DNA of 64,000 nucleotides, from assembly GCF_001463885.1 (NCBI RefSeq), contig NZ_BBWQ01000009.1, positions 62,001-126,000 on the forward strand. Direction: 5' to 3'. The translations under genes were made by a program, and so were the position numbers. The notes beneath the pieces are model-generated. The model was not told where the DNA came from and searched no databases. It saw only the letters and a program-made list of their open reading frames with translations. The first letter of the stretch is position 1; every line of letters starts with the position of its first letter. The DNA is from Aureimonas altamirensis. Its GTDB lineage: Bacteria > Pseudomonadota > Alphaproteobacteria > Rhizobiales > Rhizobiaceae. Below, piece by piece: positions 1 to 64,000 of this stretch.

Positions 1-117
1 CTTTGTCGGGTCGTTCATCACGATGGATGGAAATTCGACGAGGCGCGACAGCGTGTCCACGATGCGGTCGGCGCGTGCCTCCACGGCCTCGGCGATGGTT
101 TCCGGTGATAGGGTCAT
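1..117 (-). CDS. M20-family peptidase/deacylase, N-terminal fragment
   Basis: Only the first 39 codons are inside the window; the gene runs off the left edge. The start ATG overlaps the stop of the upstream permease gene by 4 bases (ATGA), so it is the last visible gene of the leftward ABC operon. The N-terminus has a helix followed by 'LSRLVEFPSIV', which resembles the opening of ArgE/DapE-type M20 metallopeptidases ('L..LV..PS'). No metal ligands are visible in this part, so the family call rests on the N-terminal pattern alone. Such enzymes usually hydrolyse amide bonds of acylated amino acids or small peptides. Confidence 0.5.
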   Translation of the reverse strand, partial: MTLSPETIAEAVEARADRIVDTLSRLVEFPSIVMNDPTK

Positions 118-1061
118 GATGTTCTCCGAACGATGGCAAGCGTGTCGACAAGAAGCACGGCCACAAGCAGCGCACCGACGATGCCGAGTTGCCAGATGCT
201 GTTGACGTTGATGAGCAGAAGCCCGGTCTGCACCGTGACGAGCAGCAGCACGGCCGCAAGCACGCCGATGACGCCGCCCCGTCCGCCGAAGATGGCGATG
301 CCGCCCAGCATGGCGGCGGTCAGCGAGGTGAGTTCCAGGTTCTGCCCGATATTGGGGCGGGCGCTGCCCAGCCAGGCAAGGCTGACGAGCGCCGCGGTGC
401 CCGCCAGGGCGCCGCTGGCGACATAGGCGGCAAGCCGCAGGCGATCCACCGGAATGCCGACAAGCCGGGCGGAACGCTCGTTGAAGCCGGCGGCATAGAT
501 CCAGCGTCCCCAACTGGTGAAGCGCAGGATTGCGCCGGCAATCAGGAACAGCGGCAAGGCGAGCGTCAGGAAGGGCAGCGGCAGCCCGCCGAGGATACCG
601 CGCCCCCAGACCGTGAGGCCGGCGGGCACGTTGCCGATATTGGCGCCGCTGGTGATGGCCAGCGCCGTGCCGGAATAGATGTAGAAAGTGCCGAGCGTCC
701 CGATCAGCGGCAGGATGCCGAGGCGCGTGACGATCAGCCCGTTGGCAAGGCCAAGGACGCCGCCCATCGCCACGCAGGCGGGTACGAGCAGCCAGCCCGG
801 CATGCCGGCGTCCACCGCCATCATGGACAGGATGGCCGTCAGCGACATGGTGCCGCCGACCGACAGGTCGATGCCGGCGCCGCCGCACAGGATCACCATG
901 GCCTGTCCAAGCGCGACCAGCGCCAGGATGGTGGAGAATTGCAGAACGGTGGTCACCGTGGAAAGGGCCAGCGCGCCGGGCTGCATCACCGCCAGAATGG
1001 CGATCGCCGCAAGCCAGAGACCGGCCAGGAGATAGAGGGTAAAGTCCCTGGAGCGGATCAT
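114..1061 (-). CDS. ABC sugar transporter permease (RbsC-like)
   Basis: Inner-membrane permease of the carbohydrate-uptake type 2 family (BPD_transp_2), 315 residues, close to the usual 310-340. It is almost entirely hydrophobic, with about 8-10 predicted membrane segments. The family hallmark GIDLSVG lies at about residues 63-69, and a conserved 'GGIAIFGGRGG' cytoplasmic loop lies near residue 250. The start overlaps the stop of the preceding permease by 4 bases, and the stop overlaps the next gene by 4, so the two permeases are translationally coupled and probably form a heterodimer. Importers with two permeases and one short ATPase occur in the rhamnose/autoinducer-2 (RhaPQ/LsrCD) branch. 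Substrate not deducible. Confidence 0.88.
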   Translation of the reverse strand: MIRSRDFTLYLLAGLWLAAIAILAVMQPGALALSTVTTVLQFSTILALVALGQAMVILCGGAGIDLSVGGTMSLTAILSMMAVDAGMPGWLLVPACVAMGGVLGLANGLIVTRLGILPLIGTLGTFYIYSGTALAITSGANIGNVPAGLTVWGRGILGGLPLPFLTLALPLFLIAGAILRFTSWGRWIYAAGFNERSARLVGIPVDRLRLAAYVASGALAGTAALVSLAWLGSARPNIGQNLELTSLTAAMLGGIAIFGGRGGVIGVLAAVLLLVTVQTGLLLINVNSIWQLGIVGALLVAVLLVDTLAIVRRTS

Positions 1062-2044
1062 CGCACGGCCTCCACAGTCTTTGTTGTGCGGGGCAGGGCC
1101 AGGCGCCCCGAGGCGACTTCACCGCCCAGAACCAGCAGGATCAGCGCGCCCGTCACAACCGGCTGCCACAGCGACGGCACGCCGATCAGCAGCAGGCCAT
1201 TTTGCAGGATGCGCAGCAGAAGTACGCCCAGCGCAGTACCCATCAGGCTGATGCGCCCGCCGAGAATGCTGGTTCCGCCCAGCACCACCGCGGCGATGGC
1301 CTCCAACGCCAGCGTGCCGCCGATGGTCATGGCGACGTTGCGGTAGGTGGCGATATAGAAGATGGCGGCGAGGCCGCAGAGAAGCCCGCTGACAAGGAAT
1401 GCGATGCAGGCGGTGCGGCGCACCGGAACGCCGGCCAGCCGCGCCTTGGGTTCGGATTGGCCGATGGCCAGCAGATGCGGGCCGAAGGGCGTCTTGCGAA
1501 CGGCGACGAAGACGGCGAGATAGGCGAGGGCGATCAGCGGCAGCGCAACCGGAATGCCGAATGGGCGGGCCGCCAGAACATCGGTCAGGCCGGTCGGCAG
1601 GCCGGACAGCCAGCTTCCGCCGAGCGCAAGAAAGATCGCCGCGCGGTAGATACCGTACAGGCCGAGTGTGCCGACGATGGCCGGCACACGCCCGACAACG
1701 ACGACGAGCGAGGCGAGAAGGCCGAGCGCCGCGCCGGCCAGGGGCCCGGCCAGAGCCACCAGATACCAGGGCGCGCCGGCCTCCAGCATTTTGCCTGCCA
1801 GGATCGCCGCCAGCCCCATGGCCACGCCGACCGAAACGTCGATGGCCCCGACGCCAAGAAGAAGCGTCATGCCGAGCCCGACAAGGAACAGTTCGGTCGA
1901 GTTGCGCAGGATCGTGGTTATGTTGGCCGGGGTGGCGAAGGTGGGCGACAGAAAGGCGAACAACAGGCAGGCGGCCAGAATGGCCGCCCCCAGGATCGCT
2001 TCGCGGGTGCCGAACAGCCGCCCCATATCAGAAGTTGAAGTCAT
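1058..2044 (-). CDS. ABC sugar transporter permease (RbsC-like)
   Basis: Second permease of the leftward importer, same BPD_transp_2 family as its neighbour. The motif GAIDVSVG replaces the usual GGIDLSVG, and a 'VLGGTSILGGR' loop occurs near the C-terminus. I chose the ATG at 2044 because it lies inside the last codons of the binding-protein gene (coupled translation); an ATG at 2026, just after that gene's stop, is an equally possible start and would give a protein six residues shorter. A still longer reading frame upstream is only overlap with the binding-protein gene. Works with the ATPase at 3046-3819 and the binding protein at 2028-3014. Confidence 0.87.
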   Translation of the reverse strand: MTSTSDMGRLFGTREAILGAAILAACLLFAFLSPTFATPANITTILRNSTELFLVGLGMTLLLGVGAIDVSVGVAMGLAAILAGKMLEAGAPWYLVALAGPLAGAALGLLASLVVVVGRVPAIVGTLGLYGIYRAAIFLALGGSWLSGLPTGLTDVLAARPFGIPVALPLIALAYLAVFVAVRKTPFGPHLLAIGQSEPKARLAGVPVRRTACIAFLVSGLLCGLAAIFYIATYRNVAMTIGGTLALEAIAAVVLGGTSILGGRISLMGTALGVLLLRILQNGLLLIGVPSLWQPVVTGALILLVLGGEVASGRLALPRTTKTVEAVR

Positions 2045-3014
2045 CGACGTTTTCGGCGGTGAAGATCGCCGGATCGCCGAGCAGCAATATGCCGGTGGCG
2101 GCATCGTAGGTCACGGCGTGGCTCATGCCCTCCGGGGTCACGGTGGCCGGGATCTCCGTGCCGTCGATCAACTGCTTGCCTGCCCAGACCGTCAGATAGC
2201 CGAGTTCGGCCGGGTCCCACAGCACGGTGTAGTCGAGCGCGCCGCTTTTCAGATAGCTGCGTGCCGTATTGGGGCTGCAATAGCCGGTGCCGACGACGTC
2301 TTCCGAGCGTCCCGCCGTTTCGATGGCCTGCGCAACGCCGGGGCAGGTGGTGGACGCGACGCCGATGATGCCCTTCAAATCCGGGTTGGCGGTCATCAGG
2401 TCGGTGGCGATCTGCGCCGCGCGCTCGGCGCTGCCGCCGGCATATTGCGGCTCCATCAGCGTTACGTTCGGGTACTTTTCCTTCACCCGCTCCTGCATGA
2501 AGCCGATCCAGGCGTTGAGGTTGGATGCGGTCGCCTCGCCCGAAACGATGGCGATCTTGGCGTCTTCGCCGGCCCGCTCCACCATCTGGTCGACGATGGC
2601 GTAGCCGAGCCCCTGGTCTGTCGCCTGCGCCACATAGAGCGCGCGGCCGGATTGCGGCGCGTCGCTGTCGGCGGTGAAGAGCTTGATGTCCTTGGCCTTG
2701 GCGGCTTCCACCACCGGCGTCAGGCTGGAAGCGTCCAGCACGCTGACCGAAATGGCCCCGACGCCCTGGTTGATGAGGTTCTGGACGATCTGGAGCTGGT
2801 CCACCGGGTTGGTATCGACCGGGCCCTGGTAGATGAAGTCGACACCCAGCGTTTCGGCGGCCTTGTTGCCGCCTTCCTGCATGGCGTCGAAATACGGAAT
2901 GCCGACGATCTGCGGTACGAAGGCCACCTTGGGCTTCTCCTGCGCAGCCGCGATCGTGACGGCGGATGACATGAGGGCCGCGAGGGCCAGGGCGAAATGC
3001 GATCTCTGGATCAT
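2028..3014 (-). CDS. Periplasmic sugar-binding protein (RbsB/LsrB-like)
   Basis: Substrate-binding component of the leftward importer, about 328 residues. It starts with a signal peptide (basic 'MIQRSHF', hydrophobic stretch, cleavage near 'AAAQ'). The mature part has the type 1 periplasmic-binding fold signatures 'AFVPQIVGIPYFDAMQEG' and 'LINQGVGAISVSV', and a central 'PDLKGIIGVAS'. These resemble the LsrB/RhaS branch more than classical ribose-binding protein. The ATG at 3014 is preceded by AAAGG at a suitable distance; an upstream in-frame extension has no signal-peptide logic and was rejected. The gene lies 31 bases after the ATPase gene. Confidence 0.88.
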   Translation of the reverse strand: MIQRSHFALALAALMSSAVTIAAAQEKPKVAFVPQIVGIPYFDAMQEGGNKAAETLGVDFIYQGPVDTNPVDQLQIVQNLINQGVGAISVSVLDASSLTPVVEAAKAKDIKLFTADSDAPQSGRALYVAQATDQGLGYAIVDQMVERAGEDAKIAIVSGEATASNLNAWIGFMQERVKEKYPNVTLMEPQYAGGSAERAAQIATDLMTANPDLKGIIGVASTTCPGVAQAIETAGRSEDVVGTGYCSPNTARSYLKSGALDYTVLWDPAELGYLTVWAGKQLIDGTEIPATVTPEGMSHAVTYDAATGILLLGDPAIFTAENVDDFNF

Positions 3015-3045
3015 GCGATTGGCCTTTCGTCGGACGTGCGGGTTT

Positions 3046-3819
3046 CTAGTGCCGCATCTCGAGCGCACGCACGTCGGGATGCGCGCCCGTGATGAAGGAG
3101 ACGATCTCCTCTGGATTGGTGTCGGCCTTGCGTTTTTCGGTGATCTTGCGGCCGCGCCGGAAAACCACGATGCGGTCCGCGACCTCGAAGACGTCGTGCA
3201 TGTTGTGGCTGATCAGCACGACGGCGCGGCCGCTGTCGGCAAGCCGCCGCGTCAGTTGCAGCACCTTGCGCGTCTCGGCCACGGCGAGGGCGGCTGTCGG
3301 CTCGTCCATGATGACCAGCCGCGCATTGAGGTTCAGGGCCCGGCAGATGGCGACCGCCTGTCGCTGGCCGCCGGACAATGCGCCGACCGGCGCTTCCGGA
3401 TCGGAAATGTGGGCGTCCAGCTCTTCGAGCAGTTCCTTGACGCGGCGCTTCATGGCGGCGCGCCGCAACAGCGGCACGCCGAGAAAGCGGTGGGTCAGCT
3501 CCCGCCCCAGGAAGACGTTTTCGGCGATGGACAGGTTTTCCGACAGCGCCAGTTCCTGGAAGATGGTGGCGATGCCGAGGTCTGCCGCATCCTGCGGAGA
3601 GGACAGCGACACCGGCTTGCCATCCATCAAGAGTTCGCCGTCGCTTTGCGGGTGCGCGCCGGACAGGACCTTGATGAAGGTGGATTTGCCGGCGCCGTTG
3701 TCGCCCAGAAGCGCCAGCACCTCGCCGCTGCGAATTGCAAGGTCCACATCGGTCAGGGCGGCGAGCGCGCCGAAACGCTTGGAAATGGACTTTGCCTCGA
3801 TGAGGGGGCTGTCGGTCAT
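3046..3819 (-). CDS. ABC sugar transporter ATP-binding protein
   Basis: Single-domain ATPase of 257 residues, half the size of RbsA/MglA-type tandem ATPases, so it probably works as a dimer. Walker A GDNGAGKST is at about 39-47, the signature LSGGQRQ follows at about 147, and Walker B 'LVIMDEPTA' and the H-loop 'VLISHNMHD' come after it. The asparagine-containing Walker A is typical of the sugar (CUT2) class. The ATG is preceded by GGGAGGCG. It is followed by the binding-protein and two permease genes in the same direction, and preceded by a GATase-like gene 13 bases upstream. Confidence 0.9.
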   Translation of the reverse strand: MTDSPLIEAKSISKRFGALAALTDVDLAIRSGEVLALLGDNGAGKSTFIKVLSGAHPQSDGELLMDGKPVSLSSPQDAADLGIATIFQELALSENLSIAENVFLGRELTHRFLGVPLLRRAAMKRRVKELLEELDAHISDPEAPVGALSGGQRQAVAICRALNLNARLVIMDEPTAALAVAETRKVLQLTRRLADSGRAVVLISHNMHDVFEVADRIVVFRRGRKITEKRKADTNPEEIVSFITGAHPDVRALEMRH

Positions 3820-3832
3820 CGTCGCCTCCCGG

Positions 3833-4603
3833 TCAGCGCGCTTCGGTCAGCCAGGACAGGATGTTGCTCCACAACCGCCCGTAGCCGTCCCATTCGCAGA
3901 AGGCCGGCGAAAGCCAGTGCGGCCCGATGTCGGACGTCCAGGCGGCGGTGCGGCCCTTCTGATAGGTGCCCGTCACCAGCAGCGGGTGGCCGCCCTGGTC
4001 GTCGGGCAGACGCAGCAGAAGGTCCGCGCCCGGCTTCACCTCCACCTCGTTGACGCCCAGCAGCAGCGGCCAGCCATCCTTCGGCAGGCCGGCCAACGCG
4101 GGGTGGTCGGCGACGAAGACGGGCGCGGTCCCTTCCGGAATCTCGACCCGATCGTCATAGGGAAGGCAGGTGACGGGCAGGGCCTCTTCCACCGGCGTGC
4201 GCCGCCAGCGGGCCTTGCCGTCGATGCCCTGGAACGAGAAATACCCGCCGATCATGAACAGGCCGCCGCCATCCGCCGTCCACTCGCGCAGCAGCTTCAG
4301 CCGGTTCGGCACCGTCTTGCTGTGCAGCCATACGGCCGGGGGCAGCAGCAGGGAATTGGCGCCGATGTCGGACAGGATGATCGCGTCGTAGGCGTCCAGT
4401 CCCGCACGTTCGAAGGGGAATGCCTCCACCGCTTCATGCGCCGGCATGTAGGTCAGCTCGAAGGGGCTGTCCTTCAGCGCCTTCACCAGCGGCTCGGCGC
4501 CGAGATGGAAGGTGACGGAGCCGAACTGGTCGAAGCCCTTGTAGTGGGTGGCCGAGCTGACCCAGCTTTCGCCGACCAGGAGTACCTTCTTTTTGACGGA
4601 CAT
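3833..4603 (-). CDS. Class I glutamine-amidotransferase-like protein (DUF1355 type)
   Basis: A 256-residue cytosolic protein with the flavodoxin-like GATase1 fold seen in the DUF1355/GATase1_like family: N-terminal 'KKKVLLVGESWVSSATHYKG', then 'YDAIILSDIGANSLLLPP', 'EWTADGGGLFMIGGYFSFQG' and a late 'GRTAAWTSDIGPHW'. The strand-elbow position that carries a catalytic cysteine in true amidotransferases reads GGYFS here, so amidotransferase activity is doubtful. Members are often found beside sugar ABC importers in rhizobia, as here, but their role is not established. The start has a good ribosome site (AAGGAAATACG). It lies between the LacI regulator and the transporter genes in the same operon. 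Confidence 0.75.
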   Translation of the reverse strand: MSVKKKVLLVGESWVSSATHYKGFDQFGSVTFHLGAEPLVKALKDSPFELTYMPAHEAVEAFPFERAGLDAYDAIILSDIGANSLLLPPAVWLHSKTVPNRLKLLREWTADGGGLFMIGGYFSFQGIDGKARWRRTPVEEALPVTCLPYDDRVEIPEGTAPVFVADHPALAGLPKDGWPLLLGVNEVEVKPGADLLLRLPDDQGGHPLLVTGTYQKGRTAAWTSDIGPHWLSPAFCEWDGYGRLWSNILSWLTEAR

Positions 4604-4626
4604 CGTATTTCCTTCTTTCTTTCAAT

Positions 4627-5652
4627 TCAGGCGAGGTGGGCCACGGAGTGGCGACGGATCAGTTCCACCGGCAGGCGCGCCACGGTTGGACTGCGCGTTC
4701 CGGCAAGGGAGTCCATGGCCATGTCGAGGGCGCGTTCGCCCATGGCCTTCAGGGGTTGGCGGATGGCCGTTACCGGAACGGCCAGGATTTCCAATTGCCC
4801 GGCATCGTCGAAGGTGACGATGGAGATGTCGCGCCCGACGACCATGTCGCGGCGACGCAGCACGTGAAGCATCCCGATCAGGATCTCGTCGCTGGCGCTG
4901 AAGACGGCGGTGACGCCCGGCATCGTATCCAGGATCTCTTCCATGGCCGCTTCGCCATGGGCGATGGTGTAGCTGCCGAACAATTCCGAAACGATGGCGG
5001 CATCGCCACCCGCCTCGCGTACGGCGTCGTGAAGGCCCTCGGCGCGTTCGCGCGCGCTCATCAGGTCGCACGGGCCGCCGATATAGGCGATGCGGCGGTG
5101 TCCGTGCTCTATCAAATGAAGCCCGGCCAGAAGGCCGCCCTGCCGGTTGTCCGAGAAGACCTTGAACAGGTCCGTGCCGGGCACGTCCTCGTCCAGCAGC
5201 ACGACGCGCGAGTCGCCGTTCAGCATGCCGGCCAACTGGCCGTCCGGGTCTCCGTGGTTGGTGGCGAAGACCAGCGCGTCGACCACGCCCGCGCCCAGAA
5301 GGTGCAGATATTCCAGCTCCCGTTCCAGGCTGTTGGACGTGGCGCACAGCATCATCAGCATGCCGCGCGCCTGGGCCGCGCGCTCTACCGCCGCCGCCAG
5401 ATTGGAGAAGAACGGATTGTTGATATCCGGCACGACCAGCCCGATCGCGTCGGAACGCCCCAGGCTCAGGCTGCGCGCATGATGGTTCGGGCGGTAACCC
5501 AGCTCCCGGATGGCCTTCTGGATGCGCCGGCTGGTCGTTTCAGGCAGCGTCAACTGCCCGGACAGGTATCGCGACACGGCAGCCGGCGACAGCGCGGCGG
5601 CCTTGGCTACCTCACCCAGCGTCACTCGTTTCTTGCGTCCGATATCGCTCAT
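4627..5652 (-). CDS. LacI-family transcriptional regulator
   Basis: A 341-residue repressor. The N-terminal helix-turn-helix is 'VTLGEVAKAAALSPAAVSRYLSG' with a hinge 'RPNHHARSL', followed by a periplasmic-binding-like effector domain ('AIGLVVPDINNPFFS', 'HRRIAYIGG', 'MPGVTAVFSASDEILIGML'). The ATG at 5652 gives the usual short N-terminal tail; the reading frame extends further upstream through a likely operator and was not used. It is the first gene of the leftward importer operon, and a perfect 15-bp palindrome of LacI type (5677-5691) lies just upstream, so autoregulation with the operon is likely. The effector is presumably the imported sugar or a derivative. Confidence 0.9.
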   Translation of the reverse strand: MSDIGRKKRVTLGEVAKAAALSPAAVSRYLSGQLTLPETTSRRIQKAIRELGYRPNHHARSLSLGRSDAIGLVVPDINNPFFSNLAAAVERAAQARGMLMMLCATSNSLERELEYLHLLGAGVVDALVFATNHGDPDGQLAGMLNGDSRVVLLDEDVPGTDLFKVFSDNRQGGLLAGLHLIEHGHRRIAYIGGPCDLMSARERAEGLHDAVREAGGDAAIVSELFGSYTIAHGEAAMEEILDTMPGVTAVFSASDEILIGMLHVLRRRDMVVGRDISIVTFDDAGQLEILAVPVTAIRQPLKAMGERALDMAMDSLAGTRSPTVARLPVELIRRHSVAHLA

Positions 5653-5676
5653 AAACGCAAGGTTGTGTTTGTAAAT

Positions 5677-5691
5677 CGCTTTAGTAAAGCG
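5677..5691. promoter_or_regulatory. Candidate LacI-family operator
   Basis: CGCTTTA-G-TAAAGCG is a perfect 7+1+7 palindrome, 25 bases upstream of the LacI-type start codon. Odd-centred palindromes with a central CG-like or single-base core are typical of LacI operators, so this is the best binding site for the divergent regulator. It may also affect the XRE gene on the other strand. Confidence 0.6.
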
Positions 5692-5739
5692 GTTAATTGT
5701 GACGCGCTGCCGCAATTTCACGCAAGTCTGTTCCAGTTA

Positions 5740-5756
5740 CTTGAATGAAGTTCAAG
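5740..5756. promoter_or_regulatory. Candidate XRE-cupin operator, site 1
   Basis: CTTGAA-TGAAG-TTCAAG is an inverted repeat with 6-bp arms (7 counting the flanking A/T) and a 5-bp spacer, about 40 bases before the XRE-cupin start. The same arrangement recurs at 6446-6462 before the next gene, which supports one regulator binding both. Confidence 0.55.
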
Positions 5757-5797
5757 TTAGCGGCATTCTGCCGCCACTTGGTTTGGGAGTGTCCGGC

Positions 5798-6394
5798 ATG
5801 GCGCGCAGTTCGATCGACCTGAAAAGCGAGGGGGCCGCCGGACGTCTCGGCACCCGGTTGCGCCATACCAGGCAGATGCGCGGCATGACGCTGAAGGCGG
5901 TGGCGGCGGAGGCCCAATGCTCGGAAAGCCTTCTGTCCAAGGTCGAGAACGGCAAGGCCTCTCCTTCGCTTCCGATGCTGCATCGCCTGGTCGAGGTGCT
6001 GGGCACCAATATCGGCCGCATGTTCGAGGAAGCCGACGGCGAAGAGGGCATCGTCTATCGCGCCGGAGCGCGGCCGCTGATCGCGCTGGACCCGCTGCGG
6101 CAGGGGCGCGGGATCGCGCTGGAGCGGATCATTCCCTATGCGCCCGGCCATCTCCTGCAATGCAACATCCACCATCTCGCGCCATTCGGCGAAAGTGCCG
6201 GGCCGATCAGCCATTCGGGAGAGGAAGTCGGCTACGTCATCACCGGCGAGGTGGAGCTGATGGTCGACGATCTGGCGTTTCGGCTGGCGGCCGGAGACAG
6301 CTTCGCCTTTCAGTCGGAGCGCCCGCACCACTACCGCAATCTGGGTGCGGAACCGGCCGCCATCTTCTGGGTGAATACGCCACCCACCTTTTGA
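5798..6394 (+). CDS. XRE-family regulator with cupin domain
   Basis: A 198-residue regulator: an N-terminal helix-turn-helix (about residues 15-70, 'LRHTRQMRGMTLKAVAAEAQCSESLLSKVENGK'-like core) and a C-terminal cupin_2 domain (about 110-195, with 'HSGEEVGYVITGEVEL' and 'GDSFAFQSERPHHYRN', i.e. the usual H/E/G pattern). These regulators sense a small ligand through the cupin. The ATG at 5798 begins the conserved domain with a normal tail; the upstream in-frame extension overlaps the proposed operator. It is divergent from the LacI gene and heads the rightward importer cluster, whose promoter carries a matching site. Confidence 0.88.
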   Translation: MARSSIDLKSEGAAGRLGTRLRHTRQMRGMTLKAVAAEAQCSESLLSKVENGKASPSLPMLHRLVEVLGTNIGRMFEEADGEEGIVYRAGARPLIALDPLRQGRGIALERIIPYAPGHLLQCNIHHLAPFGESAGPISHSGEEVGYVITGEVELMVDDLAFRLAAGDSFAFQSERPHHYRNLGAEPAAIFWVNTPPTF

Positions 6395-6423
6395 ATGCAC
6401 AATTGCGGTGCAAGATCGAAACA

Positions 6424-6440
6424 TGCACGCAGTGCGTGCA
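6424..6440. repeat. Inverted repeat between XRE gene and importer
   Basis: TGCACGC-AGT-GCGTGCA, 7-bp perfect arms, 30 bases after the XRE-cupin stop and just upstream of the importer promoter. There is no T-run after it, so it may be a second operator rather than a terminator. Confidence 0.45.
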
Positions 6441-6445
6441 AATCC

Positions 6446-6475
6446 CTTGACATAAATTCAAGTCTCTTGAAATCT
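6446..6475 (+). promoter_or_regulatory. Importer promoter with XRE-cupin operator, site 2
   Basis: CTTGAC-ATAAA-TTCAAG (6446-6462) has the same half-sites and the same 5-bp spacer as the site at 5740-5756. It contains a perfect -35 hexamer TTGACA (6447-6452); a weak -10 (AAATCT) lies 17 bp later. A regulator bound here would cover the -35 box, so repression is the simplest reading. A third CTTGAA half-site follows at 6466-6471. Confidence 0.55.
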
Positions 6476-6530
6476 CCACGAGCTCCGACGCCGGACAGCC
6501 GGCCGTGAACGCTCAAAGGAGACTTCAGAC

Positions 6531-7463
6531 ATGCGCCTGATCCGTAGACTTTCACAGACCGTGGCTGCCCTGTCGGTGCTGACCGCGGCCGCCGCACATG
6601 CGGACACCTATGCCCTGGTGACGATCAACCAGCAGGCTCTCTTCTTCAACCAGATCAATGACGGGGCCAAGGAAGCCGCCGCGGCCGCAGGCGTGGAGCT
6701 GGTGATCTTCGACGCCAACAACGTGCCGGCCGCGCAGAATACCGCCATCGAAAATTACATCACGCAGAAGGTGGACGGCATCATCCTGGTTGCCATCGAC
6801 GTCAATGGCGTCAAGCCTGCCATCACCGAAGCCAAGGAGGCCGGCATTCCGGTAATCGCCATCGACGCACAGATACCGGACGGCGACAACGTCTCGTTCG
6901 TCGGCGTCGACAATGCCGCCGCCGGAGCCGATATCGGCAAGTTCTTTGCCGATTACGTCAAGTCGGACATGGGCGGCGAGGCGACGGTGGGTGTCGTCGG
7001 TGCGCTGAACTCGTTCATCCAGAACCAGCGTCTCGACGGCTTCAAGGAAGCGGCTGCGGCATCCGGCGATGCGGTCACCTTCACCGAGACGGTGGATGGG
7101 CAGAACGTGCAGGATGTGGCGCTGGGCGCCGCCGAAAACCTGTTGACCGCCAACCCCACCATGACGGCCATCTACGCGACGGGAGAGCCGGCGCTGATCG
7201 GTGCCGTCTCGGCGGTGGAAAGCCAGGGCCGCCAATCGGACGTCAAGGTGTTCGGCTGGGACCTCACCGCACAGGCGGTCAAGGGCATCGACGAGGGCTG
7301 GGTCACGGCCGTTGTCCAGCAGGACCCGGCCGGCGAAGGCAAGGCCGCCGTGGAAGCCCTCGTAACGTTGAAGGGCGGCGGCACGGTAGAGCCGATCATC
7401 AACGTGCCGGTGACGATCGTCACCAAGGAGAACGTCGACCAGTTCCGCTCGATGTTCCAGTGA
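6531..7463 (+). CDS. Periplasmic sugar-binding protein (RbsB-like)
   Basis: Binding component of the rightward importer, 310 residues, the normal size for ribose-binding-type proteins. It has a clear signal peptide (basic 'MRLIRR', hydrophobic stretch, cleavage near 'AHA-DTYALV'). The mature fold shows 'QINDGAKEAAAAAGVELVIFDA', 'VDGIILVAIDVNGVKPAI', 'DNVSFVGVDNAAAG', and 'VFGWDLTAQAVKGI' where the conserved Asp of the sugar site sits. The start follows a strong AAAGGAG site. A hairpin with T-run just after the stop separates it from the ATPase gene, a common way to keep binding protein in excess. Confidence 0.92.
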   Translation: MRLIRRLSQTVAALSVLTAAAAHADTYALVTINQQALFFNQINDGAKEAAAAAGVELVIFDANNVPAAQNTAIENYITQKVDGIILVAIDVNGVKPAITEAKEAGIPVIAIDAQIPDGDNVSFVGVDNAAAGADIGKFFADYVKSDMGGEATVGVVGALNSFIQNQRLDGFKEAAAASGDAVTFTETVDGQNVQDVALGAAENLLTANPTMTAIYATGEPALIGAVSAVESQGRQSDVKVFGWDLTAQAVKGIDEGWVTAVVQQDPAGEGKAAVEALVTLKGGGTVEPIINVPVTIVTKENVDQFRSMFQ

Positions 7464-7472
7464 TCGAACCCG

Positions 7473-7503
7473 ACCGGGCGCTGCGGCGCCCGGTATTTTC
7501 TTG
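7473..7503 (+). terminator. Intra-operon terminator/attenuator after binding-protein gene
   Basis: ACCGGGCGC-TGCG-GCGCCCGGT hairpin (9-bp arms) followed by ATTTTCTT. It lies between the binding-protein gene and the ATPase gene of the same operon, so partial termination probably sets their ratio. Confidence 0.7.
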
Positions 7504-7546
7504 TCCGCCCGGCCGTTGATGGCCGGGCCCCGAACGGAAATTGCCC

Positions 7547-8344
7547 ATGCCATCCGCCCCTGCGGGAGACCGGGTCCATATGCGCGGCATCAGCAAGCGC
7601 TACGGCCCCATCCAGACGCTCGAAGACGTTTCGTTGCGCCTTGCGCCGGGCGAGGTCCTGGGCCTTGTCGGCGATAACGGCGCCGGCAAGTCCACCCTGT
7701 CCAAGGTGCTGTCGGGCGCGGTGGTGCCCGATAGCGGCACGATCGAGATCGACGGGCAGGCGGTCAGCTTCGCCTCTCCGGCCGACGCACGCGCCGCGCA
7801 TGTCGAAATGGTCTATCAGGACCTGTCCTTGTGCGACACGGTGGACGTTGCCGGCAACATTTTTCTGGGGCGGGAGCCGCGCCGCCGCGTGGCGGGCCTG
7901 CCATTTCTGGACAAGGCGCGCATGCATGACGAGGCGCGGGCCATGCTGGACCGGCTGGGCATCGTCATCGCCGACACGCGTTTGAAGGTCGAGAACCTGT
8001 CGGGTGGCCAGCGCCAGTCCATCGCCATCGGCAGGGCGGCGTCCTTCGACCCCAAGGTGCTCATTATGGACGAGCCGACCGCCGCGCTGGCGGTGGCCGA
8101 GGTGGAAGCCGTGCTGGAGCTGATCCGCACCGTTTCGGCGCGGGGCGTCAGCGTGATCCTGATCACCCATCGCCTGCAGGACCTGTTCCTGGTCTGCGAC
8201 CGGATCCAGGTGATGTACGAGGGGCGGGCCATTGCCGAAAGGCGGGTCGAGGACACCAATGTCGAAGAGGTCGTCAACCTGATCGTCGGACGCAAGTTCG
8301 ATGCACGGTCGGCACGCCGCCACATCGAGGAGCCCCGGCCATGA
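7547..8344 (+). CDS. ABC sugar transporter ATP-binding protein
   Basis: Single-domain sugar-type ATPase of 265 residues. Walker A 'GDNGAGKST' at about 43-51, signature 'LSGGQRQS', Walker B 'VLIMDEPTA', and H-loop 'VILITHRLQD'. The ATG at 7547 is preceded by GGAA with 7-base spacing; a TTG two codons earlier lacks room for a ribosome site. It overlaps the following permease start by 4 bases. It pairs with the permease at 8341 and the binding protein at 6531, a complete CUT2-type importer with a single permease gene. Confidence 0.9.
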   Translation: MPSAPAGDRVHMRGISKRYGPIQTLEDVSLRLAPGEVLGLVGDNGAGKSTLSKVLSGAVVPDSGTIEIDGQAVSFASPADARAAHVEMVYQDLSLCDTVDVAGNIFLGREPRRRVAGLPFLDKARMHDEARAMLDRLGIVIADTRLKVENLSGGQRQSIAIGRAASFDPKVLIMDEPTAALAVAEVEAVLELIRTVSARGVSVILITHRLQDLFLVCDRIQVMYEGRAIAERRVEDTNVEEVVNLIVGRKFDARSARRHIEEPRP

Positions 8345-9351
8345 GCAAGGTTCATCAGCCGCAGGCCGCGGCCTCCGAGCGGTTCCGCAAGGAAACGCTG
8401 GCCGACCGCTTCATCGCCAATGGCGGGGTTGCGTCCATCGCGGTCTTCTTCATCGCGGTCTGCCTCATGTTCGCGCTGTCCACCAACGCTTTCCTGTCGA
8501 CGCCGAACCTTCTCAACGTCATTCGCCAGTCGGCGCCGCTGCTGATCGTTGCCGCAAGCATGACCCTGGTCATCACGACCGGCGGGATCGACCTCTCGGT
8601 CGGTTCCGTGCTGGCGCTCGTCTCGGCCCTGTCGGCGGCGCTGCTGCAGATGGGCGTGCCGTGGCCGGCCGTTATCGTGGCCATGCTGGCGCTGGGCTGC
8701 CTGATCGGGGCTATCCAGGGGTTCTTCATCGCCTATGAAGGCATACCCGCCTTCATCGTCACGCTGGCGGGCCTTTCGGTGATCCGGGGCGTGGCGTTGC
8801 TGATAACGGGCGGTTATTCCATCCCCATCGCGCCGGACAGCCCCTTCGTCGTGCTCGGGCGCGGCTGGCTGGCCGGAGTGCCTATTCCCGCCTGGATCGC
8901 ACTTGCGGTTCTGATTGTGGCCTTCATCGTGTTCAACTCGACGCGCTTCGGCCGCTATGTCACCGGCATCGGCGCCAATGCCGAGGCGGTGCGGCGCGCC
9001 GGCGTCGATACCCGCCGGATCGTGCTGGGCGTCTACATGCTGTCGTCCGCAGCCGCAGCCCTGGCCGGCATCGTGCTGGCGGGGCGCCTCGGTTCCGGCT
9101 CGTCCAACGCCGGGCAGGGCTTCGAGCTGGAGGTCATCGCCGCCGTGGTGTTGGGCGGCACCAGCCTCTTCGGCGGCCGGGGCTCGATGACGGGCACGCT
9201 GCTCGGCGCGCTGACGGTTGCCGTCATCGCCAACGGGCTGATCCTGTCGCATATGTCGCCCTTCCTGACGCCGATCATCACCGGTTGCATCATCCTGATC
9301 GCCATATGGCTCAACTTCCGCCTCTTCCGGGGCACGGCACGGAGGCGCTGA
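8341..9351 (+). CDS. ABC sugar transporter permease (RbsC-like)
   Basis: 336-residue inner-membrane permease of the ribose/xylose family. After a hydrophilic N-terminal tail of about 30 residues there are about 9 membrane segments. The hallmark 'TTGGIDLSVGSVLAL' is near residue 80 and 'VVLGGTSLFGGRGSMTG' near residue 265. The start overlaps the ATPase stop by 4 bases. With no second permease gene nearby, it probably acts as a homodimer. Directly followed by a catabolic gene set, so the operon combines uptake with breakdown. Confidence 0.9.
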   Translation: MSKVHQPQAAASERFRKETLADRFIANGGVASIAVFFIAVCLMFALSTNAFLSTPNLLNVIRQSAPLLIVAASMTLVITTGGIDLSVGSVLALVSALSAALLQMGVPWPAVIVAMLALGCLIGAIQGFFIAYEGIPAFIVTLAGLSVIRGVALLITGGYSIPIAPDSPFVVLGRGWLAGVPIPAWIALAVLIVAFIVFNSTRFGRYVTGIGANAEAVRRAGVDTRRIVLGVYMLSSAAAALAGIVLAGRLGSGSSNAGQGFELEVIAAVVLGGTSLFGGRGSMTGTLLGALTVAVIANGLILSHMSPFLTPIITGCIILIAIWLNFRLFRGTARRR

Positions 9352-9355
9352 GGCC

Positions 9356-10456
9356 ATGGCTCTCGATTTCCAGTCCCCCGGCGCGCATTCGCCGGGCGCG
9401 TCTGCGGGCATCGGGGTACGCTCCGGACACGTCATGACGGTAACCGGGCCCGTGCCGGTGGACGAGATGGGCGTGACCCTGATGCACGAGCATATCGTGC
9501 TGGACGGCAGCGCCACCTGGCGCTGCCCCTGCGGCCCAGGCAACGAAGAGGTTTCGCAAGGTCCGGTGCGCATGGAGATCATCGGCGAGTTGCGGATGAA
9601 CCCCTATGCCAACCTCGACAATGTATCGCTGCTCGATTCCGACCTTGCGCTCGCCGAACTCGATCGCTTCCGCGCGCTGGGCGGGCACACCGTCGTCGAG
9701 TGCACCAATTTCGGCATTGGGCGCGACCCTGCGAAACTGGCCCGCATCGCCCGGATGAGCGGGCTGAAGATCGTGATGGGCACCGGTTTCTATCTGGAGC
9801 ATACCCATCCGGACTGGCTGTCCGGCATGGATGTGGATGCGGTGGCCGATTTCATCGTTGCCGATGTCGGCGGTGCGGCGGAGAAGCCCGACATCATGGC
9901 CGGCATCATCGGCGAGGTCGGCGTCTCGAAAGACTTTACTCCAGCCGAAATGAAATCGCTGCGCGGCTCGGCGCGCGCCTCGGCCCGGACCGGCGTGCCG
10001 CTGTCCATCCATCTGCCTGGCTGGGAGCGGCTGGCGCATAGCGTGCTGGACGTTGTGGAAGAGGAAGGCGCGGACCTGAGCCACACGGTTCTGTGCCACA
10101 TGAACCCAAGCCACTCCGACCCGGCCTACCAGGAAAGCCTTGCCCGGCGTGGTGCATTTCTGGAATACGACATGATCGGCATGGACTATTATTATGCCGA
10201 CCAGGATGCCCAATCCCCCAGCGACGAGGAAAACGCCCGCGCCATCGCGGCTCTGGTGGAGCGCGGCTTCGCGGACCGTATCCTTCTGTCGCAGGACGTC
10301 TTCCTGAAAATGATGCTCACGCGCTATGGCGGCTTCGGCTATGGGCATGTGCTGCGCAACTTCGTGCCGCGCCTGCGCCGCCTTGGCATGGAGGACGCCG
10401 CCATCGACCGGATGCTCGTGGGCAATCCGCGCGCGGTCTTCGCGGACCGCCCATGA
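9356..10456 (+). CDS. Phosphotriesterase-family metal-dependent hydrolase
   Basis: A 366-residue TIM-barrel hydrolase of the phosphotriesterase/PHP family (amidohydrolase superfamily). Metal ligands can be seen: H-x-H in 'LMHEHI' (44-46), a bridging carboxylate in 'GEVG' (Glu as in E. coli PHP rather than the carboxylated Lys of phosphotriesterase), His in 'SIHLPG' and 'CHMNPSH', and Asp in 'LLSQDV'. Family members act as lactonases or phospho-sugar hydrolases. It is followed by a sugar kinase with a 4-base overlap, so a sugar lactone or sugar-derived ester is a sensible substrate class. The exact reaction is unknown. Confidence 0.85.
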   Translation: MALDFQSPGAHSPGASAGIGVRSGHVMTVTGPVPVDEMGVTLMHEHIVLDGSATWRCPCGPGNEEVSQGPVRMEIIGELRMNPYANLDNVSLLDSDLALAELDRFRALGGHTVVECTNFGIGRDPAKLARIARMSGLKIVMGTGFYLEHTHPDWLSGMDVDAVADFIVADVGGAAEKPDIMAGIIGEVGVSKDFTPAEMKSLRGSARASARTGVPLSIHLPGWERLAHSVLDVVEEEGADLSHTVLCHMNPSHSDPAYQESLARRGAFLEYDMIGMDYYYADQDAQSPSDEENARAIAALVERGFADRILLSQDVFLKMMLTRYGGFGYGHVLRNFVPRLRRLGMEDAAIDRMLVGNPRAVFADRP

Positions 10457-11343
10457 CGCTGCATGTCATCGGCAATATCTGCGTGGATATCGCGATGCGC
10501 GTTACCGCGTTGCCCGGGCCGGGCGAAACGGTGAACGCTGCCGACAGCCTGCGCGGGCCGGGTGGCAAGGGTGCAAACCAGGCGCTGGCCGCCAGCCGCG
10601 CCGGCGCTGCCGTCCGGTTTTTCAGCGCCGTCGGGCAGGATGGCGAGGGCGCCGGGCTGCTCGATCGTGTGGCGGCTGCCGGACTGCCCGTCATCGACAT
10701 CGCAAGGGTCAGGGCCGTAACCGACATGTCGGTTGTTCTGGTGGCCGACTCGGCGGAAAACATCGTCGCAAGCTGCGTTGCGTGTGCCCGCGCCATCGGC
10801 GACGAAACGGTAGCGGCGGTGGCGAAGGCTTTGTCACCGGGCGATGCCATGTTGCTGCAAGGCAATCTGAATAATGCGGTCACACAGGCCTTGGCCGCTT
10901 TGGCGCACAATGCCGGCATCCGGCTGGCCGTCAACGCCAGCCCGCTGGATGGGTCCGCGTTTCCGAGCTGCGATCTTCTGGTCGTCAATCGGGGCGAGGC
11001 CGAGAGCCTGTCGGGAAACGGCGATATCGACGCCGCCATCGACAGGCTCCATGCCCTCGGAGCCCGGGATGTCGTCGTGACGCTGGGGGCCGAGGGCGCC
11101 ACCGGGCTTTGCGGCGGTGCGCGGTTCTGGCGGCCGGCAAAGCCGGTCAAGGCCGTGGACACAAGCGGTGCCGGAGACGTTTTCTGTGGCGTCGTCGTAG
11201 CGCTATGGCATGCCGGCATGGCATTGCCGGAGGCCGTCGAACGGGCGGCCGGTGCCGCTGCGCTGGCGGTGACGCGGCCCGGCACTTTCGATTCGTGTCC
11301 CACCCGGGACGAAATGCAGGCGATCATGCTGCGGAAGGACTAG
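10453..11343 (+). CDS. PfkB-family carbohydrate kinase
   Basis: A 296-residue ribokinase-fold kinase, the usual size. It shows the N-terminal PfkB signature 'GPGGKGANQALAASRAGA' (a ribokinase-like GGKGANQA) and the C-terminal 'DTSGAGDVFCG' with the catalytic Asp and the anion hole. The closest named pattern is ribokinase. The ATG overlaps the stop of the hydrolase gene by 4 bases (ATGA); a longer in-frame extension lies wholly inside that gene and was rejected. It probably phosphorylates the sugar brought in by the 6531-9351 importer, or a product made from it. Confidence 0.88.
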   Translation: MTLHVIGNICVDIAMRVTALPGPGETVNAADSLRGPGGKGANQALAASRAGAAVRFFSAVGQDGEGAGLLDRVAAAGLPVIDIARVRAVTDMSVVLVADSAENIVASCVACARAIGDETVAAVAKALSPGDAMLLQGNLNNAVTQALAALAHNAGIRLAVNASPLDGSAFPSCDLLVVNRGEAESLSGNGDIDAAIDRLHALGARDVVVTLGAEGATGLCGGARFWRPAKPVKAVDTSGAGDVFCGVVVALWHAGMALPEAVERAAGAAALAVTRPGTFDSCPTRDEMQAIMLRKD

Positions 11344-11345
11344 AC

Positions 11346-12185
11346 ATGGCATCCAACGGCTCTCCCGTCGGACGCGGCGATACCACGACGCTGCGCCGCA
11401 TCTTCGGCGTCGACAAACCCCTGATCGGTGTCGTCCACCTTATGCCCATTCCGGGTAGCCCGCGCTACGACGGCAGCGGGGTAGAGGCCCTTTACGAGCG
11501 CGGCCTGGCCGACGCCAGAGCCTATCTGGACAATGGCTGCCACGGCGTGATCGTGGAAAATCATGGCGATGTGCCCTTCGCCAAGCCCGACGATATCGGC
11601 CCGGAGACAAGCGCCGTCATGGCAGTCGTGTCGGACAGGATCCGGCGCGAGTTGCAGCGCCCCATGGGCATCAACGTTCTGGCCAATGCCGCCATCCCGG
11701 CGCTGGCCATCGCCACCGCCTCGCAGGCCTCCTTCGTCCGGGTCAACCAGTGGGCCAATGCCTATGTGGCGAACGAAGGTTTCATGGAGGGCGAGGCCGC
11801 CCGCGCCATGCGGTACCGCGCGCTGCTTCGCGCCAATGGCGTCAGCATCTTTGCCGATGCGCATGTCAAGCATGGAGCCCACGCCATCGTCGCCGACCGC
11901 CCGGTGGAGGAACTGGTGCGCGATCTCGTCTTCTTCGACGCCGATGTGGTGATCGCCACCGGTCAGCGCACGGGCCATGCGGCCGACCCTGCCTATATAA
12001 GGATGATCCGGGAGGCGGGGGGGCTTCCGACACTCGTCGGCAGTGGCGTGACGCGGGACAACGTCAACGACATTCTGGCCGTCAGCGACGGGGTGATCGT
12101 CGCAAGCTCGCTCAAGCATGACGGCGTTTGGTGGAATGCCGTGGATGCCGAACGCGTCCGTGCCTTTGCGGCATCCGTCCGGTGA
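11346..12185 (+). CDS. BtpA/SgcQ-family (beta/alpha)8 barrel protein
   Basis: 279 residues, matching the BtpA/SgcQ family: 'LIGVVHLMPIPGSPRYDG' at the N-terminus, 'GVIVENHGDVPF', 'MGINVLANAAIPALAIA', 'ADAHVKHGAHAI', and 'LVGSGVTRDNVNDIL'. BtpA was first linked to photosystem I in cyanobacteria, but bacterial SgcQ-like copies sit in sugar operons and are thought to be phospho-sugar enzymes; none has a settled reaction. Here it follows a PfkB kinase by 2 bases, so a phosphorylated sugar is the likely substrate. The start is ATG at 11346; its stop overlaps the next gene's GTG start. Confidence 0.85.
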   Translation: MASNGSPVGRGDTTTLRRIFGVDKPLIGVVHLMPIPGSPRYDGSGVEALYERGLADARAYLDNGCHGVIVENHGDVPFAKPDDIGPETSAVMAVVSDRIRRELQRPMGINVLANAAIPALAIATASQASFVRVNQWANAYVANEGFMEGEAARAMRYRALLRANGVSIFADAHVKHGAHAIVADRPVEELVRDLVFFDADVVIATGQRTGHAADPAYIRMIREAGGLPTLVGSGVTRDNVNDILAVSDGVIVASSLKHDGVWWNAVDAERVRAFAASVR

Positions 12186-13417
12186 CGCCGAAAATCGATG
12201 CCGCGCGCCTCCTGGCGCGTCTGGACGCCTTCGCCGCCATCGGCGCGACGCCGAAGGGCGGCGTCAACCGACAAGCGCTGTCGCCGGAAGACAGGCAGGC
12301 CCGCGCCCTGCTGGCAGAGCTTGCCGCGGCACGCGGCTTCGCCCTGCGTCAGGATACGGCATGCAACCTCTTCGCGCGGCGCGCCGGTACCGATGCGAAC
12401 CTGCCGCCGCTGTTGATCGGCAGCCATCTGGACAGCCAGCCGACGGGCGGGCGCTTCGATGGGGCGCTCGGCGTTCTGGCGGCCTTCGAGGTGCTGGAAG
12501 CGCTGGACGATGCCGGCGTCTCGACGACGCGTCCGGTGGAGCTGGTGTCCTGGACAAACGAAGAAGGCAGCCGCTTCCAGCCGGGTGCGCTCGGCTCGCG
12601 TGCCTTCGCAGAGGGTGGCCTGCGTCCGGAATGGCTGCAGGCACAGGATGCCGCCGGCACGACACTGGAGGTGGGCTTGCGTGACACGCTGGCCGCCTTG
12701 CCCGGCGTAGCCGTGGAGCAACCCGGCCACCCGATCGCCGCCTATCTGGAGCTGCACATAGAGCAGGGCCCGGTACTGGAGCAGGAAGGGATCGCCATTG
12801 GCGCCGTCACCGGCATTCAGGGCACGCGTTGGTACGACGTGACCTACAGGGGTGCGGCGGCCCATGCCGGCACCACCCCGCTCGCCTTTCGGCGCGACCC
12901 GATGGCTGCGGCCTCCCTGGCGCTTGCCGAGCTTTTCGCCTCGATCATGCCGGGAGATGAAGACGTCCGGTTGACGGTCGGGCGCATCGCGGCTTCGCCG
13001 GGATCCATCAACGCTGTGCCGGCAGAGGTGCGCTTTTCGGTGGACCTTCGGCACCCGACCGTGCGGGGCTTGTCTGCGCACGAGGCAAGGCTGCGCGCTG
13101 TACTGGAGGATGCAGCACGCGACCATGGATGTACGGTCACGGTCGATCCCATGATGGAGATGGCCCCGGTGGCCTTTCCCGAAGACATGGTCGATCTGGT
13201 CGAAGAGGGGGCCCGTCTGGCCGGCGCATCGCACCGGCGCATCCTGTCGGGAGCGTTTCACGATGCCACGTTCATCGCCGGCGTTGCGCCGTCCGCCATG
13301 TTGTTCAGCCCCTGCCGGGACGGCGTCAGCCACAATGAATCCGAGCATGTCGAGCCGGACGATATCGTGCGGGCGGCAGAGGTCTTGCTATCGACGTGTA
13401 TTCTGTGGCTTAAGTAA
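12182..13417 (+). CDS. Zn-dependent amidohydrolase, hydantoinase/carbamoylase family (M20)
   Basis: A 411-residue M20-family hydrolase of the N-carbamoyl-L-amino-acid hydrolase/allantoate amidohydrolase group. Metal-binding patterns: 'LLIGSHLDSQPTGGRFDGALGV' (His, Asp), 'WTNEEGSRF' (Glu-Glu), 'ELHIEQGP' (His), and 'HNESEHV' near the C-terminus (His). The dimerisation part includes 'GAAAHAGTTP'. It begins with GTG, overlapping the previous stop as GTGA. Its presence at the end of a sugar operon suggests a nitrogen-bearing substrate (a ureido or amide group). Last gene before a 189-base gap. Confidence 0.88.
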   Translation: MTPKIDAARLLARLDAFAAIGATPKGGVNRQALSPEDRQARALLAELAAARGFALRQDTACNLFARRAGTDANLPPLLIGSHLDSQPTGGRFDGALGVLAAFEVLEALDDAGVSTTRPVELVSWTNEEGSRFQPGALGSRAFAEGGLRPEWLQAQDAAGTTLEVGLRDTLAALPGVAVEQPGHPIAAYLELHIEQGPVLEQEGIAIGAVTGIQGTRWYDVTYRGAAAHAGTTPLAFRRDPMAAASLALAELFASIMPGDEDVRLTVGRIAASPGSINAVPAEVRFSVDLRHPTVRGLSAHEARLRAVLEDAARDHGCTVTVDPMMEMAPVAFPEDMVDLVEEGARLAGASHRRILSGAFHDATFIAGVAPSAMLFSPCRDGVSHNESEHVEPDDIVRAAEVLLSTCILWLK

Positions 13418-13451
13418 ACCTTGCGTCATTCCTCTGCCCTTGGGTCACGCG

Positions 13452-13499
13452 TTGCCATTGGCAATAGAGGTGCGACAATTCGCGCAACAACAATTGTTG
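13452..13499. repeat. Two short palindromes in the gap before the porin gene
   Basis: TTGCC-ATT-GGCAA (13452-13464) and a perfect 12-bp palindrome CAACAATTGTTG (13488-13499) lie between the amidohydrolase and the outer-membrane protein. Neither is followed by a T-run. The second is positioned to be a regulator site for the porin gene; the first could be a weak end of the upstream operon. Confidence 0.35.
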
Positions 13500-13606
13500 A
13501 TCGAAAATCCCCGCCCTCGAAGTATTTTTCGTTTGAAGCGTGTCCGGAAAATTTCGCAATCACGATTAGCGCGTGATTTGCGTTCGATTCACCCATGGAG
13601 GGATGT

Positions 13607-14395
13607 ATGAAGAAGTATCTGGTCCTCGGCCTTCTGGCCGGCACGGCAATTCCGGCTTCGGCCGCGGATGTCATCTATGAAGAGCCGATGGTGACCCCGG
13701 TCGTCGCACTTGCCGTTCCGTCGTGGACCGGCTTCTACCTGGGCGTCCAGGCAGGCGGTGGCTTCAACCCGTCGAACCCCGACAATTTCAGCATCGTGCC
13801 CAGCTTCCCCGGCGCGTTCCCGGGCAGCGCCTTCGGCAGCAACTATGAGTCCAGCTTCGAATCCGGCTTCGTCGGCGGCGGTCACGTCGGCTACGACTAC
13901 CAGATCGACAACTGGGTCGTCGGTGCCGTTCTGGACATCAACGCTTCGGATCTCGGCCAGCGCCAGAGCGCCTTCTCGAGCACCCCGGCATTCTACACCG
14001 CCGAGCGTGACCTCGACTATTTCGCAACGGGCCGCCTGCGCGCCGGTTACCTCGTCACCCCGACCACCCTGGCCTACGCCACGGGCGGTGTCGCTTACGG
14101 TGACGTGAGCTACAAGTTCTCTGCCAATTCGGCGCCTTTCGCCACGGCAGCGGCTTTCTCCGACAGCAATGATCGCTGGGGCTACACCGTCGGCGGCGGC
14201 CTGGACTTCCTGGTTGCCGAGAACATCTCGATCGGTGTCGAGTACCTCTACACCAACCTCGGCGATGACGATTCCTTCACGCGTTTCGTAGCCGGCCCGT
14301 TCGGCGGCGGCGTTGGCGGTTTCACCGACTTCACCGGTTCGGACGATTTCGACTTCCACACGATCACGGCGAAGCTTTCGTACCGCTTCAACTAA
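13607..14395 (+). CDS. Outer-membrane beta-barrel protein (Omp25/Omp31-like)
   Basis: A 262-residue outer-membrane protein of the porin-like family common in Hyphomicrobiales (Brucella Omp25/Omp31, rhizobial RopB). Signal peptide 'MKKYLVLGLLAGTAIPASA' is cleaved before 'ADVIYEEP'. Typical features follow: 'WTGFYLGVQAGGGF', 'GGGHVGYDYQ', 'GRLRAGYLVTPTTLAYATGGVAYG', 'VGGGLDFLVAENISIGVEYLYTNLG', and a C-terminal 'KLSYRF' beta signature ending in N. The ATG at 13607 has a GGAGGG site 5 bases upstream; an ATG four codons earlier overlaps that site. A strong hairpin follows. Confidence 0.9.
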   Translation: MKKYLVLGLLAGTAIPASAADVIYEEPMVTPVVALAVPSWTGFYLGVQAGGGFNPSNPDNFSIVPSFPGAFPGSAFGSNYESSFESGFVGGGHVGYDYQIDNWVVGAVLDINASDLGQRQSAFSSTPAFYTAERDLDYFATGRLRAGYLVTPTTLAYATGGVAYGDVSYKFSANSAPFATAAAFSDSNDRWGYTVGGGLDFLVAENISIGVEYLYTNLGDDDSFTRFVAGPFGGGVGGFTDFTGSDDFDFHTITAKLSYRFN

Positions 14396-14400
14396 TAAGA

Positions 14401-14429
14401 ATGCGGGCCGCCCATCGGGCGGCCCGCAT
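14401..14429. terminator. Bidirectional terminator hairpin
   Basis: A 13-bp perfect stem (ATGCGGGCCGCCC / GGGCGGCCCGCAT) with ATC loop, between the convergent porin gene (stop 14395) and the DapA-family gene (stop 14441). T-runs are short on both sides, but position and strength fit a shared terminator. Confidence 0.75.
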
Positions 14430-14440
14430 GCCTTTCAAGA

Positions 14441-15415
14441 TCATGCAGCGTGGCGATACTCGGTGCCGAGATTGCCGTTCCAGACGGAGTACCAGGTCTG
14501 GAACATCTCAAGCTGCGCCTTCGCATAGCCGCGCTGGCTTGCCGACAGGCTGTCGCTCTCGTTGAAGTGCAGCTCGTATTCCGGGTTACCGGTCAAAACC
14601 ATCAGATATTTATAGAACAGAACCAGGTCCGGCCCTTCGTCGAAGGTCGACAGGACATGGAGCGCGCTTTCCAGCTCCAGCGCGCGGCGGCGGGCCTCCG
14701 GATCGCCCTTGGCGGCCGCAGCCGACAGGCCGCACAGATGAAGCACTTCCGCCGGTAGCACATTGCCGATCCCGGTGATCGCGCCCTTTGCCCCGCAATT
14801 GATGAAACCATGGCAGACGGCGGTATCCACGCCGACCATCAGCGTCACCGCATCGTCCTGGCTGGTGATGTGCTCGGCGGCATAGGTGAGGGAGTCGGTG
14901 CCCCCGAACTCCTTGAAGCCGACAAGGTTGGGGTGCTCGGCCCGCAAGGCGAAGAACAGGTCCGCCTTCGTGGCAAAGCCGTAATAGGGGCTGTTGTAGA
15001 TCACCGCCGGCAGGTCCGGAGCGGCCGACAAAATCGCCTTGAAATGCGCTTTCTGCGCCGCGGGCGAGGGCCCGCGCGACAGGACACGCGGAATGACCAT
15101 CAGCCCCTTGGCGCCTGCCTTCTGGGCATGGGCGGCATGCGCCGCTGCGATGGCCGTGTTGACGGCGCCCGTTCCGGCAACCACCGAAATGCCGGCATCG
15201 GCAAGGCGCTCGACGCCCTCCATGCGCTGCGCGTCCGTCAGAAGCGGCCAATCTCCCATCGAACCGCAATAGACGACCGACGACATGCCCTTCGACACCA
15301 GCTCGCGGCCCTTGCGCACGAGTGCGTCGAAATCCGGTGTCCTGTCGGCCTTGCAGGGCGTCATCAGGGCCGGCATGCAACCTTCGAATACGGAATTGTC
15401 CACGGCACTCTCCAT
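14441..15415 (-). CDS. Dihydrodipicolinate-synthase-family lyase/deaminase, possibly HypD-like
   Basis: A 324-residue class I aldolase-fold enzyme of the DapA/NanA family. Seen: 'MPALMTPCKADRTPD', 'VYCGSMGDWPLLTDAQRMEG', the tyrosine segment 'AVIYNSPYYG', and the Schiff-base lysine in 'LVGFKEFGG'. True DapA usually has GTTGE at the phosphate-like loop and YNVPxR; here they read GSMGD and YNSPYYG, so lysine synthesis is unlikely. This pattern reminds me of rhizobial/Brucella pyrroline-4-hydroxy-2-carboxylate deaminase (hydroxyproline catabolism), but that is memory-based inference. A GTG at 15403 with GGAGAG upstream is an alternative, perhaps better, start. A FadR-type GntR gene lies upstream. 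Confidence 0.8.
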   Translation of the reverse strand: MESAVDNSVFEGCMPALMTPCKADRTPDFDALVRKGRELVSKGMSSVVYCGSMGDWPLLTDAQRMEGVERLADAGISVVAGTGAVNTAIAAAHAAHAQKAGAKGLMVIPRVLSRGPSPAAQKAHFKAILSAAPDLPAVIYNSPYYGFATKADLFFALRAEHPNLVGFKEFGGTDSLTYAAEHITSQDDAVTLMVGVDTAVCHGFINCGAKGAITGIGNVLPAEVLHLCGLSAAAAKGDPEARRRALELESALHVLSTFDEGPDLVLFYKYLMVLTGNPEYELHFNESDSLSASQRGYAKAQLEMFQTWYSVWNGNLGTEYRHAA

Positions 15416-15432
15416 CGGCTAGATCCGACACC

Positions 15433-15464
15433 ATAATAGGCGTTGTATTTTCTTTGTCGACAAG
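15433..15464 (-). promoter_or_regulatory. Promoter with FadR-type GntR operator for the DapA-family gene
   Basis: The perfect palindrome TTGTCGACAA (15454-15463) fits the GT-N(x)-AC core of FadR-type GntR operators. On the minus strand it overlaps a possible -35 (TCGACA), with TATTAT 16 bp downstream (15438-15433) as -10. It lies between the GntR gene's stop and the lyase gene's start, so the GntR protein probably controls the lyase. Confidence 0.55.
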
Positions 15465-15473
15465 AAACTGGAG

Positions 15474-16187
15474 CTAGAGAAGGATTTCCGCGTTGACTCG
15501 CGCATCCGCGCTGACTGCCGTCTGGATATGGCCGATGATCTGCCTGGCGTGGGCGGCGGCAAGGCCGTCGGCCTCGTCCACCGCGCGCCGGCCGATCGCG
15601 GCGATCAGCCCTTCGTGCTCGTCCACGTAATCGCGCGGCAGCATGTCGTTGAAACTGGAGTAGTACAGCCGCAGGATGCGGCGGCCTTCATCCAGCAGGC
15701 GCGTGAACATGTCGGTGTAATAGGCGTTGCCGCCGGCCCGTGCGATCTCCAGGTGGAAGTCGCGGTTGGTGGCGATCATCGCTAGCGCATCTCGCCGTGC
15801 GACCGCCGCGACGAAATCGGCCTGGCGTGCCTCTATGGCCTTCATGGCGTCCGCGTCGTGATTGGCGGCGGCAAGGCGCGTCGTCACGCGATACATCAGG
15901 GTGAGCGCATCGAAGAAATGCGGCAGGTTCAGAAAGTCGATCTGCGCAACGATGGTGGCGCGGTTGGGCAGGGTGACAAGCAGACCCTCGCTGAGCAGGC
16001 GCACCATCGCTTCGCGGATGGGTGTACGCGACATGGCAAAGCGCGCGGAGAGCTGCACTTCGTCCATGGCGCTGCCGGGCTTGAGCTTCAGTTCCACGAT
16101 CTCGTTACGCAACGTCTCGTAGACGAAGCCCACCCCGGCTCCACGTTTGTGTATCGGCGTATCCTGCATGCCTGCGCTGTCGGCCAT
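15474..16187 (-). CDS. GntR-family regulator with FCD domain
   Basis: A 237-residue FadR-subfamily regulator. The winged helix (about residues 20-85) includes 'VYETLRNEIVELKLKPGSAMDE' and 'FAMSRTPIREAMVRLLSEGLL'. The all-helical FCD effector domain follows (about 95-225) with metal-ligand-like histidines/aspartate in 'NRDFHLEIARAGGN', 'YVDEHEGLIAAI' and 'AHARQIIGHI'. It lies upstream of and parallel to the DapA-family gene, and a FadR-type palindrome separates the two. It probably responds to an organic or amino acid intermediate of that pathway. Confidence 0.88.
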   Translation of the reverse strand: MADSAGMQDTPIHKRGAGVGFVYETLRNEIVELKLKPGSAMDEVQLSARFAMSRTPIREAMVRLLSEGLLVTLPNRATIVAQIDFLNLPHFFDALTLMYRVTTRLAAANHDADAMKAIEARQADFVAAVARRDALAMIATNRDFHLEIARAGGNAYYTDMFTRLLDEGRRILRLYYSSFNDMLPRDYVDEHEGLIAAIGRRAVDEADGLAAAHARQIIGHIQTAVSADARVNAEILL

Positions 16188-16199
16188 CGTAAGCCCTTT

Positions 16200-16221
16200 C
16201 CTGCCAGTTCACCCTGGCAGG
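16200..16221. repeat. Inverted repeat upstream of GntR gene
   Basis: CCTGCCAG-TTCACC-CTGGCAGG, 8-bp perfect arms, 13 bases before the GntR start codon and 50 bases after the CobW-family stop (both minus strand). It could end the CobW transcript or be an operator for the GntR gene; the following AAAGGG is not a T-run, which favours an operator. Confidence 0.4.
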
Positions 16222-16270
16222 TTGACCATATTCCGAAGCGTCAGGCTATGCGCGTGGCATCGCCATGGCG

Positions 16271-17470
16271 TCACGCGGCCCGTGGCCAGGCAGGAAGCGG
16301 ATCGGGCAGGCGGCTCCAGCTTTCCGGCGAGAAACTCTCGGACGCCACCAGGCAGGCATCCAGCTCGGCCCGAAGGGCCGCCTCATCCATCGGATCGGTG
16401 CCGATGAAGACGATTTCCTGCCGCCGGTCACCCCATTCGGGGTCGATGAGGCCGCCCATCATGGCCTTCCATTCGGGGTGATCCGGCCAGTGCTGCTTCG
16501 GCACCGCTGCCCACCACAACCCCCGCTTGCCCGTGCGTACAAGACCGCCAGCCTGGCTGATCTCTCCGACGAAGTCCGGGCGCGTCGCCAGCCAGAAAAA
16601 GCCCTTTGCCCGCACGACGCCCGGCCATGAGCGATCGACGAAGGCTTGGAAGCGCGCGGGCTCGAAAGGGCGGCGGGCCCGATAGACGAACGATCGGATG
16701 CCGTATTCCTCGGTTTCGGGCACATGGTCTCCGAAGCCGTTCAGCTCGCGGAACCACAAGGGATGCTCGTGCGCCTTCTCGAAGTCGAAGAGGCCGGTGC
16801 CCAGAATGGCCTTCGGGTGGACCTCGCCGAAATCGGTCTCGACGATCTGCGCGTCGACATTCAGGGCGCGGACGATCTTGCGCGCCGCGTCGAGCTGCTC
16901 GGCGCTGGCCATCGACACCTTGTTCAGGACGACGACGTCGGCGAACTCGATCTGCTCGACCAGCAGATCCACAAGCCGCCTTTCGTCGTCTTCGCCAAGG
17001 GATTCGCCGCGCTCACGGATGAAATCGGAAGAGGCGTAGTCGGCCAGAAGGTTGGCTGCATCCACCACCGTTACCATCGTATCCAGCCGCGCGACATCGG
17101 ACAGGCTGTCTCCCGCCTCGTCCCGAAACTCGAAGGTGGCGGCAACGGGCAGCGGCTCGGCAATGCCGGTGGACTCGATCAGCAGATAATCGAACCGACC
17201 CTGGCGGGCCAGGTCGCGCACTTCGGCCAGAAGGTCGTCGCGCAGCGTGCAGCAGATGCAGCCATTGGTCATCTCCACCAGCTTCTCGTCGGTCCGCGAC
17301 AGGTTGGCCCCGCCGTCGCGCACAAGGCTGGCGTCGATGTTCACCTCGCTCATGTCGTTGACGATGACGGCAACCCGCATGCCGTCCCGATTGGCCAGGA
17401 CGTGGTTGAGAAGCGTGGTCTTGCCGGCTCCCAGAAAGCCCGAAAGGACGGAGACAGGTAGGCGTTGCAT
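16271..17470 (-). CDS. CobW/COG0523-family GTPase, ZigA/YciC-type zinc metallochaperone
   Basis: A 399-residue G3E GTPase. Walker A GFLGAGKTT is at 11-19, the metal site CICC at 71-74 (GCICCTLRDDL), the switch 'DYLLIESTGIAEPLP', and the base-recognition 'VVLNKVS'. The C-terminal CobW_C domain follows (from about 255). Zur-controlled members (ZigA, YciC) help deliver zinc to client enzymes under zinc starvation. The start at 17470 follows GAGGGA; the frame runs further upstream but through a Zur-like box at 17515-17529, which itself supports control by zinc. Length fits the ~400-residue ZigA group. Confidence 0.88.
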   Translation of the reverse strand: MQRLPVSVLSGFLGAGKTTLLNHVLANRDGMRVAVIVNDMSEVNIDASLVRDGGANLSRTDEKLVEMTNGCICCTLRDDLLAEVRDLARQGRFDYLLIESTGIAEPLPVAATFEFRDEAGDSLSDVARLDTMVTVVDAANLLADYASSDFIRERGESLGEDDERRLVDLLVEQIEFADVVVLNKVSMASAEQLDAARKIVRALNVDAQIVETDFGEVHPKAILGTGLFDFEKAHEHPLWFRELNGFGDHVPETEEYGIRSFVYRARRPFEPARFQAFVDRSWPGVVRAKGFFWLATRPDFVGEISQAGGLVRTGKRGLWWAAVPKQHWPDHPEWKAMMGGLIDPEWGDRRQEIVFIGTDPMDEAALRAELDACLVASESFSPESWSRLPDPLPAWPRAA

Positions 17471-17513
17471 GGACGGTCCCTCAGCATGGAATGACGTGAT
17501 TTCGAACTTAGTA

Positions 17514-17530
17514 ATGTTATAAAGTAACAT
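17514..17530 (-). promoter_or_regulatory. Zur box upstream of CobW-family gene
   Basis: TGTTATAAAGTAACA (17515-17529) matches the enterobacterial Zur consensus TGTTATANNATAACA at all fixed positions but one; with flanks it is a 6-bp-arm palindrome ATGTTA-N5-TAACAT. It lies 45 bases before the start codon, a normal place for repression by Zur when zinc is plentiful. Confidence 0.75.
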
Positions 17531-17675
17531 ACGCAAGCCCGATGCGGTGAGGCCAACCGGGGGTTGGACATAATGTCCAATCCAAGAGCCTGCCTGTCGG
17601 CGCCTATATGGCCGTTGCGGCGTGACGGCAGGCGGCGTGGATGGACATCGGAGACTGCCGAAGGGTTTGATCGAT

Positions 17676-17777
17676 ATGGATATGAGCCAGAAGAAGCTTG
17701 TGTTTTATGTGACGACGCTGACGGCAGGATGCCTGTCGTTTCTGGCGATCGCGCTGACGGTGATGATGCCTGCCTGA
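17676..17777 (+). CDS. Possible 33-residue single-pass membrane peptide
   Basis: A short frame encoding a basic N-terminus (MDMSQKK) followed by an uninterrupted hydrophobic stretch (about residues 8-31) and ending '..MMPA'. AAGGG lies about 10 bases upstream of the ATG. It has the composition of a small inner-membrane protein. It sits alone in the 378-base gap between the CobW-family start and the first glycosyltransferase gene. There is no family assignment; it could be a chance frame, but one with charge-then-membrane order and a ribosome site is less likely by chance. Confidence 0.4.
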   Translation: MDMSQKKLVFYVTTLTAGCLSFLAIALTVMMPA

Positions 17778-17848
17778 ATATGCTTGCCGCAGCATCCCTT
17801 CCGGCCGGGTCCGGCGGAACGCGGTGCTGCCGGATGAATTGAAGCTGC

Positions 17849-19036
17849 ATGGACAAGCAAGTGCAGCGGATCATCGAAACTGTGGCGGCGGCGTTTCCGG
17901 TCGATGGCGAAATAGCCGTCGATGGGGCCTGGTCAGGGCAGGTGGCGCTGTGCGCCTGCGTGCCCGCCTGCAACGAGGAACGTCTGATCGGCCGTTCTCT
18001 TCAGGCGCTAAATGAGGCGCTGGACGAAGGCGACGGTGTCATTGTCCTGGCCAATGGGTGCCGCGACGCGACGGCGCGCACCGCGCTGGATGTTATGCAG
18101 GGCTGGACGCGGCCCTGGCTGCTTCTGCAATGCGAATGGCATGTGGGCCAGGGAAGCGCTCCGCGTGCGCGCCGGCTTGCGATGGATATCGCGACAGCGT
18201 TGAGCCCCGATGCCCTGCTTCTGTCCACGGACGGCGACACTCTTGCGGCCAACGGGCTGGCAGGCGCCTACAGGGCAGCATTTGCGCGTGGCGGCGATCT
18301 CGTCTGCGGCACCATAGACTTCATAGCCGAGGAAGCCGCACTGCTGCCGCAAGCCGACCCTGCCGGCGAGTATCTGCTGCGGGAGTTCAGGGCCGTCTCG
18401 CGCGAAATCGCGGAAATGCTGTGTCCCGACCGCGACAATTCCTGGCCGCACCATGGCAATATCGGCGGGGCCAATTTCGCCATTACCGGTAACGCCTATC
18501 GCGCGGTCGGCGGATTGCCCACTCCGCCGTCCGGCGAGGATCGTGCCCTGCGGCGCATGGTTTTGGGCCTCGGGCTCCGCGTTCTCTATGTGGATACCGC
18601 GCGCGTCGCGACGTCACCCCGGCTGGATGGCCGGGCGCGTGGCGGCCTTGCCGACGAATTGCAGCGCAACCGGACCGAAGCGGACCCGATCGTCGACGAA
18701 TTGCTGGAAGCGCCGGAGACGCTGCTGCTGCGCATGTGCGCTCTGCGCGATTTTCTGGCCGCGCCGGACGTTGCTTCACGCCGCTCGGTGCTGGCCGGCA
18801 TCGACATCCAGGGCAAAGAGCTCGACGAACTGGCAGAGAAGGGTGAAAGGCGCGCCTTTCACATGGCCGAGGATGCAAGCCCCATATTGGCGCGGCGCGT
18901 TCTGCGGCTTTCCGATCTGGCCCATCACCTGCCGGACCTCTTGAAGATCAGGGACGCCATCGCAGGAGATCGATCCGAAACCGCTCTGCGCCGTGGCGCG
19001 CAACGGGTTGGAGCTCCGGTCCGAACAGCGCGATGA
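17849..19036 (+). CDS. Glycosyltransferase family 2
   Basis: A 395-residue GT-A-fold transferase. 'CACVPACNEERLIGRSLQAL' opens the domain at about residue 35, the metal-binding DxD is in 'LLLSTDGDTLA' at about 125-131, and 'GNIGGANFAITGNAYRAVGG' plus 'GEDRALRRMVL' (the ED of GT2 enzymes) follow. The last 120 residues are a helical extension. Soluble, no membrane segment. Its 3' end overlaps the 3' end of the opposite-strand PIG-L/methyltransferase gene by 89 bases, an unusually long convergent overlap. It belongs with the following cluster by gene type although on the other strand. Confidence 0.85.
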   Translation: MDKQVQRIIETVAAAFPVDGEIAVDGAWSGQVALCACVPACNEERLIGRSLQALNEALDEGDGVIVLANGCRDATARTALDVMQGWTRPWLLLQCEWHVGQGSAPRARRLAMDIATALSPDALLLSTDGDTLAANGLAGAYRAAFARGGDLVCGTIDFIAEEAALLPQADPAGEYLLREFRAVSREIAEMLCPDRDNSWPHHGNIGGANFAITGNAYRAVGGLPTPPSGEDRALRRMVLGLGLRVLYVDTARVATSPRLDGRARGGLADELQRNRTEADPIVDELLEAPETLLLRMCALRDFLAAPDVASRRSVLAGIDIQGKELDELAEKGERRAFHMAEDASPILARRVLRLSDLAHHLPDLLKIRDAIAGDRSETALRRGAQRVGAPVRTAR

Positions 19037-20261
19037 AGAAATCCGCGCCGGCGGGGGCATCGAGCGGCGTTTCGGTATCGCCAAGATACGACACGATCAG
19101 CATGGCCGCACCGGGTACCATCTGCATGCGTGTCAGCCCGGCCAGGCGCTCCAGCTCCTTTTCCGGCAGATAATAGAGCAGTTCCGAGAAGATCACGAGA
19201 TCGTAGGGCCCCTCCGGCAGGTCGTCGGGCAGCCGCCCCTGCACGAGGCGAAGCCCCTGCGGGGCCGATTGTTGCGCGCGTTCGATGATGTCGGCTGCCT
19301 GGTCGATGCCGGTGGCGCGCCTGGCTTGTCCGTGCGCCAACAGGTCTCGGGCAAGGCAGCCCTCTCCGCACCCCGCCTCCAGCGCATGGTCGAAACGCGC
19401 GTCGCCCAAAAGCGCGCGTGCGGCGTCCCGCTTGCCGCGCTCATAGGGTGAGGTGCGAACGTCCCATGGATCTGGGCTTGCGCTGTAGATGGCGTCGAAA
19501 TGGGCGGCGCCGGGCGCCTCGCCCGGCATATGCAACCATGACAGGCGTTCGAAATCGCTGTCGTGAAGCGTCAGGAACCAGTCCGGCAAGGTGAAGCCTG
19601 CCGGGTCGTCCGGAACGACATGCCCAAGCTGGCTGGCATGAAAGGCGAGGGCCTGCCGCTTGGCTTCCCGGTCGGTTGTCACACGGAAGGGCGTCAGGTC
19701 GTCCTGGCGAAACGGCGCATCGGGCGCCAGCCGGCAGGTCCATACCTCGTAGAACAGGATACGAAGCTGCGGCAGCCGCGCCTGCAGATCGAGCGCCAGG
19801 TCTGCCGCCGCGTGATGGTCCGGGTGCGGGTCGTCCGGATGCGGCGCGGCAATCGCCGTGACGCCGAGTTGCCGGCATCGCTCGACAAGCGGGTCTACGG
19901 CGGCGGCGCGCCCGGCGTCCCAGCGGCTGGCGCCATCGGGCAGGCCAAGGCGCACCCACTCCGCGTGCCCGCAGCCCAGCGCCTCCACGGCGGCGAGCTG
20001 CTCGCCGGCGCGAATTTCCGCCAGCCTGCGGGGCGGCACCGCCACCGACCCGGGATGTGAGCCGTCGCCATCCGTCAGAGCGACGATGATGAGGGGTCGT
20101 CTGCGCCGGGCAGCATCCAGCAGTAGCGCCGAGCAGGCGATGGTCTCGTCGTCCGGATGCGGGGCGATCACCATCAATGCGCCATCGCCCACAAGTACGC
20201 CGACATCGGACACCGGCGCTGTCTCGAACCGATCCGACCATGCGCCGTATGGCCCACTCAC
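18948..20261 (-). CDS. Fusion: PIG-L deacetylase + SAM-dependent methyltransferase
   Basis: 437 residues with two domains. Residues about 25-225 are a PIG-L/LmbE zinc deacetylase: 'VIAPHPDDET' (33-39 APHPDDE) and a second zinc-ligand motif 'PHPDDPHPDHHAAA'. Residues about 240-437 are a class I methyltransferase of NodS type: 'ALEAGCGEGCLARDLL' (SAM loop) and 'YDLVIFSELLYYLPE'. PIG-L domains remove N-acetyl from N-acetylglucosaminyl groups; a joined methyltransferase suggests deacetylation then N- or O-methylation, as in Nod-factor-like tailoring. It starts with GTG overlapping the preceding stop by 4 bases (GTGA). Confidence 0.85.
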   Translation of the reverse strand: MSGPYGAWSDRFETAPVSDVGVLVGDGALMVIAPHPDDETIACSALLLDAARRRRPLIIVALTDGDGSHPGSVAVPPRRLAEIRAGEQLAAVEALGCGHAEWVRLGLPDGASRWDAGRAAAVDPLVERCRQLGVTAIAAPHPDDPHPDHHAAADLALDLQARLPQLRILFYEVWTCRLAPDAPFRQDDLTPFRVTTDREAKRQALAFHASQLGHVVPDDPAGFTLPDWFLTLHDSDFERLSWLHMPGEAPGAAHFDAIYSASPDPWDVRTSPYERGKRDAARALLGDARFDHALEAGCGEGCLARDLLAHGQARRATGIDQAADIIERAQQSAPQGLRLVQGRLPDDLPEGPYDLVIFSELLYYLPEKELERLAGLTRMQMVPGAAMLIVSYLGDTETPLDAPAGADFFIALFGPELQPVARHGAERFRIDLLRWRP

Positions 20262-21373
20262 GCGCCGATGCTTTCGCTGACGGTGACCGCATGTTCCAGC
20301 AGGATGGCGTCGGGGTTGGCTTGCCGCAGATAAACGGCAAGGTCCGCTGCCCGGATGGACAGGGGATGCGTTCGGTGGAAGCCCGACAGTCCGATCGCCC
20401 TTTGCGCCAGCTCGATGACGGCCAGCGCGGATTCCTCCGTCACCAGCCGCGCATAGGCGGCAAGGGCCGTCGCCTCTTTGATCGCATCGCCATTGCGGGA
20501 CGATGCGGCGGCTTCCACCCGCGCGGCCGCGTCATGCACCCATAGTCGCGCGGTGCGCGCCTGCATGGCCGCCCGGCCCAGCCGCTGCTTTTGCAAAGGG
20601 TGGGCATCGTGCCCACGCTCTTCCAGCGTGGAACGCATGATGGCGACGATGGCCGTGACCGCGCCAAGCTGGGCTGCGGCACACCGCCAGATACCGCCCA
20701 CGAAATGCGGCTCGCGCCGGTAATCGCCCGGATTGCCCACCAGTTCGGCCCCGGAAAGACTGACGCCCTCGAAGGAATAGCGCCCCGACAGCGAACGCTC
20801 CATGCCCCCATGGTTCCATCCGGACAGGTCCATGCGGTCGGGTGTGCGCACCTCGACAAGGGGCAAAAGAGGCGCCGGACCGGTGAACACCGGGATAAGC
20901 GCGGAATGCACGACGCCGACGCCGGATGCGTAGCGCTTGGCGCCGCTCATGCGCCAGACGGCTCCCTCGCAGACCAGCGTCACCGGCGGAGTGTCGTCGG
21001 CACCCCAGATGCCGAGAAGCTCGCCGGACAAAGCAAGGTCGGCGACGCGCTCCTGCTGGGCGGCCGAGCCATACAGGTGCACAAGCTGCAGGACGTTGAC
21101 ATGGCCTTCCAGCAACCGGGCAAGGCTGAGGTCCACGGCGCCGATGCATTCGAGAGTATCCGCCAGTCCCTGCCAGGGCATATGGAAGGCAAAGCCGCCT
21201 TCGCCGGAGCCTGTCGGCACGATCCCGGCGGCCAGAAGCCCATGTTTCGCCAGTATGGCGACAAGGCTTCGGGTGGCCGTGTCGGGATCGGCTGCGAGCT
21301 GTGCGGACAAGGCCCGCGCGGTGTCTGCGAGCGTGGTTGTCGCCGCTCTTTTCTGGGCGGTTCCCGGCTTCAT
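20258..21373 (-). CDS. Acyl-CoA dehydrogenase-like protein
   Basis: A 371-residue protein with the acyl-CoA dehydrogenase fold: N-terminal helices, a central flavin-binding beta region ('LLGIWGADDTPPVTLVCEG...SGAKRYASGVGVV'), and a C-terminal helical domain ('RTHPLSIRAADLAVYLRQANPD'). The base glutamate position is not clear, so activity on acyl-CoA is uncertain; hydroxylase or nitrogen-oxidising relatives share this fold. It overlaps both neighbours by 4 bases, making one operon with the fusion enzyme and glycosyltransferases. An upstream in-frame extension lies in the previous gene and was rejected. Confidence 0.72.
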   Translation of the reverse strand: MKPGTAQKRAATTTLADTARALSAQLAADPDTATRSLVAILAKHGLLAAGIVPTGSGEGGFAFHMPWQGLADTLECIGAVDLSLARLLEGHVNVLQLVHLYGSAAQQERVADLALSGELLGIWGADDTPPVTLVCEGAVWRMSGAKRYASGVGVVHSALIPVFTGPAPLLPLVEVRTPDRMDLSGWNHGGMERSLSGRYSFEGVSLSGAELVGNPGDYRREPHFVGGIWRCAAAQLGAVTAIVAIMRSTLEERGHDAHPLQKQRLGRAAMQARTARLWVHDAAARVEAAASSRNGDAIKEATALAAYARLVTEESALAVIELAQRAIGLSGFHRTHPLSIRAADLAVYLRQANPDAILLEHAVTVSESIGA

Positions 21374-22521
21374 GCCACGCGCACCGGCAAGGGCGTCGGC
21401 GTGGCGGCAGGCACCTGCTGCGGCGCAGCCTCCCAGAGGGAATCCGTCAGCGTTTCCAGCCAGCGCGCACCCCGCGCCGCGGCGTCGGGCTCGTGGAGCG
21501 AAGCGAGGATGGACCCATCCAGACGACGTGCCGCGTCGAGGAGGTCCAGCCAGGCAGGGAAATCCCCCGGCCATTGCGGCGCGGTGACGGCAGCCCCGAT
21601 GGCGACGAGCGCGTCGGCCTTGCGATGCTGCTCCGAGAAGTAGCGCCATTCCGGCATGACGATCAGCTTACCCGATGCGCGGGCCACTTCGTGGATCGTA
21701 TTGTCTCCGGCCGAAGCGATGACGATGTCGGCGGCTGCCAGATAATCCGGCACGTTGTCCACCCAGCCCAGCTTGAGAAGGTTGGCGAAATCGGTTTCGT
21801 GGCCTTCTTCCAGCGTCGGTCCGACCGCGATCCACAGGGCATCCGGCGCGGCGCGCGCGCCGACCGTCAGCGCGGCATAGGGCGTGCCGGCGCCGCCACC
21901 GCCCGTCAGCGCCAGTATGATCTCGCGGTCCGGGTCCAGCCCCAGCCGCCTGCGGGCATCGGCGCGCTGGGGTATTTCGGCCTTGGTCGTGCACAGGCCG
22001 CCAGTGTAGCAGGTGCGCGCGCGCAGGGCTGCCGGGTAATCGTCCTGCTCCAGCCGTTCGTCGAAGGGCGCGAGCATGCCGACCGAGGCCTCGTAAGACC
22101 CCATATGCGCAACGTCCGCGCGGTTGCCATGCATGCGGATCTGCACGCAAGGGACGCTGGCGATGCGGGACAGAAGCGCGATCTCGGCCGATACGTCCAC
22201 GACGAACAAGCCGACCTCGCGGGCATCGAGATGATCGAGGATGATGCGCATCGTCCGCCGCATCTCGGACAGGCCCAACGGCACGCAGTGCATGACGCTG
22301 GGGGTCGCCTCCGCGAAAAGGCGCGGCGTCGGCACCGCTGCGCCGATCATGTTGGGCAGGGGAACAATCTCGATGTCGCGCGAAAAACCATCGAACAGAT
22401 GCGGACCGGCCGTCAGCACCGACACCGGACGGTCCAGCGCCATCCGCTCTACCAGCGCCATCGTGCGGCTGGCGTGGCCACGTCCCTGATGGTGGACGAA
22501 GAATGATATGGGCCGCTTCAT
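21370..22521 (-). CDS. MurG/UDP-glycosyltransferase-like GT (GT-B fold)
   Basis: 383 residues. N-terminus 'ISFFVHHQGRGHASRTMALV' is the GxGH-type motif of GT-B nucleotide-sugar transferases (MurG, GtfA-like). The C-terminal donor domain contains 'IILALTGGGGAGTPYAAL', 'LKLGWVDNVPDYLAAADIVIASAGDNTIHEVARAS', the pattern of the UDP-sugar pocket. The ATG at 22521 has GGAG 6 bases upstream; a TTG seven codons earlier has none. Part of the leftward glycosyltransferase operon; the acceptor is unknown. Confidence 0.8.
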   Translation of the reverse strand: MKRPISFFVHHQGRGHASRTMALVERMALDRPVSVLTAGPHLFDGFSRDIEIVPLPNMIGAAVPTPRLFAEATPSVMHCVPLGLSEMRRTMRIILDHLDAREVGLFVVDVSAEIALLSRIASVPCVQIRMHGNRADVAHMGSYEASVGMLAPFDERLEQDDYPAALRARTCYTGGLCTTKAEIPQRADARRRLGLDPDREIILALTGGGGAGTPYAALTVGARAAPDALWIAVGPTLEEGHETDFANLLKLGWVDNVPDYLAAADIVIASAGDNTIHEVARASGKLIVMPEWRYFSEQHRKADALVAIGAAVTAPQWPGDFPAWLDLLDAARRLDGSILASLHEPDAAARGARWLETLTDSLWEAAPQQVPAATPTPLPVRVA

Positions 22522-22538
22522 GACGGTCTCCGATGCGA

Positions 22539-23405
22539 TCAAGAGTACAGGACGCTGCCGGGCTGGCGCGCGGCGTCGATTTCCGAAGGGGTGGGGCGAC
22601 GCCTGATGTCGATGAGACCGTCATCCGGGCGCCAGTCTATGTAGCCGGCATCACGGAACTGCCCGAGCCAGTAATCCATGCACCAGCGCCCATGCCGGGT
22701 GTGGAACAACTCGGCGTTGCGCAGGATATGATCGAACTGCTGCAGCGGCGGAATATGCACCGCATGGTGCTGGTGATACGCCCGCGCGTCGGCCGTCCAG
22801 AACAGCGGTATGCCCGCCTGGGCAAGCCGCAGGGCAAAGTCCGTTTCCTCGCCGCCATAACCGACGAAGCTTTCGTCCATGCCGCCGATCCGGTCCCAGG
22901 AGGCGCGTCTTATGGCAAAGGACAGGCCCCACAATTCGCCATGGTCTGGCTCGCGCCGCACGCCCTTGTCCGGCATTGCAGGCTTTGCGGGATGGCGGCG
23001 GCCGAAGAGGTCCAGCTTTGCATAATCGATCCCACCATCCACGGCGCCCTGCGGAAGATACAGGACCTCGCCCAGGAAAACGCCCTCGGCGTTCTGCTCT
23101 GCCGCGGCCAGATAAGAGGCAACGAGGCCGGGAGAGGCGATACAATCCACGTCCAGGAAAATCAGCAGCTCGCTTTGCGCAGCCTTCGCGGCCGCATTGC
23201 GCGCCAGCGCCAATGGCATCGGTTCACCCGGTACGACTAGGTTTCGCACAGGACAGCCGGGGTCTGGCAGGCCTGCAAAGGGCTCGGGCTGCATATACGC
23301 GATGATAAGCTCTTTCGGGCGCACACTCTGCGCGGCGATGCCTTGCAGCAGATTGCCCAGGCTGGCATGCCGGCCGCGGACGAGCGTCAGGACGCTGGCT
23401 TCCAT
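22539..23405 (-). CDS. Glycosyltransferase family 2 (GalNAc-T7-like)
   Basis: A 288-residue GT-A enzyme. 'SVLTLVRGRHASLGNLLQGIAAQSV' opens the nucleotide-binding half, 'LLIFLDVDCIAS' carries the DxD (about 88-90), and the C-terminal half has 'DHGELWGLSFAIRRASWDRIGGMDESFVGYGGEETDFALRL', typical of the galactosyl/GalNAc transferase-7 C-terminal group. It overlaps the end of the preceding sucrose-phosphate-synthase-like gene by 19 bases. No membrane segment, so it acts on a soluble or lipid-linked acceptor in the cytosol. Confidence 0.82.
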   Translation of the reverse strand: MEASVLTLVRGRHASLGNLLQGIAAQSVRPKELIIAYMQPEPFAGLPDPGCPVRNLVVPGEPMPLALARNAAAKAAQSELLIFLDVDCIASPGLVASYLAAAEQNAEGVFLGEVLYLPQGAVDGGIDYAKLDLFGRRHPAKPAMPDKGVRREPDHGELWGLSFAIRRASWDRIGGMDESFVGYGGEETDFALRLAQAGIPLFWTADARAYHQHHAVHIPPLQQFDHILRNAELFHTRHGRWCMDYWLGQFRDAGYIDWRPDDGLIDIRRRPTPSEIDAARQPGSVLYS

Positions 23406-25453
23406 CCGACCCTCCCATTGGATCGGAAATGCGCAACGCCCTCGATAATGCCGCGCGCATGCGTGCCCTGTGCCACATAGGCATGGGCAAGCGCCGGCAG
23501 GCCGGCAAGGTCGTCGGAGTAATTGGCGACGATGATCGACTGCGGCATGATGCCCAGCATATCGATGTCGTTGCCGCTGTCGCCGGCGACATAGACCGAG
23601 TTGACCGGAAGCCGGTAGTTGTTACGGACGAACTCGACGGCGGAGCCCTTCGAGACGCCGTGCGGCAGCACGTCGAGATAGCGTCCATGGCTGTGCACGA
23701 CGGAAGCAGCGATGCCGGCCGCCTCCAGCCGTCGCCGCACCGTAGCCGCCGTGTCCGGCCGCCCGTCCGAAAAGTAGGACAGCTTGAAGGGGCGTTGTTC
23801 CAGCGGCGCCTGCGGTGTCAGGCCCTCTATTCCCTCGATGGCGCGGATCACTGCCTCGCGCCGCCAGCCACGCCGAACCTTTCGCCGCCATGCCGTGTCC
23901 GCCATGTAGCTGATGCCGTCGGAGGCAAGGTGATAGATCTCGGAGCCGACCGAGGTGATCATCACCTGCGGGCGGGGTGCGTTCTCCTGCTCGATGATCG
24001 CCATCGCACTGTGAAAGGAGCGGCCGGTGGCCACGCCGAAGGCCAGGCCCGGCTGCCGGCACTGCCAGTCCCGAAACGCCAGAAGGCCATCACCGCAGCC
24101 GACCAGCGTGTTGTCGATATCGGACACCAGAAGGCTGGTCGGGCGGGGATGCGGCCCGGCCGGGTGCAGGATGGATCGAAGCAGCCCGTCATATCGCGTG
24201 ACATGCCGTTTCCAGTCATACGCGTCGGCGGCCGACGCGCCGCCACGGGCGTAGCGGTCCCAGCGCGTATTATCCGACAGCATCGTCAGCGCGGCACGGG
24301 CGATGCCGTCCGCATCGCGCGGATCGACTAGCATGCCGTTGCCGCAGGTCTCCACGATGTCGTTCGGCCCGCCGCTGTCTGTCGCGATGATGGGCAGTCC
24401 GGCGGCGGACGCCTCCAGCAACGTCAAGCCGAACGGCTCGTTCAGCGCCGGGTTGACGAAGATGCCGCGCCGGCTGGCGGCATAGGCGTAATAGGACGGT
24501 ATGTCCTGCGGGGCATGATGCTTCGGATAGGCGGCCTGCCCGTAGAGATCGTAGGTGTCCACCAGATGCAGGATTTCGGCGAGGACGCCGGAGGTCTCGG
24601 CATCGCAATGCGCAAGATCCGTACGGGTGCCGGCCACGATGACAAGGTTTGCGCGCGCGCGCAGCTCCGCGCTGCGCCCGAAGGCCTCGACCAGTGTCGT
24701 CAGATTCTTGCGCCGGACAGGGCGGGCGATGGCAAGCAGGCATGGCTTCGACGGATCGCTCAGGAAGCGGGCCATTTCCGTTTCGACGGCGGGTGTCGGG
24801 ACGGCATCCCGGAATGCGGCAAGGTCGCTGCCCGGCGGCAGGATGCGGATACGGCCGGGCTCGTATCCACGGTACATCGCATATTGCACCTCGGCTTCGT
24901 CGCGTGAGGAGGCGATCATGAGAGAGGCATCGCACAAGGCGGTTTCTTCTGCCTCGATCCGCTCGGCCATGCCGGGCAGCCCACCGTCGATCGTCTCGAA
25001 GGCAGCCTGTTTTACCCGGCCAAGGGAGTGCGCGGTAAAGACGAATGGAATGCCCAGCCGCTTCCGGACGATGGAGGCCACGCGCCCGGCATCGGCATAG
25101 TGCGCATGGATGATATCGGGCCGCCCATTGGCCTCGATCCACGCGACGAGGCCATCTGCGAAGCTGTCGACCTCTTCGTGCATCTCCTCTTTGGTGACGT
25201 AGCCGGGGTTTCGCGTCGGAAGGCGCAGGATACGGACGCCGGGCCCGCACACCTCGTCGGCGATTTCGTATTCCGGCCCGATGCCGGAAAACCGGCGCGT
25301 TGCGATAACGTGCCGATGGCCGGGATGCCCCTCGGCAGCAGCCTCGACCAGCTCGAGGAGGTAGCGGATATGCCCGCCGGTATCGGCTGTCAGCCCGTAT
25401 TCGACTCCGTGTCCCTTGAGGCACCCTTGAAGTGCGACGTGCAAGATGAACAT
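23387..25453 (-). CDS. Sucrose-phosphate-synthase-like GT fused to HAD phosphatase
   Basis: 688 residues. Residues about 1-445 are a GT-B family 4 enzyme of sucrose synthase/sucrose-phosphate synthase type ('ADTGGHIRYLLELVEAAAEG', 'DIIHAHYADAG', 'FTAHSLGRVKQ', and 'NEPFGLTLLEASAAGLPIIAT' with the E-x7-E). Residues about 455-688 are a Cof/sucrose-phosphatase HAD domain ('LLVSDIDNTLVG', 'GVATGRSFHSAM', 'SKGSAVEFV', 'VAGDSGNDIDMLG'). The arrangement matches bifunctional sucrose-phosphate synthase/phosphatase, so sucrose or a related non-reducing sugar is a plausible product. The start at 25453 is the conserved N-terminus; 30 bases separate it from the divergent GT4 gene. Confidence 0.85.
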   Translation of the reverse strand: MFILHVALQGCLKGHGVEYGLTADTGGHIRYLLELVEAAAEGHPGHRHVIATRRFSGIGPEYEIADEVCGPGVRILRLPTRNPGYVTKEEMHEEVDSFADGLVAWIEANGRPDIIHAHYADAGRVASIVRKRLGIPFVFTAHSLGRVKQAAFETIDGGLPGMAERIEAEETALCDASLMIASSRDEAEVQYAMYRGYEPGRIRILPPGSDLAAFRDAVPTPAVETEMARFLSDPSKPCLLAIARPVRRKNLTTLVEAFGRSAELRARANLVIVAGTRTDLAHCDAETSGVLAEILHLVDTYDLYGQAAYPKHHAPQDIPSYYAYAASRRGIFVNPALNEPFGLTLLEASAAGLPIIATDSGGPNDIVETCGNGMLVDPRDADGIARAALTMLSDNTRWDRYARGGASAADAYDWKRHVTRYDGLLRSILHPAGPHPRPTSLLVSDIDNTLVGCGDGLLAFRDWQCRQPGLAFGVATGRSFHSAMAIIEQENAPRPQVMITSVGSEIYHLASDGISYMADTAWRRKVRRGWRREAVIRAIEGIEGLTPQAPLEQRPFKLSYFSDGRPDTAATVRRRLEAAGIAASVVHSHGRYLDVLPHGVSKGSAVEFVRNNYRLPVNSVYVAGDSGNDIDMLGIMPQSIIVANYSDDLAGLPALAHAYVAQGTHARGIIEGVAHFRSNGRVGWKPAS

Positions 25454-25483
25454 ACCCGCTCCCTCGGCAAACAAGGAAAGCGC

Positions 25484-26560
25484 ATGGCAAGCACGCACCA
25501 CACCTCATCGCCACTTCGTGTTGCCCAGGTCGCGCCCGGAATCTTTCCGGTTCCGCCCCGCGATCATGGCGGAACCGAACGCGTGATCGGTGACCTATGC
25601 GTTTCTCTCAAACAAGCAGGAGTTGAAGTAACGCTGTTTGCGCCTTCGGATAGTGCGGCGCCGGTGCCGCAGGTCGGTAAGCTGCCGAGTTTGCTTAGCC
25701 TGGAAAATAAATATGGTTCCGTACCCCCGTCGATTCCGTCCGTTCTGGAAGCAGTTCGTATGGAAGAACTGAGGTTGCAACTGGATAATTTTGACATCAT
25801 CCATTGCCATGGCGAATTTTTCCATGCCGCACTATTAGGCAATCGGCGTCGGCACTCGGTGACAACGATTCACTGGCGCGTCGACGAACTCGACCGCGAA
25901 TTGTTCTTCGCATCCTTTCCCGATCTCCCGGTCGCAGCCATCTCTGCGGCGCAGAACGCCATGCTGCCGCCAGCCAACCGAACCCGTGTGGTTCATCATG
26001 GGCTCGCACGGGACCGCTATGCGGCGGGGCCTGGGGAGGGCGGTTACCTTGCCTTCATCGGCCGGATGACCGACCAGAAGCGTCCGGACAGGGCCATCCG
26101 GGTGGCGCGTGCCGCAGGCTGGAAGATCCGGCTGGCGGGTACGGTGGATGTCGGCAATCCCCAGTATTTCGAGCGCGAGGTTGCCCCGTTGCTGGGGCCC
26201 GATGCGGTGTATGAGGGCCCCCTCGACGATGCCGGCAAGCAGCAGCTCCTGCAGGGTGCCGCCGCGCTTCTGTTTCCGGTCGACTGGCCGGAGCCCTTCG
26301 GCCTGGTGATGATCGAAAGCATGGCCTGCGGAACGCCGGTGATCGCCTGGGACAAGGGCTCCGTATCCGAGATCGTTGAAAACGGCGTTTCGGGCTTCGT
26401 CGTCGATGACGAGGCCGGGGCGGTCTCTGCCATAAAGCGCCTGGACGAGCTCGACCGAGGCATCGTACGGCAGCGCTTTGACGCGCGCTTCACGTCCGAG
26501 CGCATGGCCGCCGACTATATCGCGCTGTACCGCTCGCTTCTGGATGGAAGGCAGGGCTGA
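25484..26560 (+). CDS. Glycosyltransferase family 4
   Basis: 358 residues, GT-B fold. 'VAQVAPGIFPVPPRDHGGTERVIGDL' is the Gly-rich acceptor-side loop, 'DIIHCHGEFFHAALLG' follows, and the donor domain shows 'GYLAFIGRMTDQKRPDRAI', 'LLFPVDWPEPFGLVMIESMACGTPVIAW' (E-x7-E). The ATG at 25484 is preceded by AAGGAAAG. The 5' part (to about 25850) is noticeably more AT-rich than the rest. It is divergent from the sucrose-phosphate-synthase-like gene and shares a 30-base intergenic region, so both promoters must overlap the other gene's start. It overlaps the next GT gene by one base. Confidence 0.85.
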   Translation: MASTHHTSSPLRVAQVAPGIFPVPPRDHGGTERVIGDLCVSLKQAGVEVTLFAPSDSAAPVPQVGKLPSLLSLENKYGSVPPSIPSVLEAVRMEELRLQLDNFDIIHCHGEFFHAALLGNRRRHSVTTIHWRVDELDRELFFASFPDLPVAAISAAQNAMLPPANRTRVVHHGLARDRYAAGPGEGGYLAFIGRMTDQKRPDRAIRVARAAGWKIRLAGTVDVGNPQYFEREVAPLLGPDAVYEGPLDDAGKQQLLQGAAALLFPVDWPEPFGLVMIESMACGTPVIAWDKGSVSEIVENGVSGFVVDDEAGAVSAIKRLDELDRGIVRQRFDARFTSERMAADYIALYRSLLDGRQG

Positions 26561-27735
26561 TGCGGTGCTGCCTTCTTGCCTGGGATTACCCGCCATCGCC
26601 AAGTGGCCTTTCTACCGCCGCGCGGGAAATTGCCGAAAGCCTTGCGGCAGCCGGCTGCGATATGACCGTCGTGACGCTGGACCGGGTCGGCGTGCAGCAG
26701 GAGCGCGGTGTGCGCGTAATCGGTGCCGCTATGGACAAGGGGGCTCCGCTGGCGCGGCTGCGCCTGTGGGGCGGTATCGGCCATCTCGCGGCGCCCGTCG
26801 CCTTCCGGCGCGCGGTGAGGGCGCTGCACGGCGAACGGCCTTTCGACATCGTGGAGGCGACGAACTGGTATGCGCCGGCCGCTCTCCTGGGCCGTCCCAG
26901 CGATGCGCCGCTGGTGTCGCGCATATCGACTCCGGCTGCCTATTCCAGAACCGAGGCGCAGAGCCTGCGCGAAAGGCTCGACAATCTTGCGGCTGACCGG
27001 CTGGAGCATCGGCAGATCGCCCGCTCCAGCGGGCTCATCTCCAATTCGGCCGTGCACGCGCGCGGCATGGAAAGCCATTACGGCATCGGCAGCGGCGTGC
27101 CGCATGCGGTGATCGGCCTTTCCCTGCCGCCGGAGTTTCTGGCGGTGGCGGCGGACGCGCCGTTCGATACCGGTGGCCCCGCACGCATTCTGTTCGTCGG
27201 CCGCGCAGAAGAACGCAAAGGCTTTGCGGAATTGCTGGCCGCGGTGGAGCGGCTGGCCGAAGAGGCGGAGACCGGCTCCGGCGCTGAATTTTCGCTTCGG
27301 CTTCTCGGGGTATCCGAAGCCGATCTGCCAGGCGGGCTTTCGCCGGCGGCCCGCGCCCGGACAGAAGCACTGGGGCGCCAGCCGCAAGAGCGCCTGATGC
27401 GCGAATATGCGAGCGCGCACATCGTTGCCGCACCCTCGCGCTATGAAAGCTTTGGCCTTGTCTACCAGGAGGCTATGGCCTTCGGACGGGTCATCCTGGC
27501 CAGTGCGACGGATTCCAGCGCACGCGATTTCGTGGCCGATGGCGGTGTGCTGGCGGACGAAACGTCGGTGGATGCCATCACCGACGCCCTGCGTCCGCTG
27601 GTCGCCTCGGCCGATTTGCGCAAGCATCACCGGGAGAGAGCCTTGAAGGCGGCGGGGCGTTTCACCCGGCAGTCGCTGGCGCAGGAGACGCTGGATCTTT
27701 ACCGCGCCGCCATCGCGCGCCATCAGGGGCGATAG
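26560..27735 (+). CDS. Glycosyltransferase family 4
   Basis: 391 residues, GT-B fold. 'CCLLAWDYPPSPSGLSTAAREIAESLAAAG' is the N-terminal glycine-loop segment, and the donor half contains 'RILFVGRAEERKGFAELL', 'AHIVAAPSRYESFGLVYQEAMAFGRVILA' (E-x7-E). The start overlaps the preceding stop as TGATG, so the two GT4 proteins are co-translated and may act in sequence on the same glycan. Its end overlaps the end of the opposite-strand GT2-like gene by 13 bases. Confidence 0.85.
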   Translation: MRCCLLAWDYPPSPSGLSTAAREIAESLAAAGCDMTVVTLDRVGVQQERGVRVIGAAMDKGAPLARLRLWGGIGHLAAPVAFRRAVRALHGERPFDIVEATNWYAPAALLGRPSDAPLVSRISTPAAYSRTEAQSLRERLDNLAADRLEHRQIARSSGLISNSAVHARGMESHYGIGSGVPHAVIGLSLPPEFLAVAADAPFDTGGPARILFVGRAEERKGFAELLAAVERLAEEAETGSGAEFSLRLLGVSEADLPGGLSPAARARTEALGRQPQERLMREYASAHIVAAPSRYESFGLVYQEAMAFGRVILASATDSSARDFVADGGVLADETSVDAITDALRPLVASADLRKHHRERALKAAGRFTRQSLAQETLDLYRAAIARHQGR

Positions 27736-28670
27736 GGCGTCAGAAGCTCGCGGGCCTCCGAAAGGCGGCCCTTTCCGGGCGAAAGCTGCTCGTAGATCCG
27801 GGAGCGGCGCGCCACGCGCTCGCTGTCCAACGTATGCTCGATTGCGCCATGAAGCGCGATCGTGCTGCGTTGCCATGGGCGGTCGGGACGCTCGTGGACC
27901 TGTCCGCGATAGCGCACGTCCCTTCGGTTCAGGCGGTATTGCGTATCGGGGAAGAGATCGGACAGGACGCCGTCCACCATGTTGCGTCGGGCAAGCCCGA
28001 TGGACACGACGCCCGCCGCTTCGGCGGCCCGGGCAAGGGCGGGCAAGGCCGATGCCGTTTCCTGCGATACGGTCTCGTCATCGTCCAGTTGCAGCATCCA
28101 TGCGCTTTCGCAAAGGTCCTGCAGGGCATTGCGCTGACCCGCGAAATCGCCGTCCATCGGCCGATAGGCGATCCGCAGACGGCCTTCACGCAACTCGCTG
28201 CGCGCGGCGCCGTCGCACAGGACGATTGCCTCGGACGCCCAATCCAGATGGCGCCGTGCCTTCTCCACGCAGGCCTCCAGCCTGTCGGCCCGGCACATGA
28301 TGCCCAACGAAACGGCGCTGCGCGGAGCGGTATCCATTGGGGTCAGTCGCGCCCGCGCCATAAGCGGCGAGTGGGGCACGGACAAAGCGCGCTTCTGGCG
28401 GCGGCCGGAGGGCAGCGCCAGCAGCGCAAACCGCGTTGCCGCTATGCGCAGCGTGAACATATCGAACCCCAGCTCTGCCGGCGGTGCGAAAACCGGGCCG
28501 CCAAAGGCGGTCGAAAGGGCGTTGCGCAGCCGCGCGGCGTCGCGCCGATGCATCAGGAGGCCGCACGAAAGGCATGCCAGCGGAAACCGCAACACGCCTG
28601 CCGACGGGTCCACCAGATGACGCCGCGTCGGCGCGACGGCGCGGGCAAAGCAGACCGGGCAGCGCGTCAC
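27723..28670 (-). CDS. GT2-like protein with N-terminal zinc ribbon
   Basis: 315 residues. Residues 1-40 hold two CxxC pairs (CPVC near residue 4, CLSC near residue 33), a zinc-ribbon pattern. From about residue 120 there is a glycosyltransferase-2-like domain: 'SAVSLGIMCRADRLEACVEKA', 'GQRNALQDLCESAWMLQLDDDETV' (DDDE as the metal site), 'VSIGLARRNMVDG'. SunS/WaaE-type GT2 proteins resemble the second part; a zinc-ribbon in front is unusual. The GTG start overlaps the stop of the GntR gene as GTGA, so it is co-transcribed with that regulator although its content fits the glycosyltransferase cluster. Confidence 0.65.
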   Translation of the reverse strand: MTRCPVCFARAVAPTRRHLVDPSAGVLRFPLACLSCGLLMHRRDAARLRNALSTAFGGPVFAPPAELGFDMFTLRIAATRFALLALPSGRRQKRALSVPHSPLMARARLTPMDTAPRSAVSLGIMCRADRLEACVEKARRHLDWASEAIVLCDGAARSELREGRLRIAYRPMDGDFAGQRNALQDLCESAWMLQLDDDETVSQETASALPALARAAEAAGVVSIGLARRNMVDGVLSDLFPDTQYRLNRRDVRYRGQVHERPDRPWQRSTIALHGAIEHTLDSERVARRSRIYEQLSPGKGRLSEARELLTPYRP

Positions 28671-29350
28671 GCGTTTTTCAGATTGCGTTCGACGCTTTGC
28701 AAATGCACCCGCATCGCAATGCACGCACCCTGCGTATCCCGATCATGGATGGCGGCCATGATGGCCTCGTGCTCGGCAAAGCTATGGTGGTCGCTGGGCG
28801 GCTTCTTCGGGTTGGCGCGCAACCGGCCCCAGTTCACCTGGCGCCGCACCGCGTTCAACGTGTCCAGAAGCCCGACCAGCAGCGTGTTCTGGGTGGCCTC
28901 GGCGACGGTGCGGTGAAACTGGTTGTCCCAGCTTTCATACTGCCGCCAGTCCGGCGCGGTCAGCATGCGTTCGGTGCATTGGCGCATGCGCGCCAATGAG
29001 GCCGGCGTCGCGTTCAGCGCGGCCACCCGTGCGATCTCCGGCTCGATGGACAGGCGCGCGCCCATGATCTCGATGGGGTTGGTGCGGCTGGCCATGGCGG
29101 CGACATCGGCCGCGCCGTCGATGGGCCGTGCGCCGGTGAAGGTGCCCTTGCCGACATGCCGCCACAGTACACCCTCGGCCTCCAGATCGGCCAGCGCCTT
29201 GCGCAGCGCTCCGCGGGACAGGCCAAGCGACAGGGCAAGGTCCCGCTCGGGAGGGAGGCGACCGCCATCCTCAAGCTCGGCGTGCAGCAGATATTCCCGC
29301 ATGCGGGCGAGGGCGGCGTTGTCTGCAGATGAATCGAGCGAAGCGTACAT
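28667..29350 (-). CDS. GntR-family regulator with FCD domain
   Basis: A 227-residue FadR-type regulator. The N-terminal winged helix has 'GGRLPPERDLALSLGLSRGALRKALADLEAEGVLWRHVGKGTF'. The FCD domain from about 95 has 'IEIMGARLSIEPEIARVAALNAT', 'NQFHRTVAEATQN' and 'HHSFAEHEAIMAAI', the usual metal/ligand pocket. It is divergent from the NMT1-type ABC importer at 29509, which it probably controls. Two overlapping inverted repeats cover its start region. The ATG at 29350 has no clear ribosome site; a TTG at 29362 is an alternative. Confidence 0.87.
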   Translation of the reverse strand: MYASLDSSADNAALARMREYLLHAELEDGGRLPPERDLALSLGLSRGALRKALADLEAEGVLWRHVGKGTFTGARPIDGAADVAAMASRTNPIEIMGARLSIEPEIARVAALNATPASLARMRQCTERMLTAPDWRQYESWDNQFHRTVAEATQNTLLVGLLDTLNAVRRQVNWGRLRANPKKPPSDHHSFAEHEAIMAAIHDRDTQGACIAMRVHLQSVERNLKNA

Positions 29351-29374
29351 TGCTTGTACCAATTGGATATTGGT
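29345..29374. promoter_or_regulatory. Overlapping inverted repeats, candidate GntR operators
   Basis: GTACA-TTGCT-TGTAC (29345-29359) and ACCAAT-TGGAT-ATTGGT (29358-29374) are both perfect and abut each other at the start codon of the GntR gene. The nonamer ATTGGTTCA at the end of the second (29369-29377) recurs at 29456-29464 between the importer promoter and its first gene, which supports shared control. Confidence 0.5.
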
Positions 29375-29418
29375 TCACTCTCTACGACACGGGAAATCCA
29401 ACGTCAACGGCTTTGGAG

Positions 29419-29464
29419 TTGACAGGCGCTTAACCAAATCCGTAACAATACAGCCATTGGTTCA
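29419..29464 (+). promoter_or_regulatory. Promoter of NMT1-type ABC operon
   Basis: A perfect -35 hexamer TTGACA (29419-29424) is followed after 18 bp by TAACAA (29443-29448). A copy of the nonamer ATTGGTTCA lies just downstream (29456-29464), where a bound repressor would block transcription start or clearance. Confidence 0.5.
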
Positions 29465-29508
29465 TGAATGCGCCGACAAGAGCGCATCGAATGTCCAGGG
29501 AGGAAATC

Positions 29509-30507
29509 ATGTCAGGAATAAAGTTGCGGGCGCTCAGGCGGCTCGCTCTGGCCGCGACAATTCTCGCATCTGCCAGCGTCGTCCCGGCGCCGGCGATGGC
29601 CGACCCGATGCGGATCGCGTTCGGCGATATCGCGACGGTCGAGACCTTGCATCTGATGGCCGCCATCGAGCGGGCACGGGAAGCCGGGGTGGAAATCGAC
29701 GTCACCTATCTGAAGTCAGAGGACATCGCCGCGCAGGCGGTGGTGAGCGGGCAGGCCGATATCGGTGTCGGCGGGCCCTATGCCCTGATCCAGAAAGTGC
29801 GCGCGCCCATCCGCATCTTCATGCAGCTATCGACCTTGCAGATGTATCCCGTCGTGGACGGAAGCACCTACAAGGAGTGGAAGGATCTCGACGGGCAGGA
29901 AGTGGCGGTCCACTCGCGCGGGTCCGGTACGGAAGCGCTGATGCAACTGGCGGCCCAGCAGAACGGCATCAGCTACTCCCGCGTGTCCTACATTCCCGGC
30001 GCGGAAGTGCGCACCGGGGCGCTGCTGCAGGGCAACGTCAAGGCGACCATCGTCGATTCATCCGGCCGCCGCATCCTCGAGCGTGAGGCGCCGGACCGTT
30101 TCATCTTCCTGCCGCTCGATACCGCTCCGGCAACGGACGAGGCGCTGTTCGCCAATACGGACTATCTGCGCGAAAACGAAGAGGACGTCGCCAAGCTGGT
30201 GGAGGCGATCCTGACCACCTGGCGCGAAGTGGCCGAAAACCCGGCCGTCATGGTGAAGCTTCGGGAAAAATACAATCTGCTGCCCGATGCGAGCGCCGAA
30301 ACCATTGCCGAGATCGAGCCCTATTTCGCCGGGGCGGCGGAAGCCGGATTGCCGGTCAACGGCGGCGGCGAGGCCGCGGCACGCGGCGACTTCGAGTTCT
30401 ATACAGTTTCGGGCGCGCTGACCGGCGAGCCGTCCGAATTGAAGGTCGAGGATTTCTGGGATCTCGATGCCCTCAACGCCGCCATCGCCAAGCTCGGCTC
30501 GTCGTGA
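29509..30507 (+). CDS. ABC transporter binding protein (NMT1/THI5-SsuA type)
   Basis: 332 residues with a long basic signal peptide (cleavage near 'PAPAMA-DPMR'). The mature protein has a type 2 periplasmic-binding fold of the NMT1/SsuA/TauA kind: 'RIAFGDIATVETLHLMAAIERA', 'SGQADIGVGGPYALIQ', 'LDGQEVAVHSRGSGTEALMQLAAQQNG', 'GNVKATIVDSSGRRILE'. The ATG at 29509 follows the strong AGGGAGGAAATC. It leads an operon of permease, ATPase, second permease and an FAH-family hydrolase. Substrates of this class include sulfonates, thiamine precursors and aromatic acids; the FAH gene argues for an aromatic or cyclic acid. Confidence 0.87.
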   Translation: MSGIKLRALRRLALAATILASASVVPAPAMADPMRIAFGDIATVETLHLMAAIERAREAGVEIDVTYLKSEDIAAQAVVSGQADIGVGGPYALIQKVRAPIRIFMQLSTLQMYPVVDGSTYKEWKDLDGQEVAVHSRGSGTEALMQLAAQQNGISYSRVSYIPGAEVRTGALLQGNVKATIVDSSGRRILEREAPDRFIFLPLDTAPATDEALFANTDYLRENEEDVAKLVEAILTTWREVAENPAVMVKLREKYNLLPDASAETIAEIEPYFAGAAEAGLPVNGGGEAAARGDFEFYTVSGALTGEPSELKVEDFWDLDALNAAIAKLGSS

Positions 30508-30517
30508 GGGGGATGCG

Positions 30518-31351
30518 ATGACCTCCTATACCAAGACGGGAGAAGCCGGGGGCGTGCATCGCGCCCTCGACGACCTGCTGCGCGGGATGGGCCGAGTGTT
30601 CGATCGGGTGCCGGCGCTCTGGTCGGTGGCCTCCCTGGCCGTTCTGTGCACCGCGTGGCAGATCGCCGGTCTCGTGCCGATCAGCTTCGCGTTTCCGACC
30701 TTCACCGACACGTTCGCCGCGTTCCTTCAGATGCTGTTCGACGGCAGCCTCATCTACGCCTTCTTCATCACGCTTCAACCGCTTGTGCTGGGCGTCGCCA
30801 TTTCGGCCACGCTGGGGGTTGGGCTGGGCGTCCTGATGGGCCTGTCGCCCAAGGCGGAATGGTTCTTCGCGCCGGTGTTCATCGTGTTGCAGGCTGCGCC
30901 CATGGCGGCGCTGGTGCCGCTCGTCACCTTCGTCTACGGCATCGGCCTGACGGCCAAGACGCTGGCCGTCATAATGCTGGCGCTGCCGGTCATCGCGCTC
31001 AACTCCTACAAGGCGGTGCGGCACGTCAATCCTTCGCTGGTGGCCATGTGCCGCTCCTTCCAGGGCACGCGCATGCAGCGCGTGTTCAAGATCATCATCC
31101 CCGACGCATCGCCCGTCATCTTCGCAGGGCTTCGCCTGGGCGTCGCCGCCGGCTACATCGGCGTCATGCTGGCAGAGCTGCTGATCACCCCCACGGGGAT
31201 AGGCGATCTCATAACCTATCATCGCTCGGTGGCGGATTACGCGCATATGTATGCCGCCGTCGCCTCCATCATCGTCCTGTCGATGCTCACCCTCGTCGCC
31301 CTGCAGCGCATCGAGACGCGCTATCTGCGGCCAGAAAGACGGAGTGCCTGA
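30518..31351 (+). CDS. ABC transporter permease (SsuC/TauC type)
   Basis: 277-residue inner-membrane permease of the BPD_transp_1 family with about 6 membrane segments after a 35-residue cytosolic N-terminus. The EAA-type loop is 'AMCRSFQGTRMQRVFKIIIPDASPVIFAGLRLGVAAGY', which contacts the ATPase. The ATG at 30518 follows GGGGGATGCG 10 bases after the binding-protein stop. A second permease of the same family lies beyond the ATPase gene, so the transporter is probably a permease heterodimer, less common than the usual SsuC homodimer. Confidence 0.87.
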   Translation: MTSYTKTGEAGGVHRALDDLLRGMGRVFDRVPALWSVASLAVLCTAWQIAGLVPISFAFPTFTDTFAAFLQMLFDGSLIYAFFITLQPLVLGVAISATLGVGLGVLMGLSPKAEWFFAPVFIVLQAAPMAALVPLVTFVYGIGLTAKTLAVIMLALPVIALNSYKAVRHVNPSLVAMCRSFQGTRMQRVFKIIIPDASPVIFAGLRLGVAAGYIGVMLAELLITPTGIGDLITYHRSVADYAHMYAAVASIIVLSMLTLVALQRIETRYLRPERRSA

Positions 31352-31352
31352 G

Positions 31353-32159
31353 ATGTCAAACACGGTACGGGCCGAAAGCGCCCATGCGTTGGATACGGGC
31401 GTCGGCGACGCCGTCGTCGAGGTCACCGGAATCTGCAAGACCTATGGCGACGTCGAGGCGCTGCGCAATGTGGACCTCGGCTTCGAGCGGGGCAAGCTGA
31501 CGACGCTTCTGGGGCCGTCCGGCTGCGGCAAGACGACCCTTTTGAAGATCATCGCCGGGCTGGTCCCGGCGACGGCGGGGCAGGTGCGCGTCAACGGGCG
31601 TGTCGTAACCGGGCCGGGGCCCGAGCGGGCTTTCGTATTCCAGGATTTCGCGTTGATGCCCTGGGCCACGGTCATGCGCAACGTCGCCTTCGGGCTGGAA
31701 TTGCGGGGCGTCGGCCAGGCCGAGCGCCGCCGCGTGGCGCAGCGCTACATCGACGAGGTGGGGCTGAGCGGGTTCGAGGAGAAATATCCGCACGAGCTGT
31801 CGGGCGGCATGAAACAGCGCGTCGGCATCGCCCGCGCCTTTGCCGTCAACGCCGACGTGCTGCTGCTGGACGAGCCCTTTTCGGCAGTGGACGAGCAGAA
31901 CCGCCGCAAGTTCCAGGAAGACCTGTTGCGGCTGGTGGCGCTGGAAAACAAGACTTTCCTGTTCGTGACGCACTCCATCGAGGAAGCGGTCTACGTCTCG
32001 GACCGGATCGTGCTTCTGTCGCCGCGCCCCGGCCGCGTCTCGCGCATTATCGACCCGAAGATCGACCGGTCCACCACCCCGGACGAGATCCGCCGCGACC
32101 CCGGCTATCTCGATACGGTGGAAGAGATCTGGCACGGCCTTCGGCATTACGCGGAGTAG
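31353..32159 (+). CDS. ABC transporter ATP-binding protein (SsuB/TauB type)
   Basis: 268 residues. Walker A 'GPSGCGKTT' at about 53-61, Q-loop 'FVFQDFALMPW', signature 'LSGGMKQRVGIARA', Walker B 'VLLLDEPFSAVDEQ', H-loop 'FVTHSIEEAVYVSDRI'. The DEPFSAVD Walker B and 'MKQR' signature are typical of the nitrate/sulfonate/taurine group. There is one base between the permease stop and this ATG, and 5 bases to the next permease, so the proteins are co-translated. Confidence 0.9.
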   Translation: MSNTVRAESAHALDTGVGDAVVEVTGICKTYGDVEALRNVDLGFERGKLTTLLGPSGCGKTTLLKIIAGLVPATAGQVRVNGRVVTGPGPERAFVFQDFALMPWATVMRNVAFGLELRGVGQAERRRVAQRYIDEVGLSGFEEKYPHELSGGMKQRVGIARAFAVNADVLLLDEPFSAVDEQNRRKFQEDLLRLVALENKTFLFVTHSIEEAVYVSDRIVLLSPRPGRVSRIIDPKIDRSTTPDEIRRDPGYLDTVEEIWHGLRHYAE

Positions 32160-32164
32160 GGGCC

Positions 32165-32920
32165 ATGACGCTATTCGGTATCCGCATCCCGATGATGGCG
32201 TCCCTGATCGTCTGGGCTCTCCTGTGGGAGATCGTCGGCCGCATGGACCTCATCTTCCTCATTCCGCCCATGAGCGACATCCTGCAGGCCGGCCTTCGGC
32301 TGGTGCAGAGCCAGTCCTGGCAGAATGCGTCCATCATCACCGTGCGCAGCTTCGTCATCGGCATGGCCTTCGCCATCGGCGTCGGCGTGCCCCTCGGTAT
32401 CCTGATGGGGCTGTTCAGATCGGTCGACAGGCTGATGGCCCTGTGGGTCAACATGTTCGTCTCGGCACCGTTGTCGGCGCTGGTGCCGGTGCTGATGATC
32501 CTGTTCGGCCTCGGCGAAACGACGGTCATCGTCACCGTCTTCCTGTTCGCGGTGTGGATCATCGTGCTGGATGCCCGCGCCGGGGTCATGCAGGTTCCCC
32601 GCTCGTTGTTCGAGATGGGGCGAAGCTACGGAGCCAGTCCGTGGACATTGTTCCGGAAGATCGTGCTTCTGTCGGCCCTGCCGGAGATTTTGGCAGGCAT
32701 ACGAATTGGCCTCATCCGTGGGGTCAAAGGGGTGGTCATCGGACAGATTCTCGTTTCCATTATCGGATACGGCGAATTGTTCGAAAGCTTCTCCCGCAAT
32801 TTCGAGATGGCCAGTTTCTGGGCGCTGACCATCATTTTGTTTGCCGCGGCCATGCTGCTGTCAGCAATCGTCGAACATTTCGAGTCCAGGATCGAGTATT
32901 ACGCTGGAGCAAGATCATGA
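32165..32920 (+). CDS. ABC transporter permease (SsuC/TauC type)
   Basis: 251-residue BPD_transp_1 permease with about 6 membrane segments and the EAA loop 'FEMGRSYGASPWTLFRKIVLLSALPEILAGIRIGLIRGVKG'. Partner of the permease at 30518-31351. Its start is very close to the first membrane segment (little cytosolic N-terminus). The stop overlaps the ATG of the FAH-family gene by 4 bases. The last third of the gene (from about 32680) is slightly less GC-rich than the rest. Confidence 0.87.
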   Translation: MTLFGIRIPMMASLIVWALLWEIVGRMDLIFLIPPMSDILQAGLRLVQSQSWQNASIITVRSFVIGMAFAIGVGVPLGILMGLFRSVDRLMALWVNMFVSAPLSALVPVLMILFGLGETTVIVTVFLFAVWIIVLDARAGVMQVPRSLFEMGRSYGASPWTLFRKIVLLSALPEILAGIRIGLIRGVKGVVIGQILVSIIGYGELFESFSRNFEMASFWALTIILFAAAMLLSAIVEHFESRIEYYAGARS

Positions 32921-33624
32921 ACGTGCATACCGCTTCCGACGCCTACGTCTTCACGCCTCTTCCCATACCGACGCTTCCGGTGTCCGGCACGGACAAGCTG
33001 TTCCCGGTGCATCGCATCTACTGCGTGGGACGCAACTTCGCCGACCATGCGATCGAGATGGGGCACGACCCGAACCGCGAGCCGCCCTTCTTCTTCCAGA
33101 AGAACCCCGACACGCTGGTTCTGTCGGGGCAGGATTTTCCGTACCCGTCGTCCACGAACGACGTGCACCACGAGATCGAGCTTGTCGTCGCCCTGCACAA
33201 GGGCGGCAAGGACATCCCGCTGGACGCCGCCATGTCGCATGTCTTCGGCTATGCCGTCGGCCTGGACATGACCCGGCGCGACCTGCAGGGCGAGGCCAAG
33301 AAAATGGGCCGCCCCTGGGAAACGGGCAAGGCATTCGAGGCATCGGCGCCCTGCACCCCGCTGGTGCCGGCCGGTGAGGCGGGCGATATCACCTCCGGTG
33401 CGATCTGGCTGAAGGTCAATGGCGAGACGCGCCAGAGCGGAGATCTCAACCAGATGATCTGGAAAGTGCCGGAGATGATCTCCTATCTTTCCGGCCTGTT
33501 CGAGCTGCAGCCCGGCGACCTGATCTTCGCTGGAACGCCTGCCGGGGTCGGCGCCGTCCAGCGCGGCGACGAGATGCTGGGTCATGTCGACGGCATCGGA
33601 GAGTTGCGCACGCGCGTCGCCTGA
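32917..33624 (+). CDS. Fumarylacetoacetate-hydrolase-family protein
   Basis: 235 residues, the size of single-domain FAH enzymes (fumarylpyruvate hydrolase, acylpyruvase, oxaloacetate decarboxylase). Metal-binding pattern: 'VHHEIELVVAL' (E-x-E) and 'GYAVGLDMTRRDLQ' (D), with 'RIYCVGRNFADHAIEMG' at the N-terminus and 'FAGTPAGVG' at the C-terminus. 'KPWETGKAFE'-like 'RPWETGKAFEASAP' is close to fumarylpyruvate hydrolases of gentisate pathways. Translationally coupled to the importer, so it probably handles the imported compound or its ring-cleavage product. Confidence 0.85.
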   Translation: MNVHTASDAYVFTPLPIPTLPVSGTDKLFPVHRIYCVGRNFADHAIEMGHDPNREPPFFFQKNPDTLVLSGQDFPYPSSTNDVHHEIELVVALHKGGKDIPLDAAMSHVFGYAVGLDMTRRDLQGEAKKMGRPWETGKAFEASAPCTPLVPAGEAGDITSGAIWLKVNGETRQSGDLNQMIWKVPEMISYLSGLFELQPGDLIFAGTPAGVGAVQRGDEMLGHVDGIGELRTRVA

Positions 33625-33640
33625 CGCATCGTCGGCCATG

Positions 33641-33670
33641 GGCCCCGTCCGCCGCGTGGTGGACGGGGCC
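33641..33670 (+). terminator. Terminator-like hairpin after FAH gene
   Basis: GGCCCCGTCC / GGACGGGGCC, 10-bp perfect arms with a 10-base loop, 17 bases after the FAH stop. No T-run follows, so termination may be weak or Rho-assisted. Confidence 0.5.
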
Positions 33671-33695
33671 GCCCATCGCCGGATGCCGCCACACC

Positions 33696-34505
33696 ATGAG
33701 CTTCTTTGTCCGCTGGCTGCAGCGACTTGTCCTGGCCGCCATCGCGGCACTCACCATCTGGCTGGTCGTGGTGCAGATCTTCGACCGGGTGGACAGGCGG
33801 CTTCCCTGGTTCGTCGCGCTTCTCGGCACCTATTTCGTCGCTGCCTATGTGATCCTGCCGCTGGTGCTGCGGGTTGCCGTGACGGTGACGCGCGGCAACC
33901 GCATACCGCGCGTGACCCGGGCGGGAGACGGTATCCCCGCAGACCCCGTCAACATCGTGCTGGCCGGATCGCTCGCCGATCTGAAGTCGGGTTTCGAAAA
34001 GGCCGGCTGGGCGCAGGCCGATCCGCTGACCTTGCGCACGAGCTGGCGGATGATCGTCTGTTTCGTCACCGACAGACCTTATCCGACCGCACCTTTCAGC
34101 CCGCTGTTCCTGTTCGGACGCCGTCAGGATATCGGCTTTCAGGAAGATGTCGGCGACAGCCCGCGCAAGCGCCACCATGTCCGGTTCTGGGCGGCGGAAG
34201 CCGAGCCGCAATTCGATGCCGTGGCGGCCGCCTTCTGGAGCCGCCGGACCAAAATTTCAGCCGATCGGGCGCAAGTCTGGGTGGGGGCCGGCACGCAGGA
34301 TCTGGGCTTCGGCCTGCAATCCATGACGTTCCAGATCTCGCACAGGGTGGACCGCCATTCCGATCCCGAGCGAGACCATATCGTTGCAGCCTTGCAAAGC
34401 GCGGGCGCCATCCAGGATGTGCGCTTCATCGAGGCCGGGCAGCCCGTCGGCTCGCGGTTCAAGTCCGATGGCGGCATCGTGCAGGCTACCCTGTCCAAAA
34501 GCTGA
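33696..34505 (+). CDS. LssY C-terminal-domain membrane protein
   Basis: 269 residues. Two membrane segments near the N-terminus (about 10-28 and 38-62) are followed by a soluble LssY_C domain: 'DPVNIVLAGSLADLKSGFEKAGWAQADPLT', 'PLFLFGRRQDIGFQEDVGDSPRKRHHVRFW', 'WVGAGTQDLGF'. In longer proteins this domain follows PAP2 or DedA-like parts; here it stands with two membrane helices only. The function is not known. It is separated from both neighbours by hairpin/operator sequences, so it is probably transcribed alone. Confidence 0.8.
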   Translation: MSFFVRWLQRLVLAAIAALTIWLVVVQIFDRVDRRLPWFVALLGTYFVAAYVILPLVLRVAVTVTRGNRIPRVTRAGDGIPADPVNIVLAGSLADLKSGFEKAGWAQADPLTLRTSWRMIVCFVTDRPYPTAPFSPLFLFGRRQDIGFQEDVGDSPRKRHHVRFWAAEAEPQFDAVAAAFWSRRTKISADRAQVWVGAGTQDLGFGLQSMTFQISHRVDRHSDPERDHIVAALQSAGAIQDVRFIEAGQPVGSRFKSDGGIVQATLSKS

Positions 34506-34534
34506 TCCGAAGCCCGACGCCTTGCCAGGCCTGC

Positions 34535-34563
34535 TTGACCTGTAAAACGATCGCTTTACATGC
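34535..34563 (+). promoter_or_regulatory. TetR operator and promoter
   Basis: TGTAAAACGATCGCTTTACA (34541-34560) is palindromic at 18 of 20 positions with CGATCG at the centre, immediately after a likely -35 (TTGACC, 34535-34540) and 9 bases before the TetR start codon. Binding there would block the promoter, so autoregulation of the TetR-MFS pair is likely. Confidence 0.65.
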
Positions 34564-34569
34564 GCGTCG

Positions 34570-35121
34570 ATGAGCAAGGATGAAGAGATCATTCGCGGCG
34601 CTGAGGGCGTCTTCGACAAAAACGGCTTCGGGGCAACGGGCGTCTATGCGTTGCTTGCGCCGTCCGGTGCGTCCACACGCACCCTCTACAAGCATTTCGG
34701 CTCGCGCGATGGGCTGGTGCTTGCCGTTCTCGACCATCGGCACAAAGCCTTCATGGCGCGGCTGGCCGGCGTGCATGCCGCGGCAAACCCCGTGGCGGCC
34801 CTGTTCGATACGCTTGAAAAATGGGTCGACGAGCATGGGGCCCGGGGCTGCATGCTGTTGCGCGCCCGCGCCGAATACGCGCAGGCCAATGCCGAGATCG
34901 CCCAGCTTGTGGCAAGGCAAAAGGCGGAGTTCGAAGCCGAGGTGGCACGGCTTGTTGCCAGCGCGCTCGGTCGGCCGGACGCCGGGCTGTCGCGCCAGAT
35001 ATGGATGCTCTTCGAGGGTGCAACCGCCACCGCCGCCGTCGTCGGCGTCGGCTGCTTAAAGGAGGCAAAGAACGCTGCCGACGTGTTGCTGCAGCACGCG
35101 CGGGAACGCGGAATTGTCTAG
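34570..35121 (+). CDS. TetR-family regulator
   Basis: 183 residues. The N-terminal TetR helix-turn-helix spans about 5-50 ('IIRGAEGVFDKNGFGATGVYALLAPSGASTRTLYKHFGSRDGLV'), with the diagnostic 'TLYKHFGSRDGL'. The remaining all-helical domain binds a ligand. The MFS gene downstream overlaps its end, and a near-perfect palindrome lies over its promoter, so it most likely represses itself and the exporter until a toxic ligand appears. Confidence 0.88.
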   Translation: MSKDEEIIRGAEGVFDKNGFGATGVYALLAPSGASTRTLYKHFGSRDGLVLAVLDHRHKAFMARLAGVHAAANPVAALFDTLEKWVDEHGARGCMLLRARAEYAQANAEIAQLVARQKAEFEAEVARLVASALGRPDAGLSRQIWMLFEGATATAAVVGVGCLKEAKNAADVLLQHARERGIV

Positions 35122-36241
35122 GAACCTCAACCTTGTCGCTGCCGGCTTCTGCCTGACCGCGCTGACCTACGGGCTTGCGCGCTTTGCCTTCGGCCTGCTT
35201 CTGCCCGGCATCGGCGCGGAGCTGAACCTCAGCGCAACCGCTGCCGGCTGGATCAGTGGCGGTTCCTTTGCGGCGTACTGCGTCGGCATTGTCTTCACGG
35301 CCACCCATGGCGCCCGTTACGCGGAGCGTACCAACGCGGTGTTGGCCGGCGGGGTGGCGACATGCGGTCTGGTTCTTGCTGCCATGGCTTCGTCGCCCAT
35401 AGCCATGGGCCTTGCCATGGCCCTTGCCGGATTGAGCACCGGGCTGACGTCGCCGCCGCTGGCTGCCGCGGTGGCACGTGCCTTTGCCCCCGAAGCGCAG
35501 GCCAGAGCCAATGGGGCGATCAATACCGGTACGGCGGCGGGGATCGTCCTTTCCGGGATTGCCGTCCTGTCGCTCGCCATCGGCTGGCGTCAGATGTACG
35601 CCGCCTTCGCCTTCGCAGGGTTGGCGATCACCGCATGGCTATGGTTTGCCATTCCGGCGGGCAGGGGCCTGGAAGCCGCAAGGCAAGCGCCTCTGGCGCT
35701 TCTGAAGCGGAAGGGAATTGCCGCGCTGACCATCGCCGCCTTCCTGATGGGCGCAGGCTCGACCGCCGTCTGGACCTTCGGGGCAACCATCCTGCGGGAC
35801 GAATATGCGTTCGACGACAGGGGCATCGCGCTTGCATGGATCGTGTTGGGCGTGGCCGGCACCGGAGCCGTGGCGACGGGCATTCTGACGGATCGCTTCG
35901 GTATCGGCCCCGTCCACCGGGTCAGCGTCGGTGCGCTGGCGTTGGCAATCGGCCTGATTGCCTTTGCCGGCGAGCGACCGGCCTTCGCCTTTGCGGCGAT
36001 GGCACTGTTCGGCCTTGCCTATATCGTGTCCACCGGCGCTTTGCTCTTGTGGGGCATCGCGATCCTCAGCGACCAGCCGGCACTTGGGCTCGGCTATCCG
36101 TTTCTTGTGGTGGCGCTTGGCCAGACGGCGGGCGCGCCGCTGTTCGGCATGGTCTACGACCAGGCGGGAAGCGGCCCGGCCCTCGGCGGGGCGGCCCTTG
36201 CTATGGCCGCCTCCGCCATTCCGGTCAGTAGCCGACGGTGA
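35114..36241 (+). CDS. MFS transporter (YbfB/YjiJ-like)
   Basis: 375 residues, about 12 membrane segments. 'ALTYGLARFAFGLLLPGIGAELNLSATAAGWISGGSFAAYCVG' at the N-terminus is typical of the YbfB/YjiJ group of MFS proteins, and the loop 'FTATHGARYAERTN' replaces the normal motif A. The TTG start at 35114 overlaps the last codons of the TetR gene by 8 bases, so the two are coupled. It is likely an exporter of a small organic compound. Its 3' end overlaps the convergent reductase gene by 17 bases. Confidence 0.82.
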   Translation: MSRNLNLVAAGFCLTALTYGLARFAFGLLLPGIGAELNLSATAAGWISGGSFAAYCVGIVFTATHGARYAERTNAVLAGGVATCGLVLAAMASSPIAMGLAMALAGLSTGLTSPPLAAAVARAFAPEAQARANGAINTGTAAGIVLSGIAVLSLAIGWRQMYAAFAFAGLAITAWLWFAIPAGRGLEAARQAPLALLKRKGIAALTIAAFLMGAGSTAVWTFGATILRDEYAFDDRGIALAWIVLGVAGTGAVATGILTDRFGIGPVHRVSVGALALAIGLIAFAGERPAFAFAAMALFGLAYIVSTGALLLWGIAILSDQPALGLGYPFLVVALGQTAGAPLFGMVYDQAGSGPALGGAALAMAASAIPVSSRR

Positions 36242-36836
36242 AGCGGGCGCGGATGTGCTGCGGCCTTTTCAGCTCGTCCACCAGCGCAATGGCGAAATCC
36301 TCGAACGAGATGCGTGATCCGGCTTCATTCGACAAAAGCGTATCCTTGCCGAGGCGGAACGTGCCCGTTCTTTCTCCGGGCACGAACTCCGCGGATGGCG
36401 AAAGGAACGTCCATTCGAGGTCGCCTTCCTTGCGCAGAAGGTCGAGGAACTCGGCGCCTTTGCTGGCCTCGGCCTTGTACGCTTCCGGGAAGTCCGGCAG
36501 GTCGATGAGGCGCTGGCCCGGGGCCACCTCCAGGCTGCCGGCGCCACCCACGATCAGATAGCGGCGCACGCCGGACTGACGCACGGCGTCGATCAGCGTT
36601 TGCGCGTCGCTGGCGGTAAAGTGCACCGAGCTGATGACTGCGTCATGGCCTGCAAGCAGCGCCGCAAGCCCGTCCTTGTCGAAGACATCGCCCTTGACGG
36701 CGGTAACCTGCGGCAGGTCTGCGATCTTGTCCGGGTTGCGCGCAATGGCCGTAACCTGGTGCCCACGGTCCGACAGCTCTTTCAGGATGCGGGAGCCGGC
36801 ATTTCCGGACGCACCGATAAGCGCCACTTTTGCCAT
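36225..36836 (-). CDS. NAD(P)-binding reductase, atypical SDR (YwnB-like)
   Basis: 203 residues. The Rossmann dinucleotide motif 'VALIGASGNAGSRILKELSDRGHQVTAIAR' is at the N-terminus (GASGNAGS), followed by 'GDVFDKDGLAALLAGHDAVISSVHF' and 'YLIVGGAGSLEV'. It lacks the SDR Tyr-x3-Lys pair, so it belongs to the atypical NmrA/YwnB group with oxidoreductase or sensor function. The ATG at 36836 follows AAGGAGATTACC. It is divergent from an HxlR regulator with a perfect palindrome between them, a common quinone/electrophile-response arrangement. Confidence 0.83.
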   Translation of the reverse strand: MAKVALIGASGNAGSRILKELSDRGHQVTAIARNPDKIADLPQVTAVKGDVFDKDGLAALLAGHDAVISSVHFTASDAQTLIDAVRQSGVRRYLIVGGAGSLEVAPGQRLIDLPDFPEAYKAEASKGAEFLDLLRKEGDLEWTFLSPSAEFVPGERTGTFRLGKDTLLSNEAGSRISFEDFAIALVDELKRPQHIRARFTVGY

Positions 36837-36866
36837 CTGGTAATCTCCTTGGTATGATTTCTGGAC

Positions 36867-36887
36867 TTGGTCTGTATTGCAGACCAA
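36867..36887. promoter_or_regulatory. HxlR operator in divergent promoter
   Basis: TTGGTCTG-TATTG-CAGACCAA is a perfect inverted repeat with 8-bp arms and 5-bp spacer, in the 123-base gap between the reductase and HxlR genes. This is the only strong palindrome there and is well placed to control both genes. Confidence 0.7.
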
Positions 36888-36959
36888 AGGGTAGGACGCC
36901 GTGCCCATGCCTGCAAGTAGTCACGCCGCGCTGACCGGCCCTGACAAAAGGAGCCATTC

Positions 36960-37325
36960 ATGCTGTTAAGCGAAACGAAGTTCGAGCAACCCTGTCCGAT
37001 CCGCGACGTGCTGGACCGGATCGGAGACCAATGGAGCCTGCTTGTCATCGACGCTCTCGATGGCGGGACGCGGCGGTTCGGTGAGCTGACCCGCAGCGTC
37101 GATGACATCTCGCGGCAGATGCTGTCCAAGACGTTGAAGCGTCTGGAGCAGGATGGGCTGGTCAAGCGGACCGTCTATGCAGAAATTCCGCCGCGCGTGG
37201 ATTACGACCTGACCCCGCTGGGCAGGTCCTTTCTTGTGCCGATGCGATCGCTGGTGGCCTGGGCGGACCACAATCATGGGGCCATCGTGGCGGCTCGCGC
37301 CGGTTACAAGGGCGGCGCGGACTGA
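36960..37325 (+). CDS. HxlR-family regulator
   Basis: 121 residues, the usual single winged-helix size. 'CPIRDVLDRIGDQWSLLVIDALDGGTRRFGELTRSVDDISRQMLSKTLKRLEQDGLVKRTVY' is the HxlR domain, with the family Cys near the N-terminus (in 'EQPCPIRD'), which senses electrophiles or oxidants in HypR/QorR-type proteins. The C-terminal 'YDLTPLGRSFLVPMRSLVAWADHN' is typical. Probably represses the divergent reductase through the site at 36867-36887. The end overlaps the convergent ABC ATPase gene by 22 bases. Confidence 0.88.
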   Translation: MLLSETKFEQPCPIRDVLDRIGDQWSLLVIDALDGGTRRFGELTRSVDDISRQMLSKTLKRLEQDGLVKRTVYAEIPPRVDYDLTPLGRSFLVPMRSLVAWADHNHGAIVAARAGYKGGAD

Positions 37326-38332
37326 TCGCCCCTCAGGGTCTTTCCATCCGCGTCGAAGCGGTGGACACGCCCCGGCCTTGGCTGCAGGCCGATGGATTGT
37401 CCCGCCTCAAGCGGACTTTCCTCGGGCAGCCGCACCGTCAGTTCCTCCGTGTCGGATATGGCGACGTAGAGATAGGTATCGGAACCCAGATGCTCCGCGT
37501 GGCGGATCGTGCCGCGCCATTGGCCACCTTCGGCAACGACCTCCAGATGCTCGGGCCGCACGCCGATGCGCGCCGCGCCCAGGGCTTCGGCATGCTGTCC
37601 ACCCAGGAAGTTCATGCGGGGTGAGCCGATGAACCCCGCGACGAACAGCGTGTCCGGCCTGTTATAGAGGTCTATCGGACGGCCGATCTGTTCCACCCGG
37701 CCGGCATTGAGAACGACGATCTTGTCGGCAAGCGTCATCGCCTCCACCTGGTCATGCGTGACGTACACCATGGTAGCCCCGAGGGCCTTATGCAGCCGGG
37801 CGATTTCCAGGCGCGTATTCACGCGCAGGGCAGCGTCCAGATTGGACAAGGGCTCGTCGAAGAGGAATAGGGTCGGGTCGCGTACGATAGCGCGGCCGAT
37901 GGCGACGCGTTGCCGCTGCCCGCCCGACAATTCGGCGGGACGACGCGTAAGAAGGGGCGTCAGCTCCAGCATCGCCGCCGCATCGGCAACGCGCCGCGCG
38001 CGCTCGGCCTTGTCCACCCCCTCCTGCTTGAGGGCAAGGTCCATGTTGCCGGACACCGTCAGATGCGGATACAGCGCATAGGACTGGAACACCATGGCGA
38101 TGCCGCGCTTGGCCGGCTCGACGCCATCCATCACACGGCCCGCAATCTCCACATGCCCGCTGGTCTGCGTCTCCAGCCCGGCGATGATGCGCAGAAGCGT
38201 GGATTTGCCGCATCCGGAAGGGCCGACAAAGACCACGAACTCGCCTTCCTCGACCTTCAAATCTATGCCCTTCAGGACATCCGTCGCGCCGAAGGATTTG
38301 GCGATGGCTTTCAACTCGAGCGATGTCGTCAC
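37304..38332 (-). CDS. ABC transporter ATP-binding protein (UgpC/MalK type)
   Basis: 342 residues, shorter than the usual 350-370. ATPase domain about 1-235: Walker A 'GPSGCGKST', Q-loop 'VFQSYALYPHLTV', signature 'LSGGQRQRVAIGRA', Walker B 'LFLFDEPLSNLDA', H-loop 'VTHDQVEAMTL'. A C-terminal TOBE/OB region (about 240-342) includes 'RIGVRPEHLEVVAEGG'. It energises the MalF/MalG-type permeases at 39437-41206. Being the last gene of the leftward amino-sugar operon, it is 31 bases downstream of the oxidoreductase gene. Confidence 0.9.
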   Translation of the reverse strand: MTTSLELKAIAKSFGATDVLKGIDLKVEEGEFVVFVGPSGCGKSTLLRIIAGLETQTSGHVEIAGRVMDGVEPAKRGIAMVFQSYALYPHLTVSGNMDLALKQEGVDKAERARRVADAAAMLELTPLLTRRPAELSGGQRQRVAIGRAIVRDPTLFLFDEPLSNLDAALRVNTRLEIARLHKALGATMVYVTHDQVEAMTLADKIVVLNAGRVEQIGRPIDLYNRPDTLFVAGFIGSPRMNFLGGQHAEALGAARIGVRPEHLEVVAEGGQWRGTIRHAEHLGSDTYLYVAISDTEELTVRLPEESPLEAGQSIGLQPRPGRVHRFDADGKTLRGDQSAPPL

Positions 38333-38363
38333 AAGGCGGTCTCCGTGCGCGTGCCGGGGCAGG

Positions 38364-39416
38364 TCATAGCTTTACGATGCGGCCTTCCCGCATGCTCATA
38401 TCCGCGCCCAGGACGATCTCCAGCGAGCGGACCGCATCTTCATTGTGGCGGAACAGGTCGATATCCTCTCGTATGGCCTGCAACAGGAATGCCTGCTCAC
38501 GCTCGCACAGCGCCTGATGGTCGGGCTCGTCGGCCGTGGAATGCCATTCGTCGGCGCCGGCGAAACCGCCATCCGCACCAAGGGCGGCGCGGTGCACGCG
38601 GATCTTCGCCGTCTTCGTATGGGTATCGATATCGGACGAGGATGCGCCTTCGCCCAGTACGATCGACGCGGAGCCGCCGGGGCTCATCACGTCTTTTACG
38701 AAAAACGCCGTTTCCGACATCATCGGGCCCCAGCCGGCCTCGTACCAGCCAACCGAGCCGTCGGCGAACAGAACCTGAAGATGCCCGTAATTGACCTGGC
38801 CGCTGGCGATCTCGTTGGAAAGGCGCGCGCCCATGCCCCGCACCTCGACCGGGGGCGCGTCGGTGATCTGGCACATCACATCCACATAATGCACGCCGCA
38901 ATCCACCAGCGGCGAGGTCGTCTGCATCAGCCGCTTGTGGATGTCCCACGCCGCGCCGCAGGATTGCTGGTTCAGGTTGAGGCGGAATACGTAAGGCGGC
39001 CCGAGTTCGCGTGCCTTTTCGATAAAAAGCTGCCACGACGGATGATGCCGCAGGATATAGCCGACGACGAGCTTGCGGCCTGTCCGGCGCGCCACGTCCA
39101 CCACCCGCCGCGCATCCTCCACGGTCGCGGCCAGGGGCTTTTCCACGAAGACATGCGCGCCGTTCTCCATCGCCGCGATGGCCAGGTCGGCGTGGCTATC
39201 GGTATAGGTGTTGATGGAGACGACATCGGGCGCCGTCGCCAGGCCAGCCTCGAAATTTTCCAGCCTTGGATAGGCTGCCAGCTCCGGCGGCAACTCAATA
39301 TCGGAGCGGTTGTACAGGCCGACGATCTCGAAGCCCGGATCGCGGTGGTAGGCCAGCGCGTGAGAGCGGCCCATCTGGCCGAGGCCGGCGACGAAGACAC
39401 GAAGCGGTCGGCTCAT
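38364..39416 (-). CDS. Gfo/Idh/MocA-family oxidoreductase
   Basis: 350 residues. N-terminal Rossmann domain 'VFVAGLGQMGRSHALAYHRDP' with 'HVFVEKPLAATVEDARRV' (the EKP motif, catalytic Lys) and a C-terminal GFO_IDH_MocA_C domain with 'SPLVDCGVHYVDVMCQI' (catalytic His/Asp region). NAD(P)-dependent sugar or amino-sugar dehydrogenase, substrate unknown. The ATG at 39416 begins the fold; an ATG at 39437 overlapping the upstream stop (TAATG) would add seven residues and couple translation. Between the permeases and the ATPase genes of the importer, so its substrate should come through that system. Confidence 0.85.
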   Translation of the reverse strand: MSRPLRVFVAGLGQMGRSHALAYHRDPGFEIVGLYNRSDIELPPELAAYPRLENFEAGLATAPDVVSINTYTDSHADLAIAAMENGAHVFVEKPLAATVEDARRVVDVARRTGRKLVVGYILRHHPSWQLFIEKARELGPPYVFRLNLNQQSCGAAWDIHKRLMQTTSPLVDCGVHYVDVMCQITDAPPVEVRGMGARLSNEIASGQVNYGHLQVLFADGSVGWYEAGWGPMMSETAFFVKDVMSPGGSASIVLGEGASSSDIDTHTKTAKIRVHRAALGADGGFAGADEWHSTADEPDHQALCEREQAFLLQAIREDIDLFRHNEDAVRSLEIVLGADMSMREGRIVKL

Positions 39417-39436
39417 AGCCCCTGCATTCCTTTCCA

Positions 39437-40273
39437 TTATTTCACAGCGCCGGCGGTGATGCCGCGGATCAACTGGCGCGAGAAGATGAGGTAGAGGACG
39501 AGCACCGGCAGGATGGCCAGCGACAGCGCGGCCAGCACCGCTTCCCAGTTGGTGACGTACTGGCCAAGGAAGAGCTGCGCCCCCAGCGTGACCGTCTTGG
39601 TGGATTCGCCCGGCGCCAGGATGAGCGGAAACCACAGATCGTTCCAGATCGGGATCATGGTGAAAACCGCAACCGTTGCCATGGCTGGGCGGATGATCGG
39701 GAGGACAAGCGTGAAGAAGACGCGATACTCGGACAGCCCATCGACACGACCGGCGTTCTTGAGGTCGTCGGAGACCGTGCGCATGAACTCGGACAGGATG
39801 AAGATGGCGAGGGGAAGCCCCTGCGCCGTGTAGACCAGGATCAGCGCCGCCAGCGTGTTGACCAGACCTGTCGCAACCATCATCTGCAAAATCGCGACCG
39901 TGCCAAGGCGGATCGGGATCATGATGCCGAGCGCCAGGAAAAGCCCGAGAAGGCTGTTGAACCGGAAGCGATATTCCGACAGCGCAAAGGCTGCCATGGC
40001 GCCGAACAGCAGCACCAGAAACAGCGACGTCACCGTCACGATCATGCTGTTCTGGAAATACAAAAGGAAATTGCCCTGCGAGGCGACCATGCGGTAGCCG
40101 GCCAGGCTTGCCGTCTCCAGCGACGGCGGCATAAGCGGCTCGTTGAAGATGCCCCGCCGGGTCTTGAACGAGTTCATCACCACGATCGCCACGGGGGCGA
40201 TGGCAATAAGCGTGTAGAGCATCAGGGCAAGATGCACGAAGCCCATGCGGAAAGCTCGGGGAGACTTTGGCAT
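39437..40273 (-). CDS. ABC sugar permease (MalG-like)
   Basis: 278 residues, carbohydrate CUT1 family, about 6 membrane segments. The EAA loop reads 'LKNAGRVDGLSEYRVFFTLVLPIIRPAMATVAVFTMIPIWND', the normal MalG pattern (usually 'EAARIDGAS'). 'NEPLMPPSLETASLAGYRMV' is the conserved periplasmic loop after the first helix. 9 bases separate it from the MalF-like gene. Stop TAA overlaps a possible ATG of the next gene. Confidence 0.9.
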   Translation of the reverse strand: MPKSPRAFRMGFVHLALMLYTLIAIAPVAIVVMNSFKTRRGIFNEPLMPPSLETASLAGYRMVASQGNFLLYFQNSMIVTVTSLFLVLLFGAMAAFALSEYRFRFNSLLGLFLALGIMIPIRLGTVAILQMMVATGLVNTLAALILVYTAQGLPLAIFILSEFMRTVSDDLKNAGRVDGLSEYRVFFTLVLPIIRPAMATVAVFTMIPIWNDLWFPLILAPGESTKTVTLGAQLFLGQYVTNWEAVLAALSLAILPVLVLYLIFSRQLIRGITAGAVK

Positions 40274-40282
40274 CGACGCCTC

Positions 40283-41206
40283 CTAGAGCTGGTAGCGGCG
40301 CATCCGCCGCTGAATGACGAACAGGTACAGCGACACGCCGGCAAGGATGATGAGGAACATGGCGGTGGCGATGGCCGCGCCCATGTTTCGATCCCCCTGC
40401 TGAAGCTGGAAGCCGAAGAAGGTGCGGTAAAGCAGCGTGCCGAGAATATCGGTAGACCCGTCCGGTCCGCCCAGCGCACCCTGCATGGAATAAATCAGGT
40501 CGAAGGCATTGAAATTGCCGACGAAAGTCAGGATCGAGACAAGGCCGATCGCCGGCAGGATCAGCGGCAGCTTGATCCTGAAAAACTGCGAAAGGCCGGT
40601 GACGCCGTCGCATTCGGCGGCTTCGATGATCTCGTTGGGGATGGTCAGCAGCGCTGCATAGATCAGCATCATCGGAATGCCGATATTCTGCCAGACGGAC
40701 ACCAATGAAACGGCCGTCAGCGCATAGGCTTCCTGCCCGAGATAGGGGGCGAACAGGAACCGCAGCCCGACCGCGTTCAACAGGTCGGGCGCGATGCCCC
40801 ACAGCGGCGAAAGGATCAGCTTCCAGATGAACCCGACGATCACGAAGGACAGGATCGTCGGCAGGAAGATGGCTGTCCGGTAGAGGGCCACACCGCGCAG
40901 GCGCGGCACCGACATCAGCGCGGCAAGCGCTATGCCCACCGGGTTCTGGATCAGCATGTGCATCAGGAAGAAATACACGTTGTTGCCGAGCGCGTTCCAG
41001 AAGCTGGCCGACCAGCGCGGATCGCCGAAGAGGACCTGAAAGTTCGCCAGCCCGACGAAGCTGGTGCCTTCGGGCGTCGTCCGCTCCAGCGCCAGCCATA
41101 GGGTCTGGATCAGCGGCACGATCATGATGGTCGTGTAGACCAGCAGTGCCGGTGCAAGGAAGACGGCGATATGCCAGCGCCGTCTTGGCCTGATCGTCTC
41201 GGTCAT
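40283..41206 (-). CDS. ABC sugar permease (MalF-like)
   Basis: 307 residues, CUT1 permease with about 6 membrane segments. N-terminus 'RPRRRWHIAVFLAPALLVYTTIMIVPLIQTLWLAL' and a variant EAA loop 'NEIIEAAECDGVTGLSQFFRIKLPLILPAIGLVSILTFVGNFNAFDLIYSMQG' are diagnostic. The motif has EAAECDG where EAAxIDG is usual. It forms a heterodimer with the MalG-like partner. 27 bases downstream of the binding-protein gene. Confidence 0.9.
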   Translation of the reverse strand: MTETIRPRRRWHIAVFLAPALLVYTTIMIVPLIQTLWLALERTTPEGTSFVGLANFQVLFGDPRWSASFWNALGNNVYFFLMHMLIQNPVGIALAALMSVPRLRGVALYRTAIFLPTILSFVIVGFIWKLILSPLWGIAPDLLNAVGLRFLFAPYLGQEAYALTAVSLVSVWQNIGIPMMLIYAALLTIPNEIIEAAECDGVTGLSQFFRIKLPLILPAIGLVSILTFVGNFNAFDLIYSMQGALGGPDGSTDILGTLLYRTFFGFQLQQGDRNMGAAIATAMFLIILAGVSLYLFVIQRRMRRYQL

Positions 41207-41233
41207 GTCCAGCGGGTCCGCTTCAGGTGCGCG

Positions 41234-42511
41234 TTACTGTCCGGAAGGCGCAGCCGGCGCGGCGCCCGGCTTGTACCAGCTATCCAGCCCCGTCTGGAGC
41301 GTGGTCGCCGCGTCAGTCGGTGTTACCGTCCGGTTCATGACATTGGCCGATTGCGCCCATGTCTCGTTTTCCAGGTTCGGCGTGCCGCGCGACAGGATCT
41401 GGTAGGTGGAGCGGATCGTCGGCTGGCATTCGCCGCGCCACGCAACGAAGCTCTGCGCCAGCGGATCCTCGATGGTCACATCCGCATCGATAAGCGGGAA
41501 GAAGCCCGGAGCGGCGTTGGCATAGATCTCGGCGAATTCGGATGTCGCCACCCACTCCAGGAAGGTCTTTGCCGCTTCCTGGTTCGGGCTTGCGGCGTTG
41601 ACGCCCATGCCGATATCGGGGTGGTCGGACACGTAGCAGGTGTCCCCGGCATTGACGACGGGCGGCTTGAAGGCGCCCATCTTGAAATCGACCTGCGGCT
41701 CGAAGACCGAGATTTCCCAGGAGCCGGTGGGGTAGATGGCCGCCCGTCCGAGGGTGAACAGGTTCTGGCTGTCCGGATAGGTTTGCGCCTGATAGCCGTC
41801 GCCCATGTAGTCGGCCCAGCGGGCCAGCACCTCGAACGGCTTTACCCATGGCTCGTCGGTCAGCTTCTCTTCGCCGTCGATGAGCTTCTTGCGGCCGTCC
41901 TCGCCCTTCCAGTAGGTCGGCCCGATGTTCTGGTAACCCATCGTGGCCGCTTCCCACTGGTCCTTGGTGCCGATGGCAAGCGGTACGAAGGTGCCGTCCT
42001 CCTTGATCTTGTCGAGGACGGCGAAGAATTCGGCTTCGGTGGTGGGCACTTCGAGGCCGAGCTGCTCGAACGCATCCATATTGTACATGAAGCCATGCAG
42101 CACCGAGGCCATCGGCACGCAGAACGTCTTCGACCCATCATCCGTCGACCATGCCGTCTTGGCGATGGCACTGAAATTCTCCATGCCCGGAAGGTCGGTC
42201 AGGTCGCCCAGCTTGCCGTTCTGGAAGAGCTGGAGCGAGCCATCGAAGGGACGGCAGGCGACGATGTCGCCGGCAGACCCCGCATCCAGCTTGGCGGCCA
42301 GGGCCGAATTATACTCCGTCGGCGCGGACGGAGAGAAGACCAGCTTGATATCGGGGTGCTTCGCCTCGAAGGCGGGGATGATCTTTTCCTGCCAGACGGG
42401 CAGGTCGTCGTTGCGCCAACTCTCGATGGTCAGCGTCGTCTGCGCCAGCGCAGGGCCGGCAAGGCCAAGGGCGGCAAGGCTGATGGAAGCTTTCAGGACA
42501 GGTCTGCTCAT
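41234..42511 (-). CDS. ABC sugar-binding protein (MalE/UgpB type)
   Basis: 425 residues. Signal peptide 'MSRPVLKASISLAALGLAGPALAQ' then a type 1 extracellular solute-binding domain: 'LTIESWRNDDLPVWQEKIIPAFEAKHPDIKLVFSP', 'FCVPMASVLHGFMYNMDAFEQLGLEVPTTEAEF', 'AAIYPTGSWEISVF'. Good ribosome site GAAAGGG before the ATG. It follows the MurQ-like gene (53 bases) and precedes the two permeases, making it the receptor for the amino sugar handled by the neighbouring enzymes. Confidence 0.9.
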   Translation of the reverse strand: MSRPVLKASISLAALGLAGPALAQTTLTIESWRNDDLPVWQEKIIPAFEAKHPDIKLVFSPSAPTEYNSALAAKLDAGSAGDIVACRPFDGSLQLFQNGKLGDLTDLPGMENFSAIAKTAWSTDDGSKTFCVPMASVLHGFMYNMDAFEQLGLEVPTTEAEFFAVLDKIKEDGTFVPLAIGTKDQWEAATMGYQNIGPTYWKGEDGRKKLIDGEEKLTDEPWVKPFEVLARWADYMGDGYQAQTYPDSQNLFTLGRAAIYPTGSWEISVFEPQVDFKMGAFKPPVVNAGDTCYVSDHPDIGMGVNAASPNQEAAKTFLEWVATSEFAEIYANAAPGFFPLIDADVTIEDPLAQSFVAWRGECQPTIRSTYQILSRGTPNLENETWAQSANVMNRTVTPTDAATTLQTGLDSWYKPGAAPAAPSGQ

Positions 42512-42564
42512 TCGCTTATTCCCTTTCCATGCGGCGTCGACGCCGGTTCACGATCGTTCATGCG

Positions 42565-43467
42565 TCAGTCTTGCAGGCCGGCCAGCGCGCGCCGCAGGCT
42601 GCCGTCGGCTGCGGCAAGCCGCTGCCCGGCGGCTGCGATGTCAGGTGCGCCGGCGGCCAGCAATGTGGCAGGCTTGACGTCGCCATCGGTCTGCCGCAGC
42701 GCGTCCGCTGCCTGCTGCGGCGATGCCCCGGTGATGTCGCAGACCATCCGGACGGCCCGTGCGCGTAGCTTGTCGTTGTCGGCGCGCACGCCCACCATAT
42801 GGCCGTCATGCACATGGCCGCGCCGGATCGCGATCATGGTGGACAGCATGTTCAGCGCCGCCTTCTGTGCCGTGCCGGCGCCCATGCGCGTGGAGCCTGC
42901 CACAAGCTCCGGACCGGTATCCAGGAGCACGGCAACTTCGGCCATCTGCAGGATAGGGGCGTTGCGATTGTTGGCGATGGCAATGGTTGCCGCGCCGCGC
43001 GCGGCGCAGGCTTCCAGGCCCTGCTGGACATAGGGTGTGGAGCCGCTGGCCGAAATGGCGACGACGCAGTCGTCCGCGCCGATGGCCGCAGACAGAACGT
43101 CCTTGTCGGCCTGCGCTCGGTCATCTTCGGCGCCGCCGCCGAATTTCGTTACGATCTCGGCGCCGCCGGCCAGTATGGTGATGAAGGACGATGCAGGCTC
43201 GCCATAGGTCTGGGGAATCTCGAGCGCGTCGCCAAGGGCGATCAAGGCGGGGCTTCCCGCCGCAAGATAGACGAGCCGCCCGCCACGCGACAGCCGCTCC
43301 AGCGCCAGCTCGGCCGCCGCAGTCAGTGCCGGGATCGCGCTTTCGACGGCGGCAAGCGCGTGCCTTTGCCCGTCGAGAAGAAGGCCGAGGGTTTCCAAGT
43401 CCGACCGCGTGTCGAGCCCGCGGGATGCAGGATGCAGCGCTTCGGTTGCCCGCAACTCGTCCGTCAT
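42565..43467 (-). CDS. murQ: MurQ-like N-acetylmuramic acid 6-phosphate etherase
   Basis: 300 residues, SIS fold, aligned by eye to E. coli MurQ. Both catalytic glutamates are kept: 'GDALEIPQTYG' (E. coli DASECPPTYG) and 'GGGAEDD' (VEGAEDS). 'GSTRMGAGTAQKAALNMLST' is also conserved. However, the sugar-phosphate loop reads AAGSPALIAL in place of GAGTSGRLGI, a marked change. MurQ removes the lactyl ether from MurNAc-6-P to give GlcNAc-6-P. The ATG at 43467 follows GGAGGAGG. First gene of the leftward importer operon; GlcNAc-6-P would feed NagA encoded across the divergent promoter. Confidence 0.82.
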   Translation of the reverse strand: MTDELRATEALHPASRGLDTRSDLETLGLLLDGQRHALAAVESAIPALTAAAELALERLSRGGRLVYLAAGSPALIALGDALEIPQTYGEPASSFITILAGGAEIVTKFGGGAEDDRAQADKDVLSAAIGADDCVVAISASGSTPYVQQGLEACAARGAATIAIANNRNAPILQMAEVAVLLDTGPELVAGSTRMGAGTAQKAALNMLSTMIAIRRGHVHDGHMVGVRADNDKLRARAVRMVCDITGASPQQAADALRQTDGDVKPATLLAAGAPDIAAAGQRLAAADGSLRRALAGLQD

Positions 43468-43639
43468 GCCAGCCTCCTCCGCCCTGGAGCGCACCATCAC
43501 AATCAGTAGTGTTACCAACTTAATGCCATTCGTCCAGATGGCTCGTTAAGATTTTGTCATACGAAGCTTTGCGCGGCGACCATAAATCATTGATATGCAG
43601 TGATAATTTCAGGCGGATATTCTTAATTTCGGGTTCATC

Positions 43640-43667
43640 TTGCCCATCCGGCTTATTTTGGTATTGT
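43640..43667 (+). promoter_or_regulatory. Possible promoter of the rightward amino-sugar operon
   Basis: TTGCCC (43640-43645), 16-bp spacer, TATTGT (43662-43667), 28 bases before the GTG start of the kinase. Both hexamers match consensus at four positions. The 227-base divergent gap (43468-43694) is AT-richer than its neighbours, as expected for control regions; I see no convincing NagR-type operator by eye. Confidence 0.35.
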
Positions 43668-43694
43668 CGGGTTGAGTGTCAGGAGATGTCATCG

Positions 43695-44579
43695 GTGCAG
43701 GGCGCAATCCTTCTCGGCGTAGACGGCGGAGGCACCAAATGCCGCGTTCGCGCACGCTATGCCGACGGCACCGCGATTGGTGAGGCATCCGGCGGCACCG
43801 CCAATATCTTTGCCGGTGTCGACGCCGCCCTTGCCAACATCATTGCCGTTTCCACGGCCGCGCTTCAGGCCGGCGGTCTTTCCGCCGATCACCTTGCGCG
43901 CAGCCATGCGGGCCTCGGACTTGCCGGAGCCAACGTATCGTCATTCGCCGCCGAGCTTGCCGCGCGGCCCATGCCGTTTGCGGCCTACGCACTGGAAACG
44001 GATGCCGTCGTTGCATGCCGGGGCGCCCATGGCGGCCGGGACGGCGCCATCGCCATCCTGGGAACCGGATCGGCTTATGTCATACGGCGCGGACCGGCGT
44101 TCACGCTGCTGGGCGGCTGGGGCATTGCCGTTTCCGACCAGGGCAGCGGTGCCGACCTTGGCCGTTCCGCGCTGTCTTTCGCGCTGCTGGCGCTCGACGG
44201 CGTGGTCGAGGAAACCGCTTTGTGCCGCGACATCCTGGCCGAGTTCGACCGCGACCCAAGCGCGCTTGCCGAGTTTGCCGGCGCCGCGCTGCCGCGTGAC
44301 TTCGGTCGCTTCGCGCCGCTGGTGTGGGAGCGGTTCGACGCCGGCGACGCCATCGCCTTGCGGGTCGTCGGGCAGGGCGTTGCCTTGGTAGAGCCCATGC
44401 TGCGGCGGTTGCTGCAACTCGGCGCTCCGGAAATCGCGCTTCTGGGCGGGCTCGCGGCCCGCTATCAGCCGCTGTTTGCAGCCAACATTCAGCAACGCAT
44501 CGTTTCGCCAGAGGGCGATGCCATGGACGGCGCGCTCGATCTTGCGGCAACGCTGCTTCCGGCTGGGGTGGGCGCATGA
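43695..44579 (+). CDS. BadF/BadG-type N-acetylglucosamine kinase
   Basis: 294 residues, ASKHA-fold kinase: 'GAILLGVDGGGTKCRVRARYADG' (phosphate-1 loop), 'GTGSAYVIRRGPAFTLLGGWG' and 'VSDQGSGADLGRSALSFAL' are typical of eukaryote-like GlcNAc kinases and the MurNAc/GlcNAc kinases of alphaproteobacteria. Reaction: ATP + GlcNAc (or MurNAc) to the 6-phosphate. The GTG at 43695 is preferred because AGGAG lies 9 bases upstream, whereas the ATG at 43686 touches that site with no spacing. It overlaps the regulator gene by 4 bases. Confidence 0.85.
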   Translation: MQGAILLGVDGGGTKCRVRARYADGTAIGEASGGTANIFAGVDAALANIIAVSTAALQAGGLSADHLARSHAGLGLAGANVSSFAAELAARPMPFAAYALETDAVVACRGAHGGRDGAIAILGTGSAYVIRRGPAFTLLGGWGIAVSDQGSGADLGRSALSFALLALDGVVEETALCRDILAEFDRDPSALAEFAGAALPRDFGRFAPLVWERFDAGDAIALRVVGQGVALVEPMLRRLLQLGAPEIALLGGLAARYQPLFAANIQQRIVSPEGDAMDGALDLAATLLPAGVGA

Positions 44580-45331
44580 GCGCGCCGTTCCGCATCGGGC
44601 GGTTGGCCACGGGCGGCGGCCCCTTGTATCTGCGGCTCGGCACGGCCATCCGTGAGGCGGTGGAACAGGGCGCGTTGCGCATCGGCCAGGCGCTTCCATC
44701 GGAGCGGGAACTGGCGCAGGAGGCGGGCGTGTCGCGCGTCACCGTGCGCAAGGCGCTGGAAGGGCTGGCTTCGGAAGGCGTGGTCGAGCAAAGGCACGGC
44801 TCCGGCACCTTCATCGCCGACCCTTCGCGCCGCAAGCTGCAACAGGGCCTGTCGCATCTTACATCCTTCACCGAGGACATGCGCACACGCGGACGCGTGG
44901 CGACGTCCGACTGGCTCACCCGCACGATCGGCCGTGTGACGCCGGAAGAGGCGCTGCAACTGGCCTTGTCGCCGGGAGAGCCCGTTAGCCGGTTCCATCG
45001 GCTTCGGCGTGCCGACGGACAGCCGATGGCGGTGGAGCGCGCCTGCGTTCCAGCGGCGATCCTGCCCGATCCCGATCTTGTCGCGGCCTCGCTGTACGAT
45101 GCCATGGCGGTTGCCGGACATCGCCCCGTGCGGGCGCTTCAAAGGCTGGGCGCCGAAAATCTTGGGGCCGAGGATGCGCGTCTGCTGGGCCTGCCCGAAG
45201 GCGCGGCCGCGCTTTCCATTCTCCGTGTGTCCTTCGACGCTTCGGGCCAGCCGGTGGAGCTGACCCGCTCGCACTACAGGGGGGATGCCTATGACTTCGT
45301 CGCCGAAATGGCACTATCCGGAAAAGGCTGA
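44576..45331 (+). CDS. GntR/HutC-family regulator with UTRA domain (NagR-like)
   Basis: 251 residues. Winged helix about 15-80 ('PLYLRLGTAIREAVEQGALRIGQALPSERELAQEAGVSRVTVRKALEGLASEGVV') and UTRA ligand domain about 90-245 ('RRKLQQGLSHLTSFTEDMRTRG', 'GEPVSRFHRLRRADGQPMAVERACVP', 'VSFDASGQPVELTRSHYRGDAYDF'). NagR/YvoA-type members sense GlcNAc-6-P or GlcN-6-P. Co-translated with the kinase before it (4-base overlap) and the SIS gene after it (3-base gap), so it is autoregulated with the pathway it controls. Confidence 0.88.
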   Translation: MSAPFRIGRLATGGGPLYLRLGTAIREAVEQGALRIGQALPSERELAQEAGVSRVTVRKALEGLASEGVVEQRHGSGTFIADPSRRKLQQGLSHLTSFTEDMRTRGRVATSDWLTRTIGRVTPEEALQLALSPGEPVSRFHRLRRADGQPMAVERACVPAAILPDPDLVAASLYDAMAVAGHRPVRALQRLGAENLGAEDARLLGLPEGAAALSILRVSFDASGQPVELTRSHYRGDAYDFVAEMALSGKG

Positions 45332-45334
45332 GCG

Positions 45335-46360
45335 ATGAGCGAACCGTCCCTGATGCGGCGGGAAATCGACGAGGCGCCCGAGGCGGTGCGTCGTCTGCTG
45401 GACCTCTCTGGCGAAGCGATGCGCGCTGCCGGCAACCGCCTGCGACTCTTGAGCCCGCCCGTCGTCGCCACGATCGCACGGGGATCGTCCGACCACGCCG
45501 CAACCTACTTCAAATATGCAACCGAGATCGTGGCCGGCGTTCCCGTGGCCTCGCTGGGGCCATCCGTGGTTTCCGTATACGGCGCGGCGCTGAAGCTGCA
45601 GGGCTGCGCCGCCATCGCGGTTTCGCAGTCGGGGCGCAGCCCGGATATCGTTGCCTTGGCGAAAGCCGCGCGCGCCGGCGGCGGCGAAACGATAGCGCTC
45701 GTCAACGCCGAAGGCTCGCCGCTGGCCGATACGGCATCGGCCAGCGTGGCGCTGCAGGCCGGCCCGGAGAAAAGCGTGGCGGCCACCAAGAGCTTCATCG
45801 CCTCCGTGGCTGCGGCGCTTTGCATCCTGGCGGAGTGGCAGGGCGACGATGCGCTTCGGCAGGGCCTCCGGCGCCTGCCGGACGATCTCGACGCCGCACT
45901 GGAATGCCGCTGGGACGAGGCGGTTGACGCAGTCCGGGATGCAGGCTCGCTGTATACGCTTGGGCGCGGCCCTGGATTTGCGGTGGCGGCGGAAACCGCA
46001 CTTAAGTTCAAAGAGACGTGCATTGTGCATGCCGAGGCCTATTCGGGCGCCGAGTTGCTGCACGGTCCGGTTTCGCTGGTGGAAGGCGGCTTTCCCGTCT
46101 TCGCCTATGTCCCGCGCGACGCGGCGCATGCCAGCCTTGTGGATACGGCAAACCAGTTGCAGCAAAAGGGGGCAATGCTGTTCGTGGCGGGCGAGGGCGC
46201 GCCAGGGCGCCGCCTGCCCACGGCGCCGGCCGGGCACCCGCTGCTGGAGCCGCTGGTGATGCTGCTTTCGTTCTATGGCTTTGCCGAGGCGCTGTCCCGT
46301 GCGCGGGGGTTCAACCCCGATGTGCCGCGCGGTTTGAAGAAGGTTACGGAGACGATCTGA
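45335..46360 (+). CDS. SIS-domain glucosamine-6-phosphate deaminase/isomerase (NagB-II type)
   Basis: 341 residues with two SIS domains, equal to the isomerase half of GlmS without the glutaminase part. 'ATIARGSSDHAATYFKYATEIVAGVPVASLGPSVVSVYG' and 'AIAVSQSGRSPDIVALAKAARAGG' are the sugar-phosphate-binding loops; 'AAETALKFKETCIVHAEAYSGAELLHGPVSLVE' carries the catalytic Glu/Lys region. This is the NagB-II class found in alphaproteobacteria: GlcN-6-P to fructose-6-P plus ammonia. It overlaps the nagA start by one base (TGATG). Confidence 0.87.
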   Translation: MSEPSLMRREIDEAPEAVRRLLDLSGEAMRAAGNRLRLLSPPVVATIARGSSDHAATYFKYATEIVAGVPVASLGPSVVSVYGAALKLQGCAAIAVSQSGRSPDIVALAKAARAGGGETIALVNAEGSPLADTASASVALQAGPEKSVAATKSFIASVAAALCILAEWQGDDALRQGLRRLPDDLDAALECRWDEAVDAVRDAGSLYTLGRGPGFAVAAETALKFKETCIVHAEAYSGAELLHGPVSLVEGGFPVFAYVPRDAAHASLVDTANQLQQKGAMLFVAGEGAPGRRLPTAPAGHPLLEPLVMLLSFYGFAEALSRARGFNPDVPRGLKKVTETI

Positions 46361-47526
46361 TGGCGATCACCGCTTACCGGGGCGCAGACATCTTCGACGG
46401 GCAGGTTCGTCGCTCCGGCCATGCGCTTCTGGTCGATGAAGGCCGGGTATGGAAGATCCTGCCGCAGACGGATGTGCCGGGCGGCGTTGAGCTGGTGGAC
46501 CTGCCCGGCGGCCTGCTGGCGCCCGGCTTTATCGACGTGCAGGTGAATGGCGGTGGCGGCGTCCTTTTGAACGACCAGCCGACCGTGGCCGGTATACGCG
46601 CCATCTGCGAGGCACATGCACGCTTCGGCTCCACCGCGTTGATGCCCACCGTGATCACCGACCGGCCCGAGACCACTTTTGCAGCCATCGAGGCGGTTGG
46701 CGCCGCGATGGCCGAGGGCGTTGCCGGCTGCATCGGCATCCATGTCGAGGGGCCATTCCTGTCCACGGCCCGCAAGGGCGCGCACGACCCGGCGTTGATC
46801 CGGACCATGTCGGACGACGATCTGGCAAGATTCGTGGCAACGACGGTTCGGCCGATGATCCTGACGGTCGCCACCGAAAGCGTGACGCCGCAACAGATCA
46901 GCGTGCTGGCCGCGAACGGAATCACCGTCTCGATCGGCCATTCGGACGCCACCTTCGAGGATGCCAAACGGGCCTTCGATGCCGGCGCGCGGGGTGTCAC
47001 ACATCTCTTCAACGCCATGAGCCAGCTTGGCCATCGCAGCCCCGGGCTGGTCGGTGCTGCGCTCCAGACGGACGATATCTGGTGCGGCATCATCGCGGAT
47101 GGCTATCATGTGCATCCGGCCGCCATCGACGTTGCGCTGCGCGCCAAGCGGGGCCAGGGCACGATGATGGCGATTACCGATGCGATGCCGACCGTCGGGG
47201 TGGATGAAGGTGTTTTCGAGCTGAACGGGCGCACGGTCCGGCGCAGCAACGGACGCCTGACGCTGGATGACGGCACGTTGGCCGGGTCCGACCTGACAAT
47301 GATCGGCGCCGTGCAATATCTTGTCGGCACGATCGGCGTGCCGCTGGAAGAGGCGCTGCGCATGGCCTCGCTCTATCCCGCGACCTTCCTTGGGCTGCAG
47401 GGCGAGCGGGGCGCGCTGACCGAAGGTCTGCGTGCCGACATGGTCTGGATGGATACGGCGTTGAACCTTCGCGGCGTCTGGATCGGCGGTCGCAAACTGC
47501 CCCGCGCCGGGCAGGAAGACGCCTGA
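46360..47526 (+). CDS. nagA: N-acetylglucosamine-6-phosphate deacetylase
   Basis: 388 residues, amidohydrolase superfamily. 'LAPGFIDVQVNGGGGVLLND' (where many amidohydrolases have H-x-H, NagA has Q-N), 'GIHVEGPFLSTARKGAHDP' (Glu metal ligand), 'ITVSIGHSDATFEDAKRAFDAGARGVTHLFNAMSQLGHR' (two His), 'AITDAMPTVG' (catalytic Asp). Converts GlcNAc-6-P to GlcN-6-P and acetate, feeding the SIS-type deaminase just upstream. The start overlaps the previous stop as TGATG. Last gene of the operon. Confidence 0.93.
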   Translation: MAITAYRGADIFDGQVRRSGHALLVDEGRVWKILPQTDVPGGVELVDLPGGLLAPGFIDVQVNGGGGVLLNDQPTVAGIRAICEAHARFGSTALMPTVITDRPETTFAAIEAVGAAMAEGVAGCIGIHVEGPFLSTARKGAHDPALIRTMSDDDLARFVATTVRPMILTVATESVTPQQISVLAANGITVSIGHSDATFEDAKRAFDAGARGVTHLFNAMSQLGHRSPGLVGAALQTDDIWCGIIADGYHVHPAAIDVALRAKRGQGTMMAITDAMPTVGVDEGVFELNGRTVRRSNGRLTLDDGTLAGSDLTMIGAVQYLVGTIGVPLEEALRMASLYPATFLGLQGERGALTEGLRADMVWMDTALNLRGVWIGGRKLPRAGQEDA

Positions 47527-47540
47527 CCAGCCAGACCATT

Positions 47541-47556
47541 GCATGAACCGTCATGC
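47541..47556 (+). terminator. Weak hairpin after nagA
   Basis: GCATGA-ACCG-TCATGC, 6-bp perfect arms, 14 bases after the nagA stop and before the modA promoter region. No T-run; it may help end the operon. Confidence 0.25.
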
Positions 47557-47625
47557 GCCATCGCGGCTTGCACCCTCGATAGCAATAGGCAATATTTCCG
47601 TTCGGATATATCGGGTAGGGGCCTT

Positions 47626-48366
47626 ATGCATCGTGTGTTGATCGCAGTTCACGTCGTGGCCACGCTAACGGTTACGGCACAGGCCAAAACGGTGAATGTC
47701 GCGGTTGCGGCAAACTTCACGGATGCGGCAAACGAAATCGCCGCTGCCTTTGCCGATGCGACAGAGCACGATGCGGTGCTGTCCTTCGGCGCGACCGGCC
47801 AGTTCTACGCGCAGATCACGCAGGGTGCGCCATTCCAGGTGTTTCTGGCCGCAGATGACGAGCGTACGGCGCTGGCGGTACGGGAGGGCTACGGTGTCGA
47901 TGGCACGGTCTTCACCTATGCCATCGGCCAGTTGGTGCTTTATTCGGCCGAAGCGGGGAAGGTCACGGGACCGGAAACGCTGAGAGCCGGCAATTTCCAG
48001 CAGATCGCAATCGCCAATCCCGAGACCGCGCCCTATGGGGCCGCTGCGGTCGAGACGATGAAGGCGTTGGAGGTTTACGACAGCCTGACGTCGAAGATCG
48101 TTCAGGGGCAAAGCATCGGCCAGGCCTATCAGTTCGTGGAAACCGGCAACGCGGAAGTCGGTTTCGTAGCGCTTGGCCAGGTATCGCAGACGGATGCCGG
48201 CTCGCGCTGGGTGGTTCCGCAGGATCTCTACCGACCGATCAGGCAGGACGCCGTCCTTCTGAAGACGGGCGAGGATAATCCCGCCGCATTGGCCTTTCTC
48301 GACTTCCTGAAGGGCGAGGAAGCTGGCGCGATCATCCGCAAATTCGGCTACGCCATTGCCCGGTGA
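47626..48366 (+). CDS. modA: Molybdate-binding periplasmic protein
   Basis: 246 residues. Signal peptide 'MHRVLIAVHVVATLTVTAQA-KTV'. Mature protein: 'VNVAVAANFTDAANEIAAAF', 'VLSFGATGQFYAQITQGAPFQVFLAADDERT' and 'FVALGQVSQTDAGSRWVVPQDLYRPI', all normal ModA segments; the conserved serine/alanine oxyanion contacts ('AANF', 'GATGQ') are present. It delivers molybdate or tungstate to ModB. The ATG at 47626 follows a GGTAGGGGCC stretch. modB and modC follow in the same direction. Confidence 0.92.
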   Translation: MHRVLIAVHVVATLTVTAQAKTVNVAVAANFTDAANEIAAAFADATEHDAVLSFGATGQFYAQITQGAPFQVFLAADDERTALAVREGYGVDGTVFTYAIGQLVLYSAEAGKVTGPETLRAGNFQQIAIANPETAPYGAAAVETMKALEVYDSLTSKIVQGQSIGQAYQFVETGNAEVGFVALGQVSQTDAGSRWVVPQDLYRPIRQDAVLLKTGEDNPAALAFLDFLKGEEAGAIIRKFGYAIAR

Positions 48367-48442
48367 GCCGGTACTTCGACTGCGGGCACGCTCCGCATGG
48401 TATGCCGGCGTCAAATGAAAGGGGAAAGCACTGTCCAGCGAA

Positions 48443-49108
48443 TTGTGGTCGCCGATCAGGCTCACCCTCGAACTTGCCGCCATCTCGACGCTCATTCTGC
48501 TGATCGTCGGGACGCCGATCGCATGGTGGCTCGCATGGACCCGCTCGCGGTGGCGCGAGGTCGTGGCCACGATCGTCGCCCTGCCGCTGGTTCTGCCGCC
48601 GACCGTGCTCGGATTCTACCTGCTCGTCGCCCTGGGACCGGCCGGGCTGGGCGGGTGGTTTGGCGGTCTCGTCGGGCTGCGCACCTTTGCCTTCACCTTC
48701 GAGGGCCTGGTATTCGGCTCGGTCATCTATTCCATGCCCTTCGTGGTCCAACCCATTCGCAACTCTTTCGAGGCGGTCGGGCCGCGTCCGCTGGAGGTGG
48801 CGGCAACGCTGGGTGCCTCGCCATGGGACCGGTTCTTCACCATTGCGGTACCCCTGGCCGCCCCCGGCTTCCTGACGGCGGCGGTGCTGGGCTTCGCCCA
48901 CACGGTCGGAGAGTTCGGCGTCATCCTGATGATCGGCGGCAATATTCCGGGCGAGACGAAGGTTCTTTCGGTCGCGATCTACGACTTCGTCGAGACGCTG
49001 CGTTGGCGTGAAGCCCATATCCTGTCCGCAGGAATGCTCGCCTTCTCCTTCCTGGTAATCCTGTCCGTATCCCTCATTGCCCGACGCACCGGGCGGCGGG
49101 CCTATTGA
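48443..49108 (+). CDS. modB: Molybdate ABC transporter permease
   Basis: 221 residues with about 5 membrane segments. '[23 protein letters not shown]' and the EAA loop '[58 protein letters not shown]' are diagnostic for ModB. The listed TTG start has no ribosome site; a CTG four codons upstream (48431) has GGGG at proper spacing and gives a more usual N-terminus, so a rare CTG start is possible. The stop overlaps the modC start (TGATG). Confidence 0.9.
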
Positions 49109-50187
49109 TGGAGGAAAGGATAAGCGTAAGGCTGGCCGGGCGGCTTGGCAGCTTCGCGCTGAATGCCGATTTTGCCGTGCCCATGCAGGGGATCTCCGCG
49201 CTTTTCGGCCCCTCCGGCTGCGGCAAGACGACGATCCTGCGGTGCATTTCGGGGCTCAGTCGGCTTGCAGGCACGGTGCGAATCGGACCCGATATCTGGC
49301 AGGACGAGCGATCCTTCGTTCCGACGCACAGGCGGCCGATCGGCTATGTCTTCCAGGAAGCCAGCCTGTTTCAGCACCTCAGCGTGCGGCAGAACCTCGC
49401 TTACGGCGCACGGCGCTCGCAAGGCAGCTGGCAGGCGATCGCGTTCGACGAGGTGATCGAACTTCTTGGCCTGCCGACGCTGATGGACCGTGCGACGACG
49501 CATTTGTCGGGCGGCGAAAGGCAGCGTGTGTCGCTTGGGCGCGCCTTGCTGCGTCAGCCCCGGCTGCTGCTGATGGACGAGCCTCTGGCGGCGCTGGACA
49601 GGATGGCCAAGGAAGACATCCTTCCGTACTTCGAGGCGCTGCACGCCAACCTCAAAATTCCGATCATCCTGGTCACCCACGATATCTCGGAAGTCGAGCG
49701 CTTGGCAGACCACCTCGTGCTTTTGCAGGATGGCCGGGTCGTCTCTGCCGGGCCGCTGGAGGCTGCCTTGTCCGATCCGGCATCGCCGCTGGCGGCCAGA
49801 GCGGATTTTGCGTCGGTCCTGGTCGGGCGGGTGCACGCTCTCGAAGCCGATGGAATCGCGGTCGTCGATGTCGGCGGTGCCCGGGTCCGGACAATCGGCA
49901 AGGCGGTCGCCGTGGGCATGGCAGTGCGCGTGCGCATCGCGGCCGGTGACGTGTCCATCGTCAGGAAGCCGGCGGAAGAAACAAGCATCCTCAACGCGCT
50001 TCCGGCCACCATCGTCGGGATCGACCCGATCGGCGACTTCGAGCGCAGCATCCGGTTGCAGCTGCGGCCCGGTGGCGCCTTTATCCGGTCGCGCGTCACT
50101 GCGCACTCTGCCAGGATGTTGAACCTGACTGTCGGCGACGCGGTGTTCGCCCAGGTGAAGAGCGTGTCGATTGTCGCTTCACGCTGA
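49108..50187 (+). CDS. modC: Molybdate ABC transporter ATP-binding protein
   Basis: 359 residues. ATPase domain about 1-230: Walker A 'GPSGCGKTT', Q-loop 'GYVFQEASLFQHLSV', signature 'LSGGERQRVSLGRA', Walker B 'LLMDEPLAALDR', H-loop 'LVTHDISEVERLADHL'. A C-terminal TOBE (mop-like) domain (about 290-359, 'NALPATIVGIDPIG...SRVTAHSARMLNLTVGDAVFAQVKSV') binds oxyanions and tunes transport. The ATG at 49108 overlaps the modB stop; a TTG one codon earlier is less likely. Confidence 0.92.
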   Translation: MEERISVRLAGRLGSFALNADFAVPMQGISALFGPSGCGKTTILRCISGLSRLAGTVRIGPDIWQDERSFVPTHRRPIGYVFQEASLFQHLSVRQNLAYGARRSQGSWQAIAFDEVIELLGLPTLMDRATTHLSGGERQRVSLGRALLRQPRLLLMDEPLAALDRMAKEDILPYFEALHANLKIPIILVTHDISEVERLADHLVLLQDGRVVSAGPLEAALSDPASPLAARADFASVLVGRVHALEADGIAVVDVGGARVRTIGKAVAVGMAVRVRIAAGDVSIVRKPAEETSILNALPATIVGIDPIGDFERSIRLQLRPGGAFIRSRVTAHSARMLNLTVGDAVFAQVKSVSIVASR

Positions 50188-50260
50188 CCGCGTGCTAAAG
50201 CCTGAGGGCCCGGCGCAGCCCTTGGTGTCGGGCAGGTAACGACCATCGTGGAGCCGTCGC

Positions 50261-50599
50261 ATGGAGAGGTTCAGTCTCCGCATCTATTTTAACGGAAGGT
50301 CTCTCGGACCCGGCAAGGTGGAGTTGCTGGAGCGCATCGCGGAATACGGCTCTATCGCCGCGGCCGGGCGCTCCATGGGCATGTCCTACAAGCGGGCCTG
50401 GATGCTGGTTGCCGAAGCGGACGAGCTGTTCGGCAAGCCGACGGTCGAGAAGCAGCATGGCGGCCATCAGGGCGGCGGCGCACGCCTGTCGAAGCTGGGT
50501 GAAGCTATCGTGAGAGAGTATCGCACGGCGCAGGCACTGACGGAGCAGGCGATCGCACAGCCGATGCGAAACATCTTAAACGAGATACAGGCCGACTAG
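50261..50599 (+). CDS. ModE-type winged-helix regulator, DNA-binding domain only
   Basis: 112 residues. 'LRIYFNGRSLGPGKVELLERIAEYGSIAAAGRSMGMSYKRAWMLVAEADELFGKPTVEKQHGGHQGGGARLSKLGEAIVREY' is the N-terminal LysR-like domain of ModE. The two molybdate-binding mop domains of full ModE are absent, as in the short ModE/MopA-like regulators of many alphaproteobacteria. It probably represses modABC when molybdate is plentiful, perhaps sensing through a partner. 73 bases after modC, so part of the operon or closely linked. Confidence 0.85.
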   Translation: MERFSLRIYFNGRSLGPGKVELLERIAEYGSIAAAGRSMGMSYKRAWMLVAEADELFGKPTVEKQHGGHQGGGARLSKLGEAIVREYRTAQALTEQAIAQPMRNILNEIQAD

Positions 50600-50630
50600 G
50601 CCTGACCGATGCAGGGCTACGTATACAGAA

Positions 50631-50665
50631 CGGGGCCCGGGAGACATACAACGACCGAGGCCCCG
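50631..50665. terminator. Possible shared terminator, modE / DUF982
   Basis: CGGGGCC ... GGCCCCG, 7-bp perfect arms with a 21-base loop, between the convergent modE-like gene (stop 50599) and DUF982 gene (stop 50691). The loop is long and no T-run follows, so this is tentative. Confidence 0.3.
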
Positions 50666-50690
50666 AACGTTTAATGCGCGTGTTGAGGGG

Positions 50691-50996
50691 TCAGGCCCGG
50701 AACGGCTCGACGGCCGCAGGCGCGGATTTTGCAGCCAGGATCGTATCGTTCAGCGTCGGCATGAGAATGCCTGCGCCTTCAGCGAAGGAGATGAAGGCTT
50801 CGCGGGCCGTCTCGGTATCGCAGCGGCCGTTGAGGGCCTGCCGGCAAGTATCTATGCAGGCAAAATGGCCGGTCCGGCGGGTTCGATGCGGCCAGTCGAT
50901 CATCAGTTCCAAAGCGTGCCGCACATCGGAGACCTCTACCGGTACGCCGATACCAACCAGAACTGTCACCGGCTCGCGGAATTCACCGATTTTCAT
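50691..50996 (-). CDS. DUF982-domain protein
   Basis: 101 residues. 'FREPVTVLVGIGVPVEVSDVRHALELMIDWPHRTRRTGHFACIDTCRQALNGRCDTETAREAFISFAEGAGIL' matches the DUF982 pattern known mainly from rhizobia, where it is widespread and of unknown role (often on plasmids and near accessory regions). The ATG at 50996 has CGAGG 9 bases upstream; the reading frame continues upstream through an inverted repeat and a hairpin but without a better start. It marks the boundary between the mod operon and the AT-richer islet. Confidence 0.75.
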   Translation of the reverse strand: MKIGEFREPVTVLVGIGVPVEVSDVRHALELMIDWPHRTRRTGHFACIDTCRQALNGRCDTETAREAFISFAEGAGILMPTLNDTILAAKSAPAAVEPFRA

Positions 50997-51010
50997 GATA
51001 GCAAACCTCG

Positions 51011-51030
51011 TCACGTAAACTCTTACGTGA
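51011..51030. promoter_or_regulatory. Perfect inverted repeat upstream of DUF982 gene
   Basis: TCACGTAA-ACTC-TTACGTGA, 8-bp perfect arms, 14 bases before the DUF982 start codon, in the divergent gap to the nucleoid-associated-protein gene. It looks like an operator; which regulator binds is unknown. Confidence 0.5.
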
Positions 51031-51084
51031 GGGTTACGCTGCAGCACACAAATTGTTCCGGCGCCTTTGCGCTGCCGCGCCATT

Positions 51085-51110
51085 TCCTGCGCGCCTTTTG
51101 GCGCGCAGGA
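51085..51110. repeat. Strong GC hairpin in a divergent intergenic region
   Basis: TCCTGCGCGCC-TTTT-GGCGCGCAGGA, 11-bp perfect stem with a T4 loop. Both flanking genes point away from it, so it is not at the end of any annotated transcript. It could be part of an unannotated RNA, a 5' leader structure, or a leftover of the insertion that brought the neighbouring islet. Confidence 0.5.
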
Positions 51111-51239
51111 TGTTTGCAGACGATGCTCCCGACGCAGCGGATCGCCGCGATCCTTGCAACCACCACTTACGTTGTGCGAATCCATTCGTACGTATATCGA
51201 TGCTTACAAACTCAGTTCAACACATTGGTGGAAGCATCC

Positions 51240-52292
51240 ATGGGTTTCTTCACTGACGCGGAACTTGGCTCTCTGCGTATTGAAAATATGATACTGCACG
51301 TTGTTAGCGACGGCACCTTCGAGCCGCAGCGCTCCCGCATAGTGGAACATGCTGATTTCTTTCTTGACCGGATAAAGGATACCGACATGTCGCCGGTCTT
51401 TGAATTTGATCCCACGTCAGCAACTAAATACACGCTCGAGAGGATCGCATCCGGCGACGTTAGCTTTGAGTTGGGAGCACAAAAACTGTCCAGGGAATTT
51501 GCACGCTTTCACGGAAAATCGAGCAAGTCGGGCGCATTTTTCGTTTTTGCGCTTCGATCTGCAGCAACGAATGACCGTCTGTTCAGTCTCATAAAATACG
51601 ATTACCAACAGGTTATTGAGCAATCATCCGGAGAAGGCGGGGATCTGCTGAGGCTAATCCTTCAGGAATTCGTTGCCCAGAAGAAAGCCGTTCAAAAGTC
51701 GGCAATCATTCGTGTAACTGATGGGACTGCCATTCCGCTTATCTCGGCTACCGACCGAATTATGCCAGGTTTGGACATAGCCGACTACTTTGCTTCATTC
51801 CTGCACGTAAAGCGAAACCGTTCCGACGAGGAACTGACACAAACCGTCCGCGGGATTCTAAGAGATACACTTACAGAGGTCCGAAAATATCTTCCTGATG
51901 GTGGGGTTGCGCAGGCATTTCGACGTGCTCAAGCGATCCTTCGCGATCGCAGCCTTATAACTAGCGCAGCGATCTCGGAAGCCATCGTGGCAGCAGCAGA
52001 TGGCATCGGAAATGAGGCGCTTACGACAGACGTATTCACTCGAGTAAGCAGAAAGCTTAAGTCAGCTAAATTGGATGGTCTAGAGTTCCCGCCTGATAGA
52101 TCAATTCTGCAGAAACCAACTCTTCGGCGTCTTAAAACCACGGAGGGTGTCACCGTACTTTATCCCGACGACGTCGACCGGAGTGTGATCGAACGCCAGC
52201 GTCTGACCGGCGGCGGCGAGGTTATTACGATTAGAACAGCGAGACCAACGGAGGAAGATGTTGTCCGCGAGGGATCTAGGACAACGCATTGA
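51240..52292 (+). CDS. Nucleoid-associated protein-like (YejK/NdpA, NA37 family)
   Basis: 350 residues. I compared it by eye with E. coli YejK: N-terminal 'LRIENMILHVV' (IxxIxLH-type), middle 'SGAFFVFALRSAATNDRLFSLIKYDYQQVIEQ' (YejK GGFVLFCHYR...LLVAVL), 'LDIADYFASFLHVKR' (ADFFMDFLG), C-terminal 'FPPDRSILQKPTLRRL' and 'GGEVITIRTARPTEED'. YejK binds DNA and RNA in the nucleoid; copies in accessory regions are associated with defence and mobile elements. The gene is visibly more AT-rich and uses codons unlike its neighbours, a sign of transfer. It overlaps the next gene by 35 bases. ATG at 51240 has GGAAG upstream. The family call is moderately sure. Confidence 0.6.
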   Translation: MGFFTDAELGSLRIENMILHVVSDGTFEPQRSRIVEHADFFLDRIKDTDMSPVFEFDPTSATKYTLERIASGDVSFELGAQKLSREFARFHGKSSKSGAFFVFALRSAATNDRLFSLIKYDYQQVIEQSSGEGGDLLRLILQEFVAQKKAVQKSAIIRVTDGTAIPLISATDRIMPGLDIADYFASFLHVKRNRSDEELTQTVRGILRDTLTEVRKYLPDGGVAQAFRRAQAILRDRSLITSAAISEAIVAAADGIGNEALTTDVFTRVSRKLKSAKLDGLEFPPDRSILQKPTLRRLKTTEGVTVLYPDDVDRSVIERQRLTGGGEVITIRTARPTEEDVVREGSRTTH

Positions 52293-53601
52293 CGAACTTG
52301 CTTTCCGCGGGGCCTTTATCCGCGAAGGTGAGCACTCGGTCAATATTTCGAATCTCGCTGCGTCTGATGCGCGTGAGCTTGCTAATCTGTGCCGATCGGA
52401 TGACATGAGTTGTTCGATTTCAGATGAGGCTGGAACCCGATGGGGAGTTGACGATCTTGAAGAAGCGCTTGAGCCGTTCAGGATCATTATTACAAAATCG
52501 TCCACTGATAGTCTCATTCTGCAGGTGCTGACCGAACAAGGCTTCCGCGATCTACTTATCGATTCCGCTGTTACGAAACGAGTTTGGTGGATAGCGGGGC
52601 TCGGGGCACCTATAAGGACCTTCGAACGAGTATATCTTCCATGGGGAAGGATCGCGCAACCTTTCGATGAGATTGAAACTAAGAACCCACGATACCTAGT
52701 TCGCGAGTACACTGAAGACAGGATTGTTCCGTCAAACGTAGGTAGGTGGATTCTGCGCAATCCCGACATGGACCTTGGCGTATCCGATCGCTACCGAAAC
52801 GCATGGGCGGAAGCAGCAACCATGGCCCTCGCGTCATCTCTTCCAAATGAGATCGATGCAGAGTCCGGAGCATTGAGGTTTCGAGGGCCGCCTAGGTTAA
52901 TTCTTGAGAAGCCTTCGACCGAAGATTTGTCCGTATTCGCCGCAGGGCAGGGGTTTGATGAGCTTCAAAAGGCAGCGAACTGGGTGTTCGAGAGTGAACG
53001 GGAAACCGAAACGAGGCACCTTTTGCTCGCCTCGGAAATCGCGAGATCGGCAACTGCTACGAGATCAGCCACTGCTTTCTTGCTTGATGAATTGAAGACG
53101 GCTGTCGAGGGAGCACGGATAGCCTACGAGATGCATCTCTCGTCAATGGGTGCTGAAACCATCAAGTCGCTAGCGGAACTTCGCAAGGCTGTAACAGAAG
53201 AGACTGGGAAGGTCACGGAGGCAACACGCCAGACCTCGGCAGCGGTGGCAAGCGCGCTTGCAGTCGGACTGGGCCTTCTGGCTGCGAAGGTAACCACTGC
53301 GGTCAGCAGTATCCTAACTGCCGGTTTGATGGCCGTTGCCGTCGTGTACGTTCTCATGGTGATCGTAACAGGGTGGGTATTCGTCTCGCTTCAGCGCGAG
53401 GCACGCGCAAAATGGAAGGAGAGATTGTATAGATTCATTCCTGGTGATGACTACAAGGAGTTGGTGACGGACCCGACGGAGCGTTCAGAGCTTGCTTTCA
53501 AGATCGCCTGCATTCTTGGCGGTGGCTCGGTCATCGCGTTGGCCATCGTTGTTGTATTCCTAATTTCGGTTCCCGCTTCAGTTCCGCTTCCGCGGCAATA
53601 G
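52258..53601 (+). CDS. Unknown protein with C-terminal membrane anchor, partner of NA37-like protein
   Basis: 447 residues. I do not recognise a family. Residues about 1-300 are soluble and mixed alpha/beta, ending in a helical, charged stretch (about 235-325, 'RETETRHLLLASEIARS', 'LAELRKAVTEETGKVTEATRQTS') that could form a coiled coil. Three hydrophobic segments follow at about 328-350, 356-380 and 417-440, with a basic cytosolic loop ('REARAKWKERLYRFIPGDDYKEL') between. The start lies inside the NA37-like gene (35-base overlap) behind GGAGG, so both are made together. A DNA-binding sensor with a membrane partner is a layout seen in abortive-infection systems such as Kiwa (different families); this is inference. 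Confidence 0.6.
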   Translation: MLSARDLGQRIDELAFRGAFIREGEHSVNISNLAASDARELANLCRSDDMSCSISDEAGTRWGVDDLEEALEPFRIIITKSSTDSLILQVLTEQGFRDLLIDSAVTKRVWWIAGLGAPIRTFERVYLPWGRIAQPFDEIETKNPRYLVREYTEDRIVPSNVGRWILRNPDMDLGVSDRYRNAWAEAATMALASSLPNEIDAESGALRFRGPPRLILEKPSTEDLSVFAAGQGFDELQKAANWVFESERETETRHLLLASEIARSATATRSATAFLLDELKTAVEGARIAYEMHLSSMGAETIKSLAELRKAVTEETGKVTEATRQTSAAVASALAVGLGLLAAKVTTAVSSILTAGLMAVAVVYVLMVIVTGWVFVSLQREARAKWKERLYRFIPGDDYKELVTDPTERSELAFKIACILGGGSVIALAIVVVFLISVPASVPLPRQ

Positions 53602-54165
53602 TTCGGGCCAGAGGTCAATTCTCAACGTCGTGGAACATCCTCATAGGTTGAGCAAAGGCCGAATTTACGATCATGTTATGGTTCCAATCCACTAGCTCTA
53701 GCCGTCTTATGAGCTAACGACGTCGGACGTCAGTGCTCCTCTTCCAAGTGATTTGGCTTGCGCTCTGCATTTCAGCTTAAGCAAAGGTTGCGGTGTAGAT
53801 GCCCACCGGCGCTTCTAGATGATGCGTTCACTGACTGAGATAGGTGCGTTTTCGAGAACCAGGTCAAGCTTTTGGAACCGCTGCATTCTCCAACGCAATG
53901 GTGGCCCGTCTGCCGGCGAACCCAGGTCCGCCAGTTCAAAATCAAATTGCCCGGCGCGCGTGGTTGACGACTTGACCGCTTCGGCAGCGCTTAAAGCAAC
54001 CTAATTCCGAGATTCCGCCTCAGAACTTCGTCCCGCTATTAGATTCCCTGTGCCAAAGCTCCAGGCGCTGCTAACGCCTGGAGTGCGCGGGCAAGCCACG
54101 CTTAATACGTCATTGGCGAATGTCGAGCCTAGTGGCGCGCCAAACGTAGATCAGCGGGGCCGGTA
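53602..54165. other. 564-base gap without a convincing gene
   Basis: Between the islet and nrdJ. AT-richer than the chromosome, with several short frames but none with a ribosome site or family resemblance. The right end holds a hairpin (54059-54083). It could be the decayed edge of the inserted islet. Confidence 0.6.
54059..54083 (-). terminator. Hairpin downstream of nrdJ
   Basis: CTCCAGGCG-CTGCTAA-CGCCTGGAG, 9-bp perfect arms, 83 bases past the nrdJ stop. On the minus strand it is followed by CTTTGG, a weak T-run, so it is a plausible nrdJ terminator. Confidence 0.5.
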
Positions 54166-57100
54166 TCAGGAGCAGCCGCTCGTCGAGCCGCAGGTATCGC
54201 ACTTCAGGCAGGTTCCGTTGCGAACCATGGTGAAGTTGTTGCACTCGGAGCAGCTTTCGCCGGTATAGCCCTTCATCAAAGCCTCTGCCCGGCGCTCGGC
54301 CATCTTGCTGCCGGTCACGTTGGCCACGTCACGCGCCGTAGCGCGCCCTTCGACCGGCTGATCGAACAGACCCTGTGCCGGCGACGTATCGGCAACTGGG
54401 GCAGGCAGGTCCAGAGGCGCGGCTTCGAAATCGCGCTTGAACGCCGTTGCCGCCGCCGAACCGCCACCCAACACGACAGGCCGCGTGCCGGCCGTCGGCT
54501 GGATGGTCCGGGCTGCCGTCGGCTGGACATTCGCAGGCCGCGGGGAAGCCGTCGCCGAGCCAGCCGGCTCGCCGGACGAGACGACCCGGAACTTGCCCGT
54601 GTTGCCACGGACCATGCCGTGCGACACCGGCAGGTTCGCCGGGCGATCACCTTCGACACCACGGCCAACCGTGGACGATGCCGCGTCGTCCGGCTGGACA
54701 TGCGCAAGGTCGTGGCGACCCAGATAGGAAACGGCCAGTTCGCGGAACACATAGTCCAGGATGGACGTCGCGTTCTTGATCAACTCGTTGCCCTGCACCA
54801 TGCCCGCCGGCTCGAAGCGCGTGAAGGTAAAGGCGTCGACATACTCTTCCAGCGGCACACCGAACTGCAGGCCAAGGGAGATGGCGATGGCAAAATTGTT
54901 CATCATCGCCCGGAAGGCAGCGCCCTCCTTGTGCATGTCGATGAAGATTTCACCGATCCGCCCATCGTCGAACTCGCCAGTGCGCAGGTACACCTTGTGT
55001 CCGCCGACGATGGCCTTCTGGGTATAGCCCTTGCGCCGGTTCGGCAGCTTCTCGCGCTCGCGCACGACGCGCTCCACGATCCGCTCGACGATCCGTTCCG
55101 CCACTTCTGCCGCGCGCGCCGGGGCAGGTGCGGCCAGGAGAGCCTCCGTCGCCTCGGCGATCACGTCTTCCTCTTCGTCCTCATCGGCGATCAGCGACGA
55201 GTTCAGCGGCTGCGACAGCTTGGAGCCATCGCGGTACAGCGCGTTGGCCTTGAGCGCCAGCTTCCACGACAGCATGTAGGCCGCGGCGCAATCTTCCACC
55301 GTGGCGTCGTTCGGCATGTTGATCGTCTTGGAGATGGCGCCCGAAATGAAGGGCTGCGCCGCCGCCATCATGCGGATATGGCTTTCCACAGACAAAGCGC
55401 GCTTGCCGATGCGGCCGCAGGGGTTGGCGCAGTCGAAGACGGGCAGATGCTCATCCTTGATGAAAGGAGCGCCTTCCAGCGTCATCGCGCCGCAAACGTG
55501 GATGTTTGCAGCCTCGATATCCTTCCGTGAATAGCCCAGGAACGGCAGCAGCTCGAAGCTGAAATCGTTCAGCTGCTCGTCGCTGATGCCGAGCGTATCG
55601 CGGCAGAAATCCTCGCCCAACGTCCACTTGTTGAAGGCGAACTTGATGTCGAACGCGCTCTTGAGGCCGATGTTCAGAGCCTCGATCTGCGCATCGCCGA
55701 ACCCCTTTGCGCGGAGCGATCCGGGGTTGATCGCCGGCGCCTGATCGAGATTGCCATGGCCGACGGCATAGGCCTCGATCTCGGCAATCTGGCTTTCCTT
55801 GTAGCCAAGCGTCCGCAGGGCGTCGGGCACGGCGCGGTTGATGATCTTGAAGTAGCCGCCGCCGGCCAGCTTCTTGAACTTCACCAGCGCGAAATCCGGC
55901 TCGATACCGGTGGTATCGCAATCCATGACCAGGCCGATCGTGCCCGTGGGTGCAATCACGGAAACCTGTGCGTTGCGGAAGCCATTCTTTTGGCCAAGCT
56001 CCAACGCCTCGTTCCAGACGGCCTTGGCGCGCGACGAAAGCTTGCGATCCTTCAGCGACGCATGGTCCAGCGGCACAGGGTCGGTCGACAGCCCTTCATA
56101 GCCGTTGGCAATGCCCTGCGCGGCACGGGTGTGGTTGCGGATGACGCGCAGCATGCCGTCGGCGTTGCGCTCATAATCCGGGAAGGCGCCCAGAACCCCC
56201 GCCATCTCGGCCGAGGTCTTGTAGGACTGGCCGGTCATGATCGCGGTGATGGCGGCGCAGATCGCGCGGCCCTCGGCCGACGAATAGGGAATACCGGCCG
56301 TCATCAGGAGGCCGCCGATATTAGCAAAGCCGAGACCCAGCGTACGATAGTCGTAGCTGCGCTGCGCGATCTCCCGCGACGGGAACTGCGCCATCAGCAC
56401 CGAGATTTCGAGGACGATGGTCCACAGACGCGTCGCATGCTCGAAATTGACGATATCGAAGTCGCCGTTCGGCTTGCGGAACTGGATCAGGTTCAACGAC
56501 GCCAGGTTGCAGGCCGTATCGTCGAGGAACATGTACTCCGAGCAGGGGTTGGATGCGCGGATCTCGCCGGCTGCGGCGCAGGTATGCCAGTCGTTGATCG
56601 TCGTATGGTACTGGATGCCCGGATCGGCCGAAGCCCATGCGGCATAGCCGATCTGGTCCCACAGCTCACGGGCCTTGAGGCTCTTGGTCACCTTGCCCGA
56701 CGTGCGGCCGCGCAGATCCCAGGTGCCATCCGTCTCGACGGCCTCCAAGAAGGCGTCGGTGACGCGCACCGAATTGTTGGAGTTCTGGCCCGAGACCGTC
56801 AGGTACGCTTCGGAATCCCAATCCGTGTCGTAGACGGGAAATTCGATGTCGGTATAGCCTTGGCGGGCAAACTGGATGACGCGCTTGACGTAGTTTTCAG
56901 GCACCTGGGCCTTCTTGGCGTCGCGCACCGCGCGCTTGAGCGCCGGGTTCTTCATCGGCTCGAAACAATCGCCTTCCGGGCCTTCGCAGTTCACGCAGGC
57001 CGACAGGATCGCCTTGAGATGGCGCGACACGATCCGCGATCCGGTTACCAGCGCGGCGACCTTCTCTTCCTCGCGGACCTTCCACTGGATGTAAGCCTCG

Positions 57101-57975
57101 ATATCGGGATGGTCGATATCGACGACGACCATCTTCGCGGCCCGGCGTGTGGTGCCGCCAGACTTGATGGCGCCGGCGGCGCGATCGCCGATCTTCAGGA
57201 AGCTCATCAGGCCGGACGATTTGCCGCCGCCGGACAGCTTCTCGCCTTCGCCGCGCAGCGCCGAGAAGTTGGAGCCGGTGCCGGAGCCGTATTTGAACAG
57301 GCGCGCCTCGCGCACCCACAGATCCATGATGCCGCCTTCATTGACGAGGTCATCGCCAACGGACTGGATGAAACAGGCATGCGGCTGCGGATGCTCGTAG
57401 GACGAGGCGGAACGGGTCAGCTCACCCGTGCGATAATCGACGTAGAAATGGCCCTGTCCCGGTCCGTCGATGCCGTACGCCCAGTGAAGGCCGGTGTTGA
57501 ACCATTGCGGGGAGTTCGGCGCCACCTTCTGGGTCGCCAGCATGTAGGCAAGCTCGTCCCGGAAGGCGAGCGCGTCGTCTTCGGAGGCGAAGTAGCCGCC
57601 CTTCCAGCCCCAGTAGGTCCAGGTGCCGGCAAGGCGGTCGAAGACCTGGCGGGCGTCCAGCTCCGAGCCCGTACGCTCCGATTCGGGCAGGGCGGCCAGA
57701 GCCGTCTCGTCGGCCGTACTGCGCCAGAGCCACGACGGAACGTCGTTCTCCTCAACCTCCTTCAGGTGCTTCGGGACACCGGCCTTGCGAAAATACTTCT
57801 GCGCCAGGATGTCGCTCGCGACCTGGCTGAACTGGGCCGGAACATCGATTCCCTCTAGCCGGAAGACGATCGATCCGTCCGGGTTGCGAATCTCGCTCGT
57901 CGCCTTGCGGAATTCAACGGAAGCGTAGGGGCTTTCACCCGCTTTCGTATAGCGGCGCTCAACCTTCATGCCCAT
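54166..57975 (-). CDS. nrdJ: Adenosylcobalamin-dependent (class II) ribonucleotide reductase
   Basis: 1269 residues, the large alphaproteobacterial NrdJ form. N-terminal '[20 protein letters not shown]', '[14 protein letters not shown]', '[21 protein letters not shown]', '[13 protein letters not shown]', '[21 protein letters not shown]' (radical-site region), '[26 protein letters not shown]', and a C-terminal zinc-ribbon-like tail with two CxxC pairs and 'CSECNNF'. It reduces ribonucleotides to deoxyribonucleotides using B12, independent of oxygen. The ATG at 57975 follows GGAAAGGG; six bases later is another ATG. Tandem NrdR-like boxes lie upstream, so it is likely repressed by NrdR with ATP/dATP. 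Confidence 0.93.
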
Positions 57976-58061
57976 GACTTCGACCCTTTCCAGAAACGGT
58001 GAAAACGCTGGCACGGCAGGTTCGCCGCGCATACGCCGCGATCATGTTGCACCGCTTTGAT

Positions 58062-58109
58062 TAACTAAACCTTGTGCCCAATCACGAGGGCCGACGCCAT
58101 ATATAGTGT
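58062..58109 (-). promoter_or_regulatory. Tandem NrdR boxes upstream of nrdJ
   Basis: On the minus strand ACACTATATATGGCGT (58109-58094) matches the NrdR consensus acaCwAtATaTwGtgt at 14 of 16 positions. A weaker copy, GCACAAGGTTTAGTTA, lies at 58077-58062. The 32-bp offset equals about three helical turns, the usual spacing of NrdR pairs. Confidence 0.65.
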
Positions 58110-58150
58110 TTCCCGACCGATATTAGGAGCCGTCAGTGACGATTTCCACA

Positions 58151-58175
58151 AGGTAGAAGCAGACCATTTCTACCT
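58151..58175. repeat. Inverted repeat upstream of nrdJ
   Basis: AGGTAGAA-GCAGACCAT-TTCTACCT, 8-bp perfect arms. Upstream of the nrdJ NrdR boxes; function unknown. Confidence 0.35.
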
Positions 58176-58484
58176 GGATTCGGCGGCGTTCGAACTGGAC
58201 GCTAACGCTGTGAGCGCGCACCTTCAATCCGCTTGACGTCGCAAATGTCAGTGGAGGCGGTAATCCCGGGTTTTTCCGCAGGGAGGTTGTGGATAACGGG
58301 GGCGGAGAGGGTGCGTGCTTGCATCCTCGCCCGCCATCGCTTTGGCCACAGCGGTGCGTCGCAACCGTGGGGACGCTGCAGAGCGGGAGTGGTCAAGACA
58401 CGGTACAGAGAATGAACGGGACAGCACGGTAAATCGGCTGATGGGTCACGCAAAGCCCGGTTGTCGTGCTGCCCTAAAACGCGA

Positions 58485-58508
58485 TCCTCTGCATGATAAT
58501 GCAGAGGA
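58485..58508. repeat. Hairpin upstream of tRNA-Ser
   Basis: TCCTCTGCAT-GATA-ATGCAGAGGA, 10-bp perfect stem with a 4-base loop. On the minus strand it is followed at a short distance by GTTTT. It is not next to the end of any annotated gene, so it may end an unannotated small RNA or act in tRNA transcription. Confidence 0.4.
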
Positions 58509-58565
58509 GAAATTTGGCGCGGTACCCTTGCTAAACGCCGATTCCTCGGCTACTGCCACGCTCGT

Positions 58566-58655
58566 GGAGAGGTGGCCGAGTGGTCGAAGGCGCTCCCCTG
58601 CTAAGGGAGTATACCGGAGACGGTATCGTGGGTTCGAATCCCATCCTCTCCGCCA
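58566..58655 (+). tRNA. tRNA-Ser (anticodon GCU)
   Basis: 90 nt including an encoded CCA. Acceptor stem GGAGAGG pairs with CCTCTCC; the anticodon arm CTCCC/GGGAG (58593-58609) holds loop CTGCTAA with anticodon GCT at 58600-58602; a long variable arm (ACCGGAGACGGT-like) marks it as class II; T-loop GGTTCGAATCC is standard. It reads AGC/AGU serine codons. A phage integrase gene begins beyond it and points at it, so its 3' end is the likely attachment site. Confidence 0.97.
58630..58655 (+). other. Likely prophage attachment site (attL) in tRNA-Ser 3' end
   Basis: Tyrosine integrases commonly use the 3' part of a tRNA gene from the T-loop to CCA. The integrase gene here ends 110 bases further right, with phage genes beyond. 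The duplicate of this segment at the far end of the element lies outside the window, so the exact core cannot be defined. Confidence 0.55.
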
Positions 58656-58765
58656 CGAAAGCCCGGAAATGAAGGCTTTCCATCGATTCGATTACTGATT
58701 ACCGCTCGGGTCGATTGACGCGAAGTGACGAGACATTACGCGAACATCCTTGCGATTTCCGACCA

Positions 58766-59839
58766 TCACCGCAATATTCTCGCAAGCTTTGATCTGCCTT
58801 TGTTCTCGCTTCCGTCAAAACGCCATCCACGTTTGCGGGCTGCATCGCCGAGACCAGGTTGCGCCAGCTTCACGTAACGCTGCCACTCTTCCGAGTTCCA
58901 TCCACCTTCATCCTTCAAGCGCATCACGTCTTTGGTTTGGGCGTAGAACCACGTCGCCCATGAATGCCGCGCTGTGTGCGGTGTATAATGGTTCGCATCG
59001 AGGCCGATCTTTGCAACGTGGTGGGCCCAGAATGAAAGAGGGTTCCCTCGGTTCTCTCCGGTCCTATCGATGTACGGCTTGCCGTCATATCGGCGAAACA
59101 GGGGGCCGCGCTCACCGATATTCGGAAGCTGCGAAAGAGAAGCTACGACGCGGGGAATAAGGGTCACCGTCCGCTGATCATCGTTCTTCGGGTCTCGGAT
59201 AACTGCGTACCGTCCCTCCAGGGAAACATCCTGATACGCGTCCAGGGCCATGGCCTCAGATATCCGAACACCCTGTCCGAATAGGAAGGTTACAAGGCAG
59301 GCGCCCCATAGGGATCGGTATCGTCCGGCGAGAACGGACGCTATCAGGTTGTCAGCCTGCTCTGGCCGGAAGAAGAACGTTCGACGCCCGCCACCTGCCG
59401 GCCTTGAGACGACAGGCTTGACGCCTTGGGATGCAAGCACGGAAAGAACCGGAGTGAAGAACTGCCGACGAATGGTGGCTGGTTGGGCAGATGGGTATGC
59501 CTTCAAGGCAGCTTCGTCTATTTCCCGCTGGCCGATTTTATCAATTGGCAGACCCTCGAGGTGCGCGATTGGCTTCGCAAGAAAGCGAGCCTCTCCACCC
59601 CCCTGTGCATATAGGTGCGCTGCTATTTCGAACGGGATCGACGGTTCTCGTCCGGTGTGGTTTTGCTCGGCGACTTCGTTCTCGATTTGCCGCTTGATGC
59701 TTTCTGCCTGCTTGGCATCCCTCGTGCGAGTAGACCGGCGTATTTCAATGTTGTGAGGCTTACCACCGCGCCAGACGATGACTGAGCCGTGGACGTAGAA
59801 GATTCCGGTTTTAGGGTTTGGGGTGCACTGGAGGGGCAC
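58766..59839 (-). CDS. Tyrosine recombinase, phage integrase
   Basis: 357 residues. N-terminal SAM-like core-binding domain (about 60-150) and catalytic domain (about 165-340): first Arg in 'FGQGVRISEAMAL', His-x-x-Arg in 'TPHTARHSW', a Trp instead of the third His ('GGWNSEE'), and the nucleophile Tyr in 'EWQRYVKLAQ'. The GTG start at 59839 has AAAGG 8 bases upstream. It integrates and excises the element at the adjacent tRNA-Ser gene. The first 217 bases overlap the preceding DNA-binding-protein gene in another frame, a long overlap. Confidence 0.9.
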   Translation of the reverse strand: MPLQCTPNPKTGIFYVHGSVIVWRGGKPHNIEIRRSTRTRDAKQAESIKRQIENEVAEQNHTGREPSIPFEIAAHLYAQGGGEARFLAKPIAHLEGLPIDKIGQREIDEAALKAYPSAQPATIRRQFFTPVLSVLASQGVKPVVSRPAGGGRRTFFFRPEQADNLIASVLAGRYRSLWGACLVTFLFGQGVRISEAMALDAYQDVSLEGRYAVIRDPKNDDQRTVTLIPRVVASLSQLPNIGERGPLFRRYDGKPYIDRTGENRGNPLSFWAHHVAKIGLDANHYTPHTARHSWATWFYAQTKDVMRLKDEGGWNSEEWQRYVKLAQPGLGDAARKRGWRFDGSENKGRSKLARILR

Positions 59840-60027
59840 TCTACCATCCTTTCGCCGAGTAGGCGGACCTGGTCAGGCCTGAGCTTCACCGATCGGCCGA
59901 CACGAACATAAGGGACACCATGCCGGCGAAGTAGCTCGCGAACATAGCGCTTTGGATTTTGGGACTCTGAGCTGGTAATGCCCAGAATGGAAGCTGCGTC
60001 TTCCAACGACATGGGCTGGTCAATCAT
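59623..60027 (-). CDS. HTH DNA-binding protein, possible excisionase
   Basis: 134 residues. Residues about 1-60 look like an excisionase/MerR-type helix-turn-helix with wing: 'MSLEDAASILGITSSESQNPKRYVRELLRRHGVPYVRVGRSVKLRPDQVRLL'. The rest is a Ser/Lys/Arg-rich, low-complexity tail that exists only where the gene overlaps the integrase gene (217 bases). The start has a very strong AAGGAGGTGGGGG site. Next to an integrase, an excision-directing role is likely. The tail could be real or mere read-through into the overlapping frame. Confidence 0.65.
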   Translation of the reverse strand: MIDQPMSLEDAASILGITSSESQNPKRYVRELLRRHGVPYVRVGRSVKLRPDQVRLLGERMVECPSSAPQTLKPESSTSTAQSSSGAVVSLTTLKYAGLLARGMPSRQKASSGKSRTKSPSKTTPDENRRSRSK

Positions 60028-60076
60028 CCCCCACCTCCTTCTCTGCGGCATCGATGGGGTTGGGTTAGGGCTTGCA

Positions 60077-60424
60077 TCAGGCATTCTCCCTGACGGCACG
60101 CAGGCCATAGGGCCCCTGTTCGTAACGGGTGCCTGGTGGCGCCTTGCGAATGGTTGAGCGCTTCTTGACCCCGAGACGACTGGCTTCGAGCCTTTGCGCC
60201 TTCCGGATCATCTTGACGTCGAGTGTTGTCTTCCCTCGGTGGCAGACCCGGCAAAGCCACTGTCCGTTCTCGATCTCACTCTCGCCGCCGAGTTCCACGG
60301 GAATGATGTGATCGGCTTCGCCTTCGCCGATCTTCAACACGGCGTGGCACTTCTCGCAGATGCCATCGGCGCGCTTGGCTATCGCCTTACGCTGCTTGGT
60401 GCTGAAGTTGTGCGCCCGAACCAT
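60077..60424 (-). CDS. HNH endonuclease
   Basis: 115 residues. 'ICEKCHAVL' and 'WLCRVCHRGKT' give the four zinc cysteines, and 'GEADHIIPVELGGESEIENGQWL' holds the catalytic D-H and the Asn of HNH. Size and layout are those of phage HNH nucleases (group of HK97 gp74), which act in DNA packaging or recombination, or behave as selfish nickases. The start overlaps the stop of the RecT-like gene by one base. Confidence 0.85.
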   Translation of the reverse strand: MVRAHNFSTKQRKAIAKRADGICEKCHAVLKIGEGEADHIIPVELGGESEIENGQWLCRVCHRGKTTLDVKMIRKAQRLEASRLGVKKRSTIRKAPPGTRYEQGPYGLRAVRENA

Positions 60425-61494
60425 CAGCCGGCAACCTCCGGCTGGATGAGGCCTTCCTCAACACCGATCTCGTAAGCGAAGTGGGTGACGGCCGAGGCGA
60501 CGTCAGTTTCGCCTTTGCTGATCGCCTGGGCTGTCTTGAATACCTGTTGGGCTACAGCGACCGCTTCGGGAGACAGCTGAGCAAGGTCGCCCTTCCAGCG
60601 GGTGTGCGACTTGAGGAGACGATCCTTGATAAGGCCCGCATCAGCCTCCTGGATGACAATCGCGAGCATGCCGCGGGCGTAATCTGCCAACCGCGCCTTT
60701 GTGTCGTCGTCGAAGGCAGGGCCGGTTTCTTCCTCAGCAGGATCAGCAGATCTGCTGTCGTCGCCTTCCGGAACCTGCGACGTATCCATCGTATCCGCAC
60801 CAAGCTCACCATCGATGAACCCGTGGTCAAATCCTTCGCGAGGGCCAACGCTCTCCTGAGGCTTGGCGATACGTGTGGCAAAGCTCGAGCGCTCCGGCTG
60901 AGCCGGCGTGACGTCGCGGACACCTTCGAGTTCATCACGGTCGTAGACGCCGAGAATGACTTCGGGAAAGTGGCGGCGGGCGCCGGCGCGGATGGAGTAG
61001 TAGCCGAGCTGCTGATCCGGGTCCGACTTCCACAGCGGAGAGTTCTTCGTCGTGATCGCGCTGAACCGCGGGCTCTCGTAGACGTGGACAGAACCGTCCA
61101 GTGCCTCGAACGTCACTCGACAGCGCCGATCACCGTCCTGGCCCTCGTACTCGATCTGGGGGCGCCGCTTGAGACCGGCGCGAGTGTTGATGACGGCCGC
61201 GATCAGCTGCGCCTCGTAAGCCATCTGATCGCCGACCTTGTAGGACTTCTGCGCGACCGAGAAGGGATCCATTTCCCACTTCATCGCCTGCATGGTGACG
61301 GCAAGGCACGCTCCGGCGTTTCCGCGAAGGTGCTTCGGAATGGCAATGTCGGCCCGAGACATAACCTCAGCAAAGCGAACGATGTCACCGAGGCTCTGCG
61401 GTGTTAGATGTGATCCCCCGCCATCCGAAGCGAAGCGGACGTCGTTGATGGGCGTGCGGACCTCGGACGGGTCTCGAAGTGCAAGGTTGCTCAT
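60424..61494 (-). CDS. RecT-family ssDNA-annealing protein
   Basis: 356 residues. The N-terminal 180 residues resemble the RecT/YqaK core: 'LTPQSLGDIVRFAEVMSRADIAIPKHLRGNAGACLAVTMQAMKWEMDPFSVAQKSYKVGDQMAYEAQLIAAVINTRAGL', then 'DPDQQLGYYSIRAGARRHFPEVILGVYDRDEL'. The C-terminal half is acidic and ends in a helical tail (about 255-356). It promotes strand annealing in phage recombination together with the exonuclease encoded just upstream (4-base overlap). The start at 61494 is an ATG with AAGGAGGCAGC upstream; a longer frame overlaps the exonuclease and was rejected. Confidence 0.82.
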   Translation of the reverse strand: MSNLALRDPSEVRTPINDVRFASDGGGSHLTPQSLGDIVRFAEVMSRADIAIPKHLRGNAGACLAVTMQAMKWEMDPFSVAQKSYKVGDQMAYEAQLIAAVINTRAGLKRRPQIEYEGQDGDRRCRVTFEALDGSVHVYESPRFSAITTKNSPLWKSDPDQQLGYYSIRAGARRHFPEVILGVYDRDELEGVRDVTPAQPERSSFATRIAKPQESVGPREGFDHGFIDGELGADTMDTSQVPEGDDSRSADPAEEETGPAFDDDTKARLADYARGMLAIVIQEADAGLIKDRLLKSHTRWKGDLAQLSPEAVAVAQQVFKTAQAISKGETDVASAVTHFAYEIGVEEGLIQPEVAG

Positions 61495-62417
61495 GCTGCC
61501 TCCTTGGCCGCGAGCGTCGTTTCCGTGCGCGTCCGGGCCCATTGCGGGATGTCGATGTTGAGAACTGAGGGGTGGAAGCCGTCGTAGCCGGGCCATACAC
61601 CTTGCTTCCGGCATTCCTTGACGGTTTGCAGTGCGGCGCGCGCCTGCCTTTCTCCGAGGTCCAGATCCTGGGCCCGGACTTCGAAGAACCGGACTTCGTA
61701 CGGCGCTGACTTCTCCAGGAAGGCGAGCACGAACGAGCCGAACGGCAGACCCAGTTCTCGCCAGACCATGCGGACAACGGCGCCCTGAACGTGGTAGCCG
61801 GAACTGAAGATGGTCTTCGACAGGCTGTCGTCGTCGACGGACGCCGCCGTCTTGAGATCGACGAAGTCGCCTCCGTCGTTCGGGATGACGTCCGGCCGCG
61901 CCTTCATCCAGATGTCGTCGAACTTGGCGAACATGGACCGCTCGATACGGCCGTTCAGCGCACCGGCCTGCACGATGGGGTGAGCTGCGAGGCTGTCCCG
62001 CATCCGGCGAATGTCGTCGATCTGGGACGGCAGGATGACAGTGCGTCCGGCCTTTGCCTGATCGGCCATCCAATCCTTGCATTCGGTCCGGTTGCCTTGC
62101 CACGGTTTGCCTGCGATCGAAGCGGGGCGAACCGCGAAGTGCTGCGCAAAGCCGGATTCACCCAACAGTAGGTGATGGGCGGCCTTGCCGAAGTTCAGCG
62201 CTTCGGTTGCGTCACGTTCGATTCGCTCCGGGTTGTACGGGCTGTGGACCCAGTAGGCAGACGGGCGGTCATCGACCTGGCGGATGCCAGACGACGAAAT
62301 GCCAAAGCTGTCGAGTAGGTCTACGTCGTGGTGATAAGTCTCAATCGGCACGCCGGCGTAGATACCCGGTTCGACGATCTGCTGGCCGTTCCAAACGGTT
62401 TCCTTGACCGTCTTCAT
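61491..62417 (-). CDS. Phage exonuclease, PD-(D/E)XK (DUF3799/RecE-like)
   Basis: 308 residues. N-terminal 'EPGIYAGVPIETYHHDVDLLDSFGISSSGIRQV' and 'LNFGKAAHHLLLGE' (His of the nuclease core) are typical of the RecE/DUF3799 group; the active site is 'RPDVIPNDGGDFVDLKTAA' (D...D-x-K) followed by 'YHVQGAVVRMV' (the Q/Y motif). It digests one strand from DNA ends to supply single strands for the RecT-like partner. The stop overlaps the partner's start and the start overlaps the upstream small gene's stop, each by 4 bases. Confidence 0.85.
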   Translation of the reverse strand: MKTVKETVWNGQQIVEPGIYAGVPIETYHHDVDLLDSFGISSSGIRQVDDRPSAYWVHSPYNPERIERDATEALNFGKAAHHLLLGESGFAQHFAVRPASIAGKPWQGNRTECKDWMADQAKAGRTVILPSQIDDIRRMRDSLAAHPIVQAGALNGRIERSMFAKFDDIWMKARPDVIPNDGGDFVDLKTAASVDDDSLSKTIFSSGYHVQGAVVRMVWRELGLPFGSFVLAFLEKSAPYEVRFFEVRAQDLDLGERQARAALQTVKECRKQGVWPGYDGFHPSVLNIDIPQWARTRTETTLAAKEAA

Positions 62418-62695
62418 GGCTTGACCTCGCGGGCCTTCAGCATGGCGTCGGCAAACTCGTAAGAGCTTTTCGCGACGGCCATCGTCAGATCCTCGCCGTC
62501 ATCTAATCCGGCGAAAATCTTGTTCATGGCGTCCACGTTCGAGATCGTCCCCGTTAGAGCCTTTCCGGCGAGCCAGTCGCGAAGGGACATGCCCGTATCG
62601 GGGAACGGGTATCCGGGCGCGCTCCCAATTCCATGCTCGTCCTGCGGAGGAATAACCGGGAATGCCGGCCCGCCGTCGTTGATTGGATTAGCCAT
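62414..62695 (-). CDS. Small phage protein, unknown function
   Basis: 93 residues. 'INDGGPAFPVIPPQD' followed by 'YPFPDTGMSLRDWLAGKALTG' is a pattern I know from many phage hypothetical proteins (GGPAFP ... GMSLRDYFA), whose role is not established. The C-terminal part is helical. It overlaps the exonuclease start by 4 bases and the next small gene by 8. Confidence 0.8.
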   Translation of the reverse strand: MANPINDGGPAFPVIPPQDEHGIGSAPGYPFPDTGMSLRDWLAGKALTGTISNVDAMNKIFAGLDDGEDLTMAVAKSSYEFADAMLKAREVKP

Positions 62696-62828
62696 TGATC
62701 GCAGCCTCCGTCACGCTGACAGCGAGCTTCCACAGCACCGTGTCGGGAAAGTTCCAGGCGAACCAAACAGCCGCGGCACAAGCTGCCGTAGCCGTAAGGC
62801 GGTTCAAGACGTTGGAGGTCTCAACCAT
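62688..62828 (-). CDS. 46-residue phage membrane peptide
   Basis: Starts 'MVETSNVLNRLTATAACAAAVWFAW' with one hydrophobic segment (about 12-37) and a short tail ending '..AAING'. Too short for usual gene finding, but its ends overlap both neighbours (8 bases at the stop, 8 at the start) in the manner of this gene string. The start follows GGAGGCTCTCT. Function unknown. Confidence 0.55.
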   Translation of the reverse strand: MVETSNVLNRLTATAACAAAVWFAWNFPDTVLWKLAVSVTEAAING

Positions 62829-62943
62829 AGAGAGCCTCCGGCAGTGCCCAGACGATAAACCAGATGGTCCACGTCACGAGAAGGAGCAGCCACATGGCTT
62901 TCGGGGCGTTCTTGCCCATCTCAGGAGAGCCGACGACCGTCAT
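62821..62943 (-). CDS. 40-residue phage membrane peptide
   Basis: 'MTVVGSPEMGKNAPKAMW' then a strongly hydrophobic segment (about 18-35: leucine/tryptophan/isoleucine-rich) and '..ALPEALYG'. AGGG lies 9 bases upstream; an ATG three codons earlier (62952) is possible. It overlaps the next membrane peptide gene by 8 bases. Function unknown. Confidence 0.5.
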   Translation of the reverse strand: MTVVGSPEMGKNAPKAMWLLLLVTWTIWFIVWALPEALYG

Positions 62944-63128
62944 CGTGCACATCCCTGCGTCCGACCGGCCTCACGCAGCGGGCGAATGTTGCCGCTGTAG
63001 AGGTGATCCTGCTCGAACAAGAATGCGTACTCGGCGCCGTCCTTGCGGCGCTGAAACTTGTGGTTGTGATCCAGCCTGATCTTCTTGGCATGCAGGAAGT
63101 CGCGGGGCTGCACGACGGTGGTGCGCAT
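62940..63128 (-). CDS. 62-residue basic phage protein
   Basis: 'MRTTVVQPRDFLHAKKIRLDHNHKFQRRKDG' and 'AEYAFLFEQDHLYSGNIRPLREAG' make a small, basic, soluble protein with no family I recognise. AAGGA precedes the ATG at 63128 by 7 bases; a longer in-frame extension overlaps the upstream gene without a start. The stop overlaps the following membrane-peptide start by 4 bases. Confidence 0.55.
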   Translation of the reverse strand: MRTTVVQPRDFLHAKKIRLDHNHKFQRRKDGAEYAFLFEQDHLYSGNIRPLREAGRTQGCAR

Positions 63129-63151
63129 GGTCGTTCCTTTCGGTGTGTTGG

Positions 63152-63436
63152 TCAGTGAGCGGCGCGCAGGCAGGCCTCGGCCTTGTCCCGGTAGCGCTGG
63201 CGGTTCAGTTCGGGCATCGAGTTCCAGCGGCGGGTGAATGCCTCCTGGACGGTCTCCATGCGCTTCTTGTCGTGGTCGAATTTCTGGCCCGGCCAGCGGG
63301 CGTCCGTGACGAAGATGGCGAAGGCGCAGTCGTCGATCTTGGATTGCCATCCAGACTTCGGCTTGCCGCCATCCGGATCAAACGATGTCGTCAAACGACG
63401 CTGGGCGTCGAGAATTCGGGGCTGACCGGCTACCAC
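63152..63436 (-). CDS. 94-residue phage protein, unknown function
   Basis: GTG start at 63436 behind GGGAGG (8-base spacing), overlapping the stop of the membrane-peptide gene. The protein reads '..GQPRILDAQRRLTTSFDPDGGKPKSGWQSKIDDCAFAIFVTDARWPGQKFDHDKKRMETVQEAFTRRWNSMPELNRQRYRDKAEACLRAAH': a short beta part then a helical basic half. No family recognised. A longer reading frame upstream lies inside the next genes and was not used. Confidence 0.5.
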   Translation of the reverse strand: MVAGQPRILDAQRRLTTSFDPDGGKPKSGWQSKIDDCAFAIFVTDARWPGQKFDHDKKRMETVQEAFTRRWNSMPELNRQRYRDKAEACLRAAH

Positions 63437-63522
63437 TGGACAGGCCTCCCGAATGCAAGGAAGGCGTAGGCTGAGAGCGTGAGGACCAGCCAAGCGGCGA
63501 GGGTGGATAGGAGGAAGCTCAT
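63430..63522 (-). CDS. 30-residue phage membrane peptide
   Basis: MSFLLSTLAAWLVLTLSAYA followed by FLAFGRPVQW: almost entirely one membrane segment. GAGG is 7 bases upstream; the ATG overlaps the stop of the 122-residue gene by 4 bases and its stop overlaps the next GTG, so it is in the coupled series. Function unknown; small hydrophobic phage peptides can be regulators of membrane enzymes or inhibitors of superinfection. Confidence 0.5.
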   Translation of the reverse strand: MSFLLSTLAAWLVLTLSAYAFLAFGRPVQW

Positions 63523-63887
63523 TCGTAGGCCTCTTCCATTTCGAGCTTCGCCAGCGCCTCGTCGGCGTCCCGTTCGAATGCTTTGGTCTGGCACTGGTCG
63601 TAGAGCATCGAGGCGATGACGGTTTTGGCGTTCTCGCTCTCGTTGGGACGACGAACCCACACTGGCAGGACATCGTCCTTGCCGTCTTTCCGGGTGACCA
63701 CTGCGAGGTCGTCGAGCTCGATCCGGTCGCCGTCGCGATAGACCGTCGCCAAGCCTTCGATATCCATCACCCAGTGCCCGTCGATGACGTACGGGGCCGT
63801 GACCGGAACTTGGGCACGCAGCGCGTCCAGATGGTCCGGGGCTGCCTGCGGATTCAGGAAGTCGATGAATTGCGGGGAGACACCCAT
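63519..63887 (-). CDS. 122-residue phage protein, unknown function
   Basis: 'MGVSPQFIDFLNPQAAPDHLDALR' then a beta-rich middle ('PYVIDGHWVMDIEGLATVYRDGDRIELDDLAVV') and an acidic helical end ('DADEALAKLEMEEAYE'). Soluble and acidic. No family recognised. The start overlaps the stop of the gene at the window edge (TAATG), and the stop overlaps the next gene by 4 bases. Confidence 0.65.
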   Translation of the reverse strand: MGVSPQFIDFLNPQAAPDHLDALRAQVPVTAPYVIDGHWVMDIEGLATVYRDGDRIELDDLAVVTRKDGKDDVLPVWVRRPNESENAKTVIASMLYDQCQTKAFERDADEALAKLEMEEAYE

Positions 63888-64000
63888 TATGCATCCCTCC
63901 CAATTGCAGAAGCGATCTGCGAGAGGCGCGAGTTAACCTCCTCCTGCAGCCGACGGTTCATCATCACTGCAATCTCTCGGTGTAGCGAATTCACCGAAGC
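63887..64000 (-). CDS. Phage gene, C-terminal fragment
   Basis: The last 37 codons of a gene that enters from the right edge; the frame is open to position 64000. 'VNSLHREIAVMMNRRLQEEVNSRLSQIASAIGRDA' is helical and amphipathic, perhaps a coiled coil. The stop overlaps the next start as TAATG. Function unknown. Confidence 0.5.
   Translation of the reverse strand, partial: ASVNSLHREIAVMMNRRLQEEVNSRLSQIASAIGRDA

Follow-up and report, generated by a model that had tools for sequence, protein, structure and literature searches.

The window analysed here is a 64,000-nucleotide stretch of Aureimonas altamirensis DNA, and beside the 3′ end of its nrdJ gene lies a short AT-rich islet that holds essentially two genes alone, which we call A and B. 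The first-pass annotation described two overlapping genes with a base composition unlike that of their neighbours, and both points are borne out. The features are listed below, the limits of the three membrane segments being set by eye.

51149-54157, no strand: AT-rich islet, recognized by GC content and by blastn of its flanks, missing from the nearest congener (L073)
51240-52292, forward strand: gene A, encoding an NA37/YejK-like protein of 350 aa
51240-51818, forward strand: residues 1-193 of A, the alpha/beta part, with H20, K119, Q152, K153 and D172 present in all 32 family members
52258-52292, forward strand: overlap of A and B, 35 nt (4-50 nt in 30 of the 32 pairs compared)
52258-53601, forward strand: gene B, encoding a putative membrane partner of 447 aa without a known family
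53068-53232, forward strand: residues 271-325 of B, a predicted long helix ahead of the membrane with a conserved L-R-K motif (R309 and K310 in 32 of 32)
53233-53295, forward strand: putative membrane segment 1 of B, about residues 326-346, part of the hydrophobic stretch 325-380 and ending at the helix break 347-350
53311-53385, forward strand: predicted membrane segment 2 of B, about residues 352-376, at the hydropathy maximum within 325-380 and in helix 351-390
53497-53571, forward strand: predicted membrane segment 3 of B, about residues 414-438, from hydropathy at 410-447 and helix 396-437

The start of gene A was taken as the ATG at 51240; the mechanical open reading frame extends further upstream. 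GC content is 50.8% in A, 53.6% in B and 52.5% across the 3.0 kb of 51149-54157, against 64.0% for the window. Only one of 610 segments of 3,009 nt has a lower GC content than the islet, and that segment itself overlaps it. The closest congener among the 21 genomes of the genus searched is L073, whose NrdJ C-terminus is 97% identical. By blastn, positions 46000-51148 and 54158-55197 are contiguous in L073, about 15 nt apart, and 51149-54157 was therefore either inserted here or lost there. The islet showed no integrase, direct repeat or target duplication, and no defence gene or integrase was noticed among the neighbours viewed by eye within a few kb of it. Different DNA occupies the place beside nrdJ in L074 (6240-10964, reverse complement), and the mod side is unmatched next to nrdJ in L075 and L076. 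The site thus differs in each congener examined, and the 3′ side of nrdJ therefore looks like a variable chromosomal site in the genus. Across nrdJ from the islet (58566-62417), a tRNA-Ser gene is followed by ORFs that by eye resemble a tyrosine integrase, an excisionase-type protein, RecT and a phage exonuclease; this region is probably the start of a prophage.

Gene A encodes a divergent NA37/YejK protein. The likeness to YejK/NdpA originally seen along its length is real but remote: the A family profile matches the YejK profile significantly over about 300 columns, near full length, E. coli YejK is the sole clear match in the structure search, and A and YejK are 13-15% identical. A match to PF04245 had been expected as well. 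The window copy of A has none, and the window's own genome contains no match to PF04245 at E≤10, but nine of 12 A-family alignment rows match the model at E≤1 (best 7.2e-15). H20, F56, F76 and G98 are common to A and YejK. By contrast, K119, Q152, K153 and D172 are invariant in the A subfamily and unconserved in 14 YejK proteins; from their conservation, these polar residues are a possible binding or catalytic site. The structure search also links residues 1-193 weakly to a kinetochore chain, KwaB and RdgC. None of the known defence families in PADLOC 2.0.0 matches window A at E≤1.

B was said to match no family, and indeed it has no match above cut-off in four libraries. Neither Pfam nor NCBIfam contains a match above the curated cut-off, PADLOC 2.0.0 has none at E≤1, and the remaining libraries give weak matches only (E 0.07 or more). 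When 12 B rows were compared with Pfam, any one family was matched by at most three of them, with a best E of 0.0052. Structure prediction, which the first-pass annotation had suggested, yielded an AlphaFold2 model (pLDDT 83.5) with an alpha/beta N-terminal part and helices at 271-346, 351-390 and 396-437. The model has no match in the PDB at E≤0.001.

Of the architecture first described for B, the soluble part (about 320 of 447 residues) and the long helix stand, and the three C-terminal membrane segments are likely. Hydropathy analysis of 18 B proteins gave three or more C-terminal hydrophobic segments in 12 and two in five. In window B it gave one merged stretch at 325-380, with room for two segments, and a second at 410-447, and the model breaks the helix at 347-350. 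The pattern across the 18 proteins, together with this break, makes three segments likely in window B. A short first loop and a basic stretch after segment 2 suggest that the N-terminus is inside and the C-terminus outside, but the loop as a whole is charge-balanced (8 K/R, 8 D/E), which weakens that suggestion. All 32 B proteins compared have W242, E251, R309, K310 and W386.

A and B are a conserved mobile unit. Co-occurrence in other genomes, on which the first-pass annotation had staked its reading, is found in several taxa: A is followed by B in 32 of the 34 distinct places that hold A or B, located by profile and with overlapping loci counted once. L007, whose A is accompanied by a B broken up over several frames, is within the 32. 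Both exceptions look damaged. At L012 (7950-8975), on a Klebsiella plasmid, A is missing and only a remnant of B lies close to IS26, and in L013 A is split across two frames and B was not found. An Enterobacter plasmid carries a B that is 99.7% identical to the L012 remnant. A was also present at seven of the eight places found through B alone. The two pairs outside the usual range of overlap have 125 nt in common (at ORF level) and a 55-nt gap (by annotation). From the gene arrangement, A and B may be translationally coupled. Moreover, the two proteins have diverged together: their distance matrices correlate with r = 0.926, and 0 of 2,000 permutations were as high. The 32 pairs in this comparison omit L028 (a near-copy of L026) and the damaged L007, L012 and L013, and include L010 and L046, which are identical to each other.

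The distribution of the pair is patchy. Counting the window's own genome each time, the A profile found 2 of 385 genomes of the class, 5 of 397 of the order and 4 of 398 of the phylum, and the B profile 5 of 199 genomes of the family. In another order the A profile found 1 of 325, a genome already found. Hosts are alphaproteobacteria, gammaproteobacteria, plasmids and phage. Jiella, Gluconobacter and a Sphingomonadales MAG share A proteins that are 85-91% identical and B proteins that are 75-81% identical, and two species of the window's genus have A proteins only 23-24% identical to window A. Mobile carriers comprise 11 plasmid records, 8 viral contigs, a prophage and a phage. All 11 of these plasmid records carry A, and seven of them were examined; of eight with B, the examination covered all but H16. 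A and B each match the family profiles in Thiobacimonas phage vB_ThpS-P1, as they do at the E. coli loci L101, L103 and L104.

A query taken from one of the viral contigs matched 32 of 5,426 complete E. coli genomes. With the E. coli pair itself as a DNA query, the full pair was found in 29 of the 5,426, a divergent version in two and a 19% remnant in one; the E. coli total is at least 31 of 5,426, as a DNA search would miss more divergent copies. The strains S42 and THO-008 carry the pair in a prophage with Rac genes (recE, racR, intR or racC), between a Q antiterminator and a Hok/Gef gene and in the opposite orientation to both. CFSAN018748 and PapM-32-1 have a second version directly after an integrase that adjoins tRNA-Leu; next come a retron-type HNH gene and an N-6 DNA methylase, and in PapM-32-1 a reverse transcriptase gene lies about 11 kb further on.

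Does the pair sit in defence islands, as the first-pass annotation thought it might? Individual islands are clear, but general enrichment is not established by count. At L002 a PtuA gene (Septu, 1.4e-211, placed by coordinates) adjoins the pair and DrmD (DISARM, 1e-297) is near; at L006 ThsA is near (2e-188). A closer check of 10 chosen neighbours matched this ThsA; the remaining nine came from different loci and matched nothing at E≤1e-15. In Methylocystis the pair lies beside phospholipase-D and DUF1156 genes whose annotation is anti-phage, and the E. coli islands just described (L103 and L104) hold the integrase at tRNA-Leu, the pair, the retron-type HNH gene and the DNA methylase. Further copies are near transfer genes or ordinary genes. 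Because the PtuA model PDLC00288 also matches in 8 of 14 well-known control genomes, its weak matches mean little, and only the full-length match at L002 was used.

Among 95 neighbour ORFs of 12 loci, 138 PADLOC models were matched; for 103 ORFs of a second 12 loci the number was 45, with type I restriction, GajB and SoFic models among them; and 113 control ORFs, drawn from a single distant region of 11 of these latter 12 genomes (all but G630), matched six. L026 was in neither batch. These model counts mislead, because one protein matches many models. Proteins per model numbered one for the 25 shown of the 45, and one to four for the control (mad3, mad8, PycC, AriA, ZorD, MzaA), so that by protein count the control is not clearly lower than the neighbourhoods of the pair. 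The contrast is one of kind: restriction and Gabija genes near the pair, against models in the control that in our judgement look generic.

The pair was first likened to Kiwa, in which KwaA lies in the membrane and KwaB binds DNA without cutting it, according to the available portion of PMC12904381. A is unrelated to KwaB by sequence (hhalign Prob 1.4 and 0.6), and PF16162 is absent among the 16 Pfam families matched by 12 A rows. The structural match of A to KwaB is weak, no better than to MHC class I chains. Likewise, the B profile compared with five KwaA candidates, chosen by position and hydropathy, gave Prob 0.2; B has 447 aa and the candidates 184-221 aa. The membrane gene comes first in Kiwa, whereas it is second in the A-B pair. 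On the sequence tests of A against KwaB and of B against the KwaA candidates, neither A nor B is homologous to a Kiwa protein.

Lambda RexA-RexB follows a similar plan, a DNA-binding protein with an inner-membrane partner carried by a temperate phage, as far as the accessible text of PMC11077077 describes it, and it may act as Kiwa does. There the partner is a small four-helix membrane protein; B differs in its 447 aa and large soluble part. It was also claimed that no known defence system has this exact pair. PADLOC 2.0.0 indeed has no match, but a candidate exists elsewhere: the part of the DefensePredictor report available (2026, PMC13092281) lists a YejK nucleoid-associated domain among those newly validated in E. 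coli defence. That unit resembles ours in its YejK-type domain, its E. coli host and phage protection, and the E. coli A-B pair is a natural candidate for it, though this identification goes beyond what that portion of the source says.

We conclude that the pair is most likely a little-studied anti-phage system. The logic proposed at the outset, a DNA-binding protein joined to a membrane partner against phage, is supported by the conserved adjacency of the genes, their correlated divergence, their mobility and some defence neighbourhoods, and it draws on the fold of A and the hydrophobic C-terminus of B. Protection of E. coli from phage by a unit with a YejK domain, reported in the available text of PMC13092281, counts on the same side. 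For the mechanism, we propose with an even chance of being right that A and B are two subunits of a mobile phage-exclusion system, in which A is a clamp and B the membrane partner, and which blocks phage DNA in the manner of Kiwa. A would have the NA37/YejK fold, reside in the cytosol and bind DNA, probably clamping it as a dimer. The C-terminal helices of B would anchor it in the inner membrane, leaving the long helix and the large cytosolic part to hold or sense A. When a phage infects the cell, A would bind its DNA at the membrane as it enters or replicates, and A and B together would block entry, replication or expression of that DNA, as in Kiwa. DNA binding by A cannot be assumed, because NdpA2, an NA37 protein of the integrative element PAPI-1, did not on its own shift the promoter tested in the portion of PMC8565334 available. 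Further points against this mechanism are that B matches no known fold, that only two hydrophobic segments are seen in five of 18 B proteins, that no defence gene was noticed close to the window copy, that protein counts in the batch control leave the neighbourhoods of the pair not clearly richer, and that A matches KwaB in structure no better than it does MHC class I chains.

B may instead be the effector. The same two proteins would then still act against phage, with A sensing phage DNA or nucleoprotein and switching on B, which would open or disturb the inner membrane and thereby halt growth of the infected cell, following the logic of RexA-RexB. We regard this as rather unlikely, and between a block of phage DNA and disruption of the membrane by B we slightly favour the block.

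It is distinctly improbable that, instead of being a defence system, the pair serves plasmids, integrative elements and prophages as a regulatory or maintenance module. The precedent is NdpA2, which together with TprA controls and enhances transfer of PAPI-1, as stated in the available text of PMC8565334; copies of the pair are present on conjugative plasmids, some near transfer genes, and the neighbourhood control leaves defence enrichment by count unproven. Against it, the window copy is a lone chromosomal islet, A is tied to B and to no regulator partner, L002, L006, L009, L103 and L104 have clear defence neighbours, and the E. coli Rac pair is oriented against its flanking genes. Finally, despite the kinship of A with YejK, it is hardly credible that A is a housekeeping nucleoid gene that has a membrane neighbour by chance, given adjacency in 32 of 34 places, the patchy distribution, and the four polar residues invariant in the A family and unconserved in YejK; A differs from YejK in being mobile, and is paired with B.

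If A and B do form a phage-exclusion system, this defined mobile two-gene unit would link the little-understood YejK/NA37 family to phage defence and supply, in B, a membrane partner without a known fold. Should the weak structural resemblance to KwaB and RdgC/RexA prove genuine, several separate anti-phage DNA binders would join one superfamily. We suggest, as a speculation that is rather unlikely to hold, that the pair is a third independent case of one design, in which a DNA clamp whose ancient fold is common to YejK, RdgC, RexA, KwaB and also kinetochore proteins is combined each time with a different inner-membrane protein to stop phage DNA. On that view a single superfamily would take in the YejK-type housekeeping nucleoid proteins along with several of the anti-phage DNA binders, and B would be the first member of a new membrane-partner family. 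The E. coli versions of the pair suit plaque assays. One full E. coli copy (H58, NZ_CM146015.1) is interrupted by an ISKpn26 insertion.
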